From Dyadobacter fermentans DSM 18053 (lineage in GTDB: Bacteria > Bacteroidota > Bacteroidia > Cytophagales > Spirosomataceae), in contig NC_013037.1 of assembly GCF_000023125.1 (NCBI RefSeq), forward strand, positions 868,001-932,000: a DNA stretch of 64,000 bases, written 5' to 3'. Position 1 is the first letter of the stretch, and every line of letters begins with the position of its first letter. Positions 1 through 64,000 of this stretch are shown one piece after another. Below the pieces are notes generated by a model that was not told where the DNA came from, made no database searches, and saw nothing but the letters and a program-made list of their open reading frames with translations. The translations under genes were made by a program, and so were the position numbers.

Positions 1-2
1 TT

Positions 3-2183
3 GCATCCAATATCATGGAAGTAAGGCAAATATGGGTTGCGGGCGGGATTTATCACCCGCTTTACCGGCCCGATGATTTGTCGAATGCCAATCCCAAAAG
101 CCCGCACAATGCATTTCTGCTCTTGTTCAACACCGAATTATACGGCGGTTTCAAGGGAGATGAAACTTCGCTTGCGGCGCGCAATCTGGCGCTGACGGAA
201 AATGCCAGCATTCTGAGCGGGGATTTTGACCAAAACGATAATTTCAGCTTTGCAGACCTGCGCGCCAACGGACTCAAAGCCGAGTTCAGTGAAAACGCCC
301 GCCATGTGGTTTTTGGCGCACACATGTTCTCCCGGAGTGCTTTGGACGGCTTCACCATCGAGGGAGCGAATAACACATCCGCAGTTCCCGGTGAAATGCT
401 TTTGATCGACGAAGCTTTTCTCCCTGCACACTATGGCGCGGGCATTTTCATCCACCGCACCGACGGCTCGGAAGTCGACTACCGTAACCTCATCATCCGC
501 AACAACCTCGGCAGCCAGGGAGGCGGATTCACGGCGCACCAAAGTGAGTCATTGCTTGAAAACTCGCTCGTTTATCACAACTACGACAAAGGGTACGGCA
601 GCGGCGTACTGGACGTAGATCCTCACCGCAGCCTGAAACTGAACAGTATCACAGTAGCACAAAACCTGTCGACCGGCGAAGGGCCTCTCGGCGGGGCGAT
701 TGGTTGTATCGGGGGCGATTACCTGGACATTCTGAACAGCATTATCACGGACAATATCTTGCTGGGCGATGACGATTCACGTCGTGCCAACGTCTCCACG
801 GACGGGGCAGAGGCTTATTTTGCCAATTGCATCATCCAGGGAAGCGGCGGAAGTGCCAACTGGCAATGGAGCGATTTTAGCGACGACGGCGGCAACCTGG
901 ACGTTGACCCGCAGTTTACCGACATGAATGCTGGCAACTTTTCGCTGGCTGAATGCAGCCGGGCGATCGATGCCGGGGATGTCGAACATTACAGGAGCGA
1001 GGAGGAAATTTCTTTGACGGACATAGGTGGTAAAACGAGGATCTCTAACAACCGTATCGACATCGGTGCATTCGAGTTCCAGGGTGCACGCTCGCCGGAA
1101 GCGACTGCCCTGGCGGGGAATGCAGAAGTCAGCACCTTCACATTCGGCAGCGCGGGAGGTAACACCATGCACACCTTCACTGCTCAGGGCGATGTATGCG
1201 ATTCGGACCTGCTTACATTGAACCCTGGTGACCTGAGCGGCCTTGTGAACGCCAAAGTGTGGGTGGATGCGCAGGTAAATTCCTATGCCGGTGCCGTGTA
1301 TCTGCAAAGGCATTTCGACATTGAGCCGGCCGTAAATCCCGAAACGTCAACGGGCCGCGTGGTGCTCTATTTTACCCAGGCAGAGTTCGACGCGTTGAAC
1401 CTCGAACTGACGCCACCGGAATATTTGCCCACCGGAGCACCGGACGGGGAATACCAACGAAAGGAAAACATCCGCATTTACCAGTTCCATGGCGTGAGCT
1501 CCGACGGCAGCGGTAGCCCGGCTTCTTACGGAAACACCCGCACCGTGATTGACCCGGACGAAAGCGACATTAATTGGAATGCAGCCCTCAACCGCTGGGA
1601 AGTGGCATTTACGGTCGACGGTTTCAGCGGATTTTTCGCGGGTACCGTCACGCAGAACCCGCTGCCTGTCCGAGTCGTGAGTTTCGAAGGGGAACTGTCC
1701 GACAATCGGCAGGTAAAGCTCGGCTGGAAGGTGGCGGAGCAGGAAAACATCCTCGTGTATGAGGTTGAATACAGCAAAAATGCCAAGGCATTTACCAAAA
1801 TTGGCCAGGTAGCCGCGAATGCGCTCGCCAGCACGGACTATGCATTCACCGACACGCTCCGGCACACGGGCGAGCAGGCCTATTACCGGCTCAAAATCAT
1901 TGAAGCAGACGGCAAAACGGCATATAGCAAATTAGTATCCGTGAAACTGCCGGCAAACGAGGGAATAGTCGCCTATCCGGTCCCCGCGAAAAACGAGTTC
2001 TGGATCGATTGGAAAGCGAGCGGTGCTACTTCCGCCGAGCTGATCGATGCGAATGGCCGGGTGGTGGGAAAAATCCGGAAGTTGTCCGCTTCTCAAAAAA
2101 TAGACATTTCAGCATTTCCGGCAGGCACATTCTTCCTGCAAACCAACGGAAATAATGTTCGGAAAATAGTGAAATCCAATTAA
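3..2183 (+). CDS. T9SS-sorted surface protein with parallel beta-helix region, 5'-truncated by the window
   Basis: The reading frame is already open at base 3, before the first ATG at base 15, so the gene starts outside the window. The visible part (about 725 residues) begins with a segment typical of choice-of-anchor/polymorphic-outer-membrane-like beta-helix proteins: QIWVAGGIYHP, then repeated short strands around GGGFTAHQS, LLENSLVYHN and LDILNSIITDN. The last ~75 residues (AYPVPAKNEFWIDW ... GTFFLQTNGNNVRKIVKSN) match the Por-secretion C-terminal sorting domain of the type IX system. This implies export across the outer membrane and surface attachment or release. Substrate is unknown; a polysaccharide-related role is only a guess from the beta-helix fold. 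Confidence 0.8.
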   Translation, partial: ASNIMEVRQIWVAGGIYHPLYRPDDLSNANPKSPHNAFLLLFNTELYGGFKGDETSLAARNLALTENASILSGDFDQNDNFSFADLRANGLKAEFSENARHVVFGAHMFSRSALDGFTIEGANNTSAVPGEMLLIDEAFLPAHYGAGIFIHRTDGSEVDYRNLIIRNNLGSQGGGFTAHQSESLLENSLVYHNYDKGYGSGVLDVDPHRSLKLNSITVAQNLSTGEGPLGGAIGCIGGDYLDILNSIITDNILLGDDDSRRANVSTDGAEAYFANCIIQGSGGSANWQWSDFSDDGGNLDVDPQFTDMNAGNFSLAECSRAIDAGDVEHYRSEEEISLTDIGGKTRISNNRIDIGAFEFQGARSPEATALAGNAEVSTFTFGSAGGNTMHTFTAQGDVCDSDLLTLNPGDLSGLVNAKVWVDAQVNSYAGAVYLQRHFDIEPAVNPETSTGRVVLYFTQAEFDALNLELTPPEYLPTGAPDGEYQRKENIRIYQFHGVSSDGSGSPASYGNTRTVIDPDESDINWNAALNRWEVAFTVDGFSGFFAGTVTQNPLPVRVVSFEGELSDNRQVKLGWKVAEQENILVYEVEYSKNAKAFTKIGQVAANALASTDYAFTDTLRHTGEQAYYRLKIIEADGKTAYSKLVSVKLPANEGIVAYPVPAKNEFWIDWKASGATSAELIDANGRVVGKIRKLSASQKIDISAFPAGTFFLQTNGNNVRKIVKSN

Positions 2184-2211
2184 TACTTAACCTAATACGC
2201 AAACGCAAAAA

Positions 2212-3195
2212 ATGAAAAAATCAGTACTGCTACTCAGCGCCGTAATCTTTTCGATGTTTATCAATGCCTGTACCGACCATTCGGAACCGATCCCTGAGCC
2301 TGAATCGCTTTCGTCGGAAACGTTCGTAAGCGGGTTGAAACACCCCATCGGACTCACGCACGACGACAAGGGGAATCTTTGGACAACCGAAGCCGGGGAA
2401 GACGTTGGCTTCAACGGCACGGTGTCGATGATTTCGCCCACCGGCGTGAAAACCACCTTTGTGACCGGTCTCGAGACGCTCATGCGCGAAGGGTCGATCG
2501 AGGGGCTTAGCCATTTGGAATACCACGACGGTAAACTGTACTTCCTGCACGGCTCTCACGGTATGCTTTACACAGCCGATGTATCCACATTCACATCGGG
2601 CCAGACGCCGGTTAAGCTGACGGATATCAAATCCGAAGATATTGGCTCGTTCGTAGACAGCCTTGGACTGACCGACCCTGTAAATTCGAACACCTATGAC
2701 TTTACATTCGGACCAGAAGGCGATATGTACATTGTGGATGCCGGCAGCAATGCGGTGATCAAAAGGGACAAAACTACCGGCGATCTGAGCCTTTTCGCCC
2801 ATTTCGACAATGTAGCGCCCGACGTGGAGGCCGTTCCGACCGGCATCGTTTTCGACGGTACCAAGTTCCTGGTAAGCACGCTCACTGGCTTCCCGTTCGC
2901 GCCGAATAGCGCCAAAATCTTCCAGGTGGACCTGTCGGGTAATGTGAATGTGTACAAATCGGACTTTACAACGCTCACAGGCGTTACGCTTTCTGTGAAC
3001 AACAAACCGATTGTGATTCAGTACGGGGTGTTCGGGGCTATGGGATTTGAGGAGAAATCAGGTAAAGTGCTGGACGAAAACGGCCGCACGCTGTTCAGCG
3101 GCATCTCGCAGCCTACGGACATTGTTCGCGTAGGTGACAAAACCTTCTATCTGCTGAGCTACCTGGACGGAACCATCACCAGACTCAACTACTGA
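2212..3195 (+). CDS. ScyD/ScyE-like beta-propeller lipoprotein
   Basis: 327 residues. A signal peptide ends in a lipobox (FINAC, Cys20), so this is a predicted lipoprotein. The mature part has repeated propeller-blade patterns (GLKHPIGLTHDDKGNLWTTE, YDFTFGPEGDMYIVDAGSNA, GISQPTDIVRVGDKTFYLLS), as in the ScyD/ScyE family and other NHL/SMP-30-like six-bladed propellers. No catalytic residues are evident. It starts 28 bases after the T9SS gene, on the same strand, so the two may be co-transcribed. A strong terminator follows. Function unknown; a binding or scaffold role at the envelope is inference. Confidence 0.72.
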   Translation: MKKSVLLLSAVIFSMFINACTDHSEPIPEPESLSSETFVSGLKHPIGLTHDDKGNLWTTEAGEDVGFNGTVSMISPTGVKTTFVTGLETLMREGSIEGLSHLEYHDGKLYFLHGSHGMLYTADVSTFTSGQTPVKLTDIKSEDIGSFVDSLGLTDPVNSNTYDFTFGPEGDMYIVDAGSNAVIKRDKTTGDLSLFAHFDNVAPDVEAVPTGIVFDGTKFLVSTLTGFPFAPNSAKIFQVDLSGNVNVYKSDFTTLTGVTLSVNNKPIVIQYGVFGAMGFEEKSGKVLDENGRTLFSGISQPTDIVRVGDKTFYLLSYLDGTITRLNY

Positions 3196-3203
3196 TCAGA
3201 CCT

Positions 3204-3235
3204 TTGAACCCGGGCATTCCGGGTTCAATTTTTTT
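3204..3235 (+). terminator. Rho-independent terminator
   Basis: Perfect 10-bp stem (TTGAACCCGG / CCGGGTTCAA), 5-base loop GCATT, then a run of seven T. It directly follows the propeller lipoprotein gene and separates it from the cytochrome gene. Confidence 0.85.
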
Positions 3236-3270
3236 AAAAGTGAACGAATCCTAACATCCTAATCCATTCA

Positions 3271-4236
3271 GTGAAAGCGCTTAAACTCATCGGTAAAATC
3301 CTTGCCGGCCTCCTCGTAATCATTGCCCTGGGCATTATCTATGTAAAAGCAGCCCTGCCCAACACCGGCCCGGCGCCCGACATCAAAATCGAACGCACCG
3401 TGGCCCGTGTGGAACGCGGCAAATACCTCGCCAATCATGTAACCGTTTGTATGGACTGCCACAGCACCCGCGACTGGTCGCTGTACGCTGGTCCGCTTAC
3501 CGGCGCATTGGGCGGTGGAGGCGAGGAATTTACCCAGGAAATGGGCTTTCCCGGCAAGTTTTATGCACCCAATATCACACCTTACACACTCGCCAGTTGG
3601 ACGGACGGAGAGGTTTTCCGGGCTGTCACGACCGGCGTCAACAAAAGCGGCAAAGCATTGTTTCCGGTGATGGGTTACCACCGGTTTGGCTTGCTGGATA
3701 AAGAGGATATTTATTCGGTGATCGCTTATATTCGCGGGTTGCCGCCCGTGCAGCAGGACATCCCGCAGTCGGAGCCGGACTTCCCGATCAATATCCTCAT
3801 CAACACCATGCCTCAGGAAGCCTCCTTCACCACCCGGCCTGCGGAAACCGACCAGCTAGCTTATGGCAAATACCTCATCACCGCCGCCGGCTGCGTGGAC
3901 TGCCACAGCAAAACCGACAAGGGCGCTGTAATCCCCGGCACCGAATTCGGTGGAGGAATGGAGTTCCGCAGTCCGAATGGCGTGGTGCGCTCGGCCAACA
4001 TTACCATGCACAAGGAAACAGGCATCGGCAACTGGACGCAGGAGGCATTTTTAGGCCGTTTCAAAGCCTATACGGACAGCAGTTACGTTTCTCCGAAAAT
4101 CGCTTCGGGCGAGCTCAACACGCCCATGCCGTGGGTCATGTATGCAGGTATGAAGGAAACCGACCTCTCCGCGATCTTTGCATATCTAAACACCATTAAG
4201 CCGATTGAAAACAGCGTGGTGAAGTTTGAAAAATAA
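3271..4236 (+). CDS. Dihaem c-type cytochrome, membrane-anchored
   Basis: 321 residues from a GTG start; no ATG is suitably placed. An N-terminal hydrophobic helix (about residues 7-26) anchors or exports it. Two CXXCH haem sites are visible: CMDCH (Cys60-His64) and CVDCH (Cys208-His212), each heading a cytochrome-c domain preceded by the RGKYLAN/YGKYLIT pattern common in this family. Candidate axial Met residues lie in FPVMGYH and near MPWVMYAGM. It is expected to carry electrons in the periplasm. Proteins of this type often accept electrons from periplasmic molybdenum hydroxylases or alcohol dehydrogenases, and an IorAB-type pair follows 0.8 kb downstream on the same strand; that partnership is inference. 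Confidence 0.85.
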   Translation: MKALKLIGKILAGLLVIIALGIIYVKAALPNTGPAPDIKIERTVARVERGKYLANHVTVCMDCHSTRDWSLYAGPLTGALGGGGEEFTQEMGFPGKFYAPNITPYTLASWTDGEVFRAVTTGVNKSGKALFPVMGYHRFGLLDKEDIYSVIAYIRGLPPVQQDIPQSEPDFPINILINTMPQEASFTTRPAETDQLAYGKYLITAAGCVDCHSKTDKGAVIPGTEFGGGMEFRSPNGVVRSANITMHKETGIGNWTQEAFLGRFKAYTDSSYVSPKIASGELNTPMPWVMYAGMKETDLSAIFAYLNTIKPIENSVVKFEK

Positions 4237-4267
4237 CCGGGCGGCGCCCGATTTCTTCCAATTCCTC

Positions 4268-4440
4268 CTACTTATTAACCTGCTGCGCCGACTGGCCGGT
4301 GTAGCGGTCGCCTACGATGGTGATTTTGTCCAGATCCGCTGTGAGCTGCGCGAGCTCTCCGGGTGCAAAGTCGTAATCCATCGCCCACAAGTTTTCCTGC
4401 AAATGTGCCAGCTTGGTCGTCCCGGGAATCGGGACGATCC
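4268..4440 (-). pseudogene. Aldo/keto reductase, C-terminal fragment only
   Basis: On the minus strand, about 57 codons read as the end of an aldo/keto reductase: GIVPIPGTTKLAHLQENL is the strongly conserved NADPH-binding C-terminal segment, followed by a typical tail ending at a TAG stop. Upstream (higher coordinates) the similarity stops abruptly near 4440, where coding sequence of an AraC regulator begins on the other strand. The catalytic barrel (Asp/Tyr/Lys/His) is missing, so this is a remnant. It fits the loss of the 5' part of a reductase that was once divergent from its AraC regulator. Confidence 0.8.
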
Positions 4441-4850
4441 CTATAATGCCCTGCGGGGCGTCGAAACGCTGCATCCGCTGGTAATGCTGCTGGATTTGTC
4501 CAAGGCCGAGGCAATGTCGGCCAAAGCCTTCAATTTCGGTCTTTATGCGGTGTACCTCAAAGAACTGAATTGTGGGGAGCTGAAATATGGCCGCAACCAC
4601 TACGACTACCAGGAAGGAACGCTCGTATTCATCGCTCCCGGCCAGGTAATGGCCGTTCAGCCGGGCGTGAAGACGTATGAGCCGAAAGGGTGGGAGCTGC
4701 TCTTTCATCCCGAGCTGATCAAGGGCACGTCGCTTGGGAGGCACATTCATGAGTATTCTTTCTTTTCCTACGATGTCAACGAAGCATTTCACGCGGCTTT
4801 TCAAACAACGGGTCGGCTGCACGCCCAATGAATACCGGACGCTGAATTGA
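4434..4850 (+). pseudogene. AraC-family regulator with internal deletion and lost start
   Basis: From about 4436 the plus strand encodes the N-terminal cupin-like domain of an AraC regulator (RGVETLHPLV, LSKAE, CGELKYGRNHYDYQEGTLVF, IHEYSFFSYDVNEA). At about 4783-4787 it jumps, with a frame change, to the extreme C-terminus of the same family: HFTRLFKQRVGCTPNEYRTLN followed by TGA at 4848. The middle, including nearly all of the two helix-turn-helix motifs, is gone. The first codons are also missing, replaced by aldo/keto reductase sequence. It cannot bind DNA in the normal way and is almost certainly dead. Confidence 0.82.
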
Positions 4851-5033
4851 GCCGGCGGTTTCGACCAACTCCCGGATTTTTCGACGAACGGCAAATGCAT
4901 CGCGTTGCCTGCGTTCGGGAGCCATTTGATGCGGCTTGTCGAAAATCGGGGAGGAATAAGGGAATTTTTGTTTGATTTATAATTGATTAGCGAGGTTTTT
5001 CAAAAGCAGCTTTCAACTGGTAAACATTCTACT

Positions 5034-5489
5034 GTGGCGACATTCAATCTGAAAATCAATGGAAAATCCAGGACGGTCGATGTGGACCCTGCCACGCCGA
5101 TGCTCTGGGTACTACGCGACCATCTGGACCTCCCGGGGACCAAGTATGGTTGCGGGATCGCGCAATGCGGCGCTTGTACGATTCATTTGGAAGGCAATGC
5201 CGTCCGATCGTGCCAGCTGCCGGTATCATCGGTCGGGAAATCCGCGGTGACGACCATCGAAGGCTTATCCGAAAAGGCGGACCACCCGGTGCAGAAGGCC
5301 TGGCTCGAACACGACGTGGCCCAATGCGGCTACTGCCAGACAGGCCAGATCATGACCGCCGCGGCTTTGCTGAAACGGAATCCGAACCCGACCGACGAGG
5401 AGATCGAAGCGCAGATGAGCGGCAATATCTGCCGCTGCGGCACTTATGTTAAAATTAAGGAAGCCGTAAAATCGGCTGCGAAAAAGTAA
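5034..5489 (+). CDS. iorA: (2Fe-2S)-binding alpha subunit of an isoquinoline 1-oxidoreductase-type molybdenum hydroxylase
   Basis: 151 residues from the GTG at 5034, the start that gives the usual family N-terminus (ATFNLKING) and length; an in-frame TTG at 4983 would add 17 unconserved residues. The plant-ferredoxin cluster is Cys40, Cys45, Cys48, Cys60, and the helical-domain cluster is Cys98/Cys101 and Cys133/Cys135 (CGYCQTGQ, CRCGTY). The small subunit relays electrons from the molybdenum site to an acceptor. The catalytic subunit gene begins 32 bases downstream, so they form an operon. The true substrate cannot be told; these enzymes often oxidise aldehydes or N-heterocycles. Confidence 0.88.
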   Translation: MATFNLKINGKSRTVDVDPATPMLWVLRDHLDLPGTKYGCGIAQCGACTIHLEGNAVRSCQLPVSSVGKSAVTTIEGLSEKADHPVQKAWLEHDVAQCGYCQTGQIMTAAALLKRNPNPTDEEIEAQMSGNICRCGTYVKIKEAVKSAAKK

Positions 5490-5521
5490 CGCTTCACCTG
5501 AACCTGCAACAAAAATTGACC

Positions 5522-7774
5522 ATGAACGATGATAAAAACGCATTGAACCGGCGCTCGTTTCTGAAAGCGTCGCTGCTCTCGGGCGGGGGAATGATGCTGA
5601 CGGTGAATTTTCTGTCGGCTTTCAAATCGGCCGGAAAGGTCGGCGCAGACCAGCCGGCGGATCAATGGACCGAGCTTACGGGCTATATCCAGATTACGCC
5701 GGACAACCGGATCAAGCTCATTTGTCCCAACCCCGAATTCGGCCAGAATGTGATGACTTCGCTGCCGATGATCGTGGCCGAAGAACTGGATGCCGACTGG
5801 AAGAATGTGACCGTTGAAATGGGTCCGCACGATAATGTGAAGCTTGGGCCGCAGTTTTCGGGAGGCAGCAATTCCGTGAGAATGTACTGGAAACCGCTGC
5901 GGGAAGCCGGTGCGGCGGCCCGCCAAATGCTGCGCGAGGCAGCGGCGCAAGCCTGGAACGTGCCGGTGGGAGAGGTGACCACCCGGGCCGGTATGCTTGC
6001 CCATTCCAGTGGGAAAACGGCCCCCTACGGCGCCATGGCCGCCAAAGCCGCCACGCGGCCGATCCCCAAAGAACTGACCCTTAAATCGCCGAAAGATTTC
6101 ACGATCGTACGCCAATCCAAAAAGAATGTGGAAGGGCAAAAGCTGGTCACCGGAAAGCCGCTGTTCGGGCTGGATTACCGCGTGGAGGGTATGCTGATCG
6201 CGATGATCCACCACCCGCCCGCATTTGGTATGAAACTGAAATCCTTTGATTCCGCCGAGGCGCTGAAAATGCCGGGCATTAAAGATGTTTTCAGCCTCAA
6301 ATTGTACGAGGAGGGATTTGAACAGGCTGGTTTCGATACGCGCACATTCAACGACCTGCTTGTGATTGTGGGCAAAACCACGTGGGAAGTGATGAATGCA
6401 CGCAAAAAACTCGTTGCGCACTGGGAGCCGGCGGGCGAGACCAGGAATGTGCTCTCGGGAAGGAACGGGAAACGTGAAGTGACCGTGCCAGGCGCGCTGG
6501 AAAGCTCCGAAACCCAGCGGCAGCAAATGCTGGAATATGCCAAAAAGCCGGCCAAAGAACTGCGGCGTGACGGTGATCCCGAAACCGCTTTCAAAAGCGC
6601 GGCGCAGGTGATCGAACGAACCTACACCGCGCCGTTCCTCGCGCACAACTGCATGGAGCCGATGAATTATTTCGCCCATGTTACCGACGAGAAAGCGATC
6701 CTGGTGGGGCCGCTGCAATCGCCGGGATGGATAGAGCCGACCATCAGCAAGCTGCTGAACCTGCCTCCCGAAAAAATTGAAATACACATGACCCGCATGG
6801 GCGGAGGCTTCGGTCGGAGGGCCTACAATCATTATTTGTCCGAAGCGGCATTGATTTCCAGAAAAGTCAAAGCGCCGGTGAAGCTGATTTACACCCGCGA
6901 GGACGACATGACCTACGGCATTTACCGGCCCATGTACACGGCTACTTACCGCGCCGCGCTCGACGCCAACAAAAAGCTCATCGCTTTTCACGTTAAAGGC
7001 GGCGGTATCCCCGAGCATCCCATTCATCCCAACCGCTTCCCGGCGGGCGCGGTGGATAATTACCTGTCGGAGGGCTGGCAGATTGCCTCCAACGTAACCA
7101 TCGGTGCATTCCGCGCGCCGGGCTCTAATTTCAATGCAGCAGCCGAGCAGTCTTTCCTGGATGAGCTGGCGGAGGCGATGGGCCAGGACCCGATCCAGTT
7201 CAGGCTGGATCTGCTGAAAAGGGCGAAGGAAAACCCGGTGGGACAGAACAACGACTACGACCCCGACCGCTATGCCGGCGTGCTGGAACTCGTTCGCGAC
7301 AAGGCGGGGTGGGGCAAGTCCGGAAGCGAAAAATACAGCCGCGGTGTAGCCGCCTATTTCTGCCACAATTCCTACGCCGCGCACATCGTGGACATGGTCA
7401 CGCGCGAGGGCCAGCCTTACGTCGAGCGGGTTTTCAGCGCGATGGACTGCGGGATCGTGGTAAATCCCGACGCCGCCACGAATATGGTGCAGGGCGCGGT
7501 GGTGGATGGCATCGGCAATGCGTTTTACGGTGCGCTCACCCACAAAGATGGCGCTCCCCAGCAAACCAATTTCGATAACTACCGGATCATCCGCCACAAC
7601 GAGGCCCCGAAAAAAATCGAGGTGCATTTCGTGCAAAACGACAAGGACCCGACAGGCCTGGGCGAGCCGCCGTTCCCGCCGGTGTTTGGCGCGGTTGCCA
7701 ATGCGCTCTACAAAAACAAGGGACGGAGGTTTTACAACCAACCATTCAAGCCCGAGCTCGATAAAGTCATTTAA
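5522..7774 (+). CDS. iorB: Molybdopterin-binding catalytic subunit, isoquinoline 1-oxidoreductase beta type
   Basis: 750 residues from the ATG at 5522. A twin-arginine signal (NRRSFLKAS, Arg10-Arg11) followed by a hydrophobic stretch indicates export of the folded, cofactor-loaded enzyme to the periplasm, carrying IorA with it. Family landmarks include FAPNCMEP-like LAHNCMEPMNY, the cofactor loop MTRMGGGFGRRAYNH, APGSNFNAAAEQSF and the C-terminal GLGEPPFPPVFGA, which holds the catalytic Glu. It has no FAD domain, so electrons leave through IorA, plausibly to a c-type cytochrome such as the dihaem protein at 3271-4236. A strong bidirectional terminator follows. Confidence 0.9.
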   Translation: MNDDKNALNRRSFLKASLLSGGGMMLTVNFLSAFKSAGKVGADQPADQWTELTGYIQITPDNRIKLICPNPEFGQNVMTSLPMIVAEELDADWKNVTVEMGPHDNVKLGPQFSGGSNSVRMYWKPLREAGAAARQMLREAAAQAWNVPVGEVTTRAGMLAHSSGKTAPYGAMAAKAATRPIPKELTLKSPKDFTIVRQSKKNVEGQKLVTGKPLFGLDYRVEGMLIAMIHHPPAFGMKLKSFDSAEALKMPGIKDVFSLKLYEEGFEQAGFDTRTFNDLLVIVGKTTWEVMNARKKLVAHWEPAGETRNVLSGRNGKREVTVPGALESSETQRQQMLEYAKKPAKELRRDGDPETAFKSAAQVIERTYTAPFLAHNCMEPMNYFAHVTDEKAILVGPLQSPGWIEPTISKLLNLPPEKIEIHMTRMGGGFGRRAYNHYLSEAALISRKVKAPVKLIYTREDDMTYGIYRPMYTATYRAALDANKKLIAFHVKGGGIPEHPIHPNRFPAGAVDNYLSEGWQIASNVTIGAFRAPGSNFNAAAEQSFLDELAEAMGQDPIQFRLDLLKRAKENPVGQNNDYDPDRYAGVLELVRDKAGWGKSGSEKYSRGVAAYFCHNSYAAHIVDMVTREGQPYVERVFSAMDCGIVVNPDAATNMVQGAVVDGIGNAFYGALTHKDGAPQQTNFDNYRIIRHNEAPKKIEVHFVQNDKDPTGLGEPPFPPVFGAVANALYKNKGRRFYNQPFKPELDKVI

Positions 7775-7786
7775 AGACAAAAACAT

Positions 7787-7819
7787 ACAGCCCGCGAGTT
7801 TCTGCTCGCGGGCTGTTTT
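7787..7819 (+). terminator. Bidirectional terminator between iorB and the LytTR gene
   Basis: Perfect 12-bp stem (ACAGCCCGCGAG / CTCGCGGGCTGT) with loop TTTCTG and a short T-run; on the other strand an A-rich flank gives a comparable signal. It lies between convergent genes and touches the stop codon of the regulator at 7818. Confidence 0.85.
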
Positions 7820-8549
7820 ATATTACACCCTGGTCGGTGGCGCTTTGCAGCTGCTTGTCGAGCCTGGCTTTGTAAATGCGGCCTATCGGGATTTCTTCCT
7901 GGTTGATCCGGATGTAGTTGGCGCTGATCGCCTGGATGTGGTCGAGTGAGATGATGAACGACTTGTGAATGCGGATGAAGCGGTCGGGTGGGAGCTTTTC
8001 TTCCAGGTAGCTGATCCTCAGGTACGAAACGAGTGGCCCCGAGCGCGTGTGAAGGCGCACGTAGTCTTTCAGGCTTTCGATCCAGAGAATATCGTCGAGG
8101 TAGAGTTTCACCATTTCCTTATCCACTTTGAAATACTGGTATTCCCTTACCGGTGCGATGTTTTGAGGCACTTCCGGCTGCGCGGCGGGATTGGGCGAGA
8201 ACCGATAGATTTTTCCCACCGATTGCAGAAATCTTTCAAACGAAATGGGTTTGACCAGGAAATCCAGCACATCGAACTCGTAGCTTTCCAGCGCATACTC
8301 GCGGAAGGCCGTTGTGAATATCACCTTCGGTCGATAGCCTAATGGCCTCAACAGGTCGAAACCGGTGAGCCGCGGCATTTGAATGTCGAGAAAAACGACA
8401 TCGGCCTGTAATTGCTGCAACATTTGCAGGCCCTGCGTGGGACTGTTGCAAACGCCCACAAGTTCCAGATCGGGCAGCCTGCCGATATAATCCTGCATGA
8501 GCTCGGTGGCCAGCGGCTCGTCGTCGAGCACAAAACATCGGATCGCCAT
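7818..8549 (-). CDS. LytTR-family response regulator
   Basis: 243 residues. Receiver domain at about 1-120 with acidic pocket LDDE, phospho-acceptor Asp55 (VVFLDIQMP), a conserved Thr in FTTA and Lys in FLVKPIS. LytTR DNA-binding domain at about 140-240 (ILWIESLKDYVRLHT, FIRIHKSFII, IPIGRIYK). The start codon shares its A with the TGA stop of the upstream kinase (TGATG), so the two are translationally coupled. Expected to bind direct repeats upstream of target genes; targets are unknown. Confidence 0.92.
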   Translation of the reverse strand: MAIRCFVLDDEPLATELMQDYIGRLPDLELVGVCNSPTQGLQMLQQLQADVVFLDIQMPRLTGFDLLRPLGYRPKVIFTTAFREYALESYEFDVLDFLVKPISFERFLQSVGKIYRFSPNPAAQPEVPQNIAPVREYQYFKVDKEMVKLYLDDILWIESLKDYVRLHTRSGPLVSYLRISYLEEKLPPDRFIRIHKSFIISLDHIQAISANYIRINQEEIPIGRIYKARLDKQLQSATDQGVI

Positions 8550-9595
8550 CAGTTGATATTGAATTTTAATACTGCTAAAAACTGCCCTTCTTCGGGCATC
8601 GTTACCAGCTCGTAGCTGTCTGCAAAAAGGATTTTCAGTCGCTTTTTCAGGTTGGTAAGCCCGAGCCCCGACTGAAACGGCACCGGCGCGTCATTCTGCA
8701 CCGAATTTTCAACGGAAAAAATCAGCCGGTTATCGTTGATCGAAAGGTTGATCTGTATCCAGCAAGGCCCTTCCGTTTGCGCCGCGCCATGTTTGAACGC
8801 ATTTTCGACAAACGGCAGCAGGAGCATCGGCGGCACCACAATGTGCGTTGTGCCCGGCAGGGCATTGAAATTCATCTGCATATCGAGCCGGTCGCCGTAG
8901 CGGAGCTGTTCGAGGGAAATGTAATCTTTGAGATAAGCGATTTCTTTCGATAGCGGTACCTTATCCCGGTGACTTTCATGCAGTTGATAGCTAAGTAACC
9001 CCGCAAGCCGCTGCAAGAGGTTGGGCATTTTGTCGGGCTGCTGAATGGAGACGGACGTGAGGTTATTTAATGTATTGAACAAAAAATGCGGCTGTACCTG
9101 GGATTGCAGCAACTGGTATTCGGCTGAAACCTTCTCGCGCCGGTAGGTTTCGCTCAGCTGCTGCTGGCGCAGCGCGTGGCGGACGAGATCTACCACCACA
9201 AACAGCCCGACGACCAGATGCAGCTGCATGGCCTCGGCCAGGATTTTGGGCGCATACCAGAAGGGCTTTTCCAAGGCATCCGGATAGTATACCGGGTAAA
9301 TCCAGTGGTAACTGATGGCCCTGCGCAGCACACCGAAGACAAACAAACCTCCCACCAGCGAAGTCCAGAACGCCGCCATGCGGCCGTGTAGGAGGAAACG
9401 GCGCACGGTAACCAGTAAATGCCAGTACCCGGCCACGATCAGCAGCGGGATTTGCACGCTGATCTGGCAGAGGCCCTGCTGGAAATTGTCGAGGTATGCG
9501 CCGGTATTGAGCCACTCGAAGAGGAAGAAACATAGCCAGAAAAGGCCTTGTGCCCAGAGCTCTTTGGGTAGTTTGAAAGAAGAAACGCGGATCAT
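8549..9595 (-). CDS. LytS/YehU-type sensor histidine kinase
   Basis: 348 residues from the ATG at 9595 (MIRVSSFKLP); a longer in-frame extension has no conserved features. About four membrane helices lie in residues 15-140 with no large periplasmic sensor domain. The His_kinase motif is QVQPHFLFNTLNN (His170), followed by an HATPase domain with PPMLLLPFVENAFKHG and SGLGLTNLKKRL. It should phosphorylate the LytTR regulator encoded immediately downstream. The signal is unknown; kinases with only membrane helices often sense membrane or cell-wall state, which is inference here. Confidence 0.88.
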   Translation of the reverse strand: MIRVSSFKLPKELWAQGLFWLCFFLFEWLNTGAYLDNFQQGLCQISVQIPLLIVAGYWHLLVTVRRFLLHGRMAAFWTSLVGGLFVFGVLRRAISYHWIYPVYYPDALEKPFWYAPKILAEAMQLHLVVGLFVVVDLVRHALRQQQLSETYRREKVSAEYQLLQSQVQPHFLFNTLNNLTSVSIQQPDKMPNLLQRLAGLLSYQLHESHRDKVPLSKEIAYLKDYISLEQLRYGDRLDMQMNFNALPGTTHIVVPPMLLLPFVENAFKHGAAQTEGPCWIQINLSINDNRLIFSVENSVQNDAPVPFQSGLGLTNLKKRLKILFADSYELVTMPEEGQFLAVLKFNIN

Positions 9596-9862
9596 TGACC
9601 AGGATTTAGATCTTCGAAAATTAAAAATAAGCATTCGATCATTCACACTCCCAATCTTTCGCCCAACGACATGATTTCCCTCCTGAACGGATTTGCGCAC
9701 CGGTTGACATGCCGGAACGCGTTTTTCATGTTCTGCCGCGCCGTTTCCTGCCATGTGGGCGTGGGATGGCGTCGTACGTCTAAATTCGAAATTTGCTATC
9801 GAAATGTTCTGCTCATTTGCTTCCGGAATTTGATTCAGTTTAACCAACTCATCTGCAACATT

Positions 9863-10261
9863 ATGCGCAACTTACTCCTTTCTACATTGCTCCTCCTGTT
9901 ACTGCATTTCGGGCAGTATTTACAGGCACAATCTGCATCTCAGGGCTCTCTGGCTGACACGGAAAATGTTCCATCCTATGTGGCGAACGTTACGGTCAAT
10001 TCCGAGGGCAAGATCCGGCTGGTTGTAGATAACCCCGAAAACCTGCGGTGCAAGATTACGATATTCGATGACCGGGATAAGGTGATCTATCAGGAATTTT
10101 CGAGCCAAAACAAGTATCGTAAGCTCATCGACATCTCTCCGGTGCCGGGCGACAGCGCCAAAGTGATTCTGACGATCGACGGAAAACGGTTTGTGTACCA
10201 CATCAAAAAAACGGAATGGCGCCGGACCTACACGGTGGAACCCGTCATAGCCTTACGGTAG
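9863..10261 (+). CDS. Small secreted protein of unknown function
   Basis: 132 residues from the ATG at 9863, which gives a clean signal peptide (MRNLLLSTLLLLLLHFGQYLQAQ). An in-frame upstream extension to about 9671 looks non-coding. The mature protein is a single predicted beta-sandwich-like domain with alternating strands (ANVTVNSEGKIRLVVDNP, RCKITIFDDRDKVIYQEFS, SAKVILTIDGKRFVYHIKK). The pattern resembles the fold of T9SS sorting domains, but the protein stands alone. Function is not recognised. The 267 bases between it and the divergent kinase show no gene. Confidence 0.6.
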   Translation: MRNLLLSTLLLLLLHFGQYLQAQSASQGSLADTENVPSYVANVTVNSEGKIRLVVDNPENLRCKITIFDDRDKVIYQEFSSQNKYRKLIDISPVPGDSAKVILTIDGKRFVYHIKKTEWRRTYTVEPVIALR

Positions 10262-10313
10262 CAGATGCAACGGAATCCGTTTCGGTTGTGTCTGCATTCG
10301 AAACTTCTTTTTC

Positions 10314-10784
10314 ATGCATTTACACCTGAATAAATACCTGATTTTACTTGCCGCTGTTACGAGTTGTACTTTTTGGGCCTGCGACGATTGCTCGGACATG
10401 GATAAGCGCGCAACGGCACCCATTACATTTTCAATCGTCGATAAAGCCGGAAACGACCTCATTGCCCCGCCGCAGTCCCGCTACTCGCTCGACTCGATCA
10501 GGGTTATCGACAACGATGGCAACCGCAATGTGGTGCTGACGCACGTTTACTTCCCGGGATTGAAATCATATGTATTTTACGCGGATTGCGACAAGAATGC
10601 GCAGGGGAAATCGTCGTTGAAACTGCTGCTCAACAGCCGCGATACCGACACGCTGGATGTTTGGTACGAGAAAGAACAAAATGCTTGTGCGAATATGTAC
10701 AAATACACGCAATTCCAGCACAATGGCGAATCCATCGAGAAGTCGCCGCTGACCTCCGCGTTGCTGATCGTGAAAGCGAAATAG
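10314..10784 (+). CDS. Small lipoprotein of unknown function
   Basis: 156 residues. Signal peptide with lipobox TFWAC (Cys23), then a Cys-containing acidic start (DDCSDMDKR) and a beta-rich domain (SIRVIDNDGNRNVVL, GKSSLKLLLNSRDTDTLDVWYEK). It begins 52 bases after the previous secreted protein on the same strand, so they may form one transcript. I do not recognise a family. The Cys pairs (C23/C26 and two later Cys) may form disulphides. Confidence 0.6.
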   Translation: MHLHLNKYLILLAAVTSCTFWACDDCSDMDKRATAPITFSIVDKAGNDLIAPPQSRYSLDSIRVIDNDGNRNVVLTHVYFPGLKSYVFYADCDKNAQGKSSLKLLLNSRDTDTLDVWYEKEQNACANMYKYTQFQHNGESIEKSPLTSALLIVKAK

Positions 10785-10812
10785 CGGCTTTGCCGGCGCG
10801 CTTCAGAGTGTG

Positions 10813-11634
10813 TTATCCGTTATTTAAAAAGCTGGTCATGTAGGCCAATATCGTGGGCGCCTGCATGACCACGCTGCGATGTCCCTGTGCAGGCAATATG
10901 GCCAGCTGCGATCTTGGGACAGTTCCAAAGTCGGCTGTTATGCCTCCGCCCAGCAATTGATACGTCTTCATCAGTTCGATTTTGTCCAACCCATCATTGT
11001 CGCCGGCGATGATGAGCGCGGGGGCCGTGATTTTCGCAACATTCGCATCACCCAGATCGAACGGCGTCGCGGCGGAAGCGAACATCAGGTTCAGGAAGCT
11101 CGTCCATTTGGTTTTGTCGGGCGCCACAGCTTCGTAAGCCTTTTGCATTGGGCTGTTTTCGAATAATTCGGGTTTCAATGCTTTGAATGCGTTGGTAACT
11201 TCGGGCAGCCAGCCGGTGCTTTTGTGCGTACAGGATATGAGCACCAGTTTTCGCAGCCGACCGGGGCTTTGGATAGCAAACTGGTAGGCCACCGCACCGC
11301 CAAAACTAAACCCGGCGACGTCCGCAATGTCGATTTTGAGGTGATCCATTACCCCTTCCACATCGCTTGCCAATGCGGCGTGCGATATTTTTCTGTCGGA
11401 AAACGGCGTGCGCCCGTGTCCTTGCAACTCCACTGCAATCACTTTTCTCGTTTTCGAGAGTTCGGGAAGCAAGTGGGCCCAGTTCATCTCAATCGTATAA
11501 TAAGCGCCGTGGAGCAAAATGAGCGGGCTGCCTTCGCCATACACCTGATAGTACACGCTGCTGCCGTTAACGGGCGCATAGCCGGTTGCCGAAGGTGAAA
11601 TGCTTTGTGCGGAGGATTGAGATGCTGTTGCCAT
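10813..11634 (-). CDS. Alpha/beta hydrolase
   Basis: 273 residues. Typical alpha/beta hydrolase landmarks: oxyanion-loop LLHGAYY at about 40, nucleophile elbow GFSFGGAV (Ser110), acid in IIAGDNDG (Asp210 or Asp212) and His250 in LPAQGHRS. An N-terminal Ser/Ala-rich stretch (residues 1-20) is not a clear signal peptide. The substrate cannot be predicted; relatives include haloperoxidase-like esterases and small-ester hydrolases. It is convergent with the lipoprotein gene. The HxlR gene lies upstream on the same strand 158 bases away with nothing recognisable between. Confidence 0.82.
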   Translation of the reverse strand: MATASQSSAQSISPSATGYAPVNGSSVYYQVYGEGSPLILLHGAYYTIEMNWAHLLPELSKTRKVIAVELQGHGRTPFSDRKISHAALASDVEGVMDHLKIDIADVAGFSFGGAVAYQFAIQSPGRLRKLVLISCTHKSTGWLPEVTNAFKALKPELFENSPMQKAYEAVAPDKTKWTSFLNLMFASAATPFDLGDANVAKITAPALIIAGDNDGLDKIELMKTYQLLGGGITADFGTVPRSQLAILPAQGHRSVVMQAPTILAYMTSFLNNG

Positions 11635-11792
11635 TGTTGTTGCTGTTGGTGTTTAGGATTTCAGAATCGGTTTGCATTGTGGCATTGCCGTAATGCAAAG
11701 ATGAAATTTAGCCCGGCATTTCATGGCGTGCAAATGCGACAAAATGGAGGGTAAATACCGCCAAAAGAAACCAGTCGCCCGATCGGAAAGCA

Positions 11793-12167
11793 TTACAGCG
11801 AGGTGGGTGTCGCAGACAGGTTTTTGTGCTTGTCGCCCCATATTTCAAGGTGTTTGATAATGGGTTTCAGGTCATAGCCGATGGGAGTGAGTTCGTATTC
11901 CACACGAGGCGGGATTTCTGCGTAAACCGTCCGCGTAACGATATGGTTTTCCTCCAACTTCCGGAGCTGCAAGGTGAGCATTCGTTCGGTGATGCCGGGC
12001 ATGAGTTTCTTCAATTGTCCAAACCTTAATTTGCCATTGATGAGCCAGGAAACAATGGCCAGCGACCATTGCCCGCCGATAATGTTGGCCGCATACACTT
12101 CCGAACATTCGTCGCTGAGTGCCCGCTTGTTCGCAAAATTGGTTGAGCTAACTTTCACTTTTGACAT
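11793..12167 (-). CDS. HxlR-family winged-helix regulator
   Basis: 124 residues. Contains the HxlR/MarR-like signature: GGQWSLAIVSWLINGKLRFGQL, PGITERMLTLQLRKLEE (recognition helix region) and the wing VEYELTPIGYDLKPII. One N-terminal Cys (DECSEVY) is in the usual position for redox-sensing members. It is divergent from a flavodoxin-fold oxidoreductase 94 bases away, with an inverted repeat between them. HxlR proteins commonly repress a divergent quinone or aldehyde reductase and respond to electrophiles, so regulation of that neighbour is a strong inference. Confidence 0.9.
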   Translation of the reverse strand: MSKVKVSSTNFANKRALSDECSEVYAANIIGGQWSLAIVSWLINGKLRFGQLKKLMPGITERMLTLQLRKLEENHIVTRTVYAEIPPRVEYELTPIGYDLKPIIKHLEIWGDKHKNLSATPTSL

Positions 12168-12194
12168 TACTTACATTTTTTATAGTACCCTACA

Positions 12195-12215
12195 TTTGGT
12201 AGTTAATTTACCAAA
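12195..12215. promoter_or_regulatory. Inverted repeat, probable HxlR operator
   Basis: TTTGGTA-N7-TACCAAA is a perfect 7-bp inverted repeat in the 94-base space between the divergent HxlR and oxidoreductase genes. It lies just upstream of the candidate -7 element of the oxidoreductase promoter, where a bound dimer could block transcription. Assignment to HxlR rests on position only. Confidence 0.6.
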
Positions 12216-12231
12216 ACAGGGGTAATCAATC

Positions 12232-12239
12232 TAATTTTG
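12232..12239 (+). promoter_or_regulatory. Bacteroidota -7 promoter element (TAATTTTG)
   Basis: Matches TAnnTTTG exactly and lies 22 bases upstream of the oxidoreductase ATG. No clear -33 TTG is present at the ideal spacing. The surrounding CAATCTAATTTTGC is identical to the promoter-like sequence upstream of the membrane protein gene at 49951. Confidence 0.55.
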
Positions 12240-12261
12240 CCCAAAATAAACGCATAGTTAG

Positions 12262-12792
12262 ATGAAGACTTTGGTAATTGTGATCCATCCGGACATCAAT
12301 CAATCGGCGATCAATAGGAGATGGGTGGAGGCTTTGAACGAATTTCCGGACAAGTTTACCGTCCACCAACTGTACGAGGCGTATCCCGACGAGAAGCTGG
12401 ATATCGCGGCGGAACAGAGACTGATCGAGGAGCATGACAAGATCATTTTTCAATTCCCGTTCTACTGGTTCAACTGCCCGCCGCTTTTCAAAAAGTGGCT
12501 GGACGAAGTGATGACCTACGGCTGGGCGTATGGCAGCCGGAGCGGGTACAAGATGGGAGGGAAGAAGATTGCATTGGCCATTTCCCTGGGTATCGACGAG
12601 TGGGAATACAGCCCGTCGGCCAAATACAAATACACCATCGAAGAACTCATACGGCCTTTCGAGCTCAGTTTTGAATATGTGAAAGCCGATTACCGGCCCT
12701 TTTTTGCCTATTACGGAATCGAGCTCAACTCATCAGACGAATGGATCGACAAAAGCATTCCACAGTACCTGGATTTCCTGAATGCGTTTTAG
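12262..12792 (+). CDS. NAD(P)H-dependent oxidoreductase, flavodoxin-like fold (MdaB/KefF-like)
   Basis: 176 residues. The N-terminus MKTLVIVIHPD and the motif FQFPFYWFNCPPLFKKWLDEV are characteristic of FMN/FAD-dependent NAD(P)H quinone reductases of the flavodoxin_2 family; GGKKIALAISLG continues the fold. Probably a cytosolic two-electron quinone reductase that removes electrophilic quinones. Divergent from an HxlR regulator with an inverted repeat over the promoter region, which suggests induction by quinones or other electrophiles (inference). Confidence 0.87.
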   Translation: MKTLVIVIHPDINQSAINRRWVEALNEFPDKFTVHQLYEAYPDEKLDIAAEQRLIEEHDKIIFQFPFYWFNCPPLFKKWLDEVMTYGWAYGSRSGYKMGGKKIALAISLGIDEWEYSPSAKYKYTIEELIRPFELSFEYVKADYRPFFAYYGIELNSSDEWIDKSIPQYLDFLNAF

Positions 12793-12803
12793 GAAGACGA
12801 GGG

Positions 12804-13436
12804 TCAGAAAATTTCGTCCAGGCTAACCACCGTCGTGCCCCTGGCGGCATTTTTGGGCGCGTTGGCCAGTTTTTCAGCGAGAACGGCAGTGGGTAACGGG
12901 CGGAACTTCTTCGCCAGGCCGATGCCATTGAGAAACTTCAAAACTGCCGCGCTCAGCCGCTCGCCCAAACGGTCGGAATCTTTGCGGAGCAGCAGGCCGG
13001 GTTTATAGATAATCAGCCTGTCGAATGCCAGCGCCTCCATTCCTTCTTCCAGCTCACCCTTGATCCGGGAATAGAAGACATTGCTCCTGGGTGAGGCGCC
13101 GTAAGCCGACAACAGCACCATATCGCTCACCCCGTTCCGCCTCGCGATGCGCGCGAATTCCAGCGGGATTTCAAGGTCAATATGCTGCTGCTTGTCTTTG
13201 GAACCGGCCGCTTTCAGGGTCGTTCCGAGGCATGAAAACAATACATCACCGGTAATGTCGCCGGAAACCTGGTCTAATTTCTCAAAGTCGGTTTGCACTT
13301 CCGTTAACTTGGGATGCGTGACACCCATCGGGCGGCGCACGAAAGCCACTACCTCGCGGTAAGCGGGGTCTCGGAGGAGGATTTGCAATAAGTCTTTGCC
13401 AGTGGCGCCGGTAGCGCCGATGATGAGTGCTTTCAT
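12804..13436 (-). CDS. NAD(P)H-binding Rossmann protein (atypical SDR)
   Basis: 210 residues. Starts with the glycine-rich dinucleotide motif MKALIIGATGATGKDLL, then VAFVRRPMG, DVLFSCLGTTLKAAGSKDKQ and VLLSAYGASPRSNVFYSRIKGELE, in which a Tyr-x3-Lys pair is visible (YSRIK). This pattern is typical of HTATIP2/NmrA-like atypical short-chain dehydrogenases. Substrate unknown. It lies 4 bases downstream of the ABC-F gene on the same strand, so they are probably co-transcribed, though no functional link is known. Confidence 0.82.
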   Translation of the reverse strand: MKALIIGATGATGKDLLQILLRDPAYREVVAFVRRPMGVTHPKLTEVQTDFEKLDQVSGDITGDVLFSCLGTTLKAAGSKDKQQHIDLEIPLEFARIARRNGVSDMVLLSAYGASPRSNVFYSRIKGELEEGMEALAFDRLIIYKPGLLLRKDSDRLGERLSAAVLKFLNGIGLAKKFRPLPTAVLAEKLANAPKNAARGTTVVSLDEIF

Positions 13437-13440
13437 AATA

Positions 13441-15078
13441 TTACTTGGCCAGTTGGAGGTCGGCGATGCTTTTGATCCGGTTGCGTTCGAGGAATGCGTC
13501 GATCGTTTCGAAATGCTCGATCACGCGCTTGTCTTTGAATTCAAACACTTTCTGGGACAAGCCCTGCAAGAAGTCGCGATCGTGGGAGACCAGCACCAGC
13601 GTTCCGTCAAAATTCCGGAGCGCTTCTTTCAGCACATCCTTCGACTTAAGGTCGAGGTGGTTGGTCGGCTCATCGAGGATCAGCAGGTTTACCGGTTCGA
13701 GGAGCAGCTTCACCATCGCAAGCCGCGTGCGCTCTCCGCCGGATAGCACGCTTACTTTTTTGTCGATCTCATCACCCTGGAACATAAAAGCGCCCAGGAT
13801 ATTTTTGATCTGCGTTCTCACATCTCCTTCCGCGACCTCGTCCACGGTTTGAAAGATCGTCAGGTTGGGGTCCAGCAACGATGCCTGGTTTTGTGCAAAA
13901 TAGCCGACTTTCACATTATGTCCGAGCTGGCAGGTGCCGTCCACACCAATTTCGCCCATAATGGCCTTGATCATCGTGGATTTGCCTTCCCCGTTCCGGC
14001 CTACAAATGATACCTTTTCACCCCGCGAGATAGACATGCTGGCATTTTTGAACACCACATGGTCGCCGTAGGATTTGGACACGTCTTTCACGGTCACAGG
14101 ATAATCGCCCGACCGCGGTGAAGGTGGAAAACGCAGTTTTAATGCGGAATTATCAATTTCATCAATCTCGATAATTTCCAATTTTTCCAGCATGCGCTCG
14201 CGGGAGGCCACCTGGTTGGTTTTGGAATAGGTACCGCGGAAGCGCTCGATGAACTGCATATTGTCGGCGATCAGTTTCTGCTGTTCCTGGTAGGCCTTGA
14301 TCTGGTGTGCCCGGCGTTCCTCGCGCAGTTGCAGGTAATGCGAATAGTTGGCCTTGTAGTCGTAAATCCGCCCCATGGTCACTTCAATGGTGCGGTTGGT
14401 GATATTGTCAATGAACGCACGGTCGTGGGAAATGACCATTACGGCATTCGCTTTGTTCACCAGAAAGTCTTCGAGCCAGATCACCGACTCGATGTCGATG
14501 TGGTTGGTAGGCTCATCGAGCAGGATAAGGTCGGGCTTTTGCAGCAATATTTTGGCAAGTTCGATGCGCATGCGCCATCCGCCGCTGAATTCGTTGGTTT
14601 GCCGTTGGAAGTCTTCCGGCCTGAAACCCAGGCCTTTCAGGGCTTTTTCCACTTCCGCGTCGTAGTTGACTTCTTCCAGCTGGTAGTATTTTTCACCCAA
14701 TTCGGTCACCTGTTCGATGATCGCCATGTACTCCTCGCTGTCGTAATCCGTGCGGGTTTCGAGCGCAAGGTTCAGCTTGTCCATTTCGGCCCGCATTTCA
14801 AAAACCTGTTTGAATGCCTTGGCGGCTTCTTCGAATACGGTGCAGTTATCTTCGGTGAGCAAATGCTGTGGCAAATAGGCGATCACGGCGTCCTTGGGGG
14901 CGCGCACGTGGCCGCGCGTCGCTTTCTGCTCGCCCGCGATGATCTTCATCATGGTAGACTTTCCGGCGCCGTTTTTACCCATCAGGGCCACTTTATCGGT
15001 AGGGTTGATCACGAACGAAACGTCGCTAAAAAGGGTAGAACCGCTGAATTCCACGGCCAAATTCTCAATTGTAATCAT
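13441..15078 (-). CDS. ABC-F family ATP-binding protein
   Basis: 545 residues with two ABC domains and no membrane segments. Domain 1: Walker A GKNGAGKST near 35, signature EFSGGWRMRIELAK, Walker B LILLDEPTNHID. Domain 2: Walker A GRNGEGKST, signature LSGGERTRLAMVK, Walker B LLILDEPTNHLD. A charged linker (residues about 235-300, HYLQLREERRAHQIKAYQEQQK) joins them. ABC-F proteins act on the ribosome, relieving stalls or protecting against antibiotics. The length and linker suggest a housekeeping YbiT-like member rather than a dedicated resistance factor, but this is not certain. Confidence 0.92.
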   Translation of the reverse strand: MITIENLAVEFSGSTLFSDVSFVINPTDKVALMGKNGAGKSTMMKIIAGEQKATRGHVRAPKDAVIAYLPQHLLTEDNCTVFEEAAKAFKQVFEMRAEMDKLNLALETRTDYDSEEYMAIIEQVTELGEKYYQLEEVNYDAEVEKALKGLGFRPEDFQRQTNEFSGGWRMRIELAKILLQKPDLILLDEPTNHIDIESVIWLEDFLVNKANAVMVISHDRAFIDNITNRTIEVTMGRIYDYKANYSHYLQLREERRAHQIKAYQEQQKLIADNMQFIERFRGTYSKTNQVASRERMLEKLEIIEIDEIDNSALKLRFPPSPRSGDYPVTVKDVSKSYGDHVVFKNASMSISRGEKVSFVGRNGEGKSTMIKAIMGEIGVDGTCQLGHNVKVGYFAQNQASLLDPNLTIFQTVDEVAEGDVRTQIKNILGAFMFQGDEIDKKVSVLSGGERTRLAMVKLLLEPVNLLILDEPTNHLDLKSKDVLKEALRNFDGTLVLVSHDRDFLQGLSQKVFEFKDKRVIEHFETIDAFLERNRIKSIADLQLAK

Positions 15079-15098
15079 CTTCTCGGTGTTTGAAGCCG

Positions 15099-15106
15099 CA
15101 AAGCTA
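15099..15106 (-). promoter_or_regulatory. -7 promoter element of the ABC-F gene (TAGCTTTG)
   Basis: On the minus strand TAGCTTTG matches TAnnTTTG and lies 20 bases upstream of the ABC-F start codon. No convincing -33 element was found at the usual distance. Confidence 0.45.
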
Positions 15107-15206
15107 CGATTATCGGATTGAAAGAAGGCGAAAAATGCTGCCGCAATCGAGAAATCTGACTTGTACCAGCAATAGAAAAATGGCGACTACATGATAACCC
15201 CTCGCA

Positions 15207-16130
15207 TTAATGGCTGGAACTAATCAACCGTTTCACAACCGGCACAATTATCCGTTTTAATTTGGTAGTCAGCGGGGGCTCTTCCAGTTTCAGGAGATAA
15301 TAGTCGGCGTCAATGATCGGCACAAAGTATTTCGGGTGCGTTATTTCGCCGAGCGGTTCGGTGGGTAGATTGGCGAATTTGCTTCGTGTGTCGGCGGTGT
15401 GGGTGGCGCGGGTATCAAACCCGATATTACTGATCAGATTTTTGTTTGGAACAATGCACAAGCTGTTATTCCAGAAGTTCATAAATACATACTGGAAGTC
15501 CCAGGTAACCAGCGCATTACTTTTGACGACATTGAGCGTTTTGATCAGCTGGTCCGTAACCGTTTTTTTCTTATAAATATACTTAAACAAGTCCTCCTGG
15601 ATAAATCCGTCGAGCAGAAGGAGGTTCTCATCATAATTTTGCCAGACCCGTCGCCAGGAAGCCCATCCCCAGATGATCGTATACCGCGAAAAATAGTAGC
15701 TGGCGTCGCCGAACTTCTTATTCAGGCACAGATTTGCGCCGCCGATATGTGCTATCCGGGTATCATGCCGGTATTTTTCTAACAATGTATCGCAAAAGGT
15801 GAAGAACGACTCGTCGGGAAGGCAGTCGTCTTCCAGAATAATGCCCTCTTCCTCCTGTTCGAAGAACCATTTCACTGCGCCGCTCATCGCCACTTTGCAG
15901 CCAAGATTTTCGGGCCGGTAAAGTGTATGTACTTCGCATTCCCAATCGACTTGGATGACCTTCCGTGCTTCTTCACAAAGGGCTGCCTCGCCGTCGCGAT
16001 CACGGCGCGGCCCATCGGCGGCAACGTATAGTTTGGGAGGCTTGCCCGCCCGGATTTTCTGAAACACCCGATACGCTGTATCAGGGCGATTAAATAGGGT
16101 GAAGAGGACGGGTGATTTGATCTGATACAT
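15207..16130 (-). CDS. Nucleotide-diphospho-sugar glycosyltransferase (GT-A fold)
   Basis: 307 residues. N-terminus PVLFTLFNRPDTAYRVFQKI and KLYVAADGPRRDRDGE resemble GT-A transferases related to the HlpA/GNT-I-like group. The acidic metal-binding motif GIILEDDCLPDESFF (around 115) follows RPENLGCKVAMSGAVKWFF. A Trp-rich segment (TIIWGWASWRRVWQNYDENL) is typical of this subfamily. It probably adds a sugar to a surface polysaccharide or protein in the cytosol. The FkbM gene lies 15 bases upstream and a flippase precedes that, making a small glycan operon. Sugar donor and acceptor are unknown. Confidence 0.82.
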   Translation of the reverse strand: MYQIKSPVLFTLFNRPDTAYRVFQKIRAGKPPKLYVAADGPRRDRDGEAALCEEARKVIQVDWECEVHTLYRPENLGCKVAMSGAVKWFFEQEEEGIILEDDCLPDESFFTFCDTLLEKYRHDTRIAHIGGANLCLNKKFGDASYYFSRYTIIWGWASWRRVWQNYDENLLLLDGFIQEDLFKYIYKKKTVTDQLIKTLNVVKSNALVTWDFQYVFMNFWNNSLCIVPNKNLISNIGFDTRATHTADTRSKFANLPTEPLGEITHPKYFVPIIDADYYLLKLEEPPLTTKLKRIIVPVVKRLISSSH

Positions 16131-16145
16131 TGTCGTCGCGAAGGG

Positions 16146-16805
16146 TTATCTGTTAGATTTGAAGATGAGACTGGCCAATGTTTTGCCAACAAGTACGTAC
16201 CCTTTTGAAAACAGCGACTCGTATACTGCTGAATTATGCAGGTTTTGCAAATCCAGATCAAGGTCTTCTACAACAACCATGGATGGCCGGAACCTTTCCC
16301 AGTCATTGCTCTCCAAAACTTCAATATCCAGCCCTTCGACATCTACGGTCAGAAAATCAATATTCTGGCCGGTTGGAATATGTTCTTCAAGAACTTTTGA
16401 GAGCCTTCTGACCATCACATCCTTGGTGTCGATAATTTTGTATCTGGTATTCTCATTTCTTTCTTCTGAGAGTTCTTTAGAGAAGCTGTTCAGTGCCGGT
16501 TCATCAAACATGTAAAATGTGAGTGAGCCTTCTTCCCCCGCAATACCAAGTTCCAGGTTGATGTCGTTGGGGCGTACCCGATCGAACAGTTTTTTGACAC
16601 CCGGTTTGGCGTCGATATTGATGCCACGCCATCCGCGGCGGTAAAATGAATAGGTATTTGAAAATCTGAATGGATGGTGTGCGCCAACATCGACAAAAAA
16701 TCCCTTGTAATCATGATTGAAATAAGACATCAGGATCATGTCCTCGCCGTGTTGCGAGTAGGAATTCTTTTTTGAGAAATAATGGTGTAGATCTTTAAGT
16801 GACAT
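16146..16805 (-). CDS. FkbM-family methyltransferase
   Basis: 219 residues. YSQHGEDMILMSYF and GFFVDVGAHHPFRFSNTYSFYRRGWRGINIDAKPG form the SAM-binding start typical of FkbM enzymes. The later motif IDFLTVDVEGLDIEVLESNDW is the conserved FkbM D-E-G segment. These enzymes O-methylate sugars or polyketides. Placed between a flippase and a glycosyltransferase, it likely methylates a surface glycan residue; that role is inferred from context. Confidence 0.88.
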   Translation of the reverse strand: MSLKDLHHYFSKKNSYSQHGEDMILMSYFNHDYKGFFVDVGAHHPFRFSNTYSFYRRGWRGINIDAKPGVKKLFDRVRPNDINLELGIAGEEGSLTFYMFDEPALNSFSKELSEERNENTRYKIIDTKDVMVRRLSKVLEEHIPTGQNIDFLTVDVEGLDIEVLESNDWERFRPSMVVVEDLDLDLQNLHNSAVYESLFSKGYVLVGKTLASLIFKSNR

Positions 16806-16839
16806 TGGAATTTCGATTTAATTTAGAATTGTTAATGGG

Positions 16840-18201
16840 TTATGATTTAAATGAGAATATCATTTGAAAACTTCTTAACTGATATCGAAATAGTTTTTTG
16901 GTGCTCCTAAAAAGGAAATTGGAGAATATTGCCGATACATAATAAGATATGAGTGTGGCTATTGCTGCACCGACTGCGCCCATTTTTGGAATTAGTATTA
17001 CGTTTAGCAGCACATTTAGCGTTAGCCCGATGAGCGTTTTGTAGACGTTATACTTTTGCAGGTTTTCAATAATCAGATACTGCCCGGATGCTACGCCAAG
17101 AAACATGGGAACGAGTGCCCAAATGTGGATGGCCAGAATGGAATAGGCAGGATAGTATTCCGGACCATAAAGTAGTTGTATTATTTGTTGGGAAAGAAGG
17201 CTTATAATGATCGCAGCACCGATTGATATACGGGTCATCCAACCGAAAAAAGTACATATCTTTTGAATGAATACCTCATCAGATTGTTCTTTTTTGATTT
17301 TTACAAGAACTGATAGGTAACTTCCGGAGATCGCCATCGGAATGAATACAAACATATCAGTAATCTTTGTAGTGGAACTGAATAATCCCAATTCAGTTTC
17401 GCCCGCAATATTGCCGATCATTAACTGATCGATCCGCATGTAAAGGATGACTGCCAGATTGGAAACAATAAATGGCCAGCCAGTGGATAATAGCTGCCGG
17501 GCTCTTTTCTTTCTGAATATCCAGTTAAATATATTCTGCTCCGACTGGTATTTAAAAATTAAAAATATGTAAGCAAAAAGGGTTTCTATTCCAATGGCCG
17601 CAGCAAACCAGAAGACTGATTTATGCGTAAGCAAACAATAAATCTTGATTGCAGCCCCGATAAAATAGCCGATGTTCTTGCAAACGACAGTGAGTTTACT
17701 TTTTAACCTTGACTGAAATTCCAGGTCAATGAGGTCAAACGGGCTGATTAAAAAGCTAGGAGACAGTAGTGCAAACAAATAGTAGTAATAATCAGGCGCA
17801 TTTGTAAAGTAGAAATAGCAGAAAGTAGCCGCTATGCCAACGGGGATAAAGGCCAGTCTTGTAAAAAAGGCAGTGCCTAATATTTCATTCTTTTGCTCCG
17901 GCGAGGCCACGATCTCCTTGACGAGGAAGCCGTCCATGCCCAAATTTGCAATCGTAGTGATAATGCCGACGATCGCGGCAGTGTAGTTAATCTCTCCCCA
18001 ATGTGCAGGTCCCAGATATCTCGCAACCCACACGCCGACGACCAGGCCTATCAGTAGCCTGCTCGCTTTGTCTAAGGCAAGCCAGGCAACGTTGAGCACT
18101 ACGGGATTTTGAATTTTTGTCTTAATTTTTGCTACGGCCGTGTAGAACATTGACGAGGTTGCTTGCAGGCGATTATGGTAGTTACTTTGTGAGTTACCCA
18201 A
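16840..18201 (-). CDS. Wzx-type polysaccharide flippase (MOP superfamily)
   Basis: 453 residues with about 12-14 hydrophobic helices. The N-terminal region LDKASRLLIGLVVGVWVARYLGP is the usual start of the polysaccharide_synt family. It should flip lipid-linked oligosaccharide across the inner membrane for capsule, exopolysaccharide or O-antigen assembly. The coding sequence is visibly more AT-rich than the ABC-F gene or the GH43 gene on either side, as is common for transferred surface-glycan genes. It heads the three-gene block on the minus strand. Confidence 0.88.
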   Translation of the reverse strand: MGNSQSNYHNRLQATSSMFYTAVAKIKTKIQNPVVLNVAWLALDKASRLLIGLVVGVWVARYLGPAHWGEINYTAAIVGIITTIANLGMDGFLVKEIVASPEQKNEILGTAFFTRLAFIPVGIAATFCYFYFTNAPDYYYYLFALLSPSFLISPFDLIDLEFQSRLKSKLTVVCKNIGYFIGAAIKIYCLLTHKSVFWFAAAIGIETLFAYIFLIFKYQSEQNIFNWIFRKKRARQLLSTGWPFIVSNLAVILYMRIDQLMIGNIAGETELGLFSSTTKITDMFVFIPMAISGSYLSVLVKIKKEQSDEVFIQKICTFFGWMTRISIGAAIIISLLSQQIIQLLYGPEYYPAYSILAIHIWALVPMFLGVASGQYLIIENLQKYNVYKTLIGLTLNVLLNVILIPKMGAVGAAIATLISYYVSAIFSNFLFRSTKKLFRYQLRSFQMIFSFKS

Positions 18202-18319
18202 TTTTATATAGGATTTCAGAAATATACATAAATATAAGTTGGTATAAATACTGGATTAGCAAACGGTAGTGATTGCCAATCCAGAGGCGCTGAGCGATGC
18301 CGGAACGGCATTCGATCGC

Positions 18320-18349
18320 TTGACATATCAGAATGTAACGCTAGTTTTG
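18320..18349 (+). promoter_or_regulatory. Bacteroidota-type promoter of the GH43 gene
   Basis: TTG at 18320-18322 and TAGTTTTG at 18342-18349 (TAnnTTTG) are separated by 19 bases, the usual -33/-7 spacing. The predicted start of transcription is near 18356, giving a ~20-base leader to the ATG at 18378. This is the best-formed promoter in the window. Confidence 0.65.
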
Positions 18350-18377
18350 AAGTATCATCCAAAACATTCCTGACCCC

Positions 18378-19361
18378 ATGAGATTCTTGCTGATCTGTTC
18401 CATTTTGTTACTCTCCGCGACATTCGCTTCCGCACAGACAAAGGAGGAGATTTTCTTTGCCGACGTCACCATTGTTGTGGAAAACGGCATGTATTTCCTC
18501 ACCGGGTCGAAGGGTGGCGGGAGCGGTCCGCAGGGTTTTGCCCTTCTCCAATCCAGGGACCTGAAAACGTGGGCGGTGCCCGCGAAAATGAAAGATTCGC
18601 TCGGCATGATCCTCACCAAAGGCGACCATACTTTCGGTACCAAGGGGTTTTGGGCGCCGCAGATATTCAAAGACCGGAACACGTATTACATGACTTATAC
18701 CGCCGACGAACAAACCGTGCTGGCTGAGTCGAAGTCGCTGTTTGGGCCATACAGGCAAAAAGAGGTGGGGCCGATCGACGGGTCGGAAAAGAACATCGAT
18801 TCGTACATTTTTAAAGATACCGATGGCAAATATTACCTCTATTGCGTGCGGTTCGACAAAGGGAATTACATCTATGCGGCCGAGTTTGACATGAAAACGG
18901 GAAAGATCAAGCCGCAGACGCTGAAAAGGTGTTTTGACCTCACCGAGCAATGGGAGGCAACCCCCAATTACAAGTCGGGGCCCATCATGGAAGGCCCCAC
19001 GGTAATGAAGCTGAAAAACAAGTACTACCTGTTCTATTCCGCCAACCACTTCGAAAACATCGACTACGCCATTGGCTATGCGGTTGCCGATTCGCCTTAC
19101 GGCCCTTGGGTAAAAAGTAAAAACAACCCGATCATCCATCGTTCCATTGTCGGCGAGAATGGTTCCGGGCACGGCGATCTGTTTGAGGGGTTGGACAAGC
19201 AGCTCTATTACGTATATCACATTCATCATTCGTCTGAAAAAGTTGGCCCGCGGAGGACACGCATTGTGCCGGTGGTGAAACAGTGGGATGAAAAAGCCGG
19301 GCAATACACTTTCCGTGTGAAAGGAAACGAAGTGATCGTGCCGGTGCTGGCGGAGAAATAA
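18378..19361 (+). CDS. Secreted glycoside hydrolase family 43-like protein
   Basis: 327 residues with a signal peptide (MRFLLICSILLLSATFASAQ), so periplasmic or outer-membrane facing. The five-bladed propeller pattern of GH43 is visible: ADVTIVVENGMYFLTGSKGG (blade 1, candidate catalytic Asp), FWAPQIFKDRNTYYMTYT, SYIFKDTDGKYYLYCV, IMEGPTVMKLKNKYYLFYSAN (candidate acid Glu) and the GHGDLFEG loop. GH43 enzymes mostly act on arabinan, xylan or galactan side chains. Substrate is not predictable here. It stands alone behind its own promoter, convergent with the sigma-associated gene. Confidence 0.8.
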   Translation: MRFLLICSILLLSATFASAQTKEEIFFADVTIVVENGMYFLTGSKGGGSGPQGFALLQSRDLKTWAVPAKMKDSLGMILTKGDHTFGTKGFWAPQIFKDRNTYYMTYTADEQTVLAESKSLFGPYRQKEVGPIDGSEKNIDSYIFKDTDGKYYLYCVRFDKGNYIYAAEFDMKTGKIKPQTLKRCFDLTEQWEATPNYKSGPIMEGPTVMKLKNKYYLFYSANHFENIDYAIGYAVADSPYGPWVKSKNNPIIHRSIVGENGSGHGDLFEGLDKQLYYVYHIHHSSEKVGPRRTRIVPVVKQWDEKAGQYTFRVKGNEVIVPVLAEK

Positions 19362-19365
19362 CGCG

Positions 19366-20676
19366 TTACTTTTTGGTCAGCCGCAGCTGAATGCCCACCG
19401 TGGTAAGTCTTAGCCGCTCGGCGGTACTTGCGCCGAGCGGATATTTGACATACGGCTCCACTTCGACGGCCGTGTTCTGCCATTGATAACTGATCCCCAG
19501 CCCCAAATAAAGCGGACTGCCGACTACCCAGTCGCGTTTTTTGTCGTCTTCGGTGACCGAGCTTAACTCTTCGACGGTTTGCGTGGAAACGAGCACGGGC
19601 CCGCCTGCGGTTTCTGCAAAAGTTGCGATGGTCCGTTGGGTTTTGTAATGGTAATCGGCGGCCTGGCCTACGCTGGTTTGCAATGCAAGCCCGCCGGAAG
19701 CGGTAAAGCCTATCTTCTTGAAGGTCTTCAACTTGTATTGTACTTGCAAAGGGATTTCCAGGTTAACCCATCGGTAACGGACGCCCTGCAACTGGGCGGA
19801 ACCCGCGGCGGCATTGAGCCGCGCCGGCTCCTGCACATTCAACGACTGCTTGCTGCCCGAAATGCCGGTTACCAGCGCGATTTTATCAGAAAAAGGCACG
19901 AGCAATGCGCCACCCAGTCCGTAGTTCAGTTCCATGTCGGTATGCGCTGCGCGGTTCGATTGCTGGGAAATGGTCACACCCCAGCGGATTGACCGATGAG
20001 GCGGCTGCGTTTCCCGCGTTTGGGATTCGGGTAGGGAAATGTAGGATTTGCCAAAACGGGCGATAGTGAAACTGAATGGCCGCGAAGCCAGCAAACCCGG
20101 ATTGATATTCTCGGCCGACTGCTCGCGGTTCGCTTTCGGAAGCTGATCATTTGTCAATGCGAAATCTGTGATCTCAGCGCTGCCTGTGTCAGCAAGCGCA
20201 GCCCCTTTTTTAGAATGTCCTTTCCGCGATCCGTGTGATGCCTTTTTGGAATATTCTTTCCGCGATCCGAGCGATGCGTTTTCGGAATATTCTTTTGGTG
20301 TTCCGGGCGATTCTTGCGACTCGGCTGACAGTTGCGGAAATGGTAGTGGCACTGCATTGTCTGAAATGCCGGCGTGCGGCTTGCGAGGGTGCCAGGCATT
20401 CGTTTGGCCGCCATTCGTTTGCCCGCCCTTCTTTTCCTTATGCGTGACGATGGGCGTTGCGGGTATGAAACGGGCAAGCATGTCGCTTGTGAGCAGCGCC
20501 GATCCGAGGAGGACCGGCACGGCCGCGGCGCTGAGCCAGTACAGCACCGTCCGTCTGTTGCGGTTTTTGGCGGTCCGGAATTGCTCAAAGTCCTCCCACG
20601 CTTCCGGCTGATACGGCTCGGTGTGGTTGCGAAGCTGATCGAGCATTCGTTTGCCCAAAGGTTCCTGATCCGACAT
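19366..20676 (-). CDS. Membrane-anchored protein with cytoplasmic N-terminus and C-terminal beta-barrel-like domain, probable sigma partner
   Basis: 436 residues. A hydrophilic N-terminal domain (1-42) precedes one membrane helix (about 44-62), then a long low-complexity linker with short tandem repeats (residues 128-159: KEYSENASLGSR, KEYSKKASHGSR, KGHSKKGA). The last ~190 residues (GVTISQQSN ... TTVGIQLRLTKK) resemble the OMP_b-brl/PorT-like beta-barrel fold and end in an aromatic-poor strand. The sigma-factor gene ends one base upstream, so the two are coupled. The topology suggests an anti-sigma-like sensor spanning the inner membrane and reaching outward, but no known anti-sigma motif is seen. 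Confidence 0.6.
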   Translation of the reverse strand: MSDQEPLGKRMLDQLRNHTEPYQPEAWEDFEQFRTAKNRNRRTVLYWLSAAAVPVLLGSALLTSDMLARFIPATPIVTHKEKKGGQTNGGQTNAWHPRKPHAGISDNAVPLPFPQLSAESQESPGTPKEYSENASLGSRKEYSKKASHGSRKGHSKKGAALADTGSAEITDFALTNDQLPKANREQSAENINPGLLASRPFSFTIARFGKSYISLPESQTRETQPPHRSIRWGVTISQQSNRAAHTDMELNYGLGGALLVPFSDKIALVTGISGSKQSLNVQEPARLNAAAGSAQLQGVRYRWVNLEIPLQVQYKLKTFKKIGFTASGGLALQTSVGQAADYHYKTQRTIATFAETAGGPVLVSTQTVEELSSVTEDDKKRDWVVGSPLYLGLGISYQWQNTAVEVEPYVKYPLGASTAERLRLTTVGIQLRLTKK

Positions 20677-20677
20677 T

Positions 20678-21241
20678 TTAATGGCTCCCGTTTTGAATGG
20701 TGATCATTTTGCGCAGGCACGCTTTACTCTTTGCCAGGTATACCCGGGAAGATGACGTCGAAATGCCCAGCATTTTGCCGATTTCCTCGTGGCTGTAACC
20801 TTCCACTTCATACAGATTGAAAATCACCTTCCATACCGGCGGGAGTTTGTCGAGCAGCCGCAGGATTTCCTCCACCGACTGGCTGTCCACCGCATCGTCG
20901 GGCGTGGCGTAGCTTTCGTGGTGAGCGTCCAGGCCCGTCACGACGAAGTTTTTTCGCTCTTTTCTGAAATAATCAATGGCCGTACGGACGACCAGCGCCC
21001 GCATCCAGGATTTGAAGGAATGCAGGCCCGCCAGCTGCCGCGGCAACTGTTCGAAAATTTTGAGAAATGAATCATTCACGGCCTCCTGCGCAGTGGCATG
21101 GCTGGGAAGATACCGGATGCTTATCCCCATTGCCAAACCGAAAAAATGCCTGAAAACCCATTGCTGCGCTTTGGGGTCCCTTTCGGCGCAGCGCTCAATC
21201 CAATGTTTTTCATTTGATGTACAATCAGATAGCCATTCCAC
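20678..21241 (-). CDS. ECF-type RNA polymerase sigma factor
   Basis: 187 residues. Region 2 is visible in IRYLPSHATAQEAVNDSFLKIFEQL and FKSWMRALVVRTAIDYFRKERK; region 4 in LLDKLPPVWKVIFNLYEVEGYSHEEIGKMLGISTSSSRVYLAKSKACL, which holds the -35-binding helix-turn-helix. It is followed directly by a membrane-anchored beta-barrel protein that is the likely regulator. Target promoters are unknown. Confidence 0.9.
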   Translation of the reverse strand: MEWLSDCTSNEKHWIERCAERDPKAQQWVFRHFFGLAMGISIRYLPSHATAQEAVNDSFLKIFEQLPRQLAGLHSFKSWMRALVVRTAIDYFRKERKNFVVTGLDAHHESYATPDDAVDSQSVEEILRLLDKLPPVWKVIFNLYEVEGYSHEEIGKMLGISTSSSRVYLAKSKACLRKMITIQNGSH

Positions 21242-21313
21242 AATAAGCGATAGCGTTGCCCGCCACGCGGGTGCGCGGCGGGCAGGGATGATGTGATGGA
21301 AAAGGACGCGCTG

Positions 21314-21814
21314 TTACTTTGGATTGGAAGTGCTACCGTTGGGATCAACCGTCGTGTCCTGCTTCTTGGAACCATTGGAAACGTGCACGATCACCTCAGA
21401 TGCGTTGGCCGACTTGCCAAACAGCTTTTGCAGGTCCACTTCGAGCGTGTAGTCATGCATGGCCGCATCCTGCGCGCCGTCGGGCGTGTTGTAGCCCACC
21501 ACCAGCCGGGCCTGCATCGGGTAGGAGAGCATCAGCGAACCGTCCCAAACCACCTTGTAATTGTCGATGCCGTTACCGCCCCGGACATCGATCTTTAACA
21601 AATTGCCTTCGCGCGTTACTTTGGTGATTTCAAATGGTGTACCGTCGAAAGTCTCCCGCGTGGCCATCAGTTTCCGGTACTCATCGCCATTTGTCTGTAC
21701 CAGCGGGCCGCCGTCCGGATCAGGGGAAATATTATTTTCCCGGTTACAGGAAAAAGAAACCGACAGCACGAGCAGGAAAAGGAATGCGACACACTTTGAA
21801 AGAGTTGTTTTCAT
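21314..21814 (-). CDS. Lipoprotein of unknown function
   Basis: 166 residues. Signal peptide with a lipobox-like SFSC (Cys23), then a linker NRENNISPDPDGGP and a beta-rich domain (FEITKVTREGNLLKIDVRGGNGIDNYKVVWDG). It lies 72 bases upstream of the sigma gene on the same strand and may be in the same transcript. No family recognised. Confidence 0.6.
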   Translation of the reverse strand: MKTTLSKCVAFLFLLVLSVSFSCNRENNISPDPDGGPLVQTNGDEYRKLMATRETFDGTPFEITKVTREGNLLKIDVRGGNGIDNYKVVWDGSLMLSYPMQARLVVGYNTPDGAQDAAMHDYTLEVDLQKLFGKSANASEVIVHVSNGSKKQDTTVDPNGSTSNPK

Positions 21815-21993
21815 TTTGCTAACAGATTAAGTTGTTTTTACCGAAGTCGTAAAACGGAATCGAAACGCTACTGGCCGGCGTAAAAAAGATTATTACTAAG
21901 AGAAAGTCAGAGCGGGGAAGGTTGGAGCGAATCCGGCCGAATTAGGGTATATTGCGGCAAAAGGTGTTTAACTATTTCTATTAAATAAATTTT

Positions 21994-22371
21994 ATGAGTA
22001 CAACTGAAAAGGGGGCTGCACCGGCGGTGCCGATTTCCAAAGCATTGGTGTCCAATGGATTTTTGTTCATTTCAGGTCAAATCGGCTCTGCCGGCGGACA
22101 GCTGGTAACGACTTCTTTCGAGGATGAGGTAAAGCAGGTATTTGCAAACATCGAAGCGATACTGCAAGAACACAATCTCACGTTCAGCCACATTGTGAGC
22201 GTGACCGTGTATCTGACGGACATGAGATATTTCGACCAGCTGAATGCTGTTTATCAAAATTATTTCACCGACCGCTTCCCCACCCGTACGTGCATTGCGG
22301 TGGCAGGTTTGCCCAAGCAAGCGCGGGTGGAACTGACCACAATGGCCAGTCTGGAACTGAAAGCAAGCTAA
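21994..22371 (+). CDS. RidA/YjgF family enamine/imine deaminase
   Basis: 125 residues, the standard RidA length. Conserved features: ALVSNGFLFISGQIG, VFANIEAILQEHNLTFSHIVSVTVYLTDM and the active-site region PTRTCIAVAGLPKQARVELTTMA, where the catalytic Arg lies in the PTRT motif. RidA hydrolyses reactive enamines released by PLP enzymes to 2-keto acids. Its neighbour is a MocR regulator with a PLP aminotransferase domain, and the two stop codons overlap by 4 bases in convergent orientation. A shared amino-acid or imine theme is likely, though co-regulation is unproven. Confidence 0.9.
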   Translation: MSTTEKGAAPAVPISKALVSNGFLFISGQIGSAGGQLVTTSFEDEVKQVFANIEAILQEHNLTFSHIVSVTVYLTDMRYFDQLNAVYQNYFTDRFPTRTCIAVAGLPKQARVELTTMASLELKAS

Positions 22372-23786
22372 AAGGCACAGGCGAGCTCGCCAAGTGTTTT
22401 CAATTGCGATTCGGTTTGTTCACTCCAAATCAGCCCGTAGTTGAGCCGCATGCAGCTCTGATACTGGTTTTGCAAGGTAAATATCCGCCCCGGCGCGAAG
22501 CTGATGTTGCGGGCAAGGGCTTTCCGGTGAAGCACGGCGGTATCAATCTCACCGGGAAGCTCTACCCACAGCACGGAACCGCCCTGCGGCCGGCTGGCCC
22601 TGGTGCCTTCCGGGAAATAATCGGAAATGGCCCTGGAATAGCGGTTCATGTTTCCGTTCAGGATGTGCCTTAGTTGTTTGAGGTGCCGTTCGTAACGGCC
22701 TGTTTCCAGGAAACTGCCTATTGCTTCCTGCGTGATGGCGGTGCCGGAAATGTGGTGATAAAGCTTCATTCTCAATACATTTTCCCTGAAACGGCCCGGC
22801 GCCACCCATCCCACGCGGTAGCCGGGGGCGAGCGTCTTGGATACCGATCCGCACCAGAGCACGATCCCGCTTTCGTCGTAGCTTTTGCAGGATCTCGGCC
22901 GGGTAGGGCCGAAGTAGATGTCGGCGCTCACGTCGTTTTCGATCAGCGGTACATTGTATTGGCAGGATAATGCCACAGCTGCTTTTTTGTTTTCATCGGA
23001 CATGCAGCTGCCCAGCGGGTTGCTGAAATTGCTCATCAGCAGGCTGGCTTTTGCGCTGCCGTTTTCCAGCGCCGCTTCGAATGCATTCAGATCCACGCCG
23101 GAGGCGGGGTGGGTGGGCAGTTCCAGCACTTTCAAGCCCAGCGCTTCGGCGAGTTGCAGCATCCCGAATGATACCGGACTTTCCATCGCCACTGTGTCGC
23201 CTCTTTCGGTGACGGCCATCAGGCAATAGGATAATGCATTCAGGCAGCCGCTGGTGGTGATCACGTCCTGGTGGCTCAGGCCCGGGCGCATGGGCAGCGC
23301 CCAGCGTGCTATCTGCCTGCGAAGCCGCTCGTTCCCTTCGACCTTGTCGTAGGCCACGCCGCTGCCATTCAGTTCGCGGGTCGCGAGCAGCAGCGCTTTG
23401 TTCAGCCTGGCAACAGGCAGCAGCGCGTTCGCAGGCGTCGCCAGTGCGAGACTTGCTCCTTCACCCAGATTATCGTACACCTGGCTCACCAGCAATTCGT
23501 TGAGCCCGAAACTGGCAATGGCAGACGGCCTGCTCAGTTCGGGAACGCGGGGAATCCGGGAGGCTGTATATTGCACATAATACCCGGATTGGGGCCGGGG
23601 TTCGATCAGCATTTTGCTTTCCAGGCGGTAGTAGGCGCTCAGCGCAGTATTCTGGCTCACGCCATACTGGTCGCACAGCATCCGTAGCGAAGGCAGCTTA
23701 TCGCCGGTACGCAGGGTATTGTTCAGAATTTGCTGCTCAATCGCGTCGGCTATTGTAATGTATACAAACTCGTTTTTCTCAGACAT
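22368..23786 (-). CDS. MocR-family regulator (GntR winged helix fused to PLP aminotransferase)
   Basis: 472 residues from the ATG at 23786 (MSEKNEFVYIT). The GntR helix-turn-helix covers about 1-75 (IADAIEQQILNNTLRTGDKLPS, YGVSQNTALSAYYRLESK). The rest is a fold-type I aminotransferase domain; the PLP-binding Lys is in LWCGSVSKTLAPGYRVGW, and NFSNPLGSCM and RPRSCKSYDE fit the family. MocR proteins sense amino acids, GABA or PLP and control a divergent gene. The divergent neighbour is a PanE-like reductase 93 bases away. Three regularly spaced half-sites overlap its own predicted promoter, suggesting autoregulation. Confidence 0.92.
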   Translation of the reverse strand: MSEKNEFVYITIADAIEQQILNNTLRTGDKLPSLRMLCDQYGVSQNTALSAYYRLESKMLIEPRPQSGYYVQYTASRIPRVPELSRPSAIASFGLNELLVSQVYDNLGEGASLALATPANALLPVARLNKALLLATRELNGSGVAYDKVEGNERLRRQIARWALPMRPGLSHQDVITTSGCLNALSYCLMAVTERGDTVAMESPVSFGMLQLAEALGLKVLELPTHPASGVDLNAFEAALENGSAKASLLMSNFSNPLGSCMSDENKKAAVALSCQYNVPLIENDVSADIYFGPTRPRSCKSYDESGIVLWCGSVSKTLAPGYRVGWVAPGRFRENVLRMKLYHHISGTAITQEAIGSFLETGRYERHLKQLRHILNGNMNRYSRAISDYFPEGTRASRPQGGSVLWVELPGEIDTAVLHRKALARNISFAPGRIFTLQNQYQSCMRLNYGLIWSEQTESQLKTLGELACAF

Positions 23787-23796
23787 ATATCGCAAA

Positions 23797-23833
23797 CTGC
23801 TATCCTCAAAAATAGCAGAATTGCATCTGCTAT
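23797..23833. promoter_or_regulatory. MocR operator candidate: three CTGCTAT half-sites at 15-bp spacing, over a -7 element
   Basis: CTGCTAT occurs at 23797-23803 and 23827-23833 on the plus strand and as its inverse ATAGCAG at 23812-23818. Starts are exactly 15 bases apart, in the 93-base space between mocR and the panE-like gene. A minus-strand -7 element (TATTTTTG, 23807-23814) sits within the group, 20 bases before the mocR start, so binding would block mocR transcription. MocR factors are known to use a mixture of direct and inverted half-sites; the assignment here is by position. Confidence 0.62.
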
Positions 23834-23879
23834 CGTAATGCTCCATTGCTCAATTTTGTCCCGATCATTTTTGTTCAGG

Positions 23880-24851
23880 ATGGATTTGACCTCAAACCAC
23901 ATTTACATCATCGGAGCGGGCGCAATTGGAAAGGCGCTGGCTGTTTTTCTGCAACTGTCAGGCCGCAAAGTCACAATCCTCCGGGGAAGCATTCCGGAAG
24001 CCGAAACGCGTACGGAGCTTTTTAATGTACAAATGCCCGACGGCTCATGGCATGAAGCCGAAGTGACCGTTTCGACATGGCAAGCATTCCCACGCCTGAG
24101 CGGAACGCTCGTTTTGACCAACAAATCCTTTGGAAACGAGCAACTGGCTGTTGCTTTAAAAGATAAAACAGGGCATTCGCCCATCGTGTTGCTGCAAAAC
24201 GGCCTTGGCGTCGAAAAGCCCTTTTTGAAGCACGGCTTTCCGGAAATGTACCGGTGCGTGCTGTTTGTGACGAGCCAGGTAGGCGAAGGTTCGGCAATAG
24301 CTTTCAAACCCGTCGCACCAAGCCCGATCGGCATTGAACGTGGCAGTCACGACGGGTTACAGCGCATTGTACGGCTTCTGGATACGCCGCATTTTGCATT
24401 CAAAAGCGAAGCCGATATTGCCGGCACGGTTTGGAAAAAGGCCATTATCAATTGCGTTTTCAACACCATCTGCCCGCTGCTGGATGCGGACAACGGCCTT
24501 TTTCACCGGAGTAGCGCCGCGCTCGCCATCGCTCGCCGGGTTATCTCCGAATGCGTGATGTTGGCCAACGCCCGGGGCATTGGGCTGGCGGCCGGGGATG
24601 TGGTGCAAAAGCTGCTGGAAATAAGCCGGTCGTCGGACGGGCAAATCATTTCCACGTTGCAGGATATCCGCGCCGGCCGGAGGACAGAGCTCGATACGCT
24701 GAATTTCGAAATGGTGCGCCAGGCGGAAGCGCTCGGTTTGAGCGAATTGACCCGTGAAACCGGATTGCTAGGCGAGCTCACGCGATTGAAGGAAGATATC
24801 AGTTTAAAAACCCACCCGGAAAACCATTTACCAACCGACATTTTACCATGA
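23880..24851 (+). CDS. 2-dehydropantoate 2-reductase-like protein (ApbA/PanE family)
   Basis: 323 residues from the ATG at 23880 (MDLTSNHIYIIGAGAIGKAL), whose glycine-rich motif starts a Rossmann NADPH-binding domain. The C-terminal helical domain has the conserved KKAIINCVFNTICPLL, with the likely catalytic Lys, and a later SSDGQIISTLQDIRAGRRTELDTLN that fits the ketopantoate-reductase signature. It may make pantoate for coenzyme A or reduce another 2-keto acid. The stop overlaps the start of the following SDR gene (ATGA), and the MocR regulator is divergent; these link it to a small regulated operon rather than housekeeping pantothenate synthesis. Confidence 0.85.
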   Translation: MDLTSNHIYIIGAGAIGKALAVFLQLSGRKVTILRGSIPEAETRTELFNVQMPDGSWHEAEVTVSTWQAFPRLSGTLVLTNKSFGNEQLAVALKDKTGHSPIVLLQNGLGVEKPFLKHGFPEMYRCVLFVTSQVGEGSAIAFKPVAPSPIGIERGSHDGLQRIVRLLDTPHFAFKSEADIAGTVWKKAIINCVFNTICPLLDADNGLFHRSSAALAIARRVISECVMLANARGIGLAAGDVVQKLLEISRSSDGQIISTLQDIRAGRRTELDTLNFEMVRQAEALGLSELTRETGLLGELTRLKEDISLKTHPENHLPTDILP

Positions 24852-25591
24852 AAACCATGCTCATCACCGGCGCCAGCCGCGGAATAGGCGCTGCCATGGC
24901 CCGCCTCGCGGCCGAAAACGGCTTTGCAGTCATCGTCAATTACCTCCATCATGAATGCGCGGCAGCCCAGGTTGTGGCCGACATTGTTTCAAAAGGAGGC
25001 CAGGCGGCGGCGGTCCAGGCAGACATTTCGCGTGAAAACGATGTTCTGAGGCTGTTCGAAGAGGCGGACCGGCTGTTCGGCAACCTGCATGCGCTGGTGA
25101 ACAATGCAGGTATTTTGGAACCGCAGATGCGGCTGGAACAAATGGACGCGGCGAGGCTCAACCGCATTTTCGCAGCCAATGTCACCGGGCAGTTCCTTTG
25201 CGCCCGCGAGGCGATCAAACGCATGTCGGTGAAGCATGGAGGACAGGGCGGAACGATCGTCAACGTATCGTCCATCGCCGCCCGCACCGGCGCTCCCGGC
25301 GAGTACATCGACTATGCGGCGTCCAAAGGTGCCCTGGACACCTTCACGCTGGGGCTTTCCAGGGAAGTGGCCGAAGAGGGTATCCGGGTGAATGCGGTCA
25401 GGCCGGCGTTTATTTACACCGATATCCATGCATCCGGCGGCGAGCCGGGCCGTGTGGACCGGATCAAGGACTCCATTCCGTTGAAACGCGGCGGTTTGGC
25501 CGCCGAAGTGGCCGAGGCGATCCTGTGGCTGTCAACGGAAAAATCGTCCTATTCGACGGGCATTTTTATTGATGTGACGGGCGGGAAGTAG
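24848..25591 (+). CDS. Short-chain dehydrogenase/reductase (classical SDR)
   Basis: 247 residues. Cofactor motif TGASRGIGAAMA near 6-17, NNAG in ALVNNAGILE, catalytic Ser in VNVSSIAAR and Tyr-x3-Lys in YIDYAASKGA. The C-terminus GIFIDVTGGK is typical. Translation is coupled to the preceding PanE-like gene by an ATGA overlap. Together they may reduce related keto compounds; the substrate is unknown. Start codon choice is supported by the overlap. Confidence 0.92.
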   Translation: MKTMLITGASRGIGAAMARLAAENGFAVIVNYLHHECAAAQVVADIVSKGGQAAAVQADISRENDVLRLFEEADRLFGNLHALVNNAGILEPQMRLEQMDAARLNRIFAANVTGQFLCAREAIKRMSVKHGGQGGTIVNVSSIAARTGAPGEYIDYAASKGALDTFTLGLSREVAEEGIRVNAVRPAFIYTDIHASGGEPGRVDRIKDSIPLKRGGLAAEVAEAILWLSTEKSSYSTGIFIDVTGGK

Positions 25592-25598
25592 CTCGCAT

Positions 25599-26360
25599 TC
25601 AGGAGATATCGTAATCCTCCATCAGGAATTTTTGCAGACTTCTCAGGTTATCGAGCGCCGCGCCCACGGTATTATTGAAGTAAACATACACCGTTTTACC
25701 ATCACCCAGCCATTCGGCAATGTACCCGGCAAATTCGTAGAGCAGGCCCTGGTCGTAGCTGCCCCGGTAATCGCCCCCGGGACCGTGGAAGCGCAGGTAC
25801 ACGTGACTTGCGTCCAGTTGCGCGTGCGGCGATATGCTGCCCGCTTTGTCGTGGTACACCAGCGCTGCATCATACTCGTTGAGCAACTCATAAAGAGGAT
25901 CTTTGTACCAATCGGGACTTCTGAGCTCCACCGCTATCGGCCATCCGCTTGCATTAGCCTCCCGGATTGACGCCAGCAACGAATCCAGTTTGTTGAACAA
26001 TGCAGGTTTTACCGAGGCCGGCAGCTGTACGAGGACGCATCCCTGGCGGCTGCCGGCCCCTTCGATCACATTAAAAAATTGCCGGATGTCGGTGCTATCG
26101 AATTCCAGCGCTTTGTTATGCGTGATTTGCTTCCACAATTTGAAAGTAAACCGAAAACTGTCCGGAACGGATTCACTCCACTGGGCGACCGTCGACGTCC
26201 GGGGCAGCTTGTAGAAAATAGAATTCACTTCAATTGAATTAAAAAGCGCCCCGCAAACCTGCATGCGGCTCAATCCTTCAAATTCAGGCGGGTACTCCTG
26301 GCGGTTCTTATAGGGCAGAACCAAGCCGCTGGTTCCCATAAATAGTCGTTTTGCTTCCAT
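25599..26360 (-). CDS. DUF72 domain protein (YecE family)
   Basis: 253 residues from the ATG at 26360 (MEAKRLFMGTSG); an in-frame GTG at 26402 adds 14 residues without conservation. TIM-barrel-like DUF72 features: LFMGTSGLVLPYKNRQEYPPEF, FNSIEVNSIFYKLPRTSTVAQW, FRFTFKLWKQITH, ELRSPDWY and HVYLRFHGPGGDYRGSYD. Members are widespread and cytosolic; biochemical role is not established. It is convergent with the SDR gene with a 7-base gap. Confidence 0.88.
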   Translation of the reverse strand: MEAKRLFMGTSGLVLPYKNRQEYPPEFEGLSRMQVCGALFNSIEVNSIFYKLPRTSTVAQWSESVPDSFRFTFKLWKQITHNKALEFDSTDIRQFFNVIEGAGSRQGCVLVQLPASVKPALFNKLDSLLASIREANASGWPIAVELRSPDWYKDPLYELLNEYDAALVYHDKAGSISPHAQLDASHVYLRFHGPGGDYRGSYDQGLLYEFAGYIAEWLGDGKTVYVYFNNTVGAALDNLRSLQKFLMEDYDIS

Positions 26361-26527
26361 ACTGGCGGTTTTGTGTTGCTCATTGGTCAAATTCCGTTCC
26401 ACAGCCGCCGGCCGTTTCCATCCGCTGCTTGCCGTTATCAGAATTTTTTTCCAGGTTCATGTCTTATTCTGCCAAAACCGATTGTCATGTTCGTGAAAAT
26501 GATTTTGAAACTAAAAATTTTGAAAAA

Positions 26528-27097
26528 ATGGGAACGTTGAGCACATTCAATTTTTTGACTTTGAACGGATTTTACAAGGATGCGGCGAACGACGTCAGCT
26601 GGCACCGGCATGGCGGGGAGGAAAGTGGTTTCGCGTCCGACCAGATGGAAGGGCGTAAGTCGATACTCGTTTTTGGTCGCGTTACTTATGAGCAAATGGC
26701 CAGTTGGTGGTCGTCACCTGCGGCATTGGAAGCCATGCCCGACGTCACAAAAGGCATGAACGAATCCTCGAAAATCGTTTTCTCGACCACATTGGAATCG
26801 GCCGACTGGGAAAATACAACCCTCATTAAAGGCGACTTAATTGAGGAAATCAAAAATCTGAAAGCCGACCCGGACGTACAAATGACTATATTAGGCAGCG
26901 GCAGCCTCGTTGCGCAACTCGCCGAAGCAGGGCTGATCGATCATTACGGGATCATGATCGACCCCGTGGCGCTGGGCGATGGCAAGCCGCTGTTTTCCGG
27001 CATGAAAACCACGCTGGACCTGCAACTGGTGGATACCCGCACCTTCAAGAGCGGCGTGGTGCTGCTCAATTATGTACCCCTGAATGTTCATGCTTAA
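26528..27097 (+). CDS. Dihydrofolate reductase-like protein (RibD C-terminal domain family)
   Basis: 189 residues from the ATG at 26528 (MGTLSTFNFLTLNGFYKD), the normal N-terminus for YwjB/YyaP-like reductases. Further landmarks are GRKSILVFGRVTYEQMASWW, MNESSKIVFSTTL and DVQMTILGSGSLVAQLAEAGLIDHYGI. It probably binds NADPH, but the true substrate is unknown. It sits directly upstream of a DGPF protein and an ECF42-type sigma factor. Reductases of this family are frequently found with DGPF genes, so they may be functionally linked (inference). Confidence 0.86.
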   Translation: MGTLSTFNFLTLNGFYKDAANDVSWHRHGGEESGFASDQMEGRKSILVFGRVTYEQMASWWSSPAALEAMPDVTKGMNESSKIVFSTTLESADWENTTLIKGDLIEEIKNLKADPDVQMTILGSGSLVAQLAEAGLIDHYGIMIDPVALGDGKPLFSGMKTTLDLQLVDTRTFKSGVVLLNYVPLNVHA

Positions 27098-27107
27098 CGG
27101 CTTTGAA

Positions 27108-27464
27108 ATGGAAGAATATATCGTTTTCATGCGCCTCGACCTGCTTACCAAAGACGCCCAGCCGTCGCCCGAGCAAATGCAGGTGTATATGAAGCAGTAC
27201 CAGGACTGGGTAGGAGGGATTGCTGCGCAGAATAAGTTTGCGGGAGGCAAGGGGCTTGCTACGGAGGGCCGGGTAGTGACGTTCAACGACGTGGTGACCG
27301 ACGGGCCTTTTGTGGAGATCAAGGAATCCATTGCAGGTTTTATCATCATCAAAGCTGCGAGCCTGGATGAAGCTACCGAGCTCGCACGGGGCTGTCCGAT
27401 ATTGAAAGGAGAGGGCAACAGCGTGGAGGTGAGGAAAATCAGCGCGGTGCATCCGGTAGGTTAG
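27108..27464 (+). CDS. YciI/DGPF-domain protein
   Basis: 118 residues from the ATG at 27108 (MEEYIVFMRLD); ATG codons at 27084 and 27090 would overlap the upstream gene. It contains the diagnostic VVTDGPFVEIKE motif and the dimeric ferredoxin-like alpha/beta pattern (YIVFMRL, GFIIIKAASLDEATELARGCP). DGPF proteins are the conserved genomic companions of ECF42 sigma factors and are usually their targets. The sigma gene starts 7 bases downstream. Whether the protein is an enzyme is unknown. Confidence 0.88.
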   Translation: MEEYIVFMRLDLLTKDAQPSPEQMQVYMKQYQDWVGGIAAQNKFAGGKGLATEGRVVTFNDVVTDGPFVEIKESIAGFIIIKAASLDEATELARGCPILKGEGNSVEVRKISAVHPVG

Positions 27465-27471
27465 CTTCCTC

Positions 27472-28692
27472 ATGAACGACCTTATTCCGCACCTGTTCCG
27501 GACCGAATACCGCAAAATCGTATCGGTGTTGTGCCGCCGCTTCGGTTTCCAGGAGATCGAAGTGGCGGAGGACATTGCCAGCGATACTTTTCTGACAGCC
27601 TCGCAATCGTGGGGCATCGAGGGCGTTCCGCCCAATCCGGTGGGCTGGCTTTACCAGGTGGCGAAGAACAAGGCCAAAAACCACCTGCGCCGGAACACGA
27701 TCTGGCAGGAAAAGATAGCGCCTGATATTCAGGATCATGCGCCCTTTTCGGGTGGTGCCGATATTGACCTTTCCGCTCAAAACATCATGGATAGTCAGCT
27801 GCAAATGATGTTTGCGATTTGCCACCCGGCTATTTCGGCCGAATCCCAGATCGCACTTTCACTCCGGATCCTGTGCGGCTTCGGGATCGACGAGATCGCC
27901 GACGCATTTCACACCAGCAAGGATACGATCAACAAACGGCTGCTACGCGCGAAGGAAAAATTGCGCGAGGCCGGCATCGGGATCGAAATGCCTGAGGCGG
28001 CGCAGGTGGAAGTAAGGCTGGAACCGGTACTGGCCACGATTTACCTGCTTTTTAACGAGGGATACTATTCGATGAGTAAAAATAAAGCATTGCGCCGCGA
28101 CCTATGTCTGGAAGCGATGCGCCTCTGCACCATGTTGGTCGAAAATCCGCAAACCAATGAGCCACAGGTAAATGCCCTGCTTTCGTTAATGTGCTTTCAC
28201 GCATCCCGCTTCGACGCCCGGCTGGATGATCATGGCGAGCTGGTGGTCATTGAAGCACAAAACACAGACCTCTGGAACACCGACCTGATCAGCAAAGGAG
28301 GCTATTTTCTCCGCAACTCGGCGCGGGGCCAGGCGCTATCCCGCTACCACTTGGAAGCGGCGATTGCCTACTGGCATACCGTTCAGGAAGACACCGCTGA
28401 CAAGTGGGAGAATATCTTACAGTGTTATAATCAGCTTTTGCAGCTGCATTACACGCCCACAGCGGCCCTGAACCGCACTTATGCATTCTCCAAAGTACAC
28501 GGCAAACCATCCGCTATCCGCGAGGCCGAAAAGCTGGATTTAAAAAATAACCACTTCTACGAGCTCCTCCTGGGCGAGCTGTACACCGGCATTGATACGC
28601 CAAAAGCGCAAGCGCATTTCCATAACGCGCTTGCGCTGGCGAAAAGCGAAGTGGAAAAGCAGGCGATCAGGAAGAAAATGGTGCCGGGGTAG
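27472..28692 (+). CDS. ECF42-type sigma factor with C-terminal TPR-like extension
   Basis: 406 residues, about twice a standard ECF sigma factor. Sigma regions lie at about 1-170 (EIEVAEDIASDTFLTASQSW, GWLYQVAKNKAKNHLRRN, GFGIDEIADAFHTSKDTINKRLLRAKEKL). The remaining ~230 residues (YLLFNEGYYSMSKNKALRRDLCLEAMRL ... LELLLGELYTGIDTP) form the helical DUF6596/TPR-like domain of ECF42. In this group the C-terminal domain, not a membrane anti-sigma, is thought to control activity, which fits the lack of an anti-sigma gene here. Likely targets are the upstream DGPF and reductase genes. Confidence 0.9.
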   Translation: MNDLIPHLFRTEYRKIVSVLCRRFGFQEIEVAEDIASDTFLTASQSWGIEGVPPNPVGWLYQVAKNKAKNHLRRNTIWQEKIAPDIQDHAPFSGGADIDLSAQNIMDSQLQMMFAICHPAISAESQIALSLRILCGFGIDEIADAFHTSKDTINKRLLRAKEKLREAGIGIEMPEAAQVEVRLEPVLATIYLLFNEGYYSMSKNKALRRDLCLEAMRLCTMLVENPQTNEPQVNALLSLMCFHASRFDARLDDHGELVVIEAQNTDLWNTDLISKGGYFLRNSARGQALSRYHLEAAIAYWHTVQEDTADKWENILQCYNQLLQLHYTPTAALNRTYAFSKVHGKPSAIREAEKLDLKNNHFYELLLGELYTGIDTPKAQAHFHNALALAKSEVEKQAIRKKMVPG

Positions 28693-28891
28693 GAGATGTG
28701 GGTATTCTCCGCTCAAACAAGATCTGAACAGGACAAGCGGCCGGATGAAACGGCCTGTATCGCGGATGAACGTGCGGCGTGAAGGCCAATGGACATGTAC
28801 TTTTGTGACGTAAAACTGGAACACCGCGCAGGTGAGATGCGCGCGTGAAAGGCAGTACCAATGCCTTTTTTGTAATTCGTTGTGGTCGGCA

Positions 28892-29911
28892 ATGGGCATA
28901 TCAACATTCATAACTAAATATCAGCTGAAAACGGGCGTGCTGCTGGCGGCTGTGCTGCCCGGTGTTTTCGTGTTTTCGGTGTCCACGGGCAGGGAGGCAT
29001 TGCTGCGTTTCGTGTTTTCATTTTGCTGCATCCTTGCTTTCTGGGTCATCAATTTCGGGTTGGTGGATTTCTCGTCACTTTGGACCAGCAGGAAGAGGCC
29101 CGGTCAACTGCTTTGGCGGGTTCTGCTTTCCACTTTGCTGGCGATCATCGTTTTTGTCGGCATTGGCCTCGCTGATGAGTCCGCATTGCTGCTTTCGCAG
29201 GTAAAGGGCGAGCTGATGCATTCTCCCAAAGCCTGGTTTTACCTGCTGTTGCGGATCAGCCTGCTCAATGGTCTGACGATTCTGATCAAATATTTTTATG
29301 ACTTATCCGCTAAAAGCCGCCGCGTGGAATTGGAGCTCGAAACGCTTAAGCGCGAAAACCTGATCGCGCTGCATGAGTCGTTGAAACAGCAGCTTAACCC
29401 GCATTTTCTTTTCAATTCGCTCACTACGCTTAAATCGCTCGTGAAGCAGGATCAGACACAATCGCTGAAATTCATTGATGAACTTGCGTCGATTTACCGG
29501 TATATGCTCGTTTATAACGGGAGGGACGAGGTGACCCTGCATGATGAAATCCGGTTTCTTGAATCGTACGTCGGCCTGCTGCAAATCCGCTACGGCGATG
29601 CATTTGCAGTCCATATCCAGATTCCACCGTCGATCCTCGGCGCCACGCTCCCGCCCAATACGCTGCAAATTCTGATCGAAAATGTCGTCAAGCATAATGT
29701 ATTTTCCCAAAAAAGGCCACTGATGGTGCGCATTTATGAAGAAGGTGGATTTCTGACCGTTGAGAACAACCTGCAATTCAAAAACGCGGAGGAAACATCG
29801 GGCGTGGGCCTGAGCAATATCAATGACCGGTTTCTGATTTTAAAAGGCAAGCGCATCCTTATCGGGAAAGATGAGAATTCGTTCAAAGTTTCGTTACCAA
29901 TCGCCGATTGA
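28892..29911 (+). CDS. LytS/YehU-type sensor histidine kinase
   Basis: 339 residues from the ATG at 28892. Four predicted membrane helices (about 13-32, 38-60, 75-95, 115-135), then a coiled segment (VELELETLKREN) and the His_kinase motif QLNPHFLFNSLTTLKSL with His171. HATPase features: PNTLQILIENVVKHN and SGVGLSNINDRF. The partner response regulator begins 2 bases after the stop. The signal is unknown; a dihaem cytochrome lipoprotein gene lies downstream of the pair. Confidence 0.88.
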   Translation: MGISTFITKYQLKTGVLLAAVLPGVFVFSVSTGREALLRFVFSFCCILAFWVINFGLVDFSSLWTSRKRPGQLLWRVLLSTLLAIIVFVGIGLADESALLLSQVKGELMHSPKAWFYLLLRISLLNGLTILIKYFYDLSAKSRRVELELETLKRENLIALHESLKQQLNPHFLFNSLTTLKSLVKQDQTQSLKFIDELASIYRYMLVYNGRDEVTLHDEIRFLESYVGLLQIRYGDAFAVHIQIPPSILGATLPPNTLQILIENVVKHNVFSQKRPLMVRIYEEGGFLTVENNLQFKNAEETSGVGLSNINDRFLILKGKRILIGKDENSFKVSLPIAD

Positions 29912-29913
29912 CT

Positions 29914-30684
29914 ATGACCATTGTGATCATCGAAGACGAGGTGCATACCGCGTGGGATATTGAGAATTGTATCAAAATTTTTCGCCCTGACTATCAGGTT
30001 CTCGCCGTGCTGGACAGCATTGAAAGCAGTATAGAATGGTTCCACGGTAACCCGCATCCCGACCTGGTGATTTCGGATATTCAGCTTGGCGATGGGCTCG
30101 CGTTCGGTATATTTCAAAAAGTGGAGCTGACATGCCCGGTCATTTTCTGTACCGCTTATGACGAGTATGCCATTCAGGCTTTTCAAAGCAATGGCATCGA
30201 TTATATCCTGAAACCGATTAACGAAACCTTGTTTGAGGCCAGCCTGCAAAAGCTGGAATCGATCGCGAAGCGATTTGCACCAAAATACAACAGGGAAATG
30301 CTGGAAATGCTGCTGACAAGTTTTCAATCCGAAGTCCGCAAGTATAAAACCAGCTTCCTGATCCATTTCCGAAACCAGCTTGTACCCATTGCCACCGACA
30401 GTATTCTGCTGTTCAAGGTCGATCACGACACCACCGGGATTTTCCTTCGGGACGGCCGCAAGTTTCAGCTTTCAAAGCCGCTCGACGCCATTGAGTCGCA
30501 GGTCGATCCCTGGCGGTTTTACCGCGCCAACAGGCAAACGCTGCTGGCATTTGAGGCCATCCAGCGCATTGAGCATTACGACGACCGCAAATTGCTGGTA
30601 AGGCTTGACGGCGTTGCCAGCGAGCCGGTAATTGTCAGCAAGGCCAAATCCGCATCCTTCCTCGCCTGGGTCGAAAACCGGTAA
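29914..30684 (+). CDS. LytTR-family response regulator
   Basis: 256 residues from the ATG at 29914. Receiver domain with IIEDE, phospho-acceptor Asp55 (LVISDIQLGDG) and Lys in YILKPIN. The LytTR domain is at about 150-250 (FRNQLVPIATDSILLFKVDHDTTGIFLRDG, WRFYRANRQTLLAFEAIQRI). Immediately downstream of its kinase. The domain diverges more from the consensus than the other two LytTR proteins in the window (a shorter YVRLHT-like segment). Confidence 0.9.
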   Translation: MTIVIIEDEVHTAWDIENCIKIFRPDYQVLAVLDSIESSIEWFHGNPHPDLVISDIQLGDGLAFGIFQKVELTCPVIFCTAYDEYAIQAFQSNGIDYILKPINETLFEASLQKLESIAKRFAPKYNREMLEMLLTSFQSEVRKYKTSFLIHFRNQLVPIATDSILLFKVDHDTTGIFLRDGRKFQLSKPLDAIESQVDPWRFYRANRQTLLAFEAIQRIEHYDDRKLLVRLDGVASEPVIVSKAKSASFLAWVENR

Positions 30685-30895
30685 ACCGCTCACCGTTCAC
30701 TGCCCAAATCCCGCACGCTCACAACGAGGCCGGGCATAGCGCAAATGGTGGCCAATATGCTCGCAGACCATCCCATGCATAGGAGAACCAGGCTGGGCGA
30801 ATGGCCCGATGAGGCAGCCAATCGCGGCCGCGAAATGACGCTGCCCTGGTGTTGTGAACGGTAGTTTTGTGGTTCACTCACAATGAGATAGCCAC

Positions 30896-31786
30896 ATGGA
30901 TTTGAAAATGGGTACAATTCTCGCGGCGGTTACCGTGCTGGCCGTGGGATGCAAGATTCAGTACAAAACGGAGCAGATCAGCTACAAGGCGGCATCTGCG
31001 AATGTCAGCGAAGGAAAACGAATGACGATGCTCGCGTGCGGCTCGTGCCATTACAATTTCGAGACGAAAGATTTCAGCGGCAAAAAGCTTGAAGATTCTC
31101 CGAAATTTCTGGGGAAGATCTACGCGGCCAACATTACGCAGCACCCCGAGCACGGCGCAGGCAAGTACACGCCGGGAGAACTGGCATACCTGCTGCGGAC
31201 GGGCATCGGCAGGACCGGGCGGCTGATGCCCTACATGCACCGGCCCAACATGGCCGATGAAGATCTGGATGCGATCATCGCCTATTTGAAATCGGACGAT
31301 CGTGCGGTTAAGCCTTCGGAACGGAACCCGGGCGAAACGAAATACTCACCCATCGGCCGTTTGGGTTTGAGCTTCACCAAAGCAGGAAAGTACCAGGAGG
31401 CCCGCATTCAAAAGCCTGTGGAAGACCCGGTGCGGCTCGGGAAGTATCTGGTCGACAATCTGGCGTGTTTTCATTGTCATTCCAAAAGCTTCGCGTCGCT
31501 GGATGTGCACGAACCGGAACGATCGAAGGGATTTATGGGCGGCGGTAACAAGCTGCGCGATGCGGCGGGAAAGAAGATCAAAGCCCCAAACCTTACCCCA
31601 CACGCCACCGGCATCCTGAACTGGACGGAATCCGAGTTCAGGCGCGCGGTGACGGAGGGGGTGTCGAAGGACAATTCGGTGGTCAGCTACCCGATGCCGC
31701 TGTTCGCCGAGCTAACGCAAGCGGAAACCTCGGCCATTTTCGCATACCTGAAAACACTCCCGCCCATCGACAACGCCGTAAAATAA
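30896..31786 (+). CDS. Dihaem c-type cytochrome lipoprotein
   Basis: 296 residues. Lipobox LAVGC (Cys19) predicts a lipid anchor. Two haem-binding motifs, CGSCH (Cys48-His52) and CFHCH (Cys191-His195), each start a cytochrome-c domain. The pattern parallels the first cytochrome (FRRAVTEGV/FRAVTTGV, EDLDAIIAYLKS), so the two are paralogues with different membrane attachment. Likely carries electrons at the periplasmic membrane face. It has no enzyme gene directly beside it; the next genes are convergent. Confidence 0.87.
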   Translation: MDLKMGTILAAVTVLAVGCKIQYKTEQISYKAASANVSEGKRMTMLACGSCHYNFETKDFSGKKLEDSPKFLGKIYAANITQHPEHGAGKYTPGELAYLLRTGIGRTGRLMPYMHRPNMADEDLDAIIAYLKSDDRAVKPSERNPGETKYSPIGRLGLSFTKAGKYQEARIQKPVEDPVRLGKYLVDNLACFHCHSKSFASLDVHEPERSKGFMGGGNKLRDAAGKKIKAPNLTPHATGILNWTESEFRRAVTEGVSKDNSVVSYPMPLFAELTQAETSAIFAYLKTLPPIDNAVK

Positions 31787-31802
31787 TGGCCCAATGGACG
31801 TC

Positions 31803-32804
31803 TTACCGGCCGCTCAGTCTCCGGATTTCGACTCCGTCGCTCCATTTGCCCATGAATGTCTGCTCGCGCGCGTCCGTGAAGGCGGTGGGGCAGCCTTTGT
31901 TGTTCCGGCTGCAATCGATCAGCGCGTCGGCCAGGCGCCAGTAACAGTAATAGTCGGTGGCGTCTACTTTTGTGGAAGCGGCCAGTTTGCCGTCTTTGCT
32001 GTCGAAATCCGGGTCGATACACGTTGGTTCGTTGTGCCCTGCGGTGATGGAATCGGCTCCGTAGCCGTCGGGGTAATGCATGAGCATAGCCTTGCTTGTA
32101 AGCGGTATGGCTTTTGATTCGGCATATACCTTTTTCATGAACACGCTGTCGACGACGGTATCTTCCTTTTCAATGATCATCAGCATTTTCAGGGATTCGG
32201 GCAGGGCGGCATACGATTTCTCCTGGCCCGACACGGCGGGACCCACGCCCGCGGCGGCCAGGAAAATGCCCTTGGGAGCAGGAATGCGCAGTTTGGCCGC
32301 ATTAAGCGCCAGGTTCGCCGTCACCGCGCCGCCATAGGAATGCCCGATAATCACCAGCTTGTCGGTCTCCGGCCGGATGTCCAGCACGCCGCTTTGGAAC
32401 AGCTCCAATGCGCGCCTGATACCGGCGGCCGCGTTGGGTGTGAATTCAGCCGGTTTGGTACGTGCCCCTTCCTGATAGCGCGGGTAGATCACGATATTAC
32501 CCTGCCGTACCAAATGCTTGATCCAGGCGCCGTAGTTGGCCGGGTTCCAGCCTCCATAGCCGTGGTTGAACACCACCACCGGCGCAGAAGCAGGTGCGGG
32601 TGACGCCGGCAGGTAGAGCCAATAGCCTGTGGGGCCGTCGTCGTAGTTTTTTCGGATCACTTCGGCATGCCGGTAGTCGCTGCTCCCATAGCCGGTTGCA
32701 GCCTGGCCAGGCGCCTGGGCTTTGCCGGGGTCCAGGGTGGTATCGCGACAATGTATGGTGATCAGGGCAATCAGTAGCAAGAGCATGGTTTGTATGTTTT
32801 TCAT
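31803..32804 (-). CDS. Alpha/beta hydrolase lipoprotein
   Basis: 333 residues. Lipobox ITIHC (Cys19). The hydrolase core has VVVFNHGYGGW (oxyanion loop near 80), nucleophile motif IIGHSYGGAV (Ser156) and a late DSITAGHNEPTCIDPDFD that probably supplies the His. The pattern resembles dienelactone hydrolase/chlorophyllase-like exported esterases. It is the last gene of a minus-strand operon after the PQQ-like propeller (38-base gap). Substrate unknown. Confidence 0.82.
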   Translation of the reverse strand: MKNIQTMLLLLIALITIHCRDTTLDPGKAQAPGQAATGYGSSDYRHAEVIRKNYDDGPTGYWLYLPASPAPASAPVVVFNHGYGGWNPANYGAWIKHLVRQGNIVIYPRYQEGARTKPAEFTPNAAAGIRRALELFQSGVLDIRPETDKLVIIGHSYGGAVTANLALNAAKLRIPAPKGIFLAAAGVGPAVSGQEKSYAALPESLKMLMIIEKEDTVVDSVFMKKVYAESKAIPLTSKAMLMHYPDGYGADSITAGHNEPTCIDPDFDSKDGKLAASTKVDATDYYCYWRLADALIDCSRNNKGCPTAFTDAREQTFMGKWSDGVEIRRLSGR

Positions 32805-32842
32805 ATCATTTTATTTTTCTGACTTTAAACTCGTTGTGTCAA

Positions 32843-34162
32843 TTAATTGGCTGGCCGGAATGCAAACAGCGTCCCGTCGAAGCCCGGCACGTATACATTA
32901 CCTTCCGCTCCGATGGTCGTACCGACGGTGAAAAGCGTTTTGCCGGGGAATGGCACGCGGTCGAGCACTTCGCCGGTGCGGGTATCGACTACTACCAGGT
33001 CTTTGCGGGCTTTGGTGGGCGACCCGGCTACGGTGGCAAAGGCGAGGTGGCCGCCTGTTTGCATGGGCAGGCCGAGGTGGTTGAGGCTGTCGTTCTTCCA
33101 CACCATGCGCGCTTCCGGACCGACGTCCTGAATGCACATCAGCGGCGCGGTGCCGCCTCCGGCAGGCATAATGAGCCCCTCGGGCGAGGTCGACTGGCTG
33201 CCGCCCGGCTCGTAACCGATGGCAAATGTCCAGATGTTCGCCCCCGTCGCCGCCTCGATCGCATGCAGGCCTCCCTCGTTATCGTTCACATAAATGCGGG
33301 AGCCATCCACTGAGATATCCGGACTGGAAGCGCTGCCGCCCGGCAGCGAAGTATTTTCCCACAAAGGTTTAAGGGAAGGACCCTTCTTTTCGGAATAGAC
33401 CATCGCCCTTAGCCCGGCCTGCGCCGCGCCGGGCGCCCAGTAAGTGAAAAAGAACCGGCCTGTTTCCTGGTCCACGGCAAGAGTATTCGCGCAGGGACAA
33501 TCGGCCGTGCCGCGCATACATGCCCGCGGATCAAAGTCCGGGTCCGGCGGCAATTCGGCGGAAAGCGGGTGCGGGTCGAGCATCATTGCCCCGTTCGTAC
33601 GGTCGAGCACGTAAATGATCCCGATGTGGGTAATGAAGATCAGCCGCCCGGTATGCGTGAATTGTGCTGAGAGCGGGAAGCCTTTGATTTTCGTTTCCCA
33701 AAGCAGGTTGCCCGCCACGTCGAATGCGTGCATGGCTTCATTATCAGCTATGTAAAGGCGGCCCTGTTCGTCGACGAGCGCCGAGGATGCGACGGCGAAT
33801 TGGTTCACTTCCTCACTGCACCAGATCGTTTTCCCGGTCTGCGGGTCGAGGGCGTACAGGTGACAGTCGCCCGCATTGGTGGTGAGGTAAACGTGGCCGT
33901 CCTTCCCGATGGTAGGACCAAGGTTAATCGTTCCATCGAACTTGCGCTGCCAGGCAAGCGCCACTTTCTTCGGTCCCTGAATAGGAGAGTAGTCGGAATT
34001 CCGGCTATCGGCATGGACGGCCGACCAGCCGGGCCCGTAGGCGCGATCCAGCTGTTCGGAACCGTCGGGCTCGCTGGTTTTGCAGCCTGCCAGCAGCAGG
34101 GCGGTCATAAGCAGAGCCCGGCGACCCGACGTTTTAAGACTTCCTGCGTTCTTTGATTTCAT
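32843..34162 (-). CDS. PQQ-binding-like beta-propeller lipoprotein
   Basis: 439 residues. Signal peptide with lipobox LLAGC (Cys27). Repeated PQQ/pyrrolo-quinoline-quinone-like blades: GTINLGPTIGKDGHVYLTTN, LYALDPQTGKTIWCSEE, YVLDRTNGAMMLDPH, LHAIEAATGANIWTF and YVPGFDGTLFAFRPAN. A CADC-type cysteine segment (ACMRGTADCPCANTL) is unusual and may bind metal or form disulphides. No catalytic Asp/Glu of a quinoprotein dehydrogenase is clear. Its start overlaps the end of the upstream gene by 29 bases. Confidence 0.78.
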   Translation of the reverse strand: MKSKNAGSLKTSGRRALLMTALLLAGCKTSEPDGSEQLDRAYGPGWSAVHADSRNSDYSPIQGPKKVALAWQRKFDGTINLGPTIGKDGHVYLTTNAGDCHLYALDPQTGKTIWCSEEVNQFAVASSALVDEQGRLYIADNEAMHAFDVAGNLLWETKIKGFPLSAQFTHTGRLIFITHIGIIYVLDRTNGAMMLDPHPLSAELPPDPDFDPRACMRGTADCPCANTLAVDQETGRFFFTYWAPGAAQAGLRAMVYSEKKGPSLKPLWENTSLPGGSASSPDISVDGSRIYVNDNEGGLHAIEAATGANIWTFAIGYEPGGSQSTSPEGLIMPAGGGTAPLMCIQDVGPEARMVWKNDSLNHLGLPMQTGGHLAFATVAGSPTKARKDLVVVDTRTGEVLDRVPFPGKTLFTVGTTIGAEGNVYVPGFDGTLFAFRPAN

Positions 34163-34511
34163 CTTTCACGGCTTGTTGTTGTTCCTTGAATTGCTCGAAC
34201 TGCTCCTTGCTCAGCACCTGTTTCAGTTCGGCTTCCTTCTCTTTCTGGATTGTCCGGACTGCTTTCAGCTTCGAAATCCTGCTGCCGTTGGCTTGCATCA
34301 AGGGGTCCATTCGCTGGGCATACCGGAGGTTGATCCGGGCCACTTTTCCGGCCTGCGCCGAGTCGAGCCGGAGGCTGGTTGTCATGCGCTGCGTTTGTGC
34401 TGCCGCCCGTTCCTGGGCGGGCTTGTCCATGAGCGGGCGCTGCGCCATCAATGCATGGGAAAACAGCGTGAGGCCTAAGAGCGTGGCCATGAGCATTGGC
34501 TTCTTTTTCAT
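34134..34511 (-). CDS. Small secreted helical protein, Spy/CpxP-like in appearance
   Basis: 125 residues from the ATG at 34511 (MKKKPMLMATLLGLTLFSHALMAQ, signal peptide). The mature part is charged and alpha-helical with KQVLSKEQFEQFKEQQQ near the end, the heptad-like pattern of periplasmic Spy/CpxP/RcnB-type helix proteins. Its last 29 bases overlap the first codons of the PQQ-like propeller gene, so this is the head of the operon. Function inferred only by shape: an envelope chaperone or stress protein. Confidence 0.65.
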   Translation of the reverse strand: MKKKPMLMATLLGLTLFSHALMAQRPLMDKPAQERAAAQTQRMTTSLRLDSAQAGKVARINLRYAQRMDPLMQANGSRISKLKAVRTIQKEKEAELKQVLSKEQFEQFKEQQQAVKDEIKERRKS

Positions 34512-34766
34512 AGTAAGATGAATATGAGTTTGGTATTCGAAGGGCGAAGCAATGCGCCGGGCTTTCATGCGGGAAATTTTTTCAATGAACGACCGGGGAT
34601 TATCAATGAAATGGCGCGATGCGCCTGCGGGCGGGTGGACTTGCGCTGAAAATCCGTTCATGCCGGGAAAGCATACGTTCGTCGGAGGATTGCGGCCATT
34701 CGGCGGTCAGTTTTTCAGGTATTGCACTTTTGCGCTACCATTGCATGATCAAACACCGGAAATCCC

Positions 34767-35798
34767 ATGAAAGAGAAGCAACCTGCCCGCCTGCTGGCGA
34801 ATCCATACCTGTTCTGGGTTTGTTACTGGCTCGTATGGCTGGTGCTGCTATCGAATTTCCAGCCACTCGAAAAAGCGGTTTGGGTGGCATCGGCCAATGT
34901 GGCTGCGCAGGGCTTGGTCGCATTCGCCACTATCCGGTTTTTGGTGCCCCGGTTCTTGGAAAAAGGCAAATACCTGGCTTACGGGCTGCTGGTTGTGGTG
35001 TTGCTGCTGCTGGTTACGGTGGTTTATATGAGGCTGACGGAACCTGGCGTGCAGTTTCTGACCGTTAAGCGGGAAGTCCGCTACCCGAGGGCATTTCAGT
35101 TTGGAAGAATGTACTTTTTGCTATTTGTGATCCATATGACGAGCACGGCGTACAAATTTGCGGTCGACCGCTTTACGACCCTGCACCGGCAATCGGAATT
35201 GTTACGGAAACAACTGGAAATGGAACTGCAAGTGCTTAAAAACCAGGTTAATCCGCATTTTTTGTTTAACACCCTCAATAATGTGTACACACTGGCCTAC
35301 CTCAAAGACGACAATGCAGCGCCGATGATCATGAAGCTTTCGGAATTGCTCCGGTATACTTTGTACGAATGCCAGGCCGACCGCGTGAAGCTCGGAAGAG
35401 AGGTCGCTTTTTTGCAGAATATCATCGCCATGCAGCAGTTGAAATCCGATATTTATCAAAAGCAGATCCAATTTAAAGTAACCGGCGTGCAGCCCGATCA
35501 GCTCATTGCGCCGCTGCTGCTTTTGGTATTTGTAGAAAACAGCTTCAAGTACGCCGATCTGGACACTAATCCCGACGGTTACATCGCTATTTCAATTAAT
35601 GTGGACGCGGCTGGCACAATGCACTTTGAATGTGCGAATACTAAAAAGGAACGGATCAATGAGGAGAATACCAGCAGGGGAATCGGGCTCAGTAATGTGC
35701 GCAAGCGACTGGAACTGATTTATCCGGGAAACCATGAATTGCTGCTATCCGAACCGGACGACCGGTTTCTGGTGCGCCTAACCCTGTTTCGTTTATGA
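34767..35798 (+). CDS. LytS/YehU-type sensor histidine kinase
   Basis: 343 residues. Four membrane helices in residues 12-130. His_kinase motif QVNPHFLFNTLNNVYTL (His164), HATPase part with PLLLLVFVENSFKYA and RGIGLSNVRKRLELIYPG. The stop overlaps the start of its response regulator by 4 bases (ATGA). Divergent from the Spy-like/PQQ operon, with 255 bases between that show no gene. It may control that operon, but no LytTR repeats were confirmed there. Confidence 0.9.
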   Translation: MKEKQPARLLANPYLFWVCYWLVWLVLLSNFQPLEKAVWVASANVAAQGLVAFATIRFLVPRFLEKGKYLAYGLLVVVLLLLVTVVYMRLTEPGVQFLTVKREVRYPRAFQFGRMYFLLFVIHMTSTAYKFAVDRFTTLHRQSELLRKQLEMELQVLKNQVNPHFLFNTLNNVYTLAYLKDDNAAPMIMKLSELLRYTLYECQADRVKLGREVAFLQNIIAMQQLKSDIYQKQIQFKVTGVQPDQLIAPLLLLVFVENSFKYADLDTNPDGYIAISINVDAAGTMHFECANTKKERINEENTSRGIGLSNVRKRLELIYPGNHELLLSEPDDRFLVRLTLFRL

Positions 35799-36532
35799 CC
35801 ATCAACTGTCTTATCGTGGATGACGAGCTGCTAGCCAGGCGGCTGCTGACCGATTATGTGGGGAAAATGCCGGAGTTAAATTTGGTCGGTACGTGCGCAT
35901 CTGCTATGGAGGCGCAGGGTTATTTGCAAAAACAGCGGATCGATCTGCTGTTGCTGGACATTCAGATGCCCGATGTGACCGGCATTTCGCTGCTACGGTC
36001 GTTGCCGAACAAGCCGGTGACGATTCTGACGACAGCCTACGCCGAATATGCCTTGCAGGGCTACGAACTGTTCGTGCTCGATTACCTGCTGAAACCGATT
36101 TCGTTCGAACGGTTTTTTCAGGCCGCCAGCCGTGCGGTGGAATATATCGGATTGCTGGGCAAAAAGGCATTGCCCCGGTACGAGGAAGCGCGGCCGCCGC
36201 ACGATGTTCCCCACGATTACATTTTTGTCAAATCCGATTATAAAATCCACAAAATTGCCCACCGCGACATGGATGTGATCGAGGCTTACGGTGAATATAT
36301 CCTTATTTACAGCGGAGGGCAGAAAATCATGACTTTGGGGCAAATGGGTAAACTGGAACAAATGCTGCCCAAGCCCGGCTTCGTGCGCGTTCACCGGTCG
36401 TTCATCGTGAATTTCTCTAAAATCGACGCCATTCAGGGCGGAACCATTCATGTAGGCGGCAGGGAAGTTCCGCTGAGTAAAGGTTACCGCGATGCATTTA
36501 TGCAGCTGGTGCAGCAAAGCCGGCTGTCCTAA
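35795..36532 (+). CDS. LytTR-family response regulator
   Basis: 245 residues. Receiver: LIVDDE, phospho-acceptor Asp55 (LLLLDIQMPD), Lys in YLLKPISFERFF. The LytTR domain starts near 145 (DYIFVKSDYKIHKIAHRDMD, EAYGEYILIYSGG, FVRVHRSFIVNFSKID). Starts within the last codons of its kinase gene (ATGA). Closest in sequence to the regulator at 7818-8549 (both have KPISFERF and IRIHKSFI/VRVHRSFI). Confidence 0.92.
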   Translation: MTINCLIVDDELLARRLLTDYVGKMPELNLVGTCASAMEAQGYLQKQRIDLLLLDIQMPDVTGISLLRSLPNKPVTILTTAYAEYALQGYELFVLDYLLKPISFERFFQAASRAVEYIGLLGKKALPRYEEARPPHDVPHDYIFVKSDYKIHKIAHRDMDVIEAYGEYILIYSGGQKIMTLGQMGKLEQMLPKPGFVRVHRSFIVNFSKIDAIQGGTIHVGGREVPLSKGYRDAFMQLVQQSRLS

Positions 36533-36605
36533 GGTACGGCCGGACGTAATATTGACTTACCTAATATAAAGAGAAAACTGCGGCTATCAGGGCTTTTGAG
36601 AAAGT

Positions 36606-36668
36606 GGGGTTCGTTAAACATTTGTTAGCGATGCGGACCAGGGCGATCCTGTCTGTTTAACGAACCCC
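36606..36668. repeat. 15-bp perfect inverted repeat around a 33-base centre
   Basis: GGGGTTCGTTAAACA at 36606-36620 and its exact reverse complement at 36654-36668 lie between a response regulator and a convergent alcohol dehydrogenase. It could form a long hairpin terminating both, but neither arm is followed by a clean T-run. Otherwise it may be a small mobile-repeat remnant. The rest of this gap is featureless. Confidence 0.55.
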
Positions 36669-36676
36669 AACTCAAA

Positions 36677-37741
36677 TCAATGAGAGCCTTTCAACGAAGC
36701 AAGGTCAATCACAAAACGGTATTTGACATCCCCTTTCAGTAATCGCTCATAGGCTTCATTGATCTGCCGGATATCGATCATTTCAATGTCTGCGACAATG
36801 TTATGCTGGCCGCAGAAGTCCAGCATTTCCTGCGTTTCGGCGATTCCGCCGATCATGGAGCCGGCAAAGCTTTTGCGTCCCATGATCACGCTGAATGCCG
36901 CCACGGGCAGCGGGTGCTCGGGCGCTCCCACGAGGGCCAGCGAGCCATCCACGCGCAGAAGGCGGAGGTATGCATTGATGTCGTGTTCGGCTGATACGGC
37001 GTCGAGTATAAAGTGCAGCTTGCCGCGGTAGGCGGCCATTTGATCGGCGTCTTTGGAAAGCACTACTTCATCTGCACCGAGGCGCTGGGCTTCGGCGAAT
37101 TTGGATTCGGAAGTAGTAAATGCCACCACGTGTGCACCCATGGCTTTGGCAATTTTGATGCCCATGTGGCCCAGGCCGCCGATGCCGACTATACCTACTT
37201 TTTTGCCAGGGCCTACATTCCAGTGCCGGAGCGGAGAGTAGGTGGTAATGCCTGCGCAAAGCAGCGGCGCGGTGGCCGCGAGATCGAGGTTGTCGGGAAT
37301 GCGCAGGACGTAGTTTTCATCCACCACAATGCGCTCCGAATAGCCACCGTAGGTTTGCGTGCCCAGGTATTTGTCCGGCGAGTCGTAGGTGCCGGTCATC
37401 CCGGGCTCGCAGTATTGCTCCAATCCTTCCTGGCAATACTGGCATTCGCGGCAAGAGTCTACGATGCAGCCGATACCGACGGTATCGCCGACCTTGAATT
37501 TCTGCACGTGGGCACCTACGCTCACCACCTTGCCTACGATTTCGTGGCCGGGAACGCACGGGAAAACAGTGCCATGCCACTCGTTCCGCGCCGTATGCAG
37601 GTCGGAATGGCAAACGCCGCAATACAGGATATCGATCTCCACGTCGTGCGCGGTCGGTTTTCTGCGGGCGATATTGAGCTGGTCCAGCGGAGCATCCGCC
37701 GCCTCGGTTCCAAATGCTTTGATTTCTGTTGTTTCTACCAT
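36677..37741 (-). CDS. Zinc-dependent NADP alcohol dehydrogenase (YahK/CAD type)
   Basis: 354 residues. Catalytic-zinc ligands CGVCHSDLHTARNEW and GHEIVGKV; structural-zinc cysteines in CRECQYCQEGLEQYC. Rossmann motif VGIVGIGGLGHMGIKIAKAMG. The family reduces a range of aldehydes to alcohols with NADPH in the cytosol. An O-acetyltransferase gene and a truncated dehydrogenase of related type lie directly upstream on the same strand, with an AraC regulator beyond; these fit an aldehyde-response cluster. Confidence 0.93.
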   Translation of the reverse strand: MVETTEIKAFGTEAADAPLDQLNIARRKPTAHDVEIDILYCGVCHSDLHTARNEWHGTVFPCVPGHEIVGKVVSVGAHVQKFKVGDTVGIGCIVDSCRECQYCQEGLEQYCEPGMTGTYDSPDKYLGTQTYGGYSERIVVDENYVLRIPDNLDLAATAPLLCAGITTYSPLRHWNVGPGKKVGIVGIGGLGHMGIKIAKAMGAHVVAFTTSESKFAEAQRLGADEVVLSKDADQMAAYRGKLHFILDAVSAEHDINAYLRLLRVDGSLALVGAPEHPLPVAAFSVIMGRKSFAGSMIGGIAETQEMLDFCGQHNIVADIEMIDIRQINEAYERLLKGDVKYRFVIDLASLKGSH

Positions 37742-37756
37742 GTTATTTTGGGATTA

Positions 37757-38329
37757 TCAAATCAATTTTTCCTTTACAACTTTCGCAGGTACGCCTGCAA
37801 CGACCGTGTTGGGCGCAACATCGCGACTCACTACGGCACCGGCTGCGACGACGGCATTTTCGCCTACCGTAACACCCGGCAAAATGGTCGCCCCGGCGCC
37901 GATCCATGCATTCCGTTTGATATGCACAGGTTTCAGGACCAATGCAAAACGGTCGGCCGGGTCGAGCGGGTGACTCTCGGAAGTGATATTCACCCGCGGG
38001 CCGATCAGCACATCGTCTTCGATGGTAATGCCGCCAATATCCAGAAACGAGCAGGCGTGGTTGATGAAAACATTTTTGCCCAGCTTCGTAAAATGGCCCA
38101 GATTGATGTAAAATGGGGGAAATATGGTGGTCGATGTGTCGATCTCGCTGCCGATGATCTCGCTGAGGCGTTCGCGTACTTGATCGGTGCCGGTCGCATT
38201 TGCATTCATTTGTGTGCATAGCCGGATCGTACGAGCCACGGCGTTGCCGAAGTCGTCATATCCGGCATCCTCCTTTCTGATTGTTTCTCCGGCGCGCATG
38301 CGGTCGAAGATGTCTTGGTTGTTTTGCAT
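37757..38329 (-). CDS. Left-handed beta-helix O-acetyltransferase (Maa/LacA type)
   Basis: 190 residues. An N-terminal Mac domain-like segment (FDRMRAGETIRKED) is followed by hexapeptide-repeat sequence: FINHACSFLDIGGITIEDDVLIGPRVNITSE then WIGAGATILPGVTVGENAVVAAGAVVSRDV and VAGVPAKVVKEKL. The catalytic His is in ITSESHPLDP. It uses acetyl-CoA to acetylate a sugar or similar hydroxyl. 15 bases from the alcohol dehydrogenase start, so co-transcribed. Confidence 0.9.
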   Translation of the reverse strand: MQNNQDIFDRMRAGETIRKEDAGYDDFGNAVARTIRLCTQMNANATGTDQVRERLSEIIGSEIDTSTTIFPPFYINLGHFTKLGKNVFINHACSFLDIGGITIEDDVLIGPRVNITSESHPLDPADRFALVLKPVHIKRNAWIGAGATILPGVTVGENAVVAAGAVVSRDVAPNTVVAGVPAKVVKEKLI

Positions 38330-38348
38330 TCGTAAAAAGGGTGCGGTG

Positions 38349-38732
38349 TTAAATAGTAGCGGCGTCGATCACAAATCTGTACCGCGCTTTTTTGTCGAGC
38401 ACTTTTGCCCACGCATCGTTCACTTCGGCGGCTTTGATGACCTCAATTTGCGGAAAAATTTTGTGATCCGCGCAGTAGGTGACCACTTCCTGCGTTTCGG
38501 GAATGCCGCCGATCAGCGACGCATTGAAATTAACCCGCGTGTTGGCCAGGCCGATATTGCTCAATGTGAGGTTAAATCCCACCGGCATTCCCACCTGGGT
38601 GTAAAAGCCGTTCACTTTTACAGTCGAGGCGTAGGCTGCCACATCGTACTGCACCGGAATTGTCGCGATTAGGTAATCGAGCTTGCCTTTGTAGGGTTTC
38701 AGCTTCGCCAGGTCGTCCTGGAATGTTGTTTC
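38349..38732 (-). pseudogene. Alcohol dehydrogenase, C-terminal remnant
   Basis: 127 codons read as the end of a zinc-type alcohol dehydrogenase (YKGKLDYLIATIPVQYDVAAY, GFYTQVGMPVGFNLTL, NFNASLIGGIPETQEVV). The frame opens after a TGA at 38733-38735, and the first Met is at 38654. The N-terminal zinc-binding and most of the NADPH-binding domain are missing. Related to but clearly different from the complete dehydrogenase at 36677-37741, so this was a second gene in the cluster, now truncated. Alternatively a short internal start could yield a useless stub. Confidence 0.8.
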
Positions 38733-38756
38733 TCAGGATGCTTTTCCATGTATGTT

Positions 38757-39254
38757 TTATGGCTGATTGTTGTATTCTTTGTCAGTTACCGGCTGCTTCC
38801 ATTGCACAATGCCCTTTTCGGTATTGGGCACAATGTAGAGCTGCTGCATGCTGGCGCCCGGGCTCGCACCGTGCCAGTGCAGCACACCGGGAGCGCATTT
38901 GACCACATCTCCTTTTTTGAGCGACTCCTTGGGACCGCCTTCAATCTGGTGATAGCCCCCGCCATCGGTAATGATCAGGATTTGCCCCGCCGGATGCGTG
39001 TGCCAGTTCGTGCGTGCGCCGGGTTCGAAGTAGACATTGCCTACGAGTGTCGTGAACGTGCTGTCGGCGGGGACCAGGCCGTAGTTCCAGGCTTTACCTG
39101 TGAAGTTTTGCGCCGGACCTTGCTCGCCTTTGGGGAAGATGCCCTTGCTCGCGTCGCGCGCCTGTTGTGCGGTGCTCGGGACTGCCGCTGTTGCCAGTAA
39201 GGCCACCAGCATTGCCCTGAATGCCCTGGAATGGAGATGAGTTATTTTTGTCAT
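38757..39254 (-). CDS. Secreted cupin-domain protein
   Basis: 165 residues with a signal peptide cleaved near residue 30 (STAQQ). The cupin motif 1 is GARTNWHTHPAGQILIITDG, with two His, and motif 2 includes APGVLHWHGA. Single-domain cupins of this kind bind a metal. In Bacteroidota they are often encoded beside AraC regulators with alcohol dehydrogenases and carboxymuconolactone decarboxylases; here the first two are present. The substrate is unknown. Confidence 0.85.
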   Translation of the reverse strand: MTKITHLHSRAFRAMLVALLATAAVPSTAQQARDASKGIFPKGEQGPAQNFTGKAWNYGLVPADSTFTTLVGNVYFEPGARTNWHTHPAGQILIITDGGGYHQIEGGPKESLKKGDVVKCAPGVLHWHGASPGASMQQLYIVPNTEKGIVQWKQPVTDKEYNNQP

Positions 39255-39279
39255 AGATTTTCATACTGATGATCTACGA

Positions 39280-39287
39280 CAAAATTA
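39280..39287 (-). promoter_or_regulatory. -7 promoter element of the cupin operon (TAATTTTG)
   Basis: Minus-strand TAATTTTG matches TAnnTTTG exactly, 25 bases upstream of the cupin start codon. No clear -33 TTG at the ideal spacing, which may fit activator-dependent use by the AraC protein encoded next to it. Confidence 0.5.
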
Positions 39288-39339
39288 CCGGGTTAGGATA
39301 CCTTGGAGTTAAAGACAATCAAACCGATCATTAAGAATT

Positions 39340-40218
39340 TCAAACCGCTTCGATCCGCAACGCGCGCGGGTTGGTGCCGGTGATCCGTTTGAAAAAATTG
39401 TTGAAATAGGTAGGGTATTCAAAACCCAGGGCGTAGGCGATCTCGGAAATGTTCCAGTCGGTGTGCTGCAAAAGCGCCTTCGCCTCGGTGATGATCCGCT
39501 CGGTAATGTGGGTAGTAGTGGGCTTGCCCGTCACCTGTTTGACGGCCCGGTTGAGGTAATTGACGTGCATATTCAGGCTCGCCGCATAGTCTTGTGCCGT
39601 CTTTAACTGCAACGGCCTTTCGGCACTCTCGATGGGAAATTGCCTTTCGAGCAGTTCCAGAAAAACGGAGGTAATGCGCCCGGCGGCATTCTTCTGCTGG
39701 TTATAATTCTCGGAGGGCTGCAACTTCAAAGCTTCGTGGATGATCAGGTTAATGTAGTTGCGCATCAAGTCGTCTTTAAACGAATAGTCGGCCTTTTGCT
39801 CCTCTATCATCCTTTGAAACAATGTATTAAGAAACTCCCGCTGTTGCTCCGAAATGTTCAGAATGGGCGTGCCCCCGATCCTGAACAGCGGCGAATGCTG
39901 CAAACTCTCGGTCCGTTCCGCCGCATTCAGGAATGCTTCGGAAAACAGGCAGGTGTAACCCACATAGCTGGTAGAAAGCGTTTCCCAGGAGTAGGGGATA
40001 TGCGGATTGCCGAAAAACAGCACCGTACCTTCGGTTTCGAAGCTGCGGTCGGAATAATGGATTTTGCTCTTACCGGTCGTGAGGCAGATCTTGTAGAAAT
40101 CCTTGCGGCTATACACGCGCGTTGCCGCGCCATCCTGCTCGATCTGGAATACGTTGAATCCCTTTAGTTTTAACTCGTTATTGAATTCGGATACCGGTCG
40201 CTGCTTTATATTTTCCAT
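39340..40218 (-). CDS. AraC-family transcriptional regulator
   Basis: 292 residues. N-terminal cupin-like sensing domain (1-180; FYKICLTTGKSKIHYSDRSFE, FFGNPHIPYSWE). Two helix-turn-helix motifs at the C-terminus: TAQDYAASLNMHVNYLNRAVKQVTGK and WNISEIAYALGFEYPTYFNNFFKRITGTNP. It lies upstream, on the same strand, of the cupin/dehydrogenase/acetyltransferase genes and probably activates them. Its start codon lies only 4 bases from an exact -7 element, so its own mRNA may be leaderless. Confidence 0.92.
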   Translation of the reverse strand: MENIKQRPVSEFNNELKLKGFNVFQIEQDGAATRVYSRKDFYKICLTTGKSKIHYSDRSFETEGTVLFFGNPHIPYSWETLSTSYVGYTCLFSEAFLNAAERTESLQHSPLFRIGGTPILNISEQQREFLNTLFQRMIEEQKADYSFKDDLMRNYINLIIHEALKLQPSENYNQQKNAAGRITSVFLELLERQFPIESAERPLQLKTAQDYAASLNMHVNYLNRAVKQVTGKPTTTHITERIITEAKALLQHTDWNISEIAYALGFEYPTYFNNFFKRITGTNPRALRIEAV

Positions 40219-40222
40219 TTTG

Positions 40223-40230
40223 CAAAATTA
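40223..40230 (-). promoter_or_regulatory. -7 promoter element abutting the AraC start codon
   Basis: Minus-strand TAATTTTG matches TAnnTTTG and ends 4 bases before the ATG at 40218. Transcription would start at or inside the ATG. Either the mRNA is leaderless or this match is fortuitous and a promoter lies further out toward the repeat array. Confidence 0.35.
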
Positions 40231-40310
40231 AGAATTGCACGAGTTTTTGATGCTGGGGTTATGAAAATTGCATTGGGATTTTGGGTGACGTCAGGGCGTT
40301 TATGTTGGTT

Positions 40311-40710
40311 GCTCGGTCAGAAGGAGCATTCTGTTTCTAACAGAACCTTTATTATGTGCGTTGTCGGGCTTCGGCAGAGCCATCTGCTTCTAGCAAAACG
40401 TTTTTATGCTGGTTTCCTGGCTCCGGCGGAGCCTCCTGCTTCTAGCCGAAAACCAGTTACGCATGTTTCCGGTCGCGTCGGGGCCTCCTGTTTCTAGCTG
40501 CAAGCCAGTTACGCATGTTTCCGGCCCCAACGGGGCCTCCTGTTTCTGGCTAAAAATCAGTTACGCATGTCTCCGGCCCCAGCGGGGCCTCCTGTTTCTA
40601 GCGAAAGCTGAACTGCGCATGCTATCCGGCTCCGTCGGAGCCTCCTATTTCTAGCAAAAATGAATTACGCATGTTATCCGGCTCTGACGGAGTCCTAGTT
40701 GTGGACAATC
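40311..40710 (+). repeat. Stem-loop repeat array A, about 8 units of 52 bp
   Basis: Tandem units, 52 (once 53) bases long, each with a 15-base hairpin followed by TCCTGTTTCTAG and an A-rich, then TTACGCATG, linker. Hairpins include 40419-40433 (GGCTCC..GGAGCC), 40523-40537 and 40575-40589 (GGCCCC..GGGGCC), 40628-40642 (GGCTCC..GGAGCC) and 40680-40694 (wobble-paired). The first two units are degenerate. The hairpin plus its TCCTGTTT flank is the exact reverse complement of the AAACAGGA plus hairpin of array B, so the two arrays face each other. No gene is supported inside. The last part (40695-40710) is a short junction. Confidence 0.88.
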
Positions 40711-41560
40711 AAGAGGGCCTCGCTGGGGCCGATGCATCGGCCCCGGTACGTATTTCTAAACAGGAGGCCCCGCTGGGGCCGATGCATTGAAGCGCAAGCG
40801 TGCAATTTCTACAAACAGGATGCCCCGCTGGGGCCGGTGCATTGGCGCAGGTTTATAATTCTATAAACAGGATGCCCCGCTGGGGCCGATGCATTGAAGC
40901 GCAAGCGTGCAATTTCTATAAACAGGATGCCCCGTTGGGGCCGGTGCATTGGCGCAGGTTTATAATTCTATAAACAGGATGCCCCGCTTAGTCCGGTGCA
41001 TTGGCGCAGGTCTATAATTCTATAAACAGGATGCCCCTCTGGGGCGAATGGATTGGCACAGGTGTATAATGCCTATAAGCAGGATGCCCCGCTGGGGCCG
41101 GTGCATTGGCGCAGGTTTATAATTTTATAAACAGGATGCCCCTCTGGGGCCAATGCATTGGCACAGGTGTGTAATTTTTATAAACAGGAGGCCCCGCTGG
41201 GGCCGGTGCATCGGAGCGCAGGCGTGCAATTTCTATAAACAGGATGCCCCGCTGGGGCCGATGCATTGGCACAGGTGTGTAATTTTTATAAACAGGAGGC
41301 CCCGCTGGGGCCGGTGCATCGGAGCGCAGGCGTGCAATTTCTATAAACAGGATGCCCCGCTGGGGCCGTTGCATTGACACAGGCCTATAATTTCTATGAA
41401 CAGGATGCCCCGCTGGGGCCGATGTATTGGCACCGGTATGTAATTTCTATAAATAGGATGCCCGGCCGGGCCGATGCATTGGCACAGGTATGTAATTTCT
41501 ATAAACAAGATGCCTTGCAAAGACCAATGCATTGCAATTGGTATATATTTTTCTATAAAT
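40711..41560 (+). repeat. Stem-loop repeat array B, about 16 units of 52-55 bp
   Basis: Tandem units built as CTATAAACAGGA, hairpin core GCCCCGCTGGGGC, GATGCATTGG, and one of three alternating AT-rich linkers. Copies near 41155-41262 and 41263-41370 form an almost perfect 108-base (two-unit) tandem duplication, evidence of recent expansion. The last unit (after 41500) is eroded. The linkers recur among units, unlike CRISPR spacers, and no cas genes are near. The array ends a few bases before the start of an epimerase-like gene. Long open frames across it are a by-product of the repeat period and lack coding character. Confidence 0.9.
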
Positions 41561-41566
41561 TCCATC

Positions 41567-42229
41567 ATGAAAATTATCATCACAGGCACGACGGGTATGA
41601 TTGGCGAGGGCGTTTTGATTGAATGCCTTCAACATCCGCAGATCACCCAGGTTTTGAGCGTCAGTCGCAAACCGTGCGGCGTGGAGCATCCCAAGCTGAC
41701 TGAATATATCGTTCCCGACTTTTTAACCTTGCAACCCGATGATCCCAAACTGACGGGCTATGACGCGTGCTTCTTTTGCGCGGGCGTGAGCAGCGTCGGC
41801 ATGAGTGAGGAGCAGTACGAGCGGCTCACGTATGACACGACGATCGCGTTTGCACGCGCTACCGGCCCTTCTCCGCAAATGTCGTTTGTGTATGTGAGCG
41901 GCGGCGGCACCGATAGCAGCGAGAAGGGCCGTATGCATTGGGCGCGGGTGAAGGGGAAAACGGAAAACGATCTGATGAAAATGCCTTTTAAGCAGGCATT
42001 TGGCTTTCGGATCGGTGTGGTGGAGCCTGCTGCGGGACAGAAAAAGGTGCTGCGTTATTACAAATATTTCTCCTGGCTTATCCCCTTACTCAAAGTGCTG
42101 CTTCCGCGGACCGTCAGCACGATGAGGCAGGTGGCGCACGCTATGATCAATGCTGCCCGGAACGGCTACCCTGAAAACGTCATTCAGGTGAAGGATATCG
42201 CCATTTTATCCAAACAGGATCCCATTTAG
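41567..42229 (+). CDS. NAD-dependent epimerase/dehydratase-like Rossmann protein
   Basis: 220 residues from the ATG at 41567 (MKIIITGTTGMIGEGVLIECL). The glycine motif TGTTGMIGEG and later YVSGGGTDSSEKGRMHWARVKGKTEN, with catalytic-like Ser and Lys, fit the atypical/extended SDR superfamily. It is similar in type to the protein at 12804-13436. Any longer frame would run into the repeat array, so the ATG after the array is chosen. Its promoter would have to lie within or just after the array, which makes its transcription unusual. Confidence 0.85.
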   Translation: MKIIITGTTGMIGEGVLIECLQHPQITQVLSVSRKPCGVEHPKLTEYIVPDFLTLQPDDPKLTGYDACFFCAGVSSVGMSEEQYERLTYDTTIAFARATGPSPQMSFVYVSGGGTDSSEKGRMHWARVKGKTENDLMKMPFKQAFGFRIGVVEPAAGQKKVLRYYKYFSWLIPLLKVLLPRTVSTMRQVAHAMINAARNGYPENVIQVKDIAILSKQDPI

Positions 42230-42277
42230 GTCATATAACACTGAAAGCAGGGCCGGAATCACGATTTTTGAATATCA

Positions 42278-42321
42278 AAACAAACAAGCCCCGGATTACT
42301 GATTCCGGGGCTTGTTTGTTT
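42278..42321. terminator. Bidirectional terminator, 18-bp perfect stem
   Basis: AAACAAACAAGCCCCGGA pairs perfectly with TCCGGGGCTTGTTTGTTT around an 8-base loop. The U-rich 3' arm on each strand serves the convergent epimerase-like gene and the susD gene. Confidence 0.88.
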
Positions 42322-42378
42322 AATCCTGAGATTGCTTATTAACTGATTCTGATAGTGAGTCGTGCAGTTGATAAAGCA

Positions 42379-43830
42379 TTAATAACCGGGATTTTGCGTA
42401 ATCTTATCGCGGTTGATATCGATCTGGCTTTGCGGGATCGGAAAAACGAGGTTATTCTCGGTCAGCTCGTTCACGAGCCGGATCTGATCCTTTTTACTAT
42501 TCAGCACCGGGATCGCGCGGCCGGTGCGGACCAGGTCGAACCAGCGGTGGCCTTCGAATGCCAGTTCCACACGTCTTTCCTGCTCGATGGCCAATCGGAA
42601 TGCCTGCTGGGTGGCCGTGTTGGCGGCGGTTTTGTTCGGTAGCCCGGCGCGGGTGCGTACCAGGTTCAGATAGGTAAATGCTTCGCCGCTGGCCTGGTAA
42701 GCGGTTTCGTTCACTGCTTCGGCATACATTAATAATACATCGGCGTAGCGGATCAGCGGGATGTTGTTGCCATTGTCGTTTTTGGCAACGGGCACGTCGT
42801 GGTATTTTTTGATAAACCGGTCGGGAATGGTCTGGCCGGCTGCATTGACATAAGATGTTGCCACAGAAACGTCCTTGCGGAGGTCGCCGGTTTCGTAAGC
42901 GTTGACAATGTCCAGCGTCGGCTGGTTATTGCCATCGCCGCCAAATGCGATCACCGCATTACCCGAATTCTGAGGCGCAAAGGAGTTCGGCCACGAGTTT
43001 CCTTCGCCCGCGCCACCCGATTTGTACTGCACATCGAACACGGACTCCTTGTTGTTTTTGTTCGACACCCTGAAAACATCCGCGTAGGAAGGCAGCAATG
43101 CGTAAGTGCCCTGGTCGATCACCTCTTTCAGTTTGGCGGCTGCGGGTGCATATTTTTTCTGTGTCAGATACACTTTGCCCAGATATGCACGTGCGGCGCC
43201 CTTGGTGGCCCGGCCATTGTCGGCAGCGGGGTAGGAGACCGGCAGCACGGCTTCCGCTTCGGTCAGGTCTTTCTCTATCTGCGCGTAAACGTCGGCTTTC
43301 GGGGCACGGCCAAAGGTGTAACCTTCGTCGGGGTTAGCAACCGGTTTCAGTACCAGCGGAACATCGCCGAAAGTTTGTACCAATGTAAAATACACCACCG
43401 CACGCAAAAACTTCGTCTCGGCCATGTACCTGTTTTTCAACGTTTCGTCCATCGTCACACCGCCGATGCGTTCGAGAATGGTGTTGTAGCGGGCGATCGC
43501 ATTATAGCCTTCGTTCCAGCGATTGGAAATGAACGGGTTGGTAGTACGAATGTAAAAACGGTCGAATTCGTCCTGGTCGGTCACCGAGCCGGAAGCAACC
43601 GCCACGGTATTATCCGAAGTGATTTCGCCGAAAACGTAGCTGTTTCCAGCCAATCCTCCCGCTTGCAAAGCCGCATATCCGCCATTGACCGCGTTTTTGA
43701 AGTCGTCGGCGGTTCGGTAAAAATTATCGCTCGTCGGCGTCGAAATGGGCCTGAGATCCAGGAACTCGTCGCTGCACGAGCCGAGCAGCACCGTGGCGGC
43801 GAGGAAAATGTATGATCTTGCTATTTTCAT
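42379..43830 (-). CDS. susD: SusD/RagB family nutrient-binding outer-membrane lipoprotein
   Basis: 483 residues from the ATG at 43830. Lipobox LLGSC (Cys19) followed by SDEFLDLRPISTPTSDNFYRTADDF, the standard SusD start. The helical TPR-like core (FLRAVVYFTLVQTFGDVPLVL) and the C-terminal LNLVRTRAGL, IEQERRVELAFEGHRWFDLVRTG are diagnostic. It forms the lid over the SusC transporter encoded just upstream. The bound glycan or peptide cannot be told; no hydrolase genes lie in the operon. Confidence 0.95.
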   Translation of the reverse strand: MKIARSYIFLAATVLLGSCSDEFLDLRPISTPTSDNFYRTADDFKNAVNGGYAALQAGGLAGNSYVFGEITSDNTVAVASGSVTDQDEFDRFYIRTTNPFISNRWNEGYNAIARYNTILERIGGVTMDETLKNRYMAETKFLRAVVYFTLVQTFGDVPLVLKPVANPDEGYTFGRAPKADVYAQIEKDLTEAEAVLPVSYPAADNGRATKGAARAYLGKVYLTQKKYAPAAAKLKEVIDQGTYALLPSYADVFRVSNKNNKESVFDVQYKSGGAGEGNSWPNSFAPQNSGNAVIAFGGDGNNQPTLDIVNAYETGDLRKDVSVATSYVNAAGQTIPDRFIKKYHDVPVAKNDNGNNIPLIRYADVLLMYAEAVNETAYQASGEAFTYLNLVRTRAGLPNKTAANTATQQAFRLAIEQERRVELAFEGHRWFDLVRTGRAIPVLNSKKDQIRLVNELTENNLVFPIPQSQIDINRDKITQNPGY

Positions 43831-43881
43831 TGTGTTCAATGTTTTGAAAAAATGCCGATCGCTCGGACTATTAAATGCCGA

Positions 43882-46800
43882 TCAGAATCCAATGTTGATA
43901 CCCAGCGTGAAAGTTCTAGCCAAGGGATACGAACCATAATCCACCCCGGCGGCCAATGGTCCCGGAAGCGGTGTGCCGGTGGTGGCAATGGCGGCCGATT
44001 CATAGTTACTTACCTCGGGATTGTAATTGAGGTATTTGGTAAATGTGAAAAGGTTTTGTGCCGAAGCATAAATGCGCACCTGCTGCAACCTGGCTTTGCT
44101 GATCAACGCGGCGGGCAACTGGTAACCAAGGCTTACGTTCTGGATGCGCAGGTAGGAACCATCTTCCACCCAGCGCGTCGAAATCGCATTGTTGTTACCG
44201 GTTGTCCGTGCATTGGCGCGGGGCGTTACGCCGTCGCCGGGATTTTCGGGCGACCGCCATCTGTTCAGTACCGTGCTCAGCTGGTTGGCGTTTCCTTCCA
44301 GGTTTTCAAAAAAGCGGCGGCTCAGGTTCAGGATTTCACCGCCTTGCGAGCCCTGGATCGCTATGTTTAGGTCAAAACCCTTGTAGGTGAAGGTGTTGGT
44401 CATGCCGTAAATGAAGTCGGGCTGGTTGTTGCCGATGATCGTCCGGTCGTTGGCGTCGATCTTGCCGTCGCGGTTGATGTCCTCGTATTTCACATCTCCC
44501 GGCCGTGTTGTCGGGTCGTGCGGGTGGCTATCCACGTCGGCCTGGTCTTTGAATACCCCGATTTGTTTAAACCCGAAGAAGCTTCCGATCGGCGATCCGA
44601 TTTGGGTAATGTTGGTTTCGCCCACGCCGCTCGCGCTGCGGATCGGGTCGCCTGTGGGCCCGAGTGCCAGTACTTTATTGCGGTTCAACGAAAGGTTCAG
44701 GCTGGTATTCCAGACGAACGCTTTGGTCAGGTTGCGGGTGTTCAATGCGAATTCCCAGCCTTTGTTTTCCATTTTACCAATATTCTTTACCGCTGTACCA
44801 AAGCCGGTTAGCGTAGGCACGTTCACGGATAGCAGCAGGTCTTTGGTGATGCGCCGGTAATAATCCACGATCAGGAATACACGGTTGCCGAACAATCCCA
44901 CGTCGATACCGGCGTCTAGCTGCTGGCTGCGTTCCCAGCCCAGCTGCGGGTTGGCCAGCGACGATGGCGCCAATCCGTTCACCAGGTTATTGTTGAAGCT
45001 GTAATTGTCGGACCGCAGCGTGGCTACATAGGGATAGTTGTTTGTAAATGCATTATTTCCTGCCAAACCATAGCTCACACGCAGTTTCGCCTCCGAAATG
45101 GCCGAAATGCTTTTAACAAAATTCTCTTCACTGATCCGCCATCCGAGCGATCCCGCCGGGAATGTCCCCCACCGGTTTTCCGACCCGAAAATGGAAGAAC
45201 CATCGCGGCGCACGGACACATTCACGAGGTATTTCCCTTTGTAATTATAGTTAGCCCTGGCAAAATAGGACGCAGAGGCATTTTCAAGTCGCTGGGAAAC
45301 CGCCGTGGTGGTGCTTCCGCTCGCGCTTCCGTTCAAGGTTTCGACCACGTCGTTCGGGAAGGAGCTACCCGTTCCCTGGCTTTCCTGGAACTGGAACCTG
45401 GTCGATTCCATACCGATCAGTACGTCGAAATTATGCACATCGCGGAGTGACTTGCTGTAATTGAGGGTTTGGTTAAACAACCAGCTCAGGCCCTGGTCGG
45501 AGAATGCAGTACCTGTCGAGACGGACGGCGGCAAAATCTGGTTCAGAGGCATTCGCGACGTGCGGTAGGCATTGCGGCGGTTGCCAGTGAAATTGACGTT
45601 CCCGGTTACGCGGTAGGTGAAATCCTTGAAAAGTTTGAGTTCCGCGTAAGTATTTCCAAGAAGATTGGTCGTAATGTACTGGCTGTTGTACTCGGTAATG
45701 TTGGCTACGGGGTTGGTGATGCCGGGGTAGTTGTAAGGCGCTGCAAATGCGGTTTGTGACGTGTACGAACCATCCGCAGCATAAATCGGGATCATCGGCA
45801 TTACCGACAGCGCCGAGTTGATCACCGCATTGTCGGCCCAGTGGCCCGCGTCGCGCACTTCCTGCTGGACGCGGTAAGTAGGGTTGATATTCAAACCTAT
45901 TTTCAATGTCGGCAGCACATTCACTTCCACGTTGGCACGCATGGTGTACCGGTCCATTGCCGACCGCCGGATCACACCATCCTGCGTAAGGTAGCCGCCG
46001 CTGATGCTGTACCGGGCTTTGTCGCTGCCGCCGGAGGCCGAAAGCTGGTAGCTGCTCATTTTGCCCGTGCGGAATATTTCGTCCTGATAATCGGTATAAG
46101 GAAGCGCCGCTACCTTGGCAGGATCGTCGAAGTTGAACCAGTCGAACACTTCGCCCCGCGGGTAGCGGTAGCGCAGGTAGTCCGTCGGACGCGCGCTGTT
46201 CGGGTCGCTGATGTTGGCACCGGGCACATTGTCGAGGTATGCATTGTTGGAGGCATCTTTTCCGAACTCGGCGAACTGCTGCGAGTTGATCAGGTCGAGC
46301 TTTTTACTAACCTGCTGGAAACCGGTAAACATATCGAGGTTGACGCTGGGCTTGCCGCTTTTGCCTTGCTTGGTGGTGACGAGGATCACACCGTTCGAGC
46401 CTTTGGAACCGTAAATGGCCGTCGACGACGCGTCTTTCAGCACGTCCATACTTTCAATGTCGTTCGGGCTGAGGTTGGCGAAAATGCTGGCATTCACAAT
46501 GTTACCGTCGATCACGATCAGCGGTGAGTTACCCGCGCTGATAGACCCGAATCCGCGTACCTTGATCGCGGGCGTCGCGCCGGGCGAGCCGCTGTTTTGC
46601 TGCACCACCACGCCCGGTATCTTTCCCTGCAATGCGGTTGCCACGTTCGATACCGGCATATCGCGGAGTTCGCTCATCGGTACCGACGAGATAGCGGCCG
46701 TTACATCGGCACGTTTCTGCGTACCATAACCCACTACCACCACTTCTTCCAATGCCTTGGTATCCGTTTGCAATGTGATCTCGACCACGCTTTCATTTTC

Positions 46801-47427
46801 GATGCTCTTCTCCTGGGGTACGTAACCGACAAAGCTGAAAATAAGCGTCGCCGGGCCGTCAGGAACCGCCAGTTCGTAAGTTCCGTCGATATTGGTGCTG
46901 GTCCCGCGCTGGGTGCCCTTCACGACCACGCTTACACCGGGAAGTCCTTCGCCCTTTTCATCCTTTACCACGCCGCGCACCGTGCGGTCGGCCCTGTTCG
47001 CGGCCGATTGTTCGCTCAGGCCTGCCGGCGACGGCTGGCCCCGCTCGGGCATTGCCGGGGTGGCCGGGGCCGGGCGGCTGTAAATCATGTATGACTTGTT
47101 TTCGAACTGCTCAAAAATCAGGTCGAGCGGCGCGAGGGCTTCCGTTAAGATCGTTTCCAGCTTTTCGGTTTTACGTTCCAGGATGGATGCGTCTACCGTT
47201 TTCTGGCTCATCAGCCTGTAATTGTAATTAAAGGCTACGCCATAGCGGCTTGATAAGCTTTTGAAAAACTGCGGCAAGGCTATCCGGGCAGGCTTGCCGG
47301 GCTGAGCGGGTGCTTCCTGAGCATACTTGTGCGCATGAGCGACTAACTGGGCGCGTGCGTAGGAATGCGTGAGCACCCCGGCACTAAAAATTAGCCAGCC
47401 ACTACAAAACAGTAAGTTTTTCTTCAT
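43882..47427 (-). CDS. susC: SusC/RagA family TonB-linked outer-membrane protein with STN domain
   Basis: 1181 residues. After the signal peptide, an STN (secretin/TonB N-terminal) domain at about 46-118 (LPQFFKSLSSRYGVAFNYNY, APLDLIFEQFENKSYMIYS) signals to a FecR anti-sigma. A CarboxypepD_reg-like domain follows at about 148-220 (GVVKDEKGEGLPGVSVVVKG), the TonB box-like region EEVVVVGYGTQKRADVTAAIS, then plug and a 22-strand barrel. It imports a nutrient with SusD. Downstream of fecR (86-base gap) in one operon with susD; the STN/FecR/sigma set makes transcription depend on substrate uptake. Confidence 0.95.
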   Translation of the reverse strand: MKKNLLFCSGWLIFSAGVLTHSYARAQLVAHAHKYAQEAPAQPGKPARIALPQFFKSLSSRYGVAFNYNYRLMSQKTVDASILERKTEKLETILTEALAPLDLIFEQFENKSYMIYSRPAPATPAMPERGQPSPAGLSEQSAANRADRTVRGVVKDEKGEGLPGVSVVVKGTQRGTSTNIDGTYELAVPDGPATLIFSFVGYVPQEKSIENESVVEITLQTDTKALEEVVVVGYGTQKRADVTAAISSVPMSELRDMPVSNVATALQGKIPGVVVQQNSGSPGATPAIKVRGFGSISAGNSPLIVIDGNIVNASIFANLSPNDIESMDVLKDASSTAIYGSKGSNGVILVTTKQGKSGKPSVNLDMFTGFQQVSKKLDLINSQQFAEFGKDASNNAYLDNVPGANISDPNSARPTDYLRYRYPRGEVFDWFNFDDPAKVAALPYTDYQDEIFRTGKMSSYQLSASGGSDKARYSISGGYLTQDGVIRRSAMDRYTMRANVEVNVLPTLKIGLNINPTYRVQQEVRDAGHWADNAVINSALSVMPMIPIYAADGSYTSQTAFAAPYNYPGITNPVANITEYNSQYITTNLLGNTYAELKLFKDFTYRVTGNVNFTGNRRNAYRTSRMPLNQILPPSVSTGTAFSDQGLSWLFNQTLNYSKSLRDVHNFDVLIGMESTRFQFQESQGTGSSFPNDVVETLNGSASGSTTTAVSQRLENASASYFARANYNYKGKYLVNVSVRRDGSSIFGSENRWGTFPAGSLGWRISEENFVKSISAISEAKLRVSYGLAGNNAFTNNYPYVATLRSDNYSFNNNLVNGLAPSSLANPQLGWERSQQLDAGIDVGLFGNRVFLIVDYYRRITKDLLLSVNVPTLTGFGTAVKNIGKMENKGWEFALNTRNLTKAFVWNTSLNLSLNRNKVLALGPTGDPIRSASGVGETNITQIGSPIGSFFGFKQIGVFKDQADVDSHPHDPTTRPGDVKYEDINRDGKIDANDRTIIGNNQPDFIYGMTNTFTYKGFDLNIAIQGSQGGEILNLSRRFFENLEGNANQLSTVLNRWRSPENPGDGVTPRANARTTGNNNAISTRWVEDGSYLRIQNVSLGYQLPAALISKARLQQVRIYASAQNLFTFTKYLNYNPEVSNYESAAIATTGTPLPGPLAAGVDYGSYPLARTFTLGINIGF

Positions 47428-47512
47428 TGGAATACTAATTTTAGGGTTTCAAATAGTTAATGCCACCTGTTGCTTTTTACCTTGGCGGGGACAGAAGCGC
47501 AGGTGGATATTT

Positions 47513-48463
47513 TTATTCTATCACATAGGTTTGGCCGTCTTTCCGGGCTTTTACCTGATAGAGTTTTTCAATCATCTGGAAATAAGAATCAATGGAGTCG
47601 GTAGGGATGGTGCCGGCGAAGGTTTCATTCCGGAATGCCGGCGTGCATTGCACGGTAATGCCGTACGTGTCGCTGATCCAGTCGAATATTTCTCCTAACT
47701 GTTTGTTTTCCAGGTACATCGCGCCATCTTTCCAGCCGAGCCGGGGCTTCGCTTGTACGGCGGCCTTGGCCAACACCGGCTTCACACGGCTCCGGCTGAT
47801 CATCTCATTGGGTTTCAGGACAATGTCCGGCGTTTGGCGCGATTGATCCACTACGCGTACCGCGCCCGAGCGGAGCACGACATTCACGTCGCCATGCCGG
47901 TTTACGACATTGAATACCGTACCGAGCACTTCCACGTTCAGCTCGTTAGCCATATGCACCACGAACTTGTTGTGATTGGCCGTGTGCCGCACCGAAAACT
48001 GGGCTTCTCCATCGAGCCACACCTGGCGGTTGCCCAGCGAATCGGGGGCGTAGCGTAAGGTGGAGTGGCCATTGAGCCAGACTACGGAACCCTCGGGCAG
48101 CACGATATGCTTTCGCTCGCCGTAGGCAGTCCGGTATTCCAGCGGTCCCGGACGGAACAACCACAGCCGCGCGGCGCCGACTATCAATAGAATACCCACC
48201 AGACTGGCGGCCATTACTACCCAGCGGTTCCGGCCAAACGACCTTACCGGGTGGAACGAGCCCGGTTCGTGCTGCTGAACCGTATGAATGATGTGCTGAA
48301 AGAGATCTTGCCCTTGTTCCGACCGCTGCGATTCGGATAGACCATCGTCGGCATCGGTGCCGAGCATTTGCTTCCAATGCATTTCCAGGAGTTCGCGTTC
48401 CTCGCGGGTGGCGGTGCCCTCGCGGTAGCGGCGGATCAGGTACTGCAGTTGCTTCTGGTGCAT
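47513..48463 (-). CDS. fecR: FecR family anti-sigma factor
   Basis: 316 residues from the ATG at 48463 (MHQKQLQYLIRRYRE). A cytoplasmic N-terminal sigma-binding part (1-80) precedes a single membrane helix (about 81-103), then the periplasmic FecR domain (RTAYGERKHIVLPEGSVVWLNGHSTLRYA, VWLDGEAQFSV, LNVEVLGTVFNV) and a DUF4974-like STN-type C-terminus (LGEIFDWISDTYGITVQ). It should hold the divergently encoded ECF sigma inactive until the SusC STN domain signals. Confidence 0.94.
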   Translation of the reverse strand: MHQKQLQYLIRRYREGTATREERELLEMHWKQMLGTDADDGLSESQRSEQGQDLFQHIIHTVQQHEPGSFHPVRSFGRNRWVVMAASLVGILLIVGAARLWLFRPGPLEYRTAYGERKHIVLPEGSVVWLNGHSTLRYAPDSLGNRQVWLDGEAQFSVRHTANHNKFVVHMANELNVEVLGTVFNVVNRHGDVNVVLRSGAVRVVDQSRQTPDIVLKPNEMISRSRVKPVLAKAAVQAKPRLGWKDGAMYLENKQLGEIFDWISDTYGITVQCTPAFRNETFAGTIPTDSIDSYFQMIEKLYQVKARKDGQTYVIE

Positions 48464-48636
48464 GTGATTGAGTTGGTTTATTGTATGACGGGCCACCGCA
48501 ACTACTCCCTAAACCATCGTCAAGAAAAATCTTTGATTCGTTCTAAAAAAATTAAATCCAACGCGTATATGGTGGCATCACTAGGATAATACTTAATATT
48601 GTTAGACTTTTTTATAGAGATCTGTCTCCACCGTTC

Positions 48637-49224
48637 ATGCAGTTTTCCGCTTCACCGCCAGACCACGACGAGTTACTTGCCGGCCTGAAATCCGGGAACG
48701 AGGCGGCGTTCAGGAAGATCTATGAAAAGTTCTGGTCGCCCCTGTACGCGGTCGCCTACAATCACCTTCGCGAGCGGATGGTGGCCGAAGAAATGGTCCA
48801 GGAGCTTTTTACCAAACTCTGGCTGAAACGGGACCAGCTGAATATCCACACATCGCTGCAAGCTTACCTGTACAAGGCGATCCGCCACCTCATTTACGAT
48901 CATATCGACAAGCAGCAGGTGCGGCAGCGCGTGCACGAGGAAATGCTCAGCCAGGGCTCGGAGGCGAGTTATATGACCGAGGAAACGCTCGATTTTCAGG
49001 AACTGCAAGTCAGGCTGGCCCAGGCCGTGGATCAGCTGCCGCAACCGGCGCAGGCGGTTTTTAAAATGAGCCGGCAGGAATATTTGTCACCCAAAGAAAT
49101 TGCGGGCCGCTTGAATGTTTCTTCCAAAGCCGTAGAATATCACCTGACCCGCGCATTGCGCATACTGCGGCTTCGGCTGAAAGATTTTGTTTTGTTTATT
49201 TCTCTTTGTCAAATGCTGGGGTAG
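48637..49224 (+). CDS. ECF sigma factor of the Bacteroides-expansion type
   Basis: 195 residues. Region 2: AFRKIYEKFWSPLYAVAYNHLRE, MVAEEMVQELFTKLWLKRDQL; region 4: ALDQLPQ-like AVDQLPQPAQAVFKMSRQEYLSPKEIAGRLNVSSKAVEYHLTRALRIL. The phrase NVSSKAVEYHLTRAL is the hallmark of RpoE-like sigma factors paired with FecR in this phylum. Divergent from fecR-susC-susD, 173 bases away. It should activate that operon on release from FecR. Confidence 0.94.
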   Translation: MQFSASPPDHDELLAGLKSGNEAAFRKIYEKFWSPLYAVAYNHLRERMVAEEMVQELFTKLWLKRDQLNIHTSLQAYLYKAIRHLIYDHIDKQQVRQRVHEEMLSQGSEASYMTEETLDFQELQVRLAQAVDQLPQPAQAVFKMSRQEYLSPKEIAGRLNVSSKAVEYHLTRALRILRLRLKDFVLFISLCQMLG

Positions 49225-49284
49225 CAAATGCAGCTCTTTTGATGAATAGCAAGTCTCAAAGACCACAGTAAGAACATTAAAGCG

Positions 49285-49881
49285 ATGCACGATTTACTAT
49301 TCGATTTTATATCAAAATACATTTCGCTGACAGAAGATGAAAAAAAGGCAGTCGTTTCGCTGGCTATATTTCGCTCAGTAAAAAAGGGAACAATTCTGCT
49401 TAGAGAAGGGGAGAAGTCTAACGATGGCTATTTTGTTCTGAAAGGCTGTATCCGAACCTACTATATCGTAGACGGTGAAGAAAAAACGACAGCATTCTAC
49501 ACCGAAATGGAAGCCTTGACGCCGCATTGCGTTATCAATAAAGCTCCTTCCGAATATTTTATTTCTTGCGTGAACGATTCGATTTTACTCGTTTCAAACC
49601 CGGATATGGAAACAGAAATATTCAGCAAGTTTCCGAAGTTTGAAAGCCTTTGCAGGATATTGGCAGAAGAATTATTAGCTAAACAGCAGATCAATTTTGA
49701 CGAGTTTAAAACATCTTCTCCCGAGCAGCGATATCTGAATCTGTTGGAGAAAAGGCCGGACCTCGTTCAGCGCGTGCCGCAGCACCAGTTGGCCAGTTAC
49801 CTCGGGATGAAGCCGCAATCGCTAAGCAGGCTACGGGCTAGGATTTTGGAGAAAAGCAAAGTATTGAGCGTCATTTCTTAA
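49285..49881 (+). CDS. Crp/Fnr-family transcriptional regulator
   Basis: 198 residues. Cyclic-nucleotide-binding-like beta-roll at about 1-120 (VKKGTILLREGEKSNDGYFVLKGCIRTYYIVDGEEKTTAFYTE) without the Arg/Ser residues that bind cAMP in Crp. C-terminal winged helix (LVQRVPQHQLASYLGMKPQSLSRLRARI). It lies just upstream of an outer-membrane-type protein and a lipoprotein, preceded by the sigma gene. Sequence is noticeably more AT-rich than the SusCD operon. Likely controls the next two genes. Confidence 0.88.
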   Translation: MHDLLFDFISKYISLTEDEKKAVVSLAIFRSVKKGTILLREGEKSNDGYFVLKGCIRTYYIVDGEEKTTAFYTEMEALTPHCVINKAPSEYFISCVNDSILLVSNPDMETEIFSKFPKFESLCRILAEELLAKQQINFDEFKTSSPEQRYLNLLEKRPDLVQRVPQHQLASYLGMKPQSLSRLRARILEKSKVLSVIS

Positions 49882-49914
49882 CCAAAGTGAACGTTTTTTG
49901 GCTGGGGGCCAATC

Positions 49915-49922
49915 TAATTTTG
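49915..49922 (+). promoter_or_regulatory. -7 promoter element (TAATTTTG)
   Basis: TAnnTTTG match 28 bases before the ATG at 49951. A T-rich patch (49894-49899) lies where the -33 element is expected. The wider CAATCTAATTTTGC is the same as in the oxidoreductase promoter at 12228-12241. Confidence 0.5.
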
Positions 49923-49950
49923 CATATCATTCAACCACAAACGGATAGAT

Positions 49951-50574
49951 ATGCAAAAGAGAATTTTACGGCTCGCCCTGGTTTTGCTGATGGCAGGCAC
50001 GCTGCAAGTGAAAGCCCAATATGCCAAAGAAGACAGCACTTACAGAAAGTGTTTTATTGGCAGCACCCTATTTATGATTGCCAATGTAGTGCCTGACAAT
50101 AACCCGCCCCAAATGATTTATCTGAATTTGGGCTACCGCATTACCGGAAGGGATGTCGTTTCACTTGAATTCAAAACCTGGAAATATGGATGGCCTATCG
50201 GAATTCCGTATGGGAAATCTTTTGAAGCTGAAGGTGAAGGATTTCCTGGTTATATTCGCGAACACGGAGTTTCGCTTAATTACCAAAGATTTTTATGGAA
50301 AGGCCTTTTTGCTCAGGTTGACGTGATGCCTGCTTTTCAAAGTTTTGTCAATAAAGAAGGTAAGAAAATTGATAAAGGATTTCAGATATTTAATACTTAT
50401 TCCATCGGTTATCACATTAAACTTTTCAAAGACCGGCTATTTTTTCAACCTTCCATTGCCATGACGCATCGTCCCTACCAATCCACCATGCCCGGTTCGT
50501 TTAAAGAGGTGGATGACAGATGGTCAAGGGTATTTTTCGGGCAGCCCGGGCTGCATTTTGGGTTCAATTTTTAA
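49951..50574 (+). CDS. Outer-membrane beta-barrel-like protein
   Basis: 207 residues with a signal peptide (MQKRILRLALVLLMAGTLQVKAQ). Alternating amphipathic strands (QMIYLNLGYRITGRDVVSLEFKTWKYG, GVSLNYQRFLWKGLFAQVDVMPAFQSFV, NTYSIGYHIKLFKDRLFFQPSIA) and a terminal Phe (LHFGFNF) fit an 8-stranded outer-membrane barrel. Directly downstream of the Crp/Fnr gene. No transport or enzymatic role is recognised. Confidence 0.72.
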   Translation: MQKRILRLALVLLMAGTLQVKAQYAKEDSTYRKCFIGSTLFMIANVVPDNNPPQMIYLNLGYRITGRDVVSLEFKTWKYGWPIGIPYGKSFEAEGEGFPGYIREHGVSLNYQRFLWKGLFAQVDVMPAFQSFVNKEGKKIDKGFQIFNTYSIGYHIKLFKDRLFFQPSIAMTHRPYQSTMPGSFKEVDDRWSRVFFGQPGLHFGFNF

Positions 50575-50584
50575 ACTTGTATCG

Positions 50585-51208
50585 ATGAGAGCCTTCATAC
50601 TCAGTGTCGTCTTATTTGCAGTTTGCATTGGATGTGCGAAACAGCCGTCTTTACCATCAGACAGCAAATTCAACGTGACTGCCGTTTTAAATGACACAGC
50701 CTGGTTTGGAACCGGGAAAGTATTAAGGCTTATAGAGCAAGGGCAAAAAATTGAGAACGCAAAAAAGTTTACCCTGGTCGTGTTTACCGATATTGATTAC
50801 CCAGGTATGGGAAATGGCCCTAATCCAAACACCGACAATGGATGCGTTGATCCTGAATGCACCAGGACTCAGGGATTGTTGATTTACAATGTCCCATTAA
50901 AAAAGGGTACTTATAAGATTAGTAAACTGGATAAGAAAAGTGAGCTGCCGAATGAGCATGCGAATTTCGCTTATATTGGAAATTCGGGCGGAATGCTCAA
51001 TCGCTATATTTACACCGGATCAACTCCCGGAACGATCAAAATTACCAAAGTCAATAAAGCGCTGGGAACAGTGGAAGGCAGGTTCGATATTTCGTTCAGC
51101 CAGGATACTATCCTTGACTTATTACCGCTGCGAGGCAAAATGCGGACGACGGCGCATTTCAGGAACGGCCTCTTTCGTATTAAGATCACAGATGTTTTAC
51201 TTAAATAG
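50585..51208 (+). CDS. Lipoprotein of unknown function
   Basis: 207 residues from the ATG at 50585. Lipobox CIGC (Cys17), then AKQPSLPSDSKFNVTAVLNDTAWFGTGK, the opening of a family of lipoproteins common in Cytophagales (DUF-type with VTATLNGQPW-like start). A Cys pair in NGCVDPECTRTQG may form a disulphide. It starts 11 bases after the barrel gene and is in the same AT-richer segment, so it is probably a functional partner. Role unknown. Confidence 0.68.
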   Translation: MRAFILSVVLFAVCIGCAKQPSLPSDSKFNVTAVLNDTAWFGTGKVLRLIEQGQKIENAKKFTLVVFTDIDYPGMGNGPNPNTDNGCVDPECTRTQGLLIYNVPLKKGTYKISKLDKKSELPNEHANFAYIGNSGGMLNRYIYTGSTPGTIKITKVNKALGTVEGRFDISFSQDTILDLLPLRGKMRTTAHFRNGLFRIKITDVLLK

Positions 51209-51241
51209 GTTAGGTGCCAATTTTGAATCTGCGAAAAGAGT

Positions 51242-51823
51242 TTACTTCAATATTCCATGCTGCCTCTTTTTGCCTTTTTCAGCATGCGTTGTAACTCCCA
51301 GCTTCGTGAGAATTTGATCTGTTAAGTCAGTTTGCATGTCAGCTGAAAATACCACCAGGGGTTTTGACTCGCCGGCATTGTAATCCGCATATTTTCTGGA
51401 AATGTACGTCACCTGAAATTCCTTTGCGCATGCTGCAATGGCGGCTTTCACCGCCTTTTCGATTTCGGGAAACTTGCTGGCGTATTTTGTGCGCAGGTCA
51501 CGGTCTGCATTTGCCTGGAATTCCTGCATGGAAGTTTCAAGTGCTCCCAGTTCGGTTGCTTTATCTTTTAAAACAGGTTCAGGCGTTTGTTTGCCGAGTT
51601 GCTGATACGCTTGCATTTTCTGCTGATAAATGGCCAACTTCTCTTTTTGTACTGCCTGATATCTCGACGATGCGGTATCGATTTCGGCCATCAGTTTTTT
51701 GTACGACGGCAAATTCGCGTACACATATTCAAGGTCGACAGTGGCGAATTTGATGTTTTGGCATAGTGCATTGACAGACACCATCATCGATAATGCCAAT
51801 AGAAAAAAGACGTTACGCATCAT
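51242..51823 (-). CDS. OmpH/Skp-family periplasmic chaperone-like protein
   Basis: 193 residues with a signal peptide (ends NALCQ). The core IKFATVDLEYVYANLPSYKKLMAEID and a long charged coiled coil (YQAVQKEKLAIYQQKMQAYQQ, ALETSMQEFQANADRDL) are typical of OmpH/Skp. A C-terminal extension (LVVFSADMQTDLTDQILTKLGV) also fits the family. It is translationally coupled to the upstream M56 gene by a 4-base overlap, an unusual genomic setting for Skp. Confidence 0.85.
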   Translation of the reverse strand: MMRNVFFLLALSMMVSVNALCQNIKFATVDLEYVYANLPSYKKLMAEIDTASSRYQAVQKEKLAIYQQKMQAYQQLGKQTPEPVLKDKATELGALETSMQEFQANADRDLRTKYASKFPEIEKAVKAAIAACAKEFQVTYISRKYADYNAGESKPLVVFSADMQTDLTDQILTKLGVTTHAEKGKKRQHGILK

Positions 51824-53571
51824 TTTTTAGGAAGTTTAATTTTCATATCGACGTGTTTCCCGGGCGGCGGGGCAACTGCGAAGCCGAAACGATGTAAATA
51901 TGTTTTCGGGGGCGTGCTGTCATGAAGATTAATGGTGGACGGATCAAAAACCGCTTTGACGAGCTGGTTACCGATCGGTCCTGTTTTCGCCGGGGCATAA
52001 ACGGACCTGTTACCCCAAAACCCCGGCGTTTTTTCCTTTACAGCAAGCGGTAAGGTGTCGACTGCGATGTTGAATGCGACATTCATCGTGTAGCGAACAG
52101 CCACCGGTTTGAAATTTTTCTGGGCCGGGCGCCATTTGGGCATGAGGCTTACGATTCGCAGGGCTTCATTATCCAGGTCTTTCCGCACACCTTTTTCGAT
52201 CCTGGGATCGCTCACATTTCCAACGGTATCAATGAGGAATGATACGGAGACCTGCCCTTCAACACCGTCGAGGATGGCCTGCTTCGGATATTTTAGCGTC
52301 GTGGCTACGAAATTGCTCCTGTTCGGAAGTCCGGGCCAGCGGTCCAGCAGAATGCGCGCCGGTTCGCTGTTGGCAGGCATGCGTTTGGCTGCTTGCCTTT
52401 CTGCTTTCGTCAAAAGCGGCTTGGCATTACTTTTCAGGCGAATGTGGTATCTGGTGTTCGTTTTTCGGATTTTTTGCGTGTATTCCAGGAAATCGTCGTG
52501 AGTCACCGTCATGGTTGCGCCCCGCGGGATATTGTCGATCTCGAAACTGCCCGTGGTGGTAGTTACCGTGCTTTCATAAGTGCCGGAGAAGGTGATTGCA
52601 GCATTCGGCACGGGCAATCCTGATTCGTCGGTAACAATTCCCTTGACAGCTATTAAGCCAATGCCATTTTCGTTAACGATGGCATTTTCAATTCTCGTTC
52701 CGCTGTTCTTTTCTTCGGAAACATACTTTCTGGCAGCCATCAGGACGACGGCCAACGCGAGCACGGGTAGCAGCAGGAGGTATTTGCCTCTTAGCCAGGC
52801 GGCTGTCCTGTGCCGGTAGATCATGTGAATCCGCTTTTTAAGCAGGGACGCGTTGAAGAATTGATTGGTAACCGAAGTGGAAATGGCACTTTTTGCATAG
52901 CTAAGCAGAAATGCAGCATAATGATCCCTGTCGGCAGCCTGCTCGTCGGCCAGGAACTCATGGGTATCCTGCAACGCGCGCTTATAGAGCCAGAGCGCCG
53001 GATTAAACCAGAACAGCACCTTCAAGACCTCGATCAGCAAGATATCGAGCGTATGCCATTGCCGGATATGCACCATTTCATGGGCGAAAATGGGTTCGAA
53101 GTTTTGTTCGTAGTCCTCATTGGAAATGATCATCCATTTCAAAAACGAAAACGATCCGCTCCGGGCGTACTCGCGCTGACTGATTACCAAACGGTAAGCC
53201 TGCATGGGAACGGAAATCCCGCTCTGCACGATCCGATGCACTTGTACGATCGCTTTAATTAGCGCAACAGCCATCGAAACGGCCCCGGCACAATAGCAGG
53301 CGAGCAGTAAATATGCCGTATAATTGGTATCGGGGGTTACGTCCGCGGCTATCACCGGACCGCTTGCCGTTACCACCGCTGCCGCACTTTCAACAACGCT
53401 GACCGTTTCCTGCAATTCAACTGCCGGAATGATAAAGCTGACGATCAATGAAAAAAGCAAATAGGCGCGGTTGAGCATAAAGAAGGTATGCTTCCGGAAA
53501 AGCAGCCAATAGCACCCATAAAATACCATCCAGCAGATGTTGACTTTCAGCAGATAGGGAAGTGCTTCCAT
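51820..53571 (-). CDS. M56 (BlaR1/MecR1-like) metallopeptidase fused to a TonB C-terminal domain
   Basis: 583 residues. Membrane helices near 8-25, 34-52, 87-108 and 263-283. Zinc-peptidase motif FAHEMVHIRQWH (His164, Glu165, His168) with the downstream HEFLADEQA Glu. After the last helix comes a CarboxypepD_reg-like domain (about 307-360; GIVTDESGLPVPNAAITF), then a TonB-like domain (about 415-505; VEGQVSVSFLIDTVGNVSDP, PKWRPAQKNFKPVAVRY). It likely cleaves the BlaI repressor encoded 12 bases upstream, after a periplasmic or outer-membrane signal, replacing the penicillin-sensing domain of BlaR1. No beta-lactamase gene is nearby. Confidence 0.88.
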   Translation of the reverse strand: MEALPYLLKVNICWMVFYGCYWLLFRKHTFFMLNRAYLLFSLIVSFIIPAVELQETVSVVESAAAVVTASGPVIAADVTPDTNYTAYLLLACYCAGAVSMAVALIKAIVQVHRIVQSGISVPMQAYRLVISQREYARSGSFSFLKWMIISNEDYEQNFEPIFAHEMVHIRQWHTLDILLIEVLKVLFWFNPALWLYKRALQDTHEFLADEQAADRDHYAAFLLSYAKSAISTSVTNQFFNASLLKKRIHMIYRHRTAAWLRGKYLLLLPVLALAVVLMAARKYVSEEKNSGTRIENAIVNENGIGLIAVKGIVTDESGLPVPNAAITFSGTYESTVTTTTGSFEIDNIPRGATMTVTHDDFLEYTQKIRKTNTRYHIRLKSNAKPLLTKAERQAAKRMPANSEPARILLDRWPGLPNRSNFVATTLKYPKQAILDGVEGQVSVSFLIDTVGNVSDPRIEKGVRKDLDNEALRIVSLMPKWRPAQKNFKPVAVRYTMNVAFNIAVDTLPLAVKEKTPGFWGNRSVYAPAKTGPIGNQLVKAVFDPSTINLHDSTPPKTYLHRFGFAVAPPPGKHVDMKIKLPKK

Positions 53572-53583
53572 TTTCGGGAATGT

Positions 53584-53958
53584 TTAGCTTTTGCTTCTGT
53601 TTTTTTCGATAAATGCGGCCAAATCGTCCAGATCGCTCTTTTTTAGATTGTCGTCTTTCATGAAGAAGGAGACCAGATTGGACACGGAATTGTCGAAGTA
53701 ATTTTCGACAAGCTGCTGGACTTCATATTTGCGGTATTCCTGCTCGCTGATGAGCGGGTAGAATTCGTGGGTGTTGCCGTAGGTGTTATGGGCCACGATG
53801 CCCTTCTTTTCCAGTATTCTCACGAATGTCGCGACCGTCGTATACGCAGGTTTCGGGTCATCCATTTGCGCGAGGATGTCTTTAATGAATGCTTTACCCA
53901 GTTGCCAGAGAATCTTCATGATTTCAGCTTCGGCCCGGGTGAGTGAACGGGGTTCCAT
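53584..53958 (-). CDS. BlaI/MecI-family repressor
   Basis: 124 residues. Winged-helix start LTRAEAEIMKILWQLGKAFIKDILAQM, recognition region PAYTTVATFVRILEKKGIVAHNTYGNTHEFYP and the C-terminal dimer/cleavage part (NSVSNLVSFFMKDDNLKKSDLDDL). It heads the operon with the M56 protease; two 16-bp palindromes upstream are its likely operators. This is a standard protease-controlled repressor circuit. Confidence 0.93.
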   Translation of the reverse strand: MEPRSLTRAEAEIMKILWQLGKAFIKDILAQMDDPKPAYTTVATFVRILEKKGIVAHNTYGNTHEFYPLISEQEYRKYEVQQLVENYFDNSVSNLVSFFMKDDNLKKSDLDDLAAFIEKNRSKS

Positions 53959-53992
53959 ATTTGATCAGGTATATGACGATGGTGCAATATGC

Positions 53993-54048
53993 TACTAAAA
54001 AATTAGTATACAAGCTAAGTATTTAGATTTTTTACTAAAAAGTTAGTA
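53993..54048. promoter_or_regulatory. Two BlaI-type operators, 40 bp apart
   Basis: TACTAAAAAATTAGTA (53993-54008) is a near-perfect palindrome (TACTAA/TTAGTA arms); TACTAAAAAGTTAGTA (54033-54048) differs from it by one base. Their starts are exactly 40 bases apart, about four helix turns. TACTA/TAGTA arms fit BlaI/MecI sites. A minus-strand TAGCTTGT at 54010-54017, resembling a -7 element, lies between them. Confidence 0.8.
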
Positions 54049-54121
54049 GGTGGGGATTTGGCCACGGCTTGCGGACTAAGGTGTTCTGGTGTGATCGTGT
54101 ATTGGAAGTGTGGATATTTTG

Positions 54122-54149
54122 ACCTGGCGCAATGTCATAAGCGCCAGGT
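54122..54149 (-). terminator. Hairpin downstream of the copper-binding gene
   Basis: Perfect 9-bp stem ACCTGGCGC / GCGCCAGGT with a 10-base loop, 27 bases after the stop codon of the minus-strand gene ending at 54176. There is no T-run, so it may be a processing or weak terminator structure. Confidence 0.45.
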
Positions 54150-54175
54150 GTGATGTATGATATTCTGGCTCAGTT

Positions 54176-54520
54176 CTAAACCGACGTTGCCATTTGCTCG
54201 CATACCCGGGCGCATTGCCGGCATGCTTCGGCGCATAGGCGGCAATGCTCCATTCCCATTTCTGCATGGCGCTCACATTCCTGCGCACATGCATGGCAAG
54301 CGTCGGCACATATGCGGCAGAAGTGCGCGCTGAACCGGCTTCCCAGGCTCATGACTTCGGCGGCGCTGCGACAAATGGCAGCGCATTCCAGGTCAAGCTG
54401 GATACATTTAACCAGATTTTCTGGATTACTTTCTTTCAGGCATTCGGTCGCACAATAGCTGCATGCCACAGCACAAGCCGCGCAAGCGTCGATACATTCT
54501 TCGAATTGTTGATTTGCCAT
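54176..54520 (-). CDS. Four-helix-bundle copper-binding protein (Csp/DUF326-like)
   Basis: 114 residues with 19 cysteines in regular CxxC/CxxxC helix spacing (Cys9, 13, 16, 20, 23, 27 and later groups at 68-82 and 93-107). This is the signature of cytosolic copper-storage proteins and the DUF326 family. No signal peptide, so it stores Cu(I) or protects against it in the cytosol. It stands alone, with no copper regulator or exporter adjacent. Upstream and downstream genes are on the same strand but well spaced. Confidence 0.9.
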   Translation of the reverse strand: MANQQFEECIDACAACAVACSYCATECLKESNPENLVKCIQLDLECAAICRSAAEVMSLGSRFSAHFCRICADACHACAQECERHAEMGMEHCRLCAEACRQCARVCEQMATSV

Positions 54521-54563
54521 AATACTTGCGGTTAATGGGTGAGTGATCGGATTATTCCAAGCT

Positions 54564-55169
54564 TCATATCGTGATCCTTCCGCCAGTCAATGAAGAAGTG
54601 GTTGCTGTTACAAAAACAGTTCCAATACCGTTCACATTAGAAATGAGGTAGGGTAGGCTGGCAGAAGGGAGGCTGCATGGAGCGCAGGCCCACATTACGC
54701 TGTTCCAGAGAATTTGCAAATTATCTGCCCCTCTCGATATCCAAAACCGATGGTTCCCATCCAAAAACACAACATAAAACGTGTTCGGCGGAACGACATG
54801 GCCAATAATGCATTGTTTTCCATTCACATGGATCCTGGCCCATTCGGCATCCTCAGGAACATGCAAAGGATGGAAATACTCGGTCTTATCTTTTGGAGGA
54901 AATCCACCGTATATGGTGAATTTTTCATTTACAGCCTGAGATCTGATCGGCCCGTGGCTATAACCGTAAAGAGATTCAATTGCGTCAGATAGCATCTCAT
55001 TTAAATCCCAATCTGCAAAACTGTCTCCCTGATTTCGATCCAGGTGTTTGAAACTAAGTAGCATACAATCATCGCCTGCCAAATCCTTCGCCGATGCTTC
55101 CTTCGCTTTCGCCAGAACCTGCTTTATGGGACTTTGGATTTTTTGCCTTTTAATTTTAGGTTGTCCCAT
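54564..55169 (-). CDS. Uncharacterised partner of Panacea protein, probable toxin
   Basis: 201 residues. The middle (HPLHVPEDAEWARIHVNGK, IIGHVVPPNTFYVVFLDGNHRFW, residues about 107-147) resembles the closing beta-strands of RelE/BrnT-like small toxins, but no known catalytic residues are certain. It is followed by a ~55-residue tail rich in Cys, Ala, Ser and hydrophobics (VMWACAPCSLPSASLPYL), which may be acquired by loss of the original stop. The start overlaps the stop of the Panacea gene (TAATG), so translation is coupled, with the Panacea protein made first, as expected of an antitoxin. Confidence 0.6.
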   Translation of the reverse strand: MGQPKIKRQKIQSPIKQVLAKAKEASAKDLAGDDCMLLSFKHLDRNQGDSFADWDLNEMLSDAIESLYGYSHGPIRSQAVNEKFTIYGGFPPKDKTEYFHPLHVPEDAEWARIHVNGKQCIIGHVVPPNTFYVVFLDGNHRFWISRGADNLQILWNSVMWACAPCSLPSASLPYLISNVNGIGTVFVTATTSSLTGGRITI

Positions 55170-55666
55170 TAGTAAAGCTGCTGCCGATAAAATTCGGCCA
55201 TTGCTGGCTTAGGAATAATATTGTTGCAGCGATCGGCAGGTTCGAAACCCTTCCTGGCGTCGATCCATGGTGCCTCTGAATGCGTCAGCGCTTCCAGTTC
55301 CGGGCCCGATAAGCCGCTAAATTCTCCAAGAACATAATTTACCCAGTCAATCTGCTCTTTTGTCAAGCTCGGCTGCAAATATCCCGCAGGAGATTGAGTA
55401 CCCTCCTCGGGAACATATTTCAAGTCAACATACAATAGTGATTTATCTTTCAGCAGATCAAAGACTTTCCTGGACACTGGTCCATGCACCCACGCCTCAA
55501 AATCATCCTCGGTTAATGGATTTTCGAAATAAGCGAGGTGATAAGCCTGAGCATAGTAAAGAAGCTTTTGCAACTTCAAATGAGACATATCTCCGAAGTT
55601 TTGCAAAATATATTCGGACAAAAGAGCCGAATCAACCGTACCAAGCGTTTTATCAACTTCGATCAT
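55169..55666 (-). CDS. Panacea (DUF4065/SocA-like) antitoxin
   Basis: 165 residues. Diagnostic DUF4065 core: DMSHLKLQKLLYYAQAYHLAYFENPLTEDDFEAWVHGPVSRKVFDLLKD, residues 31-79, and GLSGPELEALTHSEAPWIDAR near the end, which usually closes the domain. Panacea proteins are hyperpromiscuous antitoxins that neutralise many unrelated toxins; the partner here is the 201-residue protein encoded directly after it. No known partner family was recognised. Quoted core is given by position only where long; the central motif is KLQKLLYYAQ. Confidence 0.85.
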   Translation of the reverse strand: MIEVDKTLGTVDSALLSEYILQNFGDMSHLKLQKLLYYAQAYHLAYFENPLTEDDFEAWVHGPVSRKVFDLLKDKSLLYVDLKYVPEEGTQSPAGYLQPSLTKEQIDWVNYVLGEFSGLSGPELEALTHSEAPWIDARKGFEPADRCNNIIPKPAMAEFYRQQLY

Positions 55667-55888
55667 AGCTGCACTATTTCAGGTACCCAAACGATGACTT
55701 CGAACGTCCATGGTCGGGGTCGTAGGTGGGTAGCAAACGTAACAAAAATATATGCAAGATGTTTTCCGCCCCTTGAAGAAATGAACACCGTTGTCCCATA
55801 AGCGCTTTTCATTGAGCATACGGACAAACAATTCTATCTAAAAAATTACCTTTTAAGCAGTTGTCGGGCGAGCGGCTTTTCAGGAAGG

Positions 55889-56398
55889 TCAAATCTGGTT
55901 TCTCTCCCAGGCACCCCGGTCGAGCGAATAAACCGCACAGAAATCTTCGCCGAACGTGCGGTTCTCGACAAAAGAAAATCCTAGCCTTTCATAAAACTTC
56001 CTCGCTCTCACATTGGAGTCGAGCGGATCGATCACGATGGCGGAGACGTCGGGCGACGAAAAACAGCGAACGATGGCCAACCGCATCATTTCAGCGCCAT
56101 AACCTTTTCCGAGGTCATCAGCTTCTCCAATCCAGATGTCGATTGCGCGGAGATTCGCCGGAACTTCGCCCCAGTAGTGGCTATCTTCCAGCAGAGGATC
56201 AATGATTTGTACAAAGCCAACCGGTCTGCCATCCAGTTCGGCAATAAGCTGCTCGCGCCATTCGGGCGACCGCAAAAGTTCCGTTTCCCATCCCCAGTCA
56301 TCGTTCGGATCTGAGGCGACGGTATGGGGTTGTTCATCCCAGTGCCGTAAAAGATCCAGATCCTCGATCGTAGCTGCTCTGAATTTGATCATCGTCAT
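55889..56398 (-). CDS. GNAT N-acetyltransferase, AAC(6')-like
   Basis: 169 residues from the ATG at 56398, which has a good ribosome-binding site (AAAAGGAGC) 4-6 bases upstream. GNAT features: FRAATIEDLDLLRHWDEQPH, DIWIGEADDLGKGYGAEMMRLA (acetyl-CoA loop variant) and DPLDSNVRARKFYERLGF. The RHWDEQPH start and DPLLEDSHYW are typical of aminoglycoside 6'-acetyltransferases and their chromosomal relatives. Antibiotic substrate unproven. Confidence 0.85.
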   Translation of the reverse strand: MTMIKFRAATIEDLDLLRHWDEQPHTVASDPNDDWGWETELLRSPEWREQLIAELDGRPVGFVQIIDPLLEDSHYWGEVPANLRAIDIWIGEADDLGKGYGAEMMRLAIVRCFSSPDVSAIVIDPLDSNVRARKFYERLGFSFVENRTFGEDFCAVYSLDRGAWERNQI

Positions 56399-56690
56399 GA
56401 TAAGCTCCTTTTAATGCGATTTACGAAAATAGCGTTTTGAAGAGTCTTTTGTACCGGGTTAGGTGAATCACTATTTGGAATAATGCTGTTGACACGTGCT
56501 GTCAGTCACCCATTTTTTACAAAAATTATTATGTAACTGAAATTCGACAAAAGGGTAGTCATTGTAAGTACAGTCGGTTACAAATGACGCCAGTAACTTT
56601 CCGAATTACTACGCAGGTCTATGCTATCATGCGTAGGGACGTCACAGGTTTCCCTAATCCTTGTTCAAAAAAGCATTAATCAAGATGACC

Positions 56691-58484
56691 ATGAAGAGAT
56701 TCTATCTTCCCAATGCCGCATTACTGACCACCCTGCTCGGCTCAGTCGCATTCACCGCCAGCGCCCAGGTAGGCATCGGCACCACTACGCCCGACGCCAG
56801 CGCGCAGCTCGAAGTGCAGTCGGGCGCCAAAGGCGTGCTCATTCCCCGCCTCAGCTCTTCCCAGCGCACCGGCATCGCCAGCCCGGCGGATGGCCTGCTG
56901 GTGTACGACACCGATACCAAGAGTTTCTGGTATTTCAAAAGCGGCACCGGCTGGACGGACAATGCGCCGTTGGCATTGCCCTATGCCGGCACAACCAACA
57001 ATGCGGCCGCAGCGTTTTCAGCTACCAACCAGGGTGCAGGTCCCGCGCTGGAAGGAATATCGGCCGGCACAGGCCCCGCTGGCCGGTTTCAGAATACCAA
57101 TTCCAACAATATCGACGCTAACACGCTGCATGTAGAAACCACAGGGAACGGCAACATCCCGGATAATACCCTGGGAAATGCTGCGTCGTTCAGCATAAAC
57201 AATAGCAACAGCGTGGGCGCTGCCGTAAGGGGCGAGGTGAATACGATCTTCGGCAACTTTGGTGCGGCGGGCATTTTTGGTAAATCCTCCGGTACGGGAG
57301 GGTTCGCCGGCCTTTTTCATGCAGCCAATACGTCGGGCAACGGCGCTGCGCTCGTGGCTATTAACGATGGTAACGGCAACGCCATCACCGCCAATGCAAG
57401 CAAAGACGGTGATGGCGTCGAAACGAACGTCGATGGAGGCGGCAATGCATTGTACGCTTGGGTCCCTTCTTTCGCAACCGGGCGTCCGGGACGGTTTGAG
57501 AACCTTAACGAGGATAATCAAACCGAGGCGCTCCTGGTCAGAACGGTTGGGGACGGCATTGCCGGTAACTTTAAGGTGGAAAGGACTACGGGTACTTCGG
57601 CAGCCGTAAAAGGAGAAGTCAATTCGAGGTTCGCCAACTTCGGAACGGCCGGGGTATACGGGATATCGTCAGGCACGGGCGGCTATGCCGGTTTGTTTCA
57701 TTCGAGTAATCCCGCAGGCAACGGCCATGCCGTAGTGGCATTGGCGGACGGTACCGGAAATGGCGTTATCGCGAACGCGGGTGGTACGGGCGATGGCGTG
57801 GAAGCGACCTGCGACGGCTCCGGCAACGCGATGTATGGCTGGATACCCAATTTCGGGACAGGCAAAGCCGGGCGGTTTTCAAATTTCAATTCATCCAATG
57901 GCCAACCCACGGTGCTGATCAGCACGAACGGGACCGGGAGCAACCTTCAGATAAACCATACCGGGGCGAGCGGCAACCTGGCCATATTCCAAAGTGCCGG
58001 ATCGACGGTGGCGCGCATCAACAAATCGGGAAGAGGCTTTTTCAACGATGGCGCGGTGACCGGCGGTGCCGACATCGCGGAAGCATTCGAGGTCGTGGAC
58101 GCGGTGTCCCAATATGAGCCGGGCGATGTGCTGAGCATTGCTACCTCCAAAGACCGCACAATCGAAAAAAGCGCTGGCGCTTATTCATCGCTCGTGCTCG
58201 GCGTGTACGCGACCAAGCCGGGCGTGCTCCTCACCGAGCAGCACGTCGAAAGCGAGCTCGCCGGAACGGTACCCATGGGTGTCGTGGGTGTAATTCCTAC
58301 CAAAGTGTGCGGCGAAGGAGGGGCGATTCAGCGCGGCGACCTGCTGGTAACTTCCTCGATCCCCGGCGTAGCCATGAAGGCCGATCCGGCCAAAATCCAG
58401 CCCGGACAATCACTCGGCAAAGCATTGCAGAACTTCGACGGCGAAGGGACCGGCAAGATCAACGTGTTTGTCAATGTCAAATAA
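56691..58484 (+). CDS. Secreted head/tail-fibre-like repeat protein
   Basis: 597 residues from the ATG at 56691 (MKRFYLPNAAL); an ATG two codons earlier at 56685 is also possible. Signal peptide then VGIGTTTPDASAQLEVQSGAKG, the usual start of Bacteroidota adhesin/tail-fibre-like proteins. Two Gly/Asn-rich repeats of about 100 residues (178-280 and 305-405; both contain GEVN, GTGG(F/Y)AGLFH and DGGGNALYAW-type strings) suggest a trimeric beta-helix stalk. The C-terminal domain (about 460-597; DIAEAFEVVD, LVLGVYATKPGVL, LLVTSSIPGVAMKAD) is conserved in such proteins. It is followed by a small secreted protein. Confidence 0.75.
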   Translation: MKRFYLPNAALLTTLLGSVAFTASAQVGIGTTTPDASAQLEVQSGAKGVLIPRLSSSQRTGIASPADGLLVYDTDTKSFWYFKSGTGWTDNAPLALPYAGTTNNAAAAFSATNQGAGPALEGISAGTGPAGRFQNTNSNNIDANTLHVETTGNGNIPDNTLGNAASFSINNSNSVGAAVRGEVNTIFGNFGAAGIFGKSSGTGGFAGLFHAANTSGNGAALVAINDGNGNAITANASKDGDGVETNVDGGGNALYAWVPSFATGRPGRFENLNEDNQTEALLVRTVGDGIAGNFKVERTTGTSAAVKGEVNSRFANFGTAGVYGISSGTGGYAGLFHSSNPAGNGHAVVALADGTGNGVIANAGGTGDGVEATCDGSGNAMYGWIPNFGTGKAGRFSNFNSSNGQPTVLISTNGTGSNLQINHTGASGNLAIFQSAGSTVARINKSGRGFFNDGAVTGGADIAEAFEVVDAVSQYEPGDVLSIATSKDRTIEKSAGAYSSLVLGVYATKPGVLLTEQHVESELAGTVPMGVVGVIPTKVCGEGGAIQRGDLLVTSSIPGVAMKADPAKIQPGQSLGKALQNFDGEGTGKINVFVNVK

Positions 58485-58500
58485 CCAGCTATCCAACATT

Positions 58501-58797
58501 ATGAAATACATCCTCATCATTGCCCTGACCGCCCTCACCGGCGTCATGGCTACCGCCCAGTCCCGTTTCAAAACAGACGAGTCGATTGGCAAACAATTGA
58601 AAAACGGCACAGCGCCCGGGTTGCTATTCAGCAAAGATGTAGTCGTCAAAAAAGACACACTGCCCAAGCCGGCAGCCACCGGCGGTTATGGCAAACAGCT
58701 CCGGACCAATTCCCTGCCCGGCGGGTTGTACAAACCAGCCTCGGAGGCAAAGCCCGAAGCGAGTCCCGCCATACCGGTGAAGCGGGAAGGAGAATAG
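58501..58797 (+). CDS. Small secreted protein with internal repeat
   Basis: 98 residues from the ATG at 58501. Signal peptide MKYILIIALTALTGVMATAQ. Two similar short segments, GKQLKNGTAPGLLFSK and GKQLRTNSLPGGLYKP, follow each other about 33 residues apart. A proline- and alanine-rich tail ends it. It starts 17 bases after the tail-fibre-like gene and shares its terminator, so it probably works with it. No family recognised. Confidence 0.6.
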   Translation: MKYILIIALTALTGVMATAQSRFKTDESIGKQLKNGTAPGLLFSKDVVVKKDTLPKPAATGGYGKQLRTNSLPGGLYKPASEAKPEASPAIPVKREGE

Positions 58798-58803
58798 TCT
58801 TAA

Positions 58804-58851
58804 AAAGCAAGAGGCCGTCTCAAATCAATTTTTGAGACGGCCTCTTGCTTT
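58804..58851. terminator. Bidirectional terminator, 21-bp perfect stem
   Basis: Left arm 58804-58824 and right arm 58831-58851 (AAAGCAAGAGGCCGTCTCAAA type) pair completely around a 6-base loop. T-runs on both strands serve the convergent genes. Confidence 0.88.
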
Positions 58852-58860
58852 GTCAACCCG

Positions 58861-59259
58861 TCAGGGGCAAACAGCCTCACTTACACCGTCGTAAACGACC
58901 ATTTTCGCTGGCGCAATATTAGCGTTGCAAGGGCCAACCGCCTTGTTGTCCAGCTCTGCCTGAGGGTCATAATGAAACTGCAATTGAAAGATCGTATCCC
59001 GTTTTATCAGTGATTGCGGAAGATTAATCACTGCTGCCACATAAACTTCGTTCCCGGGGCTGCTGCTTTCCATTTTTGTTGCGTACGGCGTCGGTTTCAG
59101 CAGTCGGACCAGATGCGTTTCCTTTTTTGTCGGGCAATAATCGGTCAGGTACACGGCCGGAATGCATTGAATTTCCGACACCGGGCCGGCATTGTCTTTG
59201 TTGCAACCGAGCAAAGCGAGAACCGCCCCGACTGATGCTATTTTTTTACTGAACCACAT
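58861..59259 (-). CDS. Lipoprotein of unknown function
   Basis: 132 residues from the ATG at 59259 (MWFSKKIASVG); further upstream in-frame codons lack a signal peptide. Lipobox LLGC (Cys19). Three further Cys (IQCIPAVYLTDYC, VGPCNAN, EAVCP) may form disulphides in a small beta domain. No recognised family. Its neighbours are on the opposite strand. Confidence 0.58.
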   Translation of the reverse strand: MWFSKKIASVGAVLALLGCNKDNAGPVSEIQCIPAVYLTDYCPTKKETHLVRLLKPTPYATKMESSSPGNEVYVAAVINLPQSLIKRDTIFQLQFHYDPQAELDNKAVGPCNANIAPAKMVVYDGVSEAVCP

Positions 59260-59526
59260 ATCTAAAGGCTTTGGAATAACTGAATGAATTTCAGATAGCA
59301 ATGTCATTAATATACTTTGTATGAGATGTATTCCGGCAACTGATGGTTGTAATGCAAGTTCGACGCTGTGCTGATGAGCGTTTCCCAGATTTAACGACGC
59401 CGAAGCTTACCGCGCTTCACTTACAGCCATCTTTCTGGAATGTATACAATATTGAGATATCTTCCCGGAAAAGGCATGGTATGATTATTGTTGCGCCTGG
59501 CGAAGAACTTTTTACAACCAAATATT

Positions 59527-59787
59527 ATGCAAAACGCGACAGACAAAATCAAAGAGGGGGCCGAACAGGCCGTGGAAGTTGTGGCAAACAATCAAAACGT
59601 AGGGACAACCGAGCGGATTATTTCCGGAATTGCGGCTGTGGCGCTTGGGGCTTATGCGGTACAGAAAAAGAATACGCTGCTGGGGAAAGGGTTGACGGCA
59701 GTAAGCGGATTCCTGCTCACCCGTGCGACAACCGGTTTTTGCCCTCTGAATAAGGCCATAGGACGTAATAGCCTGCTCGCTACCTGA
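59527..59787 (+). CDS. Small membrane protein, YgaP-like DUF2892
   Basis: 86 residues from the ATG at 59527. Two hydrophobic segments (IISGIAAVALGAYAV and LGKGLTAVSGFLLTRATTG) and the closing TGFCPLNKAIGRN are the signature of the DUF2892/YgaP-type membrane domain. Function unknown; often next to rhodanese domains, absent here. Confidence 0.75.
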   Translation: MQNATDKIKEGAEQAVEVVANNQNVGTTERIISGIAAVALGAYAVQKKNTLLGKGLTAVSGFLLTRATTGFCPLNKAIGRNSLLAT

Positions 59788-59957
59788 TCGGCGGGATAAT
59801 TCCATGAAATGTACGAAGATGTTTTCCCACCGGCAAACCTGACGGCGTAGGTAAACTAATTGCTGCAATTGATCCAAAATCATCCAATCGTAACAGTAAC
59901 AGTTCCGATAATTGGCGGATTTGTTAGTACCTTGTCGGCAAGACATTAACACAAAGT

Positions 59958-61205
59958 ATGTATTCGGAGGAAGAAATTCAGCGGGATATTGAAAGGGTAA
60001 GAAGTATTGCGGTGATCCCCAATCTACTTGATGTGATTTGCGAAACGACCGGAATGGGATTTGCTGCTGTTGCCAGGGTTACCGAAACAAGATGGATTAC
60101 ATGCAGCGTCCGTGACGATATCCGGTTTGGCCTGGTGCCGGGAAGTGAGCTGGAAATCAGAACCACCATTTGTGATGAAATCCGGGATTCCCATCAGCCT
60201 GTCATCATCGATCATGTGCGGGAAAGTCCGCAGTTTTGCAACCATCATACACCGCTCATGTATGGTTTTCAGAGCTACATTTCTTTTCCTATCATACTCA
60301 AATCGGGTATGTTTTTTGGCACGCTGTGCGCGATCGATCCGGAGCCGCGACAGCTCCAAAAATCGGGTATCGTCAAAATGTTTGCCGCTTTTACCGATCT
60401 AATCGCATTTCATCTTGAGCAAAGTGATTTGCTAAGTAACAGCAGCGAGATCAACCGCGAGCTAAACCGCCAACTGATCAACTCACGTGATGAAAACCGG
60501 CAGTACCAGCATATAACAAGTCATACCCTTCAGGAGCCGCTGCGCAAGCTGAGCGTATTTACTGGTATGCTGATAAATGCAATATCTGAGAATCAACTCG
60601 ATAAAGCCGAGCTATTGGCATTGCGCATTAAGCGTGGTGCAGACCGGTTTTCGCTTTTGATCAAAGACCTTACAGATTTTTCTAATTTGAATGCAGGCGG
60701 TCAGGCTTTGCAGCAAACGGATCTGAGCGAAATTATCGACGTGGTTCAAATTAAAATGCAGGACCAACTGGATGCAAAGACAGCCGATGTGCTGGTCGGC
60801 AATATGCCAGTGATACAGGTTTACCCGGATCAAATTGCACAACTGTTTTATCATCTTTTTGATAATGCAATAAAATTCTCGCGTCCAGGCACGCCGCTTA
60901 AGATTTCGGTCACCTCGGGAAAACATATTGCTGACGGCGCCGGCCCGCAGTTGTCTGCCAATAAGGAATATGTTGAGATCAGAATTTCAGATAACGGGAT
61001 CGGGATTGAAGAATCGCAGCTCGAACAGATTTTTGATATTTTTTCTCAGTTGCCGACCGAGATCTTTGTGGAAGGCGTCGGTTCCGGGCTGAGTCTGTGC
61101 CGGAAGATTGTCAGAAATCATTTTGGGCAGATCACCATCGATTCCTCAGTGGGAAGTGGAACGGTCGTTTCAGTAATCTTGCCATTGGAAAAAGCACTCG
61201 CGTAA
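59958..61205 (+). CDS. Soluble GAF-domain histidine kinase
   Basis: 415 residues, no membrane segment. GAF domain at about 10-155 (NLLDVICETTGMGFAAVARVTE, FGTLCAIDPEPRQL). HisKA motif HITSHTLQEPLRKLSVF with His189, and HATPase with FYHLFDNAIKFS and ISDNGIGIEESQLEQIFDIF. The LQEPLRK H-box is typical of bacteriophytochrome-like kinases, but no chromophore domain is present. There is no response-regulator gene nearby, so it is an orphan. Confidence 0.88.
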   Translation: MYSEEEIQRDIERVRSIAVIPNLLDVICETTGMGFAAVARVTETRWITCSVRDDIRFGLVPGSELEIRTTICDEIRDSHQPVIIDHVRESPQFCNHHTPLMYGFQSYISFPIILKSGMFFGTLCAIDPEPRQLQKSGIVKMFAAFTDLIAFHLEQSDLLSNSSEINRELNRQLINSRDENRQYQHITSHTLQEPLRKLSVFTGMLINAISENQLDKAELLALRIKRGADRFSLLIKDLTDFSNLNAGGQALQQTDLSEIIDVVQIKMQDQLDAKTADVLVGNMPVIQVYPDQIAQLFYHLFDNAIKFSRPGTPLKISVTSGKHIADGAGPQLSANKEYVEIRISDNGIGIEESQLEQIFDIFSQLPTEIFVEGVGSGLSLCRKIVRNHFGQITIDSSVGSGTVVSVILPLEKALA

Positions 61206-61222
61206 GTGCTACCAACGCCCGA

Positions 61223-64000
61223 TCAATCGGCCTCGAAAGCATTGTTGTGGACTGGCCGTTTGTTTCTGCGGGCCCGGTACTCGGTCGGGAGCATGCTGAA
61301 TTTTGCCTTAAATGACTTGGCGAAATAATTAGGGGCGGTAAAACCGGTCATGTAGGAGATTTGTGAAACGCTCAGGTCGCTGTTTTCGAGCAGCACGGCT
61401 GCTTTTTCCAGTTTAATGGAACGAATGAATTCGATAGGGGTCTGGCCGCTCATTTCCAGCACTTTGCTATATAAACTTCCCCTGCTCATGCCGACGTGTT
61501 TGCTCAGGTTTTCCACGCTAAGCTGGGAGGTAAGCAGATTATCCTCAATGTAGTCCAGCATATCTTTCAACAGTTTTTCCTGACCGGATTGAATTTGAGG
61601 GTCCTGACCTGAAATTTTAATATGGCGCGAATACACCCCTTTCAAGAGCCTATTGAGCAGAATGAGATTGTTGATCTTTGCATTAAGAATGTCAAAGTTG
61701 AAAGGTTTGGTGAGATAATCATTGGCGCCCGAGTTGAGCCCTTCGAGTTGCTGTTGCTCGCCGGTTGAGGCAGTCAGCAGAATGATCGGAATGTGTTTCG
61801 TGCGCTTATCTGCCTTGATTTTCTCGCTCAATGCAATGCCGTCCATCTCGGGCATTGCCACATCGCTGACAATCAGCTCGGGATGGTGGCTAAGCGTCTT
61901 CTGCCAGCCCTCCTTGCCGTTGCAGGCTTCGGTTACACGGTAATACTGCATCAGATTCTCTTTCAGATATTGTCTGAATTCGTCATTGTCTTCGATGATC
62001 AGCACGTTGGAAGGCTCGTCCGCAGGCACCTTTTCCAGCCTCCCGACCGGCGCGGATATCGGGCCTTGCTGCTGTTCCGGTCCCTCGGGCAGCTCATGCG
62101 CGGGAACGACTTCGCATCCGGCATGGATCGGCAGCTGGACACGAAAAGTACTGCCCAGCCCCGGCCGGCTCTCGACGGAGATATACCCCTTGTGCAGCTG
62201 AACAAATTCCCGGACGATGGAAAGGCCGATGCCGCTTCCCTGATTGAGTACAGAGTGCGTTGAATCGTCTTGAAAAAAGCGCTCGAAGATTTTTTCGTGT
62301 TTGTCTTCTGAAATCCCGATCCCGGTATCGGTGATGGCAATTTCCAGCCAGGAATCGCCCGCCGGGCTATGATGCTGATCAATGGTGAGACTTACCTGTC
62401 CACCGCCCTGTGTGAATTTGGAAGCATTTGACAGCAGGTTGAACAATATTCTTTCGAGCTTATTGGCGTCGAAATCCATGAAGAGATGCGCTATCGAGCT
62501 TTGGACGCTGAAATTAATGCCTTTACGCACGAACAGATCGCTGAATTGACCGCAAGTATCTTCAATGAAGGAAACGATGTCCTTTCTGGCGAGCTCCAGA
62601 CTCAGTTCCTGTTGTTGCATGTTTTTGAAGTCCAGCAGATGATCTACCAGGTTCAGCAGCCTTTTGGCATTTCGTTTAATGGCCACAACCGGCGCATGCA
62701 GCTCAGTTTCCCGTGTTTTGGTAAGCACACTGTCAATCGGGGCCAGAATGAGCGCTATCGGTGTTCTGAACTCGTGGCTCAGATTGGTAAGGAATTTGAT
62801 TTTCAGCTTATCAAGCTCGCGTGCCTGCTGTTCTTCGGCCTCGCGCTGCTGCCGCTGGAATTCCCGTTTGAGCTTCTTGATTCCCCTGCGCCGCATGATG
62901 AGTACGATCACAAAAGGGGTTAGGATATACAGCAGATAGGCGTAGATGGTCAGGTAAAAAGGCGGTTCCACTACAACAGCCACGGAGGTGGTATGCCCGT
63001 TCCAGTTGACACCGTCGGTGCTGGCCTGTACCTGAAAAACATAGTCGCCAGGGCTGAGATTGGTGTAGCTGGCCACGTTATTGGTGCCGGTGTGGTTCCA
63101 TTCGGACTGCATGCCCTTCATCCGGTGGCGGTACTGGATTTGTCGGGGGTTGGTATAATCCAGGGCGGCAAAGCCGATAGAGAAATTCTGCTTGTAATTG
63201 AGCCGTATCGCTGTGGCCACCGAAATGTCCGCATCAATGAAATTGGAGTCCGCCGACGTAACGTTGTGGTTCCCAATTCGGAGATCTTTGAGTATAATGG
63301 GAGCCCCTTTCTTGGTGGAGGGCAGGCTTCGTGTGTCGATGTAGTTGAATCCATCGATTCCGCCGAAGAAAAGCGTGTTGTCTTTGGTCCTCAATCCCGA
63401 ACCCAACACGAATGTCTTGTTTTGTATTCCATTATAGGTCGTATAATTCGTGAATTTCCTGCTGTTTGGATCAAAATAGCTGATTCCCTGATTGGTACTT
63501 ACCCAAATGCGTCCCTGAGCATCCTCCAAAACCTTGTTGACGATGTTACTGGCCAGCCCTTCCTTTGCTGAAAAGGTGGTAAACCTTTTGGACCGGGGAT
63601 TATAGAGCGCCAGTCCCTCACCGGATGTGCCCACCCAGATGTTGCCCTGCCGGTCTTCCAAAATGGAATACACAATGTTGCTCGGCAAATTACTGTTCTG
63701 TTTGTTGAGCAGCCGGGAGGTCTGGCTTACCGGATCAAACACGGCAATGCCTGTCCCGTGCGAACCGATCCAGAGCAACCCTTCCCGGTCCTGGATAATG
63801 TCCCGGATGTATGCATTCAGCGGGATAACCCTGTCGGCCATGGGCACGCCGGGACGATAAAACCTTTTGAATTTTTGGGTAGCAGGATCGAATTGGTGCA
63901 GTCCGCCGCCATTCGAACCAATCCATATCTTCCCTGTCCGGTCTTTTCTTACGACAAAAATGTCGTTGTTGCTGAGCGAGGCAGAGTCTTTGCCACTGGT
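61223..64000 (-). CDS. Hybrid two-component sensor (HTCS), 5'-truncated by the window
   Basis: The frame stays open to the window's end, so the N-terminus lies beyond 64000. Visible order on the minus strand: two-component regulator propeller repeats (IWIGSNGGGLHQFDP, LLWIGSHGTGIAVFDP), a Y_Y_Y domain (YRHRMKGMQSEWNHTGTNNVASY), a membrane helix, HisKA (FLTNLSHEFRTPIALILAP), HATPase, a REC domain (LIIEDNDEFRQYL, IVSDVAMPEMDG) and an AraC helix-turn-helix (SVENLSKHVGMSRGSLYSKVL, SQISYMTGFTAPNYFAKSF). It senses a periplasmic ligand, often a glycan, and acts as its own regulator. Confidence 0.94.
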   Translation of the reverse strand, partial: TSGKDSASLSNNDIFVVRKDRTGKIWIGSNGGGLHQFDPATQKFKRFYRPGVPMADRVIPLNAYIRDIIQDREGLLWIGSHGTGIAVFDPVSQTSRLLNKQNSNLPSNIVYSILEDRQGNIWVGTSGEGLALYNPRSKRFTTFSAKEGLASNIVNKVLEDAQGRIWVSTNQGISYFDPNSRKFTNYTTYNGIQNKTFVLGSGLRTKDNTLFFGGIDGFNYIDTRSLPSTKKGAPIILKDLRIGNHNVTSADSNFIDADISVATAIRLNYKQNFSIGFAALDYTNPRQIQYRHRMKGMQSEWNHTGTNNVASYTNLSPGDYVFQVQASTDGVNWNGHTTSVAVVVEPPFYLTIYAYLLYILTPFVIVLIMRRRGIKKLKREFQRQQREAEEQQARELDKLKIKFLTNLSHEFRTPIALILAPIDSVLTKTRETELHAPVVAIKRNAKRLLNLVDHLLDFKNMQQQELSLELARKDIVSFIEDTCGQFSDLFVRKGINFSVQSSIAHLFMDFDANKLERILFNLLSNASKFTQGGGQVSLTIDQHHSPAGDSWLEIAITDTGIGISEDKHEKIFERFFQDDSTHSVLNQGSGIGLSIVREFVQLHKGYISVESRPGLGSTFRVQLPIHAGCEVVPAHELPEGPEQQQGPISAPVGRLEKVPADEPSNVLIIEDNDEFRQYLKENLMQYYRVTEACNGKEGWQKTLSHHPELIVSDVAMPEMDGIALSEKIKADKRTKHIPIILLTASTGEQQQLEGLNSGANDYLTKPFNFDILNAKINNLILLNRLLKGVYSRHIKISGQDPQIQSGQEKLLKDMLDYIEDNLLTSQLSVENLSKHVGMSRGSLYSKVLEMSGQTPIEFIRSIKLEKAAVLLENSDLSVSQISYMTGFTAPNYFAKSFKAKFSMLPTEYRARRNKRPVHNNAFEAD

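Follow-up and report, generated by a model that had tools for sequence, protein, structure and literature searches.

Enzymes of the IS200/IS605 family and TnpA-REP proteins bind single-stranded DNA in its folded form and cut it at a guide next to a hairpin. For TnpA-REP, single-strand binding and cleavage are treated in the accessible part of PMC8266576. Tandem REP clusters are described in the accessible part of PMC3733652 (2013), so that arrays as such are not new. In the classification of TnpA-Y1 proteins, as far as the available part of PMC6006769 (2018) presents it, subclass 1.2 carries the signature Y---Q--HH, occurs in low copy number in Bacteroidetes and Cyanobacteria, is generally without IS-type terminal structures and has 'no' entered for REP. 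Against this background, it is highly probable that the two facing arrays described here from Dyadobacter fermentans DSM 18053 are a single REP-type palindromic element of miniature kind, probably once mobilised by a domesticated, IS200-like HUH/Y1 transposase of subclass 1.2, whose arms have multiplied locally.

The window, that is, the whole stretch of 64,000 nucleotides analysed, sits in a 6.97-Mb genome assembled as a single contig. Within it, a block of 1.25 kb between divergent genes is occupied by 24 hairpins in two facing tandem arrays. The first-pass annotation had described about 24 tandem units in opposed orientation, meeting near 40.7 kb between divergent genes, with linkers that differ between the arrays, and each of these points was confirmed. 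Array A (40311..40697, + strand), the multiplied left arm of the element, comprises 8 hairpins and 7 tails, mostly of the CCTGTTTCTAG type, with a period of 52 bp; its outermost unit (40314-40346) is degenerate. Array B (40717..41553, - strand), the multiplied right arm, comprises 16 hairpins and 15 tails, mostly of the CCTGTTTATAG type, with a mean period of 53 bp. The period of both is thus 52-53 bp (mean unit spacing 52.2 bp in array A and 53.0 bp in array B, range 50-55), and Tandem Repeats Finder reports period 52 at 40412-40692 (score 281) and at 40717-41514 (score 964). Direct-repeat families place 16 hairpin copies in array B and 7 in array A, in addition to an inner hairpin at 40680. 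With up to 2 mismatches, the tail CCTGTTTNTAG has 22 copies in the arrays, 7 on the + strand (40330-40654) and 15 on the - strand (40754-41509), and the arrays face each other across a meeting point at about 40.70 kb. At no more than 1 mismatch there are 20 copies in the window, 19 of them inside the array, where 2.6±1.6 are expected; none of 100 shuffles of the window reached 20. The linker sequences of the two arrays are not alike. Between the arrays lies a centre (40680..40731, no strand assigned) made of an inner hairpin followed by CCTAG, about 15 nt, and AGAGG followed by an inner hairpin. ORFs listed within the array look like by-products of the repeat. An identity with a known Rfam family was considered and rejected: all six matches fall under the curated cut-offs (24.8 bits against 52 for the end of array B).

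Copies of this composite are scattered through the genome. A search for hairpin end plus tail with up to 2 mismatches, of the kind the annotation had proposed, returned 93 matches against 16 for a reversed-pattern control, many of them paired, + then -, about 110 bp apart; exact composites, in the form hairpin-CCTGTTTNTAG-linker-hairpin opposite its mirror image, number 13 (control 0). The annotation had also allowed for a repeat with no other copies in related genomes; the composite element is found in 28 of 48 Dyadobacter genomes. In the 20 regions read, the layout is a hairpin, the tail, a linker of about 22 nt, hairpin-TCCT, a centre, AGGA-hairpin, a linker, the reverse tail and a hairpin, with a length of 133-158 bp (12 elements). 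The centre of the window array matches this layout by eye, and the window array is one dispersed element with both arms tandemly multiplied, so that one arm has 7 tails and the other 15. Six dispersed copies, picked for likeness and 69-83% identical, are alike from outer to outer hairpin and have unrelated flanks. No consistent target duplication was found at the 12 elements compared, only matches of at most 3-5 bases near the ends; IS200/IS605 elements are likewise not known to make one. Insertion into large inverted repeats is not claimed, the complementarity of the flanks being weak (p = 0.043, 12 elements). At the centre of one dispersed element (L064:3017-3098), six copies of a 14-base GC-rich unit form another type of internal expansion. 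By position, the 23 element clusters, the window among them, divide into 11 at tandem, 9 at convergent and 3 at divergent junctions, which gives no support to the boundary that the annotation suggested. By a simple ORF rule 20 of the 23 clusters are free of ORFs, the overlaps being the window (an upstream-extended ORF), L061 and L075.

What has been maintained in these copies is the structure of the hairpin and the sequence of the tail. Stems were compared at 68 tail matches (up to 1 mismatch, chance matches included) from 23 regions of the D. fermentans genome that lie outside the window. Of their 340 stem cells, 271 are paired; re-dealing the 3' arms, a permutation that leaves relatedness among the copies in place, gave 214.4±5.8, with 235 as the highest of 2000. 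The covarying hairpins include several different stem sequences, and the letters of the 11-base tail are kept. Pairing retained with differing letters in the stem, together with retained letters in the tail, argues that both features were maintained, and the earlier observation that hairpin and flank are kept while linkers drift holds. The description of the units as stem-loop repeats stands in part: the hairpins are real and a whole dispersed element folds as one long hairpin (z -7.9, one element), but single units show no folding advantage over shuffles (z -1.5, -0.5 and -0.1; 2 units, one of them on both strands).

Spread and local growth seem to have run at different rates. Identity among dispersed copies does not exceed 83% in D. 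fermentans (12 of 13 elements). In four genomes that carry the transposase gene discussed below its ceiling is 84% (9/9 elements in G006, 10/10 in G007, 11/11 in G001 and 5/19 in G023), whereas local duplicates reach 92-98%; long-range spread is therefore slow or old, and local duplication livelier. No recent long-range transposition was seen in D. fermentans or in the four carriers. In array B, unit identity is 0.85 at lag 2 and 0.78-0.79 at lags 1 and 3-7, and two pairs of adjacent 107-108-bp blocks are 97% identical; growth therefore probably proceeded via two-unit duplications.

A probable partner of the repeat was found in relatives. A lineage of HUH/Y1 transposases of about 153 aa is present as a single copy in 14 of the 48 Dyadobacter genomes, membership being defined by full length and 69-100% identity, with the next level at 51%. 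In G004 the 154-aa Y1_Tnp gene forms the middle of such an element. All 14 carriers have exact tails no more than 400 bp from the lineage gene (one only in G010), against 0 of 16 loci of the next-closest paralogues and none of the best 30 Y1 loci, two control sets that overlap in part. The annotation's proposal of a substrate of some processing system fits an HUH/Y1 protein encoded beside the same repeats. The median number of composites per genome is 8.5 with the gene (14 genomes) and 0 without it (34 genomes; one-sided Mann-Whitney p = 7.5e-5, uncorrected for kinship). This association is not tight, given its exceptions: D. fermentans and G047 have 13 and 5 composites, respectively, without the gene, and the carriers G010 and G050 have no exact composite, G053 has one and G018 two. 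Moreover, among at least 105 loci with the composite pattern, such a gene occurs in the stretch of at most 8 kb at only one.

The protein has the domain and the HUH and Y residues of a Y1 transposase. The Pfam model PF01797 (Y1_Tnp) is matched at 80.8 bits (cut-off 23), and eight solved homologues are transposases, one of them named ISHp608. The motifs DHxH, WQ and Y---Q--HH are present, with a 2-residue gap between Q and HH in L275, and Y115, Q119, H122, H123, D54, H55, H57, W95 and Q96 are invariant in the 16 aligned proteins, which include the D. fermentans paralogue and L092. That paralogue, 50% identical, is the only PF01797 gene of D. fermentans and was rejected as a resident cognate transposase, its locus being without such a tail. 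It belongs to another Y---Q--HH lineage (L060:7507-7968), with different hairpin repeats in its flank (7380-7500).

The lineage gene has a stable address. By coordinates it adjoins a glutamine synthetase gene (PF00120) in 12 of the 14 carriers, at a distance of 33-661 bp, and the adjacency was seen again in 10 of these 12. Its neighbours are homologous in 13 of 14 carriers; in G016 contig ends interrupt the glutamine synthetase site, with shared neighbours, and in G018 the gene lies elsewhere. In the corresponding gap of the 34 non-carriers, at least one tail (up to 1 mismatch) lies within 250 bp of the synthetase stop codon in 9, D. fermentans included. G012 retains there a truncated transposase gene (52 aa at 81% identity), and in D. 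fermentans, which has no transposase gene of the lineage, the gap holds hairpin-tail-linker-hairpin-TCCT, half an element. The simplest reading is loss from an ancestral site beside glutamine synthetase.

Taken together, the most likely account is a REP/REPtron-like system with an unexpected class of transposase, orphaned in D. fermentans, in which one copy has been enlarged by local duplication. By analogy with related enzymes, the transposase would bind the folded single strand, use the tag CTANAAACAGG on the 5' side of the hairpin for its guide, and cleave and rejoin at the tag, thereby copying or moving elements. Once the gene had been lost, the copies would remain as orphans, altered by slippage or unequal exchange. 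The array itself is most likely a neutral, lineage-specific expansion, and no separate function is proposed for it.

An alternative is that the arrays are a neutral minisatellite, a chance palindrome grown by replication slippage and linked to no transposase. The two-unit duplications of array B fit this, as does the presence of the array in no relative read and of high identity only among local duplicates. However, the same composite is dispersed across more than half of the genus genomes with covarying stems, and its tail marks one transposase lineage and not the paralogues closest to it. Neutral expansion, which the annotation had kept as its own alternative, probably does explain how large the array is; it does not account for the unit, which is dispersed in the genus and for which a minisatellite origin is already unlikely. 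As an explanation of the whole, the minisatellite is improbable.

Still less probable is that the repeats terminate a genuine insertion sequence of IS200/IS605 subclass 1.1 that is still moving, instead of belonging to a domesticated REP system. The NCBIfam models lean in this direction, since the protein passes the IS200 model (66.3 against a cut-off of 55) and fails the REP_Tyr_transpos model (29.2 bits against 80). On the other hand, a moving element would be expected to leave several near-identical copies, whereas every carrier has one copy of the lineage, 12 of them at a single locus, with the repeats outside the gene.

The genes beside the array bear on its local history and on a possible role at this place. 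On one side lies an AraC-type regulator (39340..40218, - strand; PF12833 and PF00165 by domain search), and on the other an ORF (41567..42229, + strand) without Pfam or NCBIfam match, which we take to be reductase-like from its N-terminal sequence and whose ATG is 14 bp beyond the last array unit. Further on, 42379-48496 of the window encodes a SusD family protein, a TonB-dependent receptor with plug and a FecR-domain protein, all on the - strand. No array was found upstream of the 11 AraC orthologues read (L447-L457; 14 exist at 80% identity or more), although in two of them a single tail-like match occurs, at distances of 294 and 1289 bp. At the DNA level, similarity to these orthologues stops at window positions 40200-40246, and the reductase-like gene was found in none of the 1.5-kb flanks of the 11 loci. 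On the other side, among the reductase-like orthologues, homology to the closest one, in G052, sets in at 41548, as array B ends, and homology to that of G024 at 41567; the DNA upstream of both is unlike the array of the window. None of the 29 reductase-like loci fetched has more than 3 tail-like matches. Since an AraC-family homologue (40-61% identity) lies within the fetched stretch at 17 of these 29 loci, the two gene families must have been neighbours for longer, and what looks new is just the present arrangement of the two genes. With homology ending near the array on both sides, the array coincides with a junction not seen in the relatives read. The breaks at 40246 and 41548 give the impression of an array sitting on a rearrangement point. 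A clean empty site was sought and given up, as neither flank can be aligned across the array position in relatives.

That the arrays serve the two divergent genes as a boundary of chromosome structure or transcription, or as a pair of terminators, and were retained for this, an idea that their facing layout between such genes and the 20 ORF-free clusters might recommend, is very hard to credit, because the array stands at neither gene in the relatives read, clusters occur at all junction types, and the unit spacing, 50-55 bp in the window and 49-54 bp at the carrier loci L268 and L269, is at odds with strict helical phasing. With spacings of 49-55 bp, helical phasing of the units was dropped. 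The nucleoid or transcription-domain boundary of the first-pass annotation is unsupported on the same grounds, and so is its suggestion of a source of structured RNA, no array having been seen at the AraC or reductase-like orthologues read.

The presence and absence of an element can be followed more clearly elsewhere, in the gap between an AAA-domain gene, presumably hslU-like, and an esterase gene (PF00756). D. fermentans has an element there; its ten nearest relatives have no tail, and in nine of them the two genes are adjacent. Several tails of their own occupy this gap in the carriers G001 (L352) and G007 (L346), which suggests a recurrent site. In several relatives the gap after the hslU-like gene (L323-L333) contains purine-rich followed by pyrimidine-rich DNA. 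Several D. fermentans elements lie in similar surroundings.

More widely, the repeats follow a general form, consisting of a 5-bp stem, a 3-4-nt loop and 12-14 nt ending in TAG. Of 52 distinct Y---Q--H genes, 41 have it nearby, at a mean of 3.13 per gene, where first-order resampling of the flanks (20 resamplings per locus) gave 0.07; outside the lineage of the window the proportion is 29 of 39. Having been read off some of the same loci, the form is a description and not an independent test. It was absent from two sublineages (9 genes), from L194 and from L271, a member of the lineage of the window. Other Y---Q--HH transposase lineages in Dyadobacter (L191, L225, L279, L281, L282, L285 and L289) are flanked by hairpin and tail repeats of their own, for example GGTGCNNNGCACC and AATATTGGTAG. 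The CCTGTTTNTAG composite itself also occurs, among the matches listed, in assemblies titled Acidobacteria, Chthoniobacterales, Saprospiraceae, Chitinophagaceae and Mucilaginibacter, the non-Bacteroidota assemblies being MAGs that could be misbinned. In the Acidobacteria assembly, a gene 48% identical to the transposase lies between tails (L092), the only such case among the matches listed. Three of the 14 non-Dyadobacter elements among the matches listed (L116, L146 and L154) are without the architecture by eye and were set aside as chance. A phylum-wide distribution of the exact composite was likewise discarded: 5 of 296 Bacteroidota genomes have it, D. fermentans included, so that it is rare in this sample.

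The link between transposase and repeat looks new, in that the subclass is recorded without REP and is here flanked by repeats. In the open-access literature, no publication was found that links subclass 1.2 to such repeats, the sole match for Dyadobacter, palindromic repeats and transposase concerns Frankia, and the 11-mer, searched in six forms, gave no title on bacterial repeats among the matches listed. The main text of RepRanger (PMC12306157) mentions neither Dyadobacter, RAYT nor transposase.

The protein resembles subclass 1.2, as presented in the available part of PMC6006769, in its Y---Q--HH signature, its length of about 150 aa, its low copy number and its occurrence in Bacteroidetes, and its assignment to this subclass is one by signature, length and phylum. 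The 'no' under REP in that same part, like the general lack of IS-type terminal structures, differs from Dyadobacter, where repeats flank the gene, and this entry does not hold there. Relative to IS200/IS605 subclass 1.1 and its gene-less derivatives, the Y1_Tnp domain and the terminal hairpins are alike; those elements have several near-identical mobile copies, whereas the Dyadobacter lineage is single in each of 14 genomes and mostly at one locus. There is also a close likeness to REP, BIME and REPIN repeats with their TnpA-REP (RAYT) transposases, the REPtrons, as described in the accessible parts of PMC6006769, PMC8266576 and PMC3733652. In both, the hairpins are small, carry a fixed tag and form inverted pairs that fold into one long hairpin; the copies are dispersed and mostly intergenic, a single-copy HUH/Y1 gene lies next to them, and every transposase lineage has a repeat to itself. 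As in REPtrons, a single-copy, stably placed gene is flanked by a dispersed palindrome of inverted pairs, although G010 and G050 are without the exact composite. REPtrons proper, in the same portions of these papers, have Y---NP and GT[AG]G at the foot of the hairpin; the Dyadobacter protein lies on the IS200 side (class 1, Y---Q--HH), its tag is an 11-mer 2 nt 5' of the hairpin (on the CTANAAACAGG strand), and its elements, unlike REPtron repeats, usually have four hairpins each.

For the window itself the message is an ordinary one, that of an orphan repeat that grew. The wider comparison pairs an orphan class of transposase with a repeat family and a readable tag, which makes recognition directly testable, and a single genus offers a natural series, with the gene present, broken or absent, in which to ask how a domesticated transposase affects its repeats. 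It is somewhat more likely than not that subclass 1.2 joins classes 2 and 3 as a group that makes REPs, under a grammar of its own: a short variable hairpin and a tail of about 13 nt that closes with TAG and differs between lineages, arranged in four-hairpin palindromes, the CCTGTTTNTAG version of which occurs also in assemblies with titles from outside Bacteroidota, once with its gene. The pairing of class and repeat hints that the IS200 side of the Y1 family, too, gave rise to REP-like systems.
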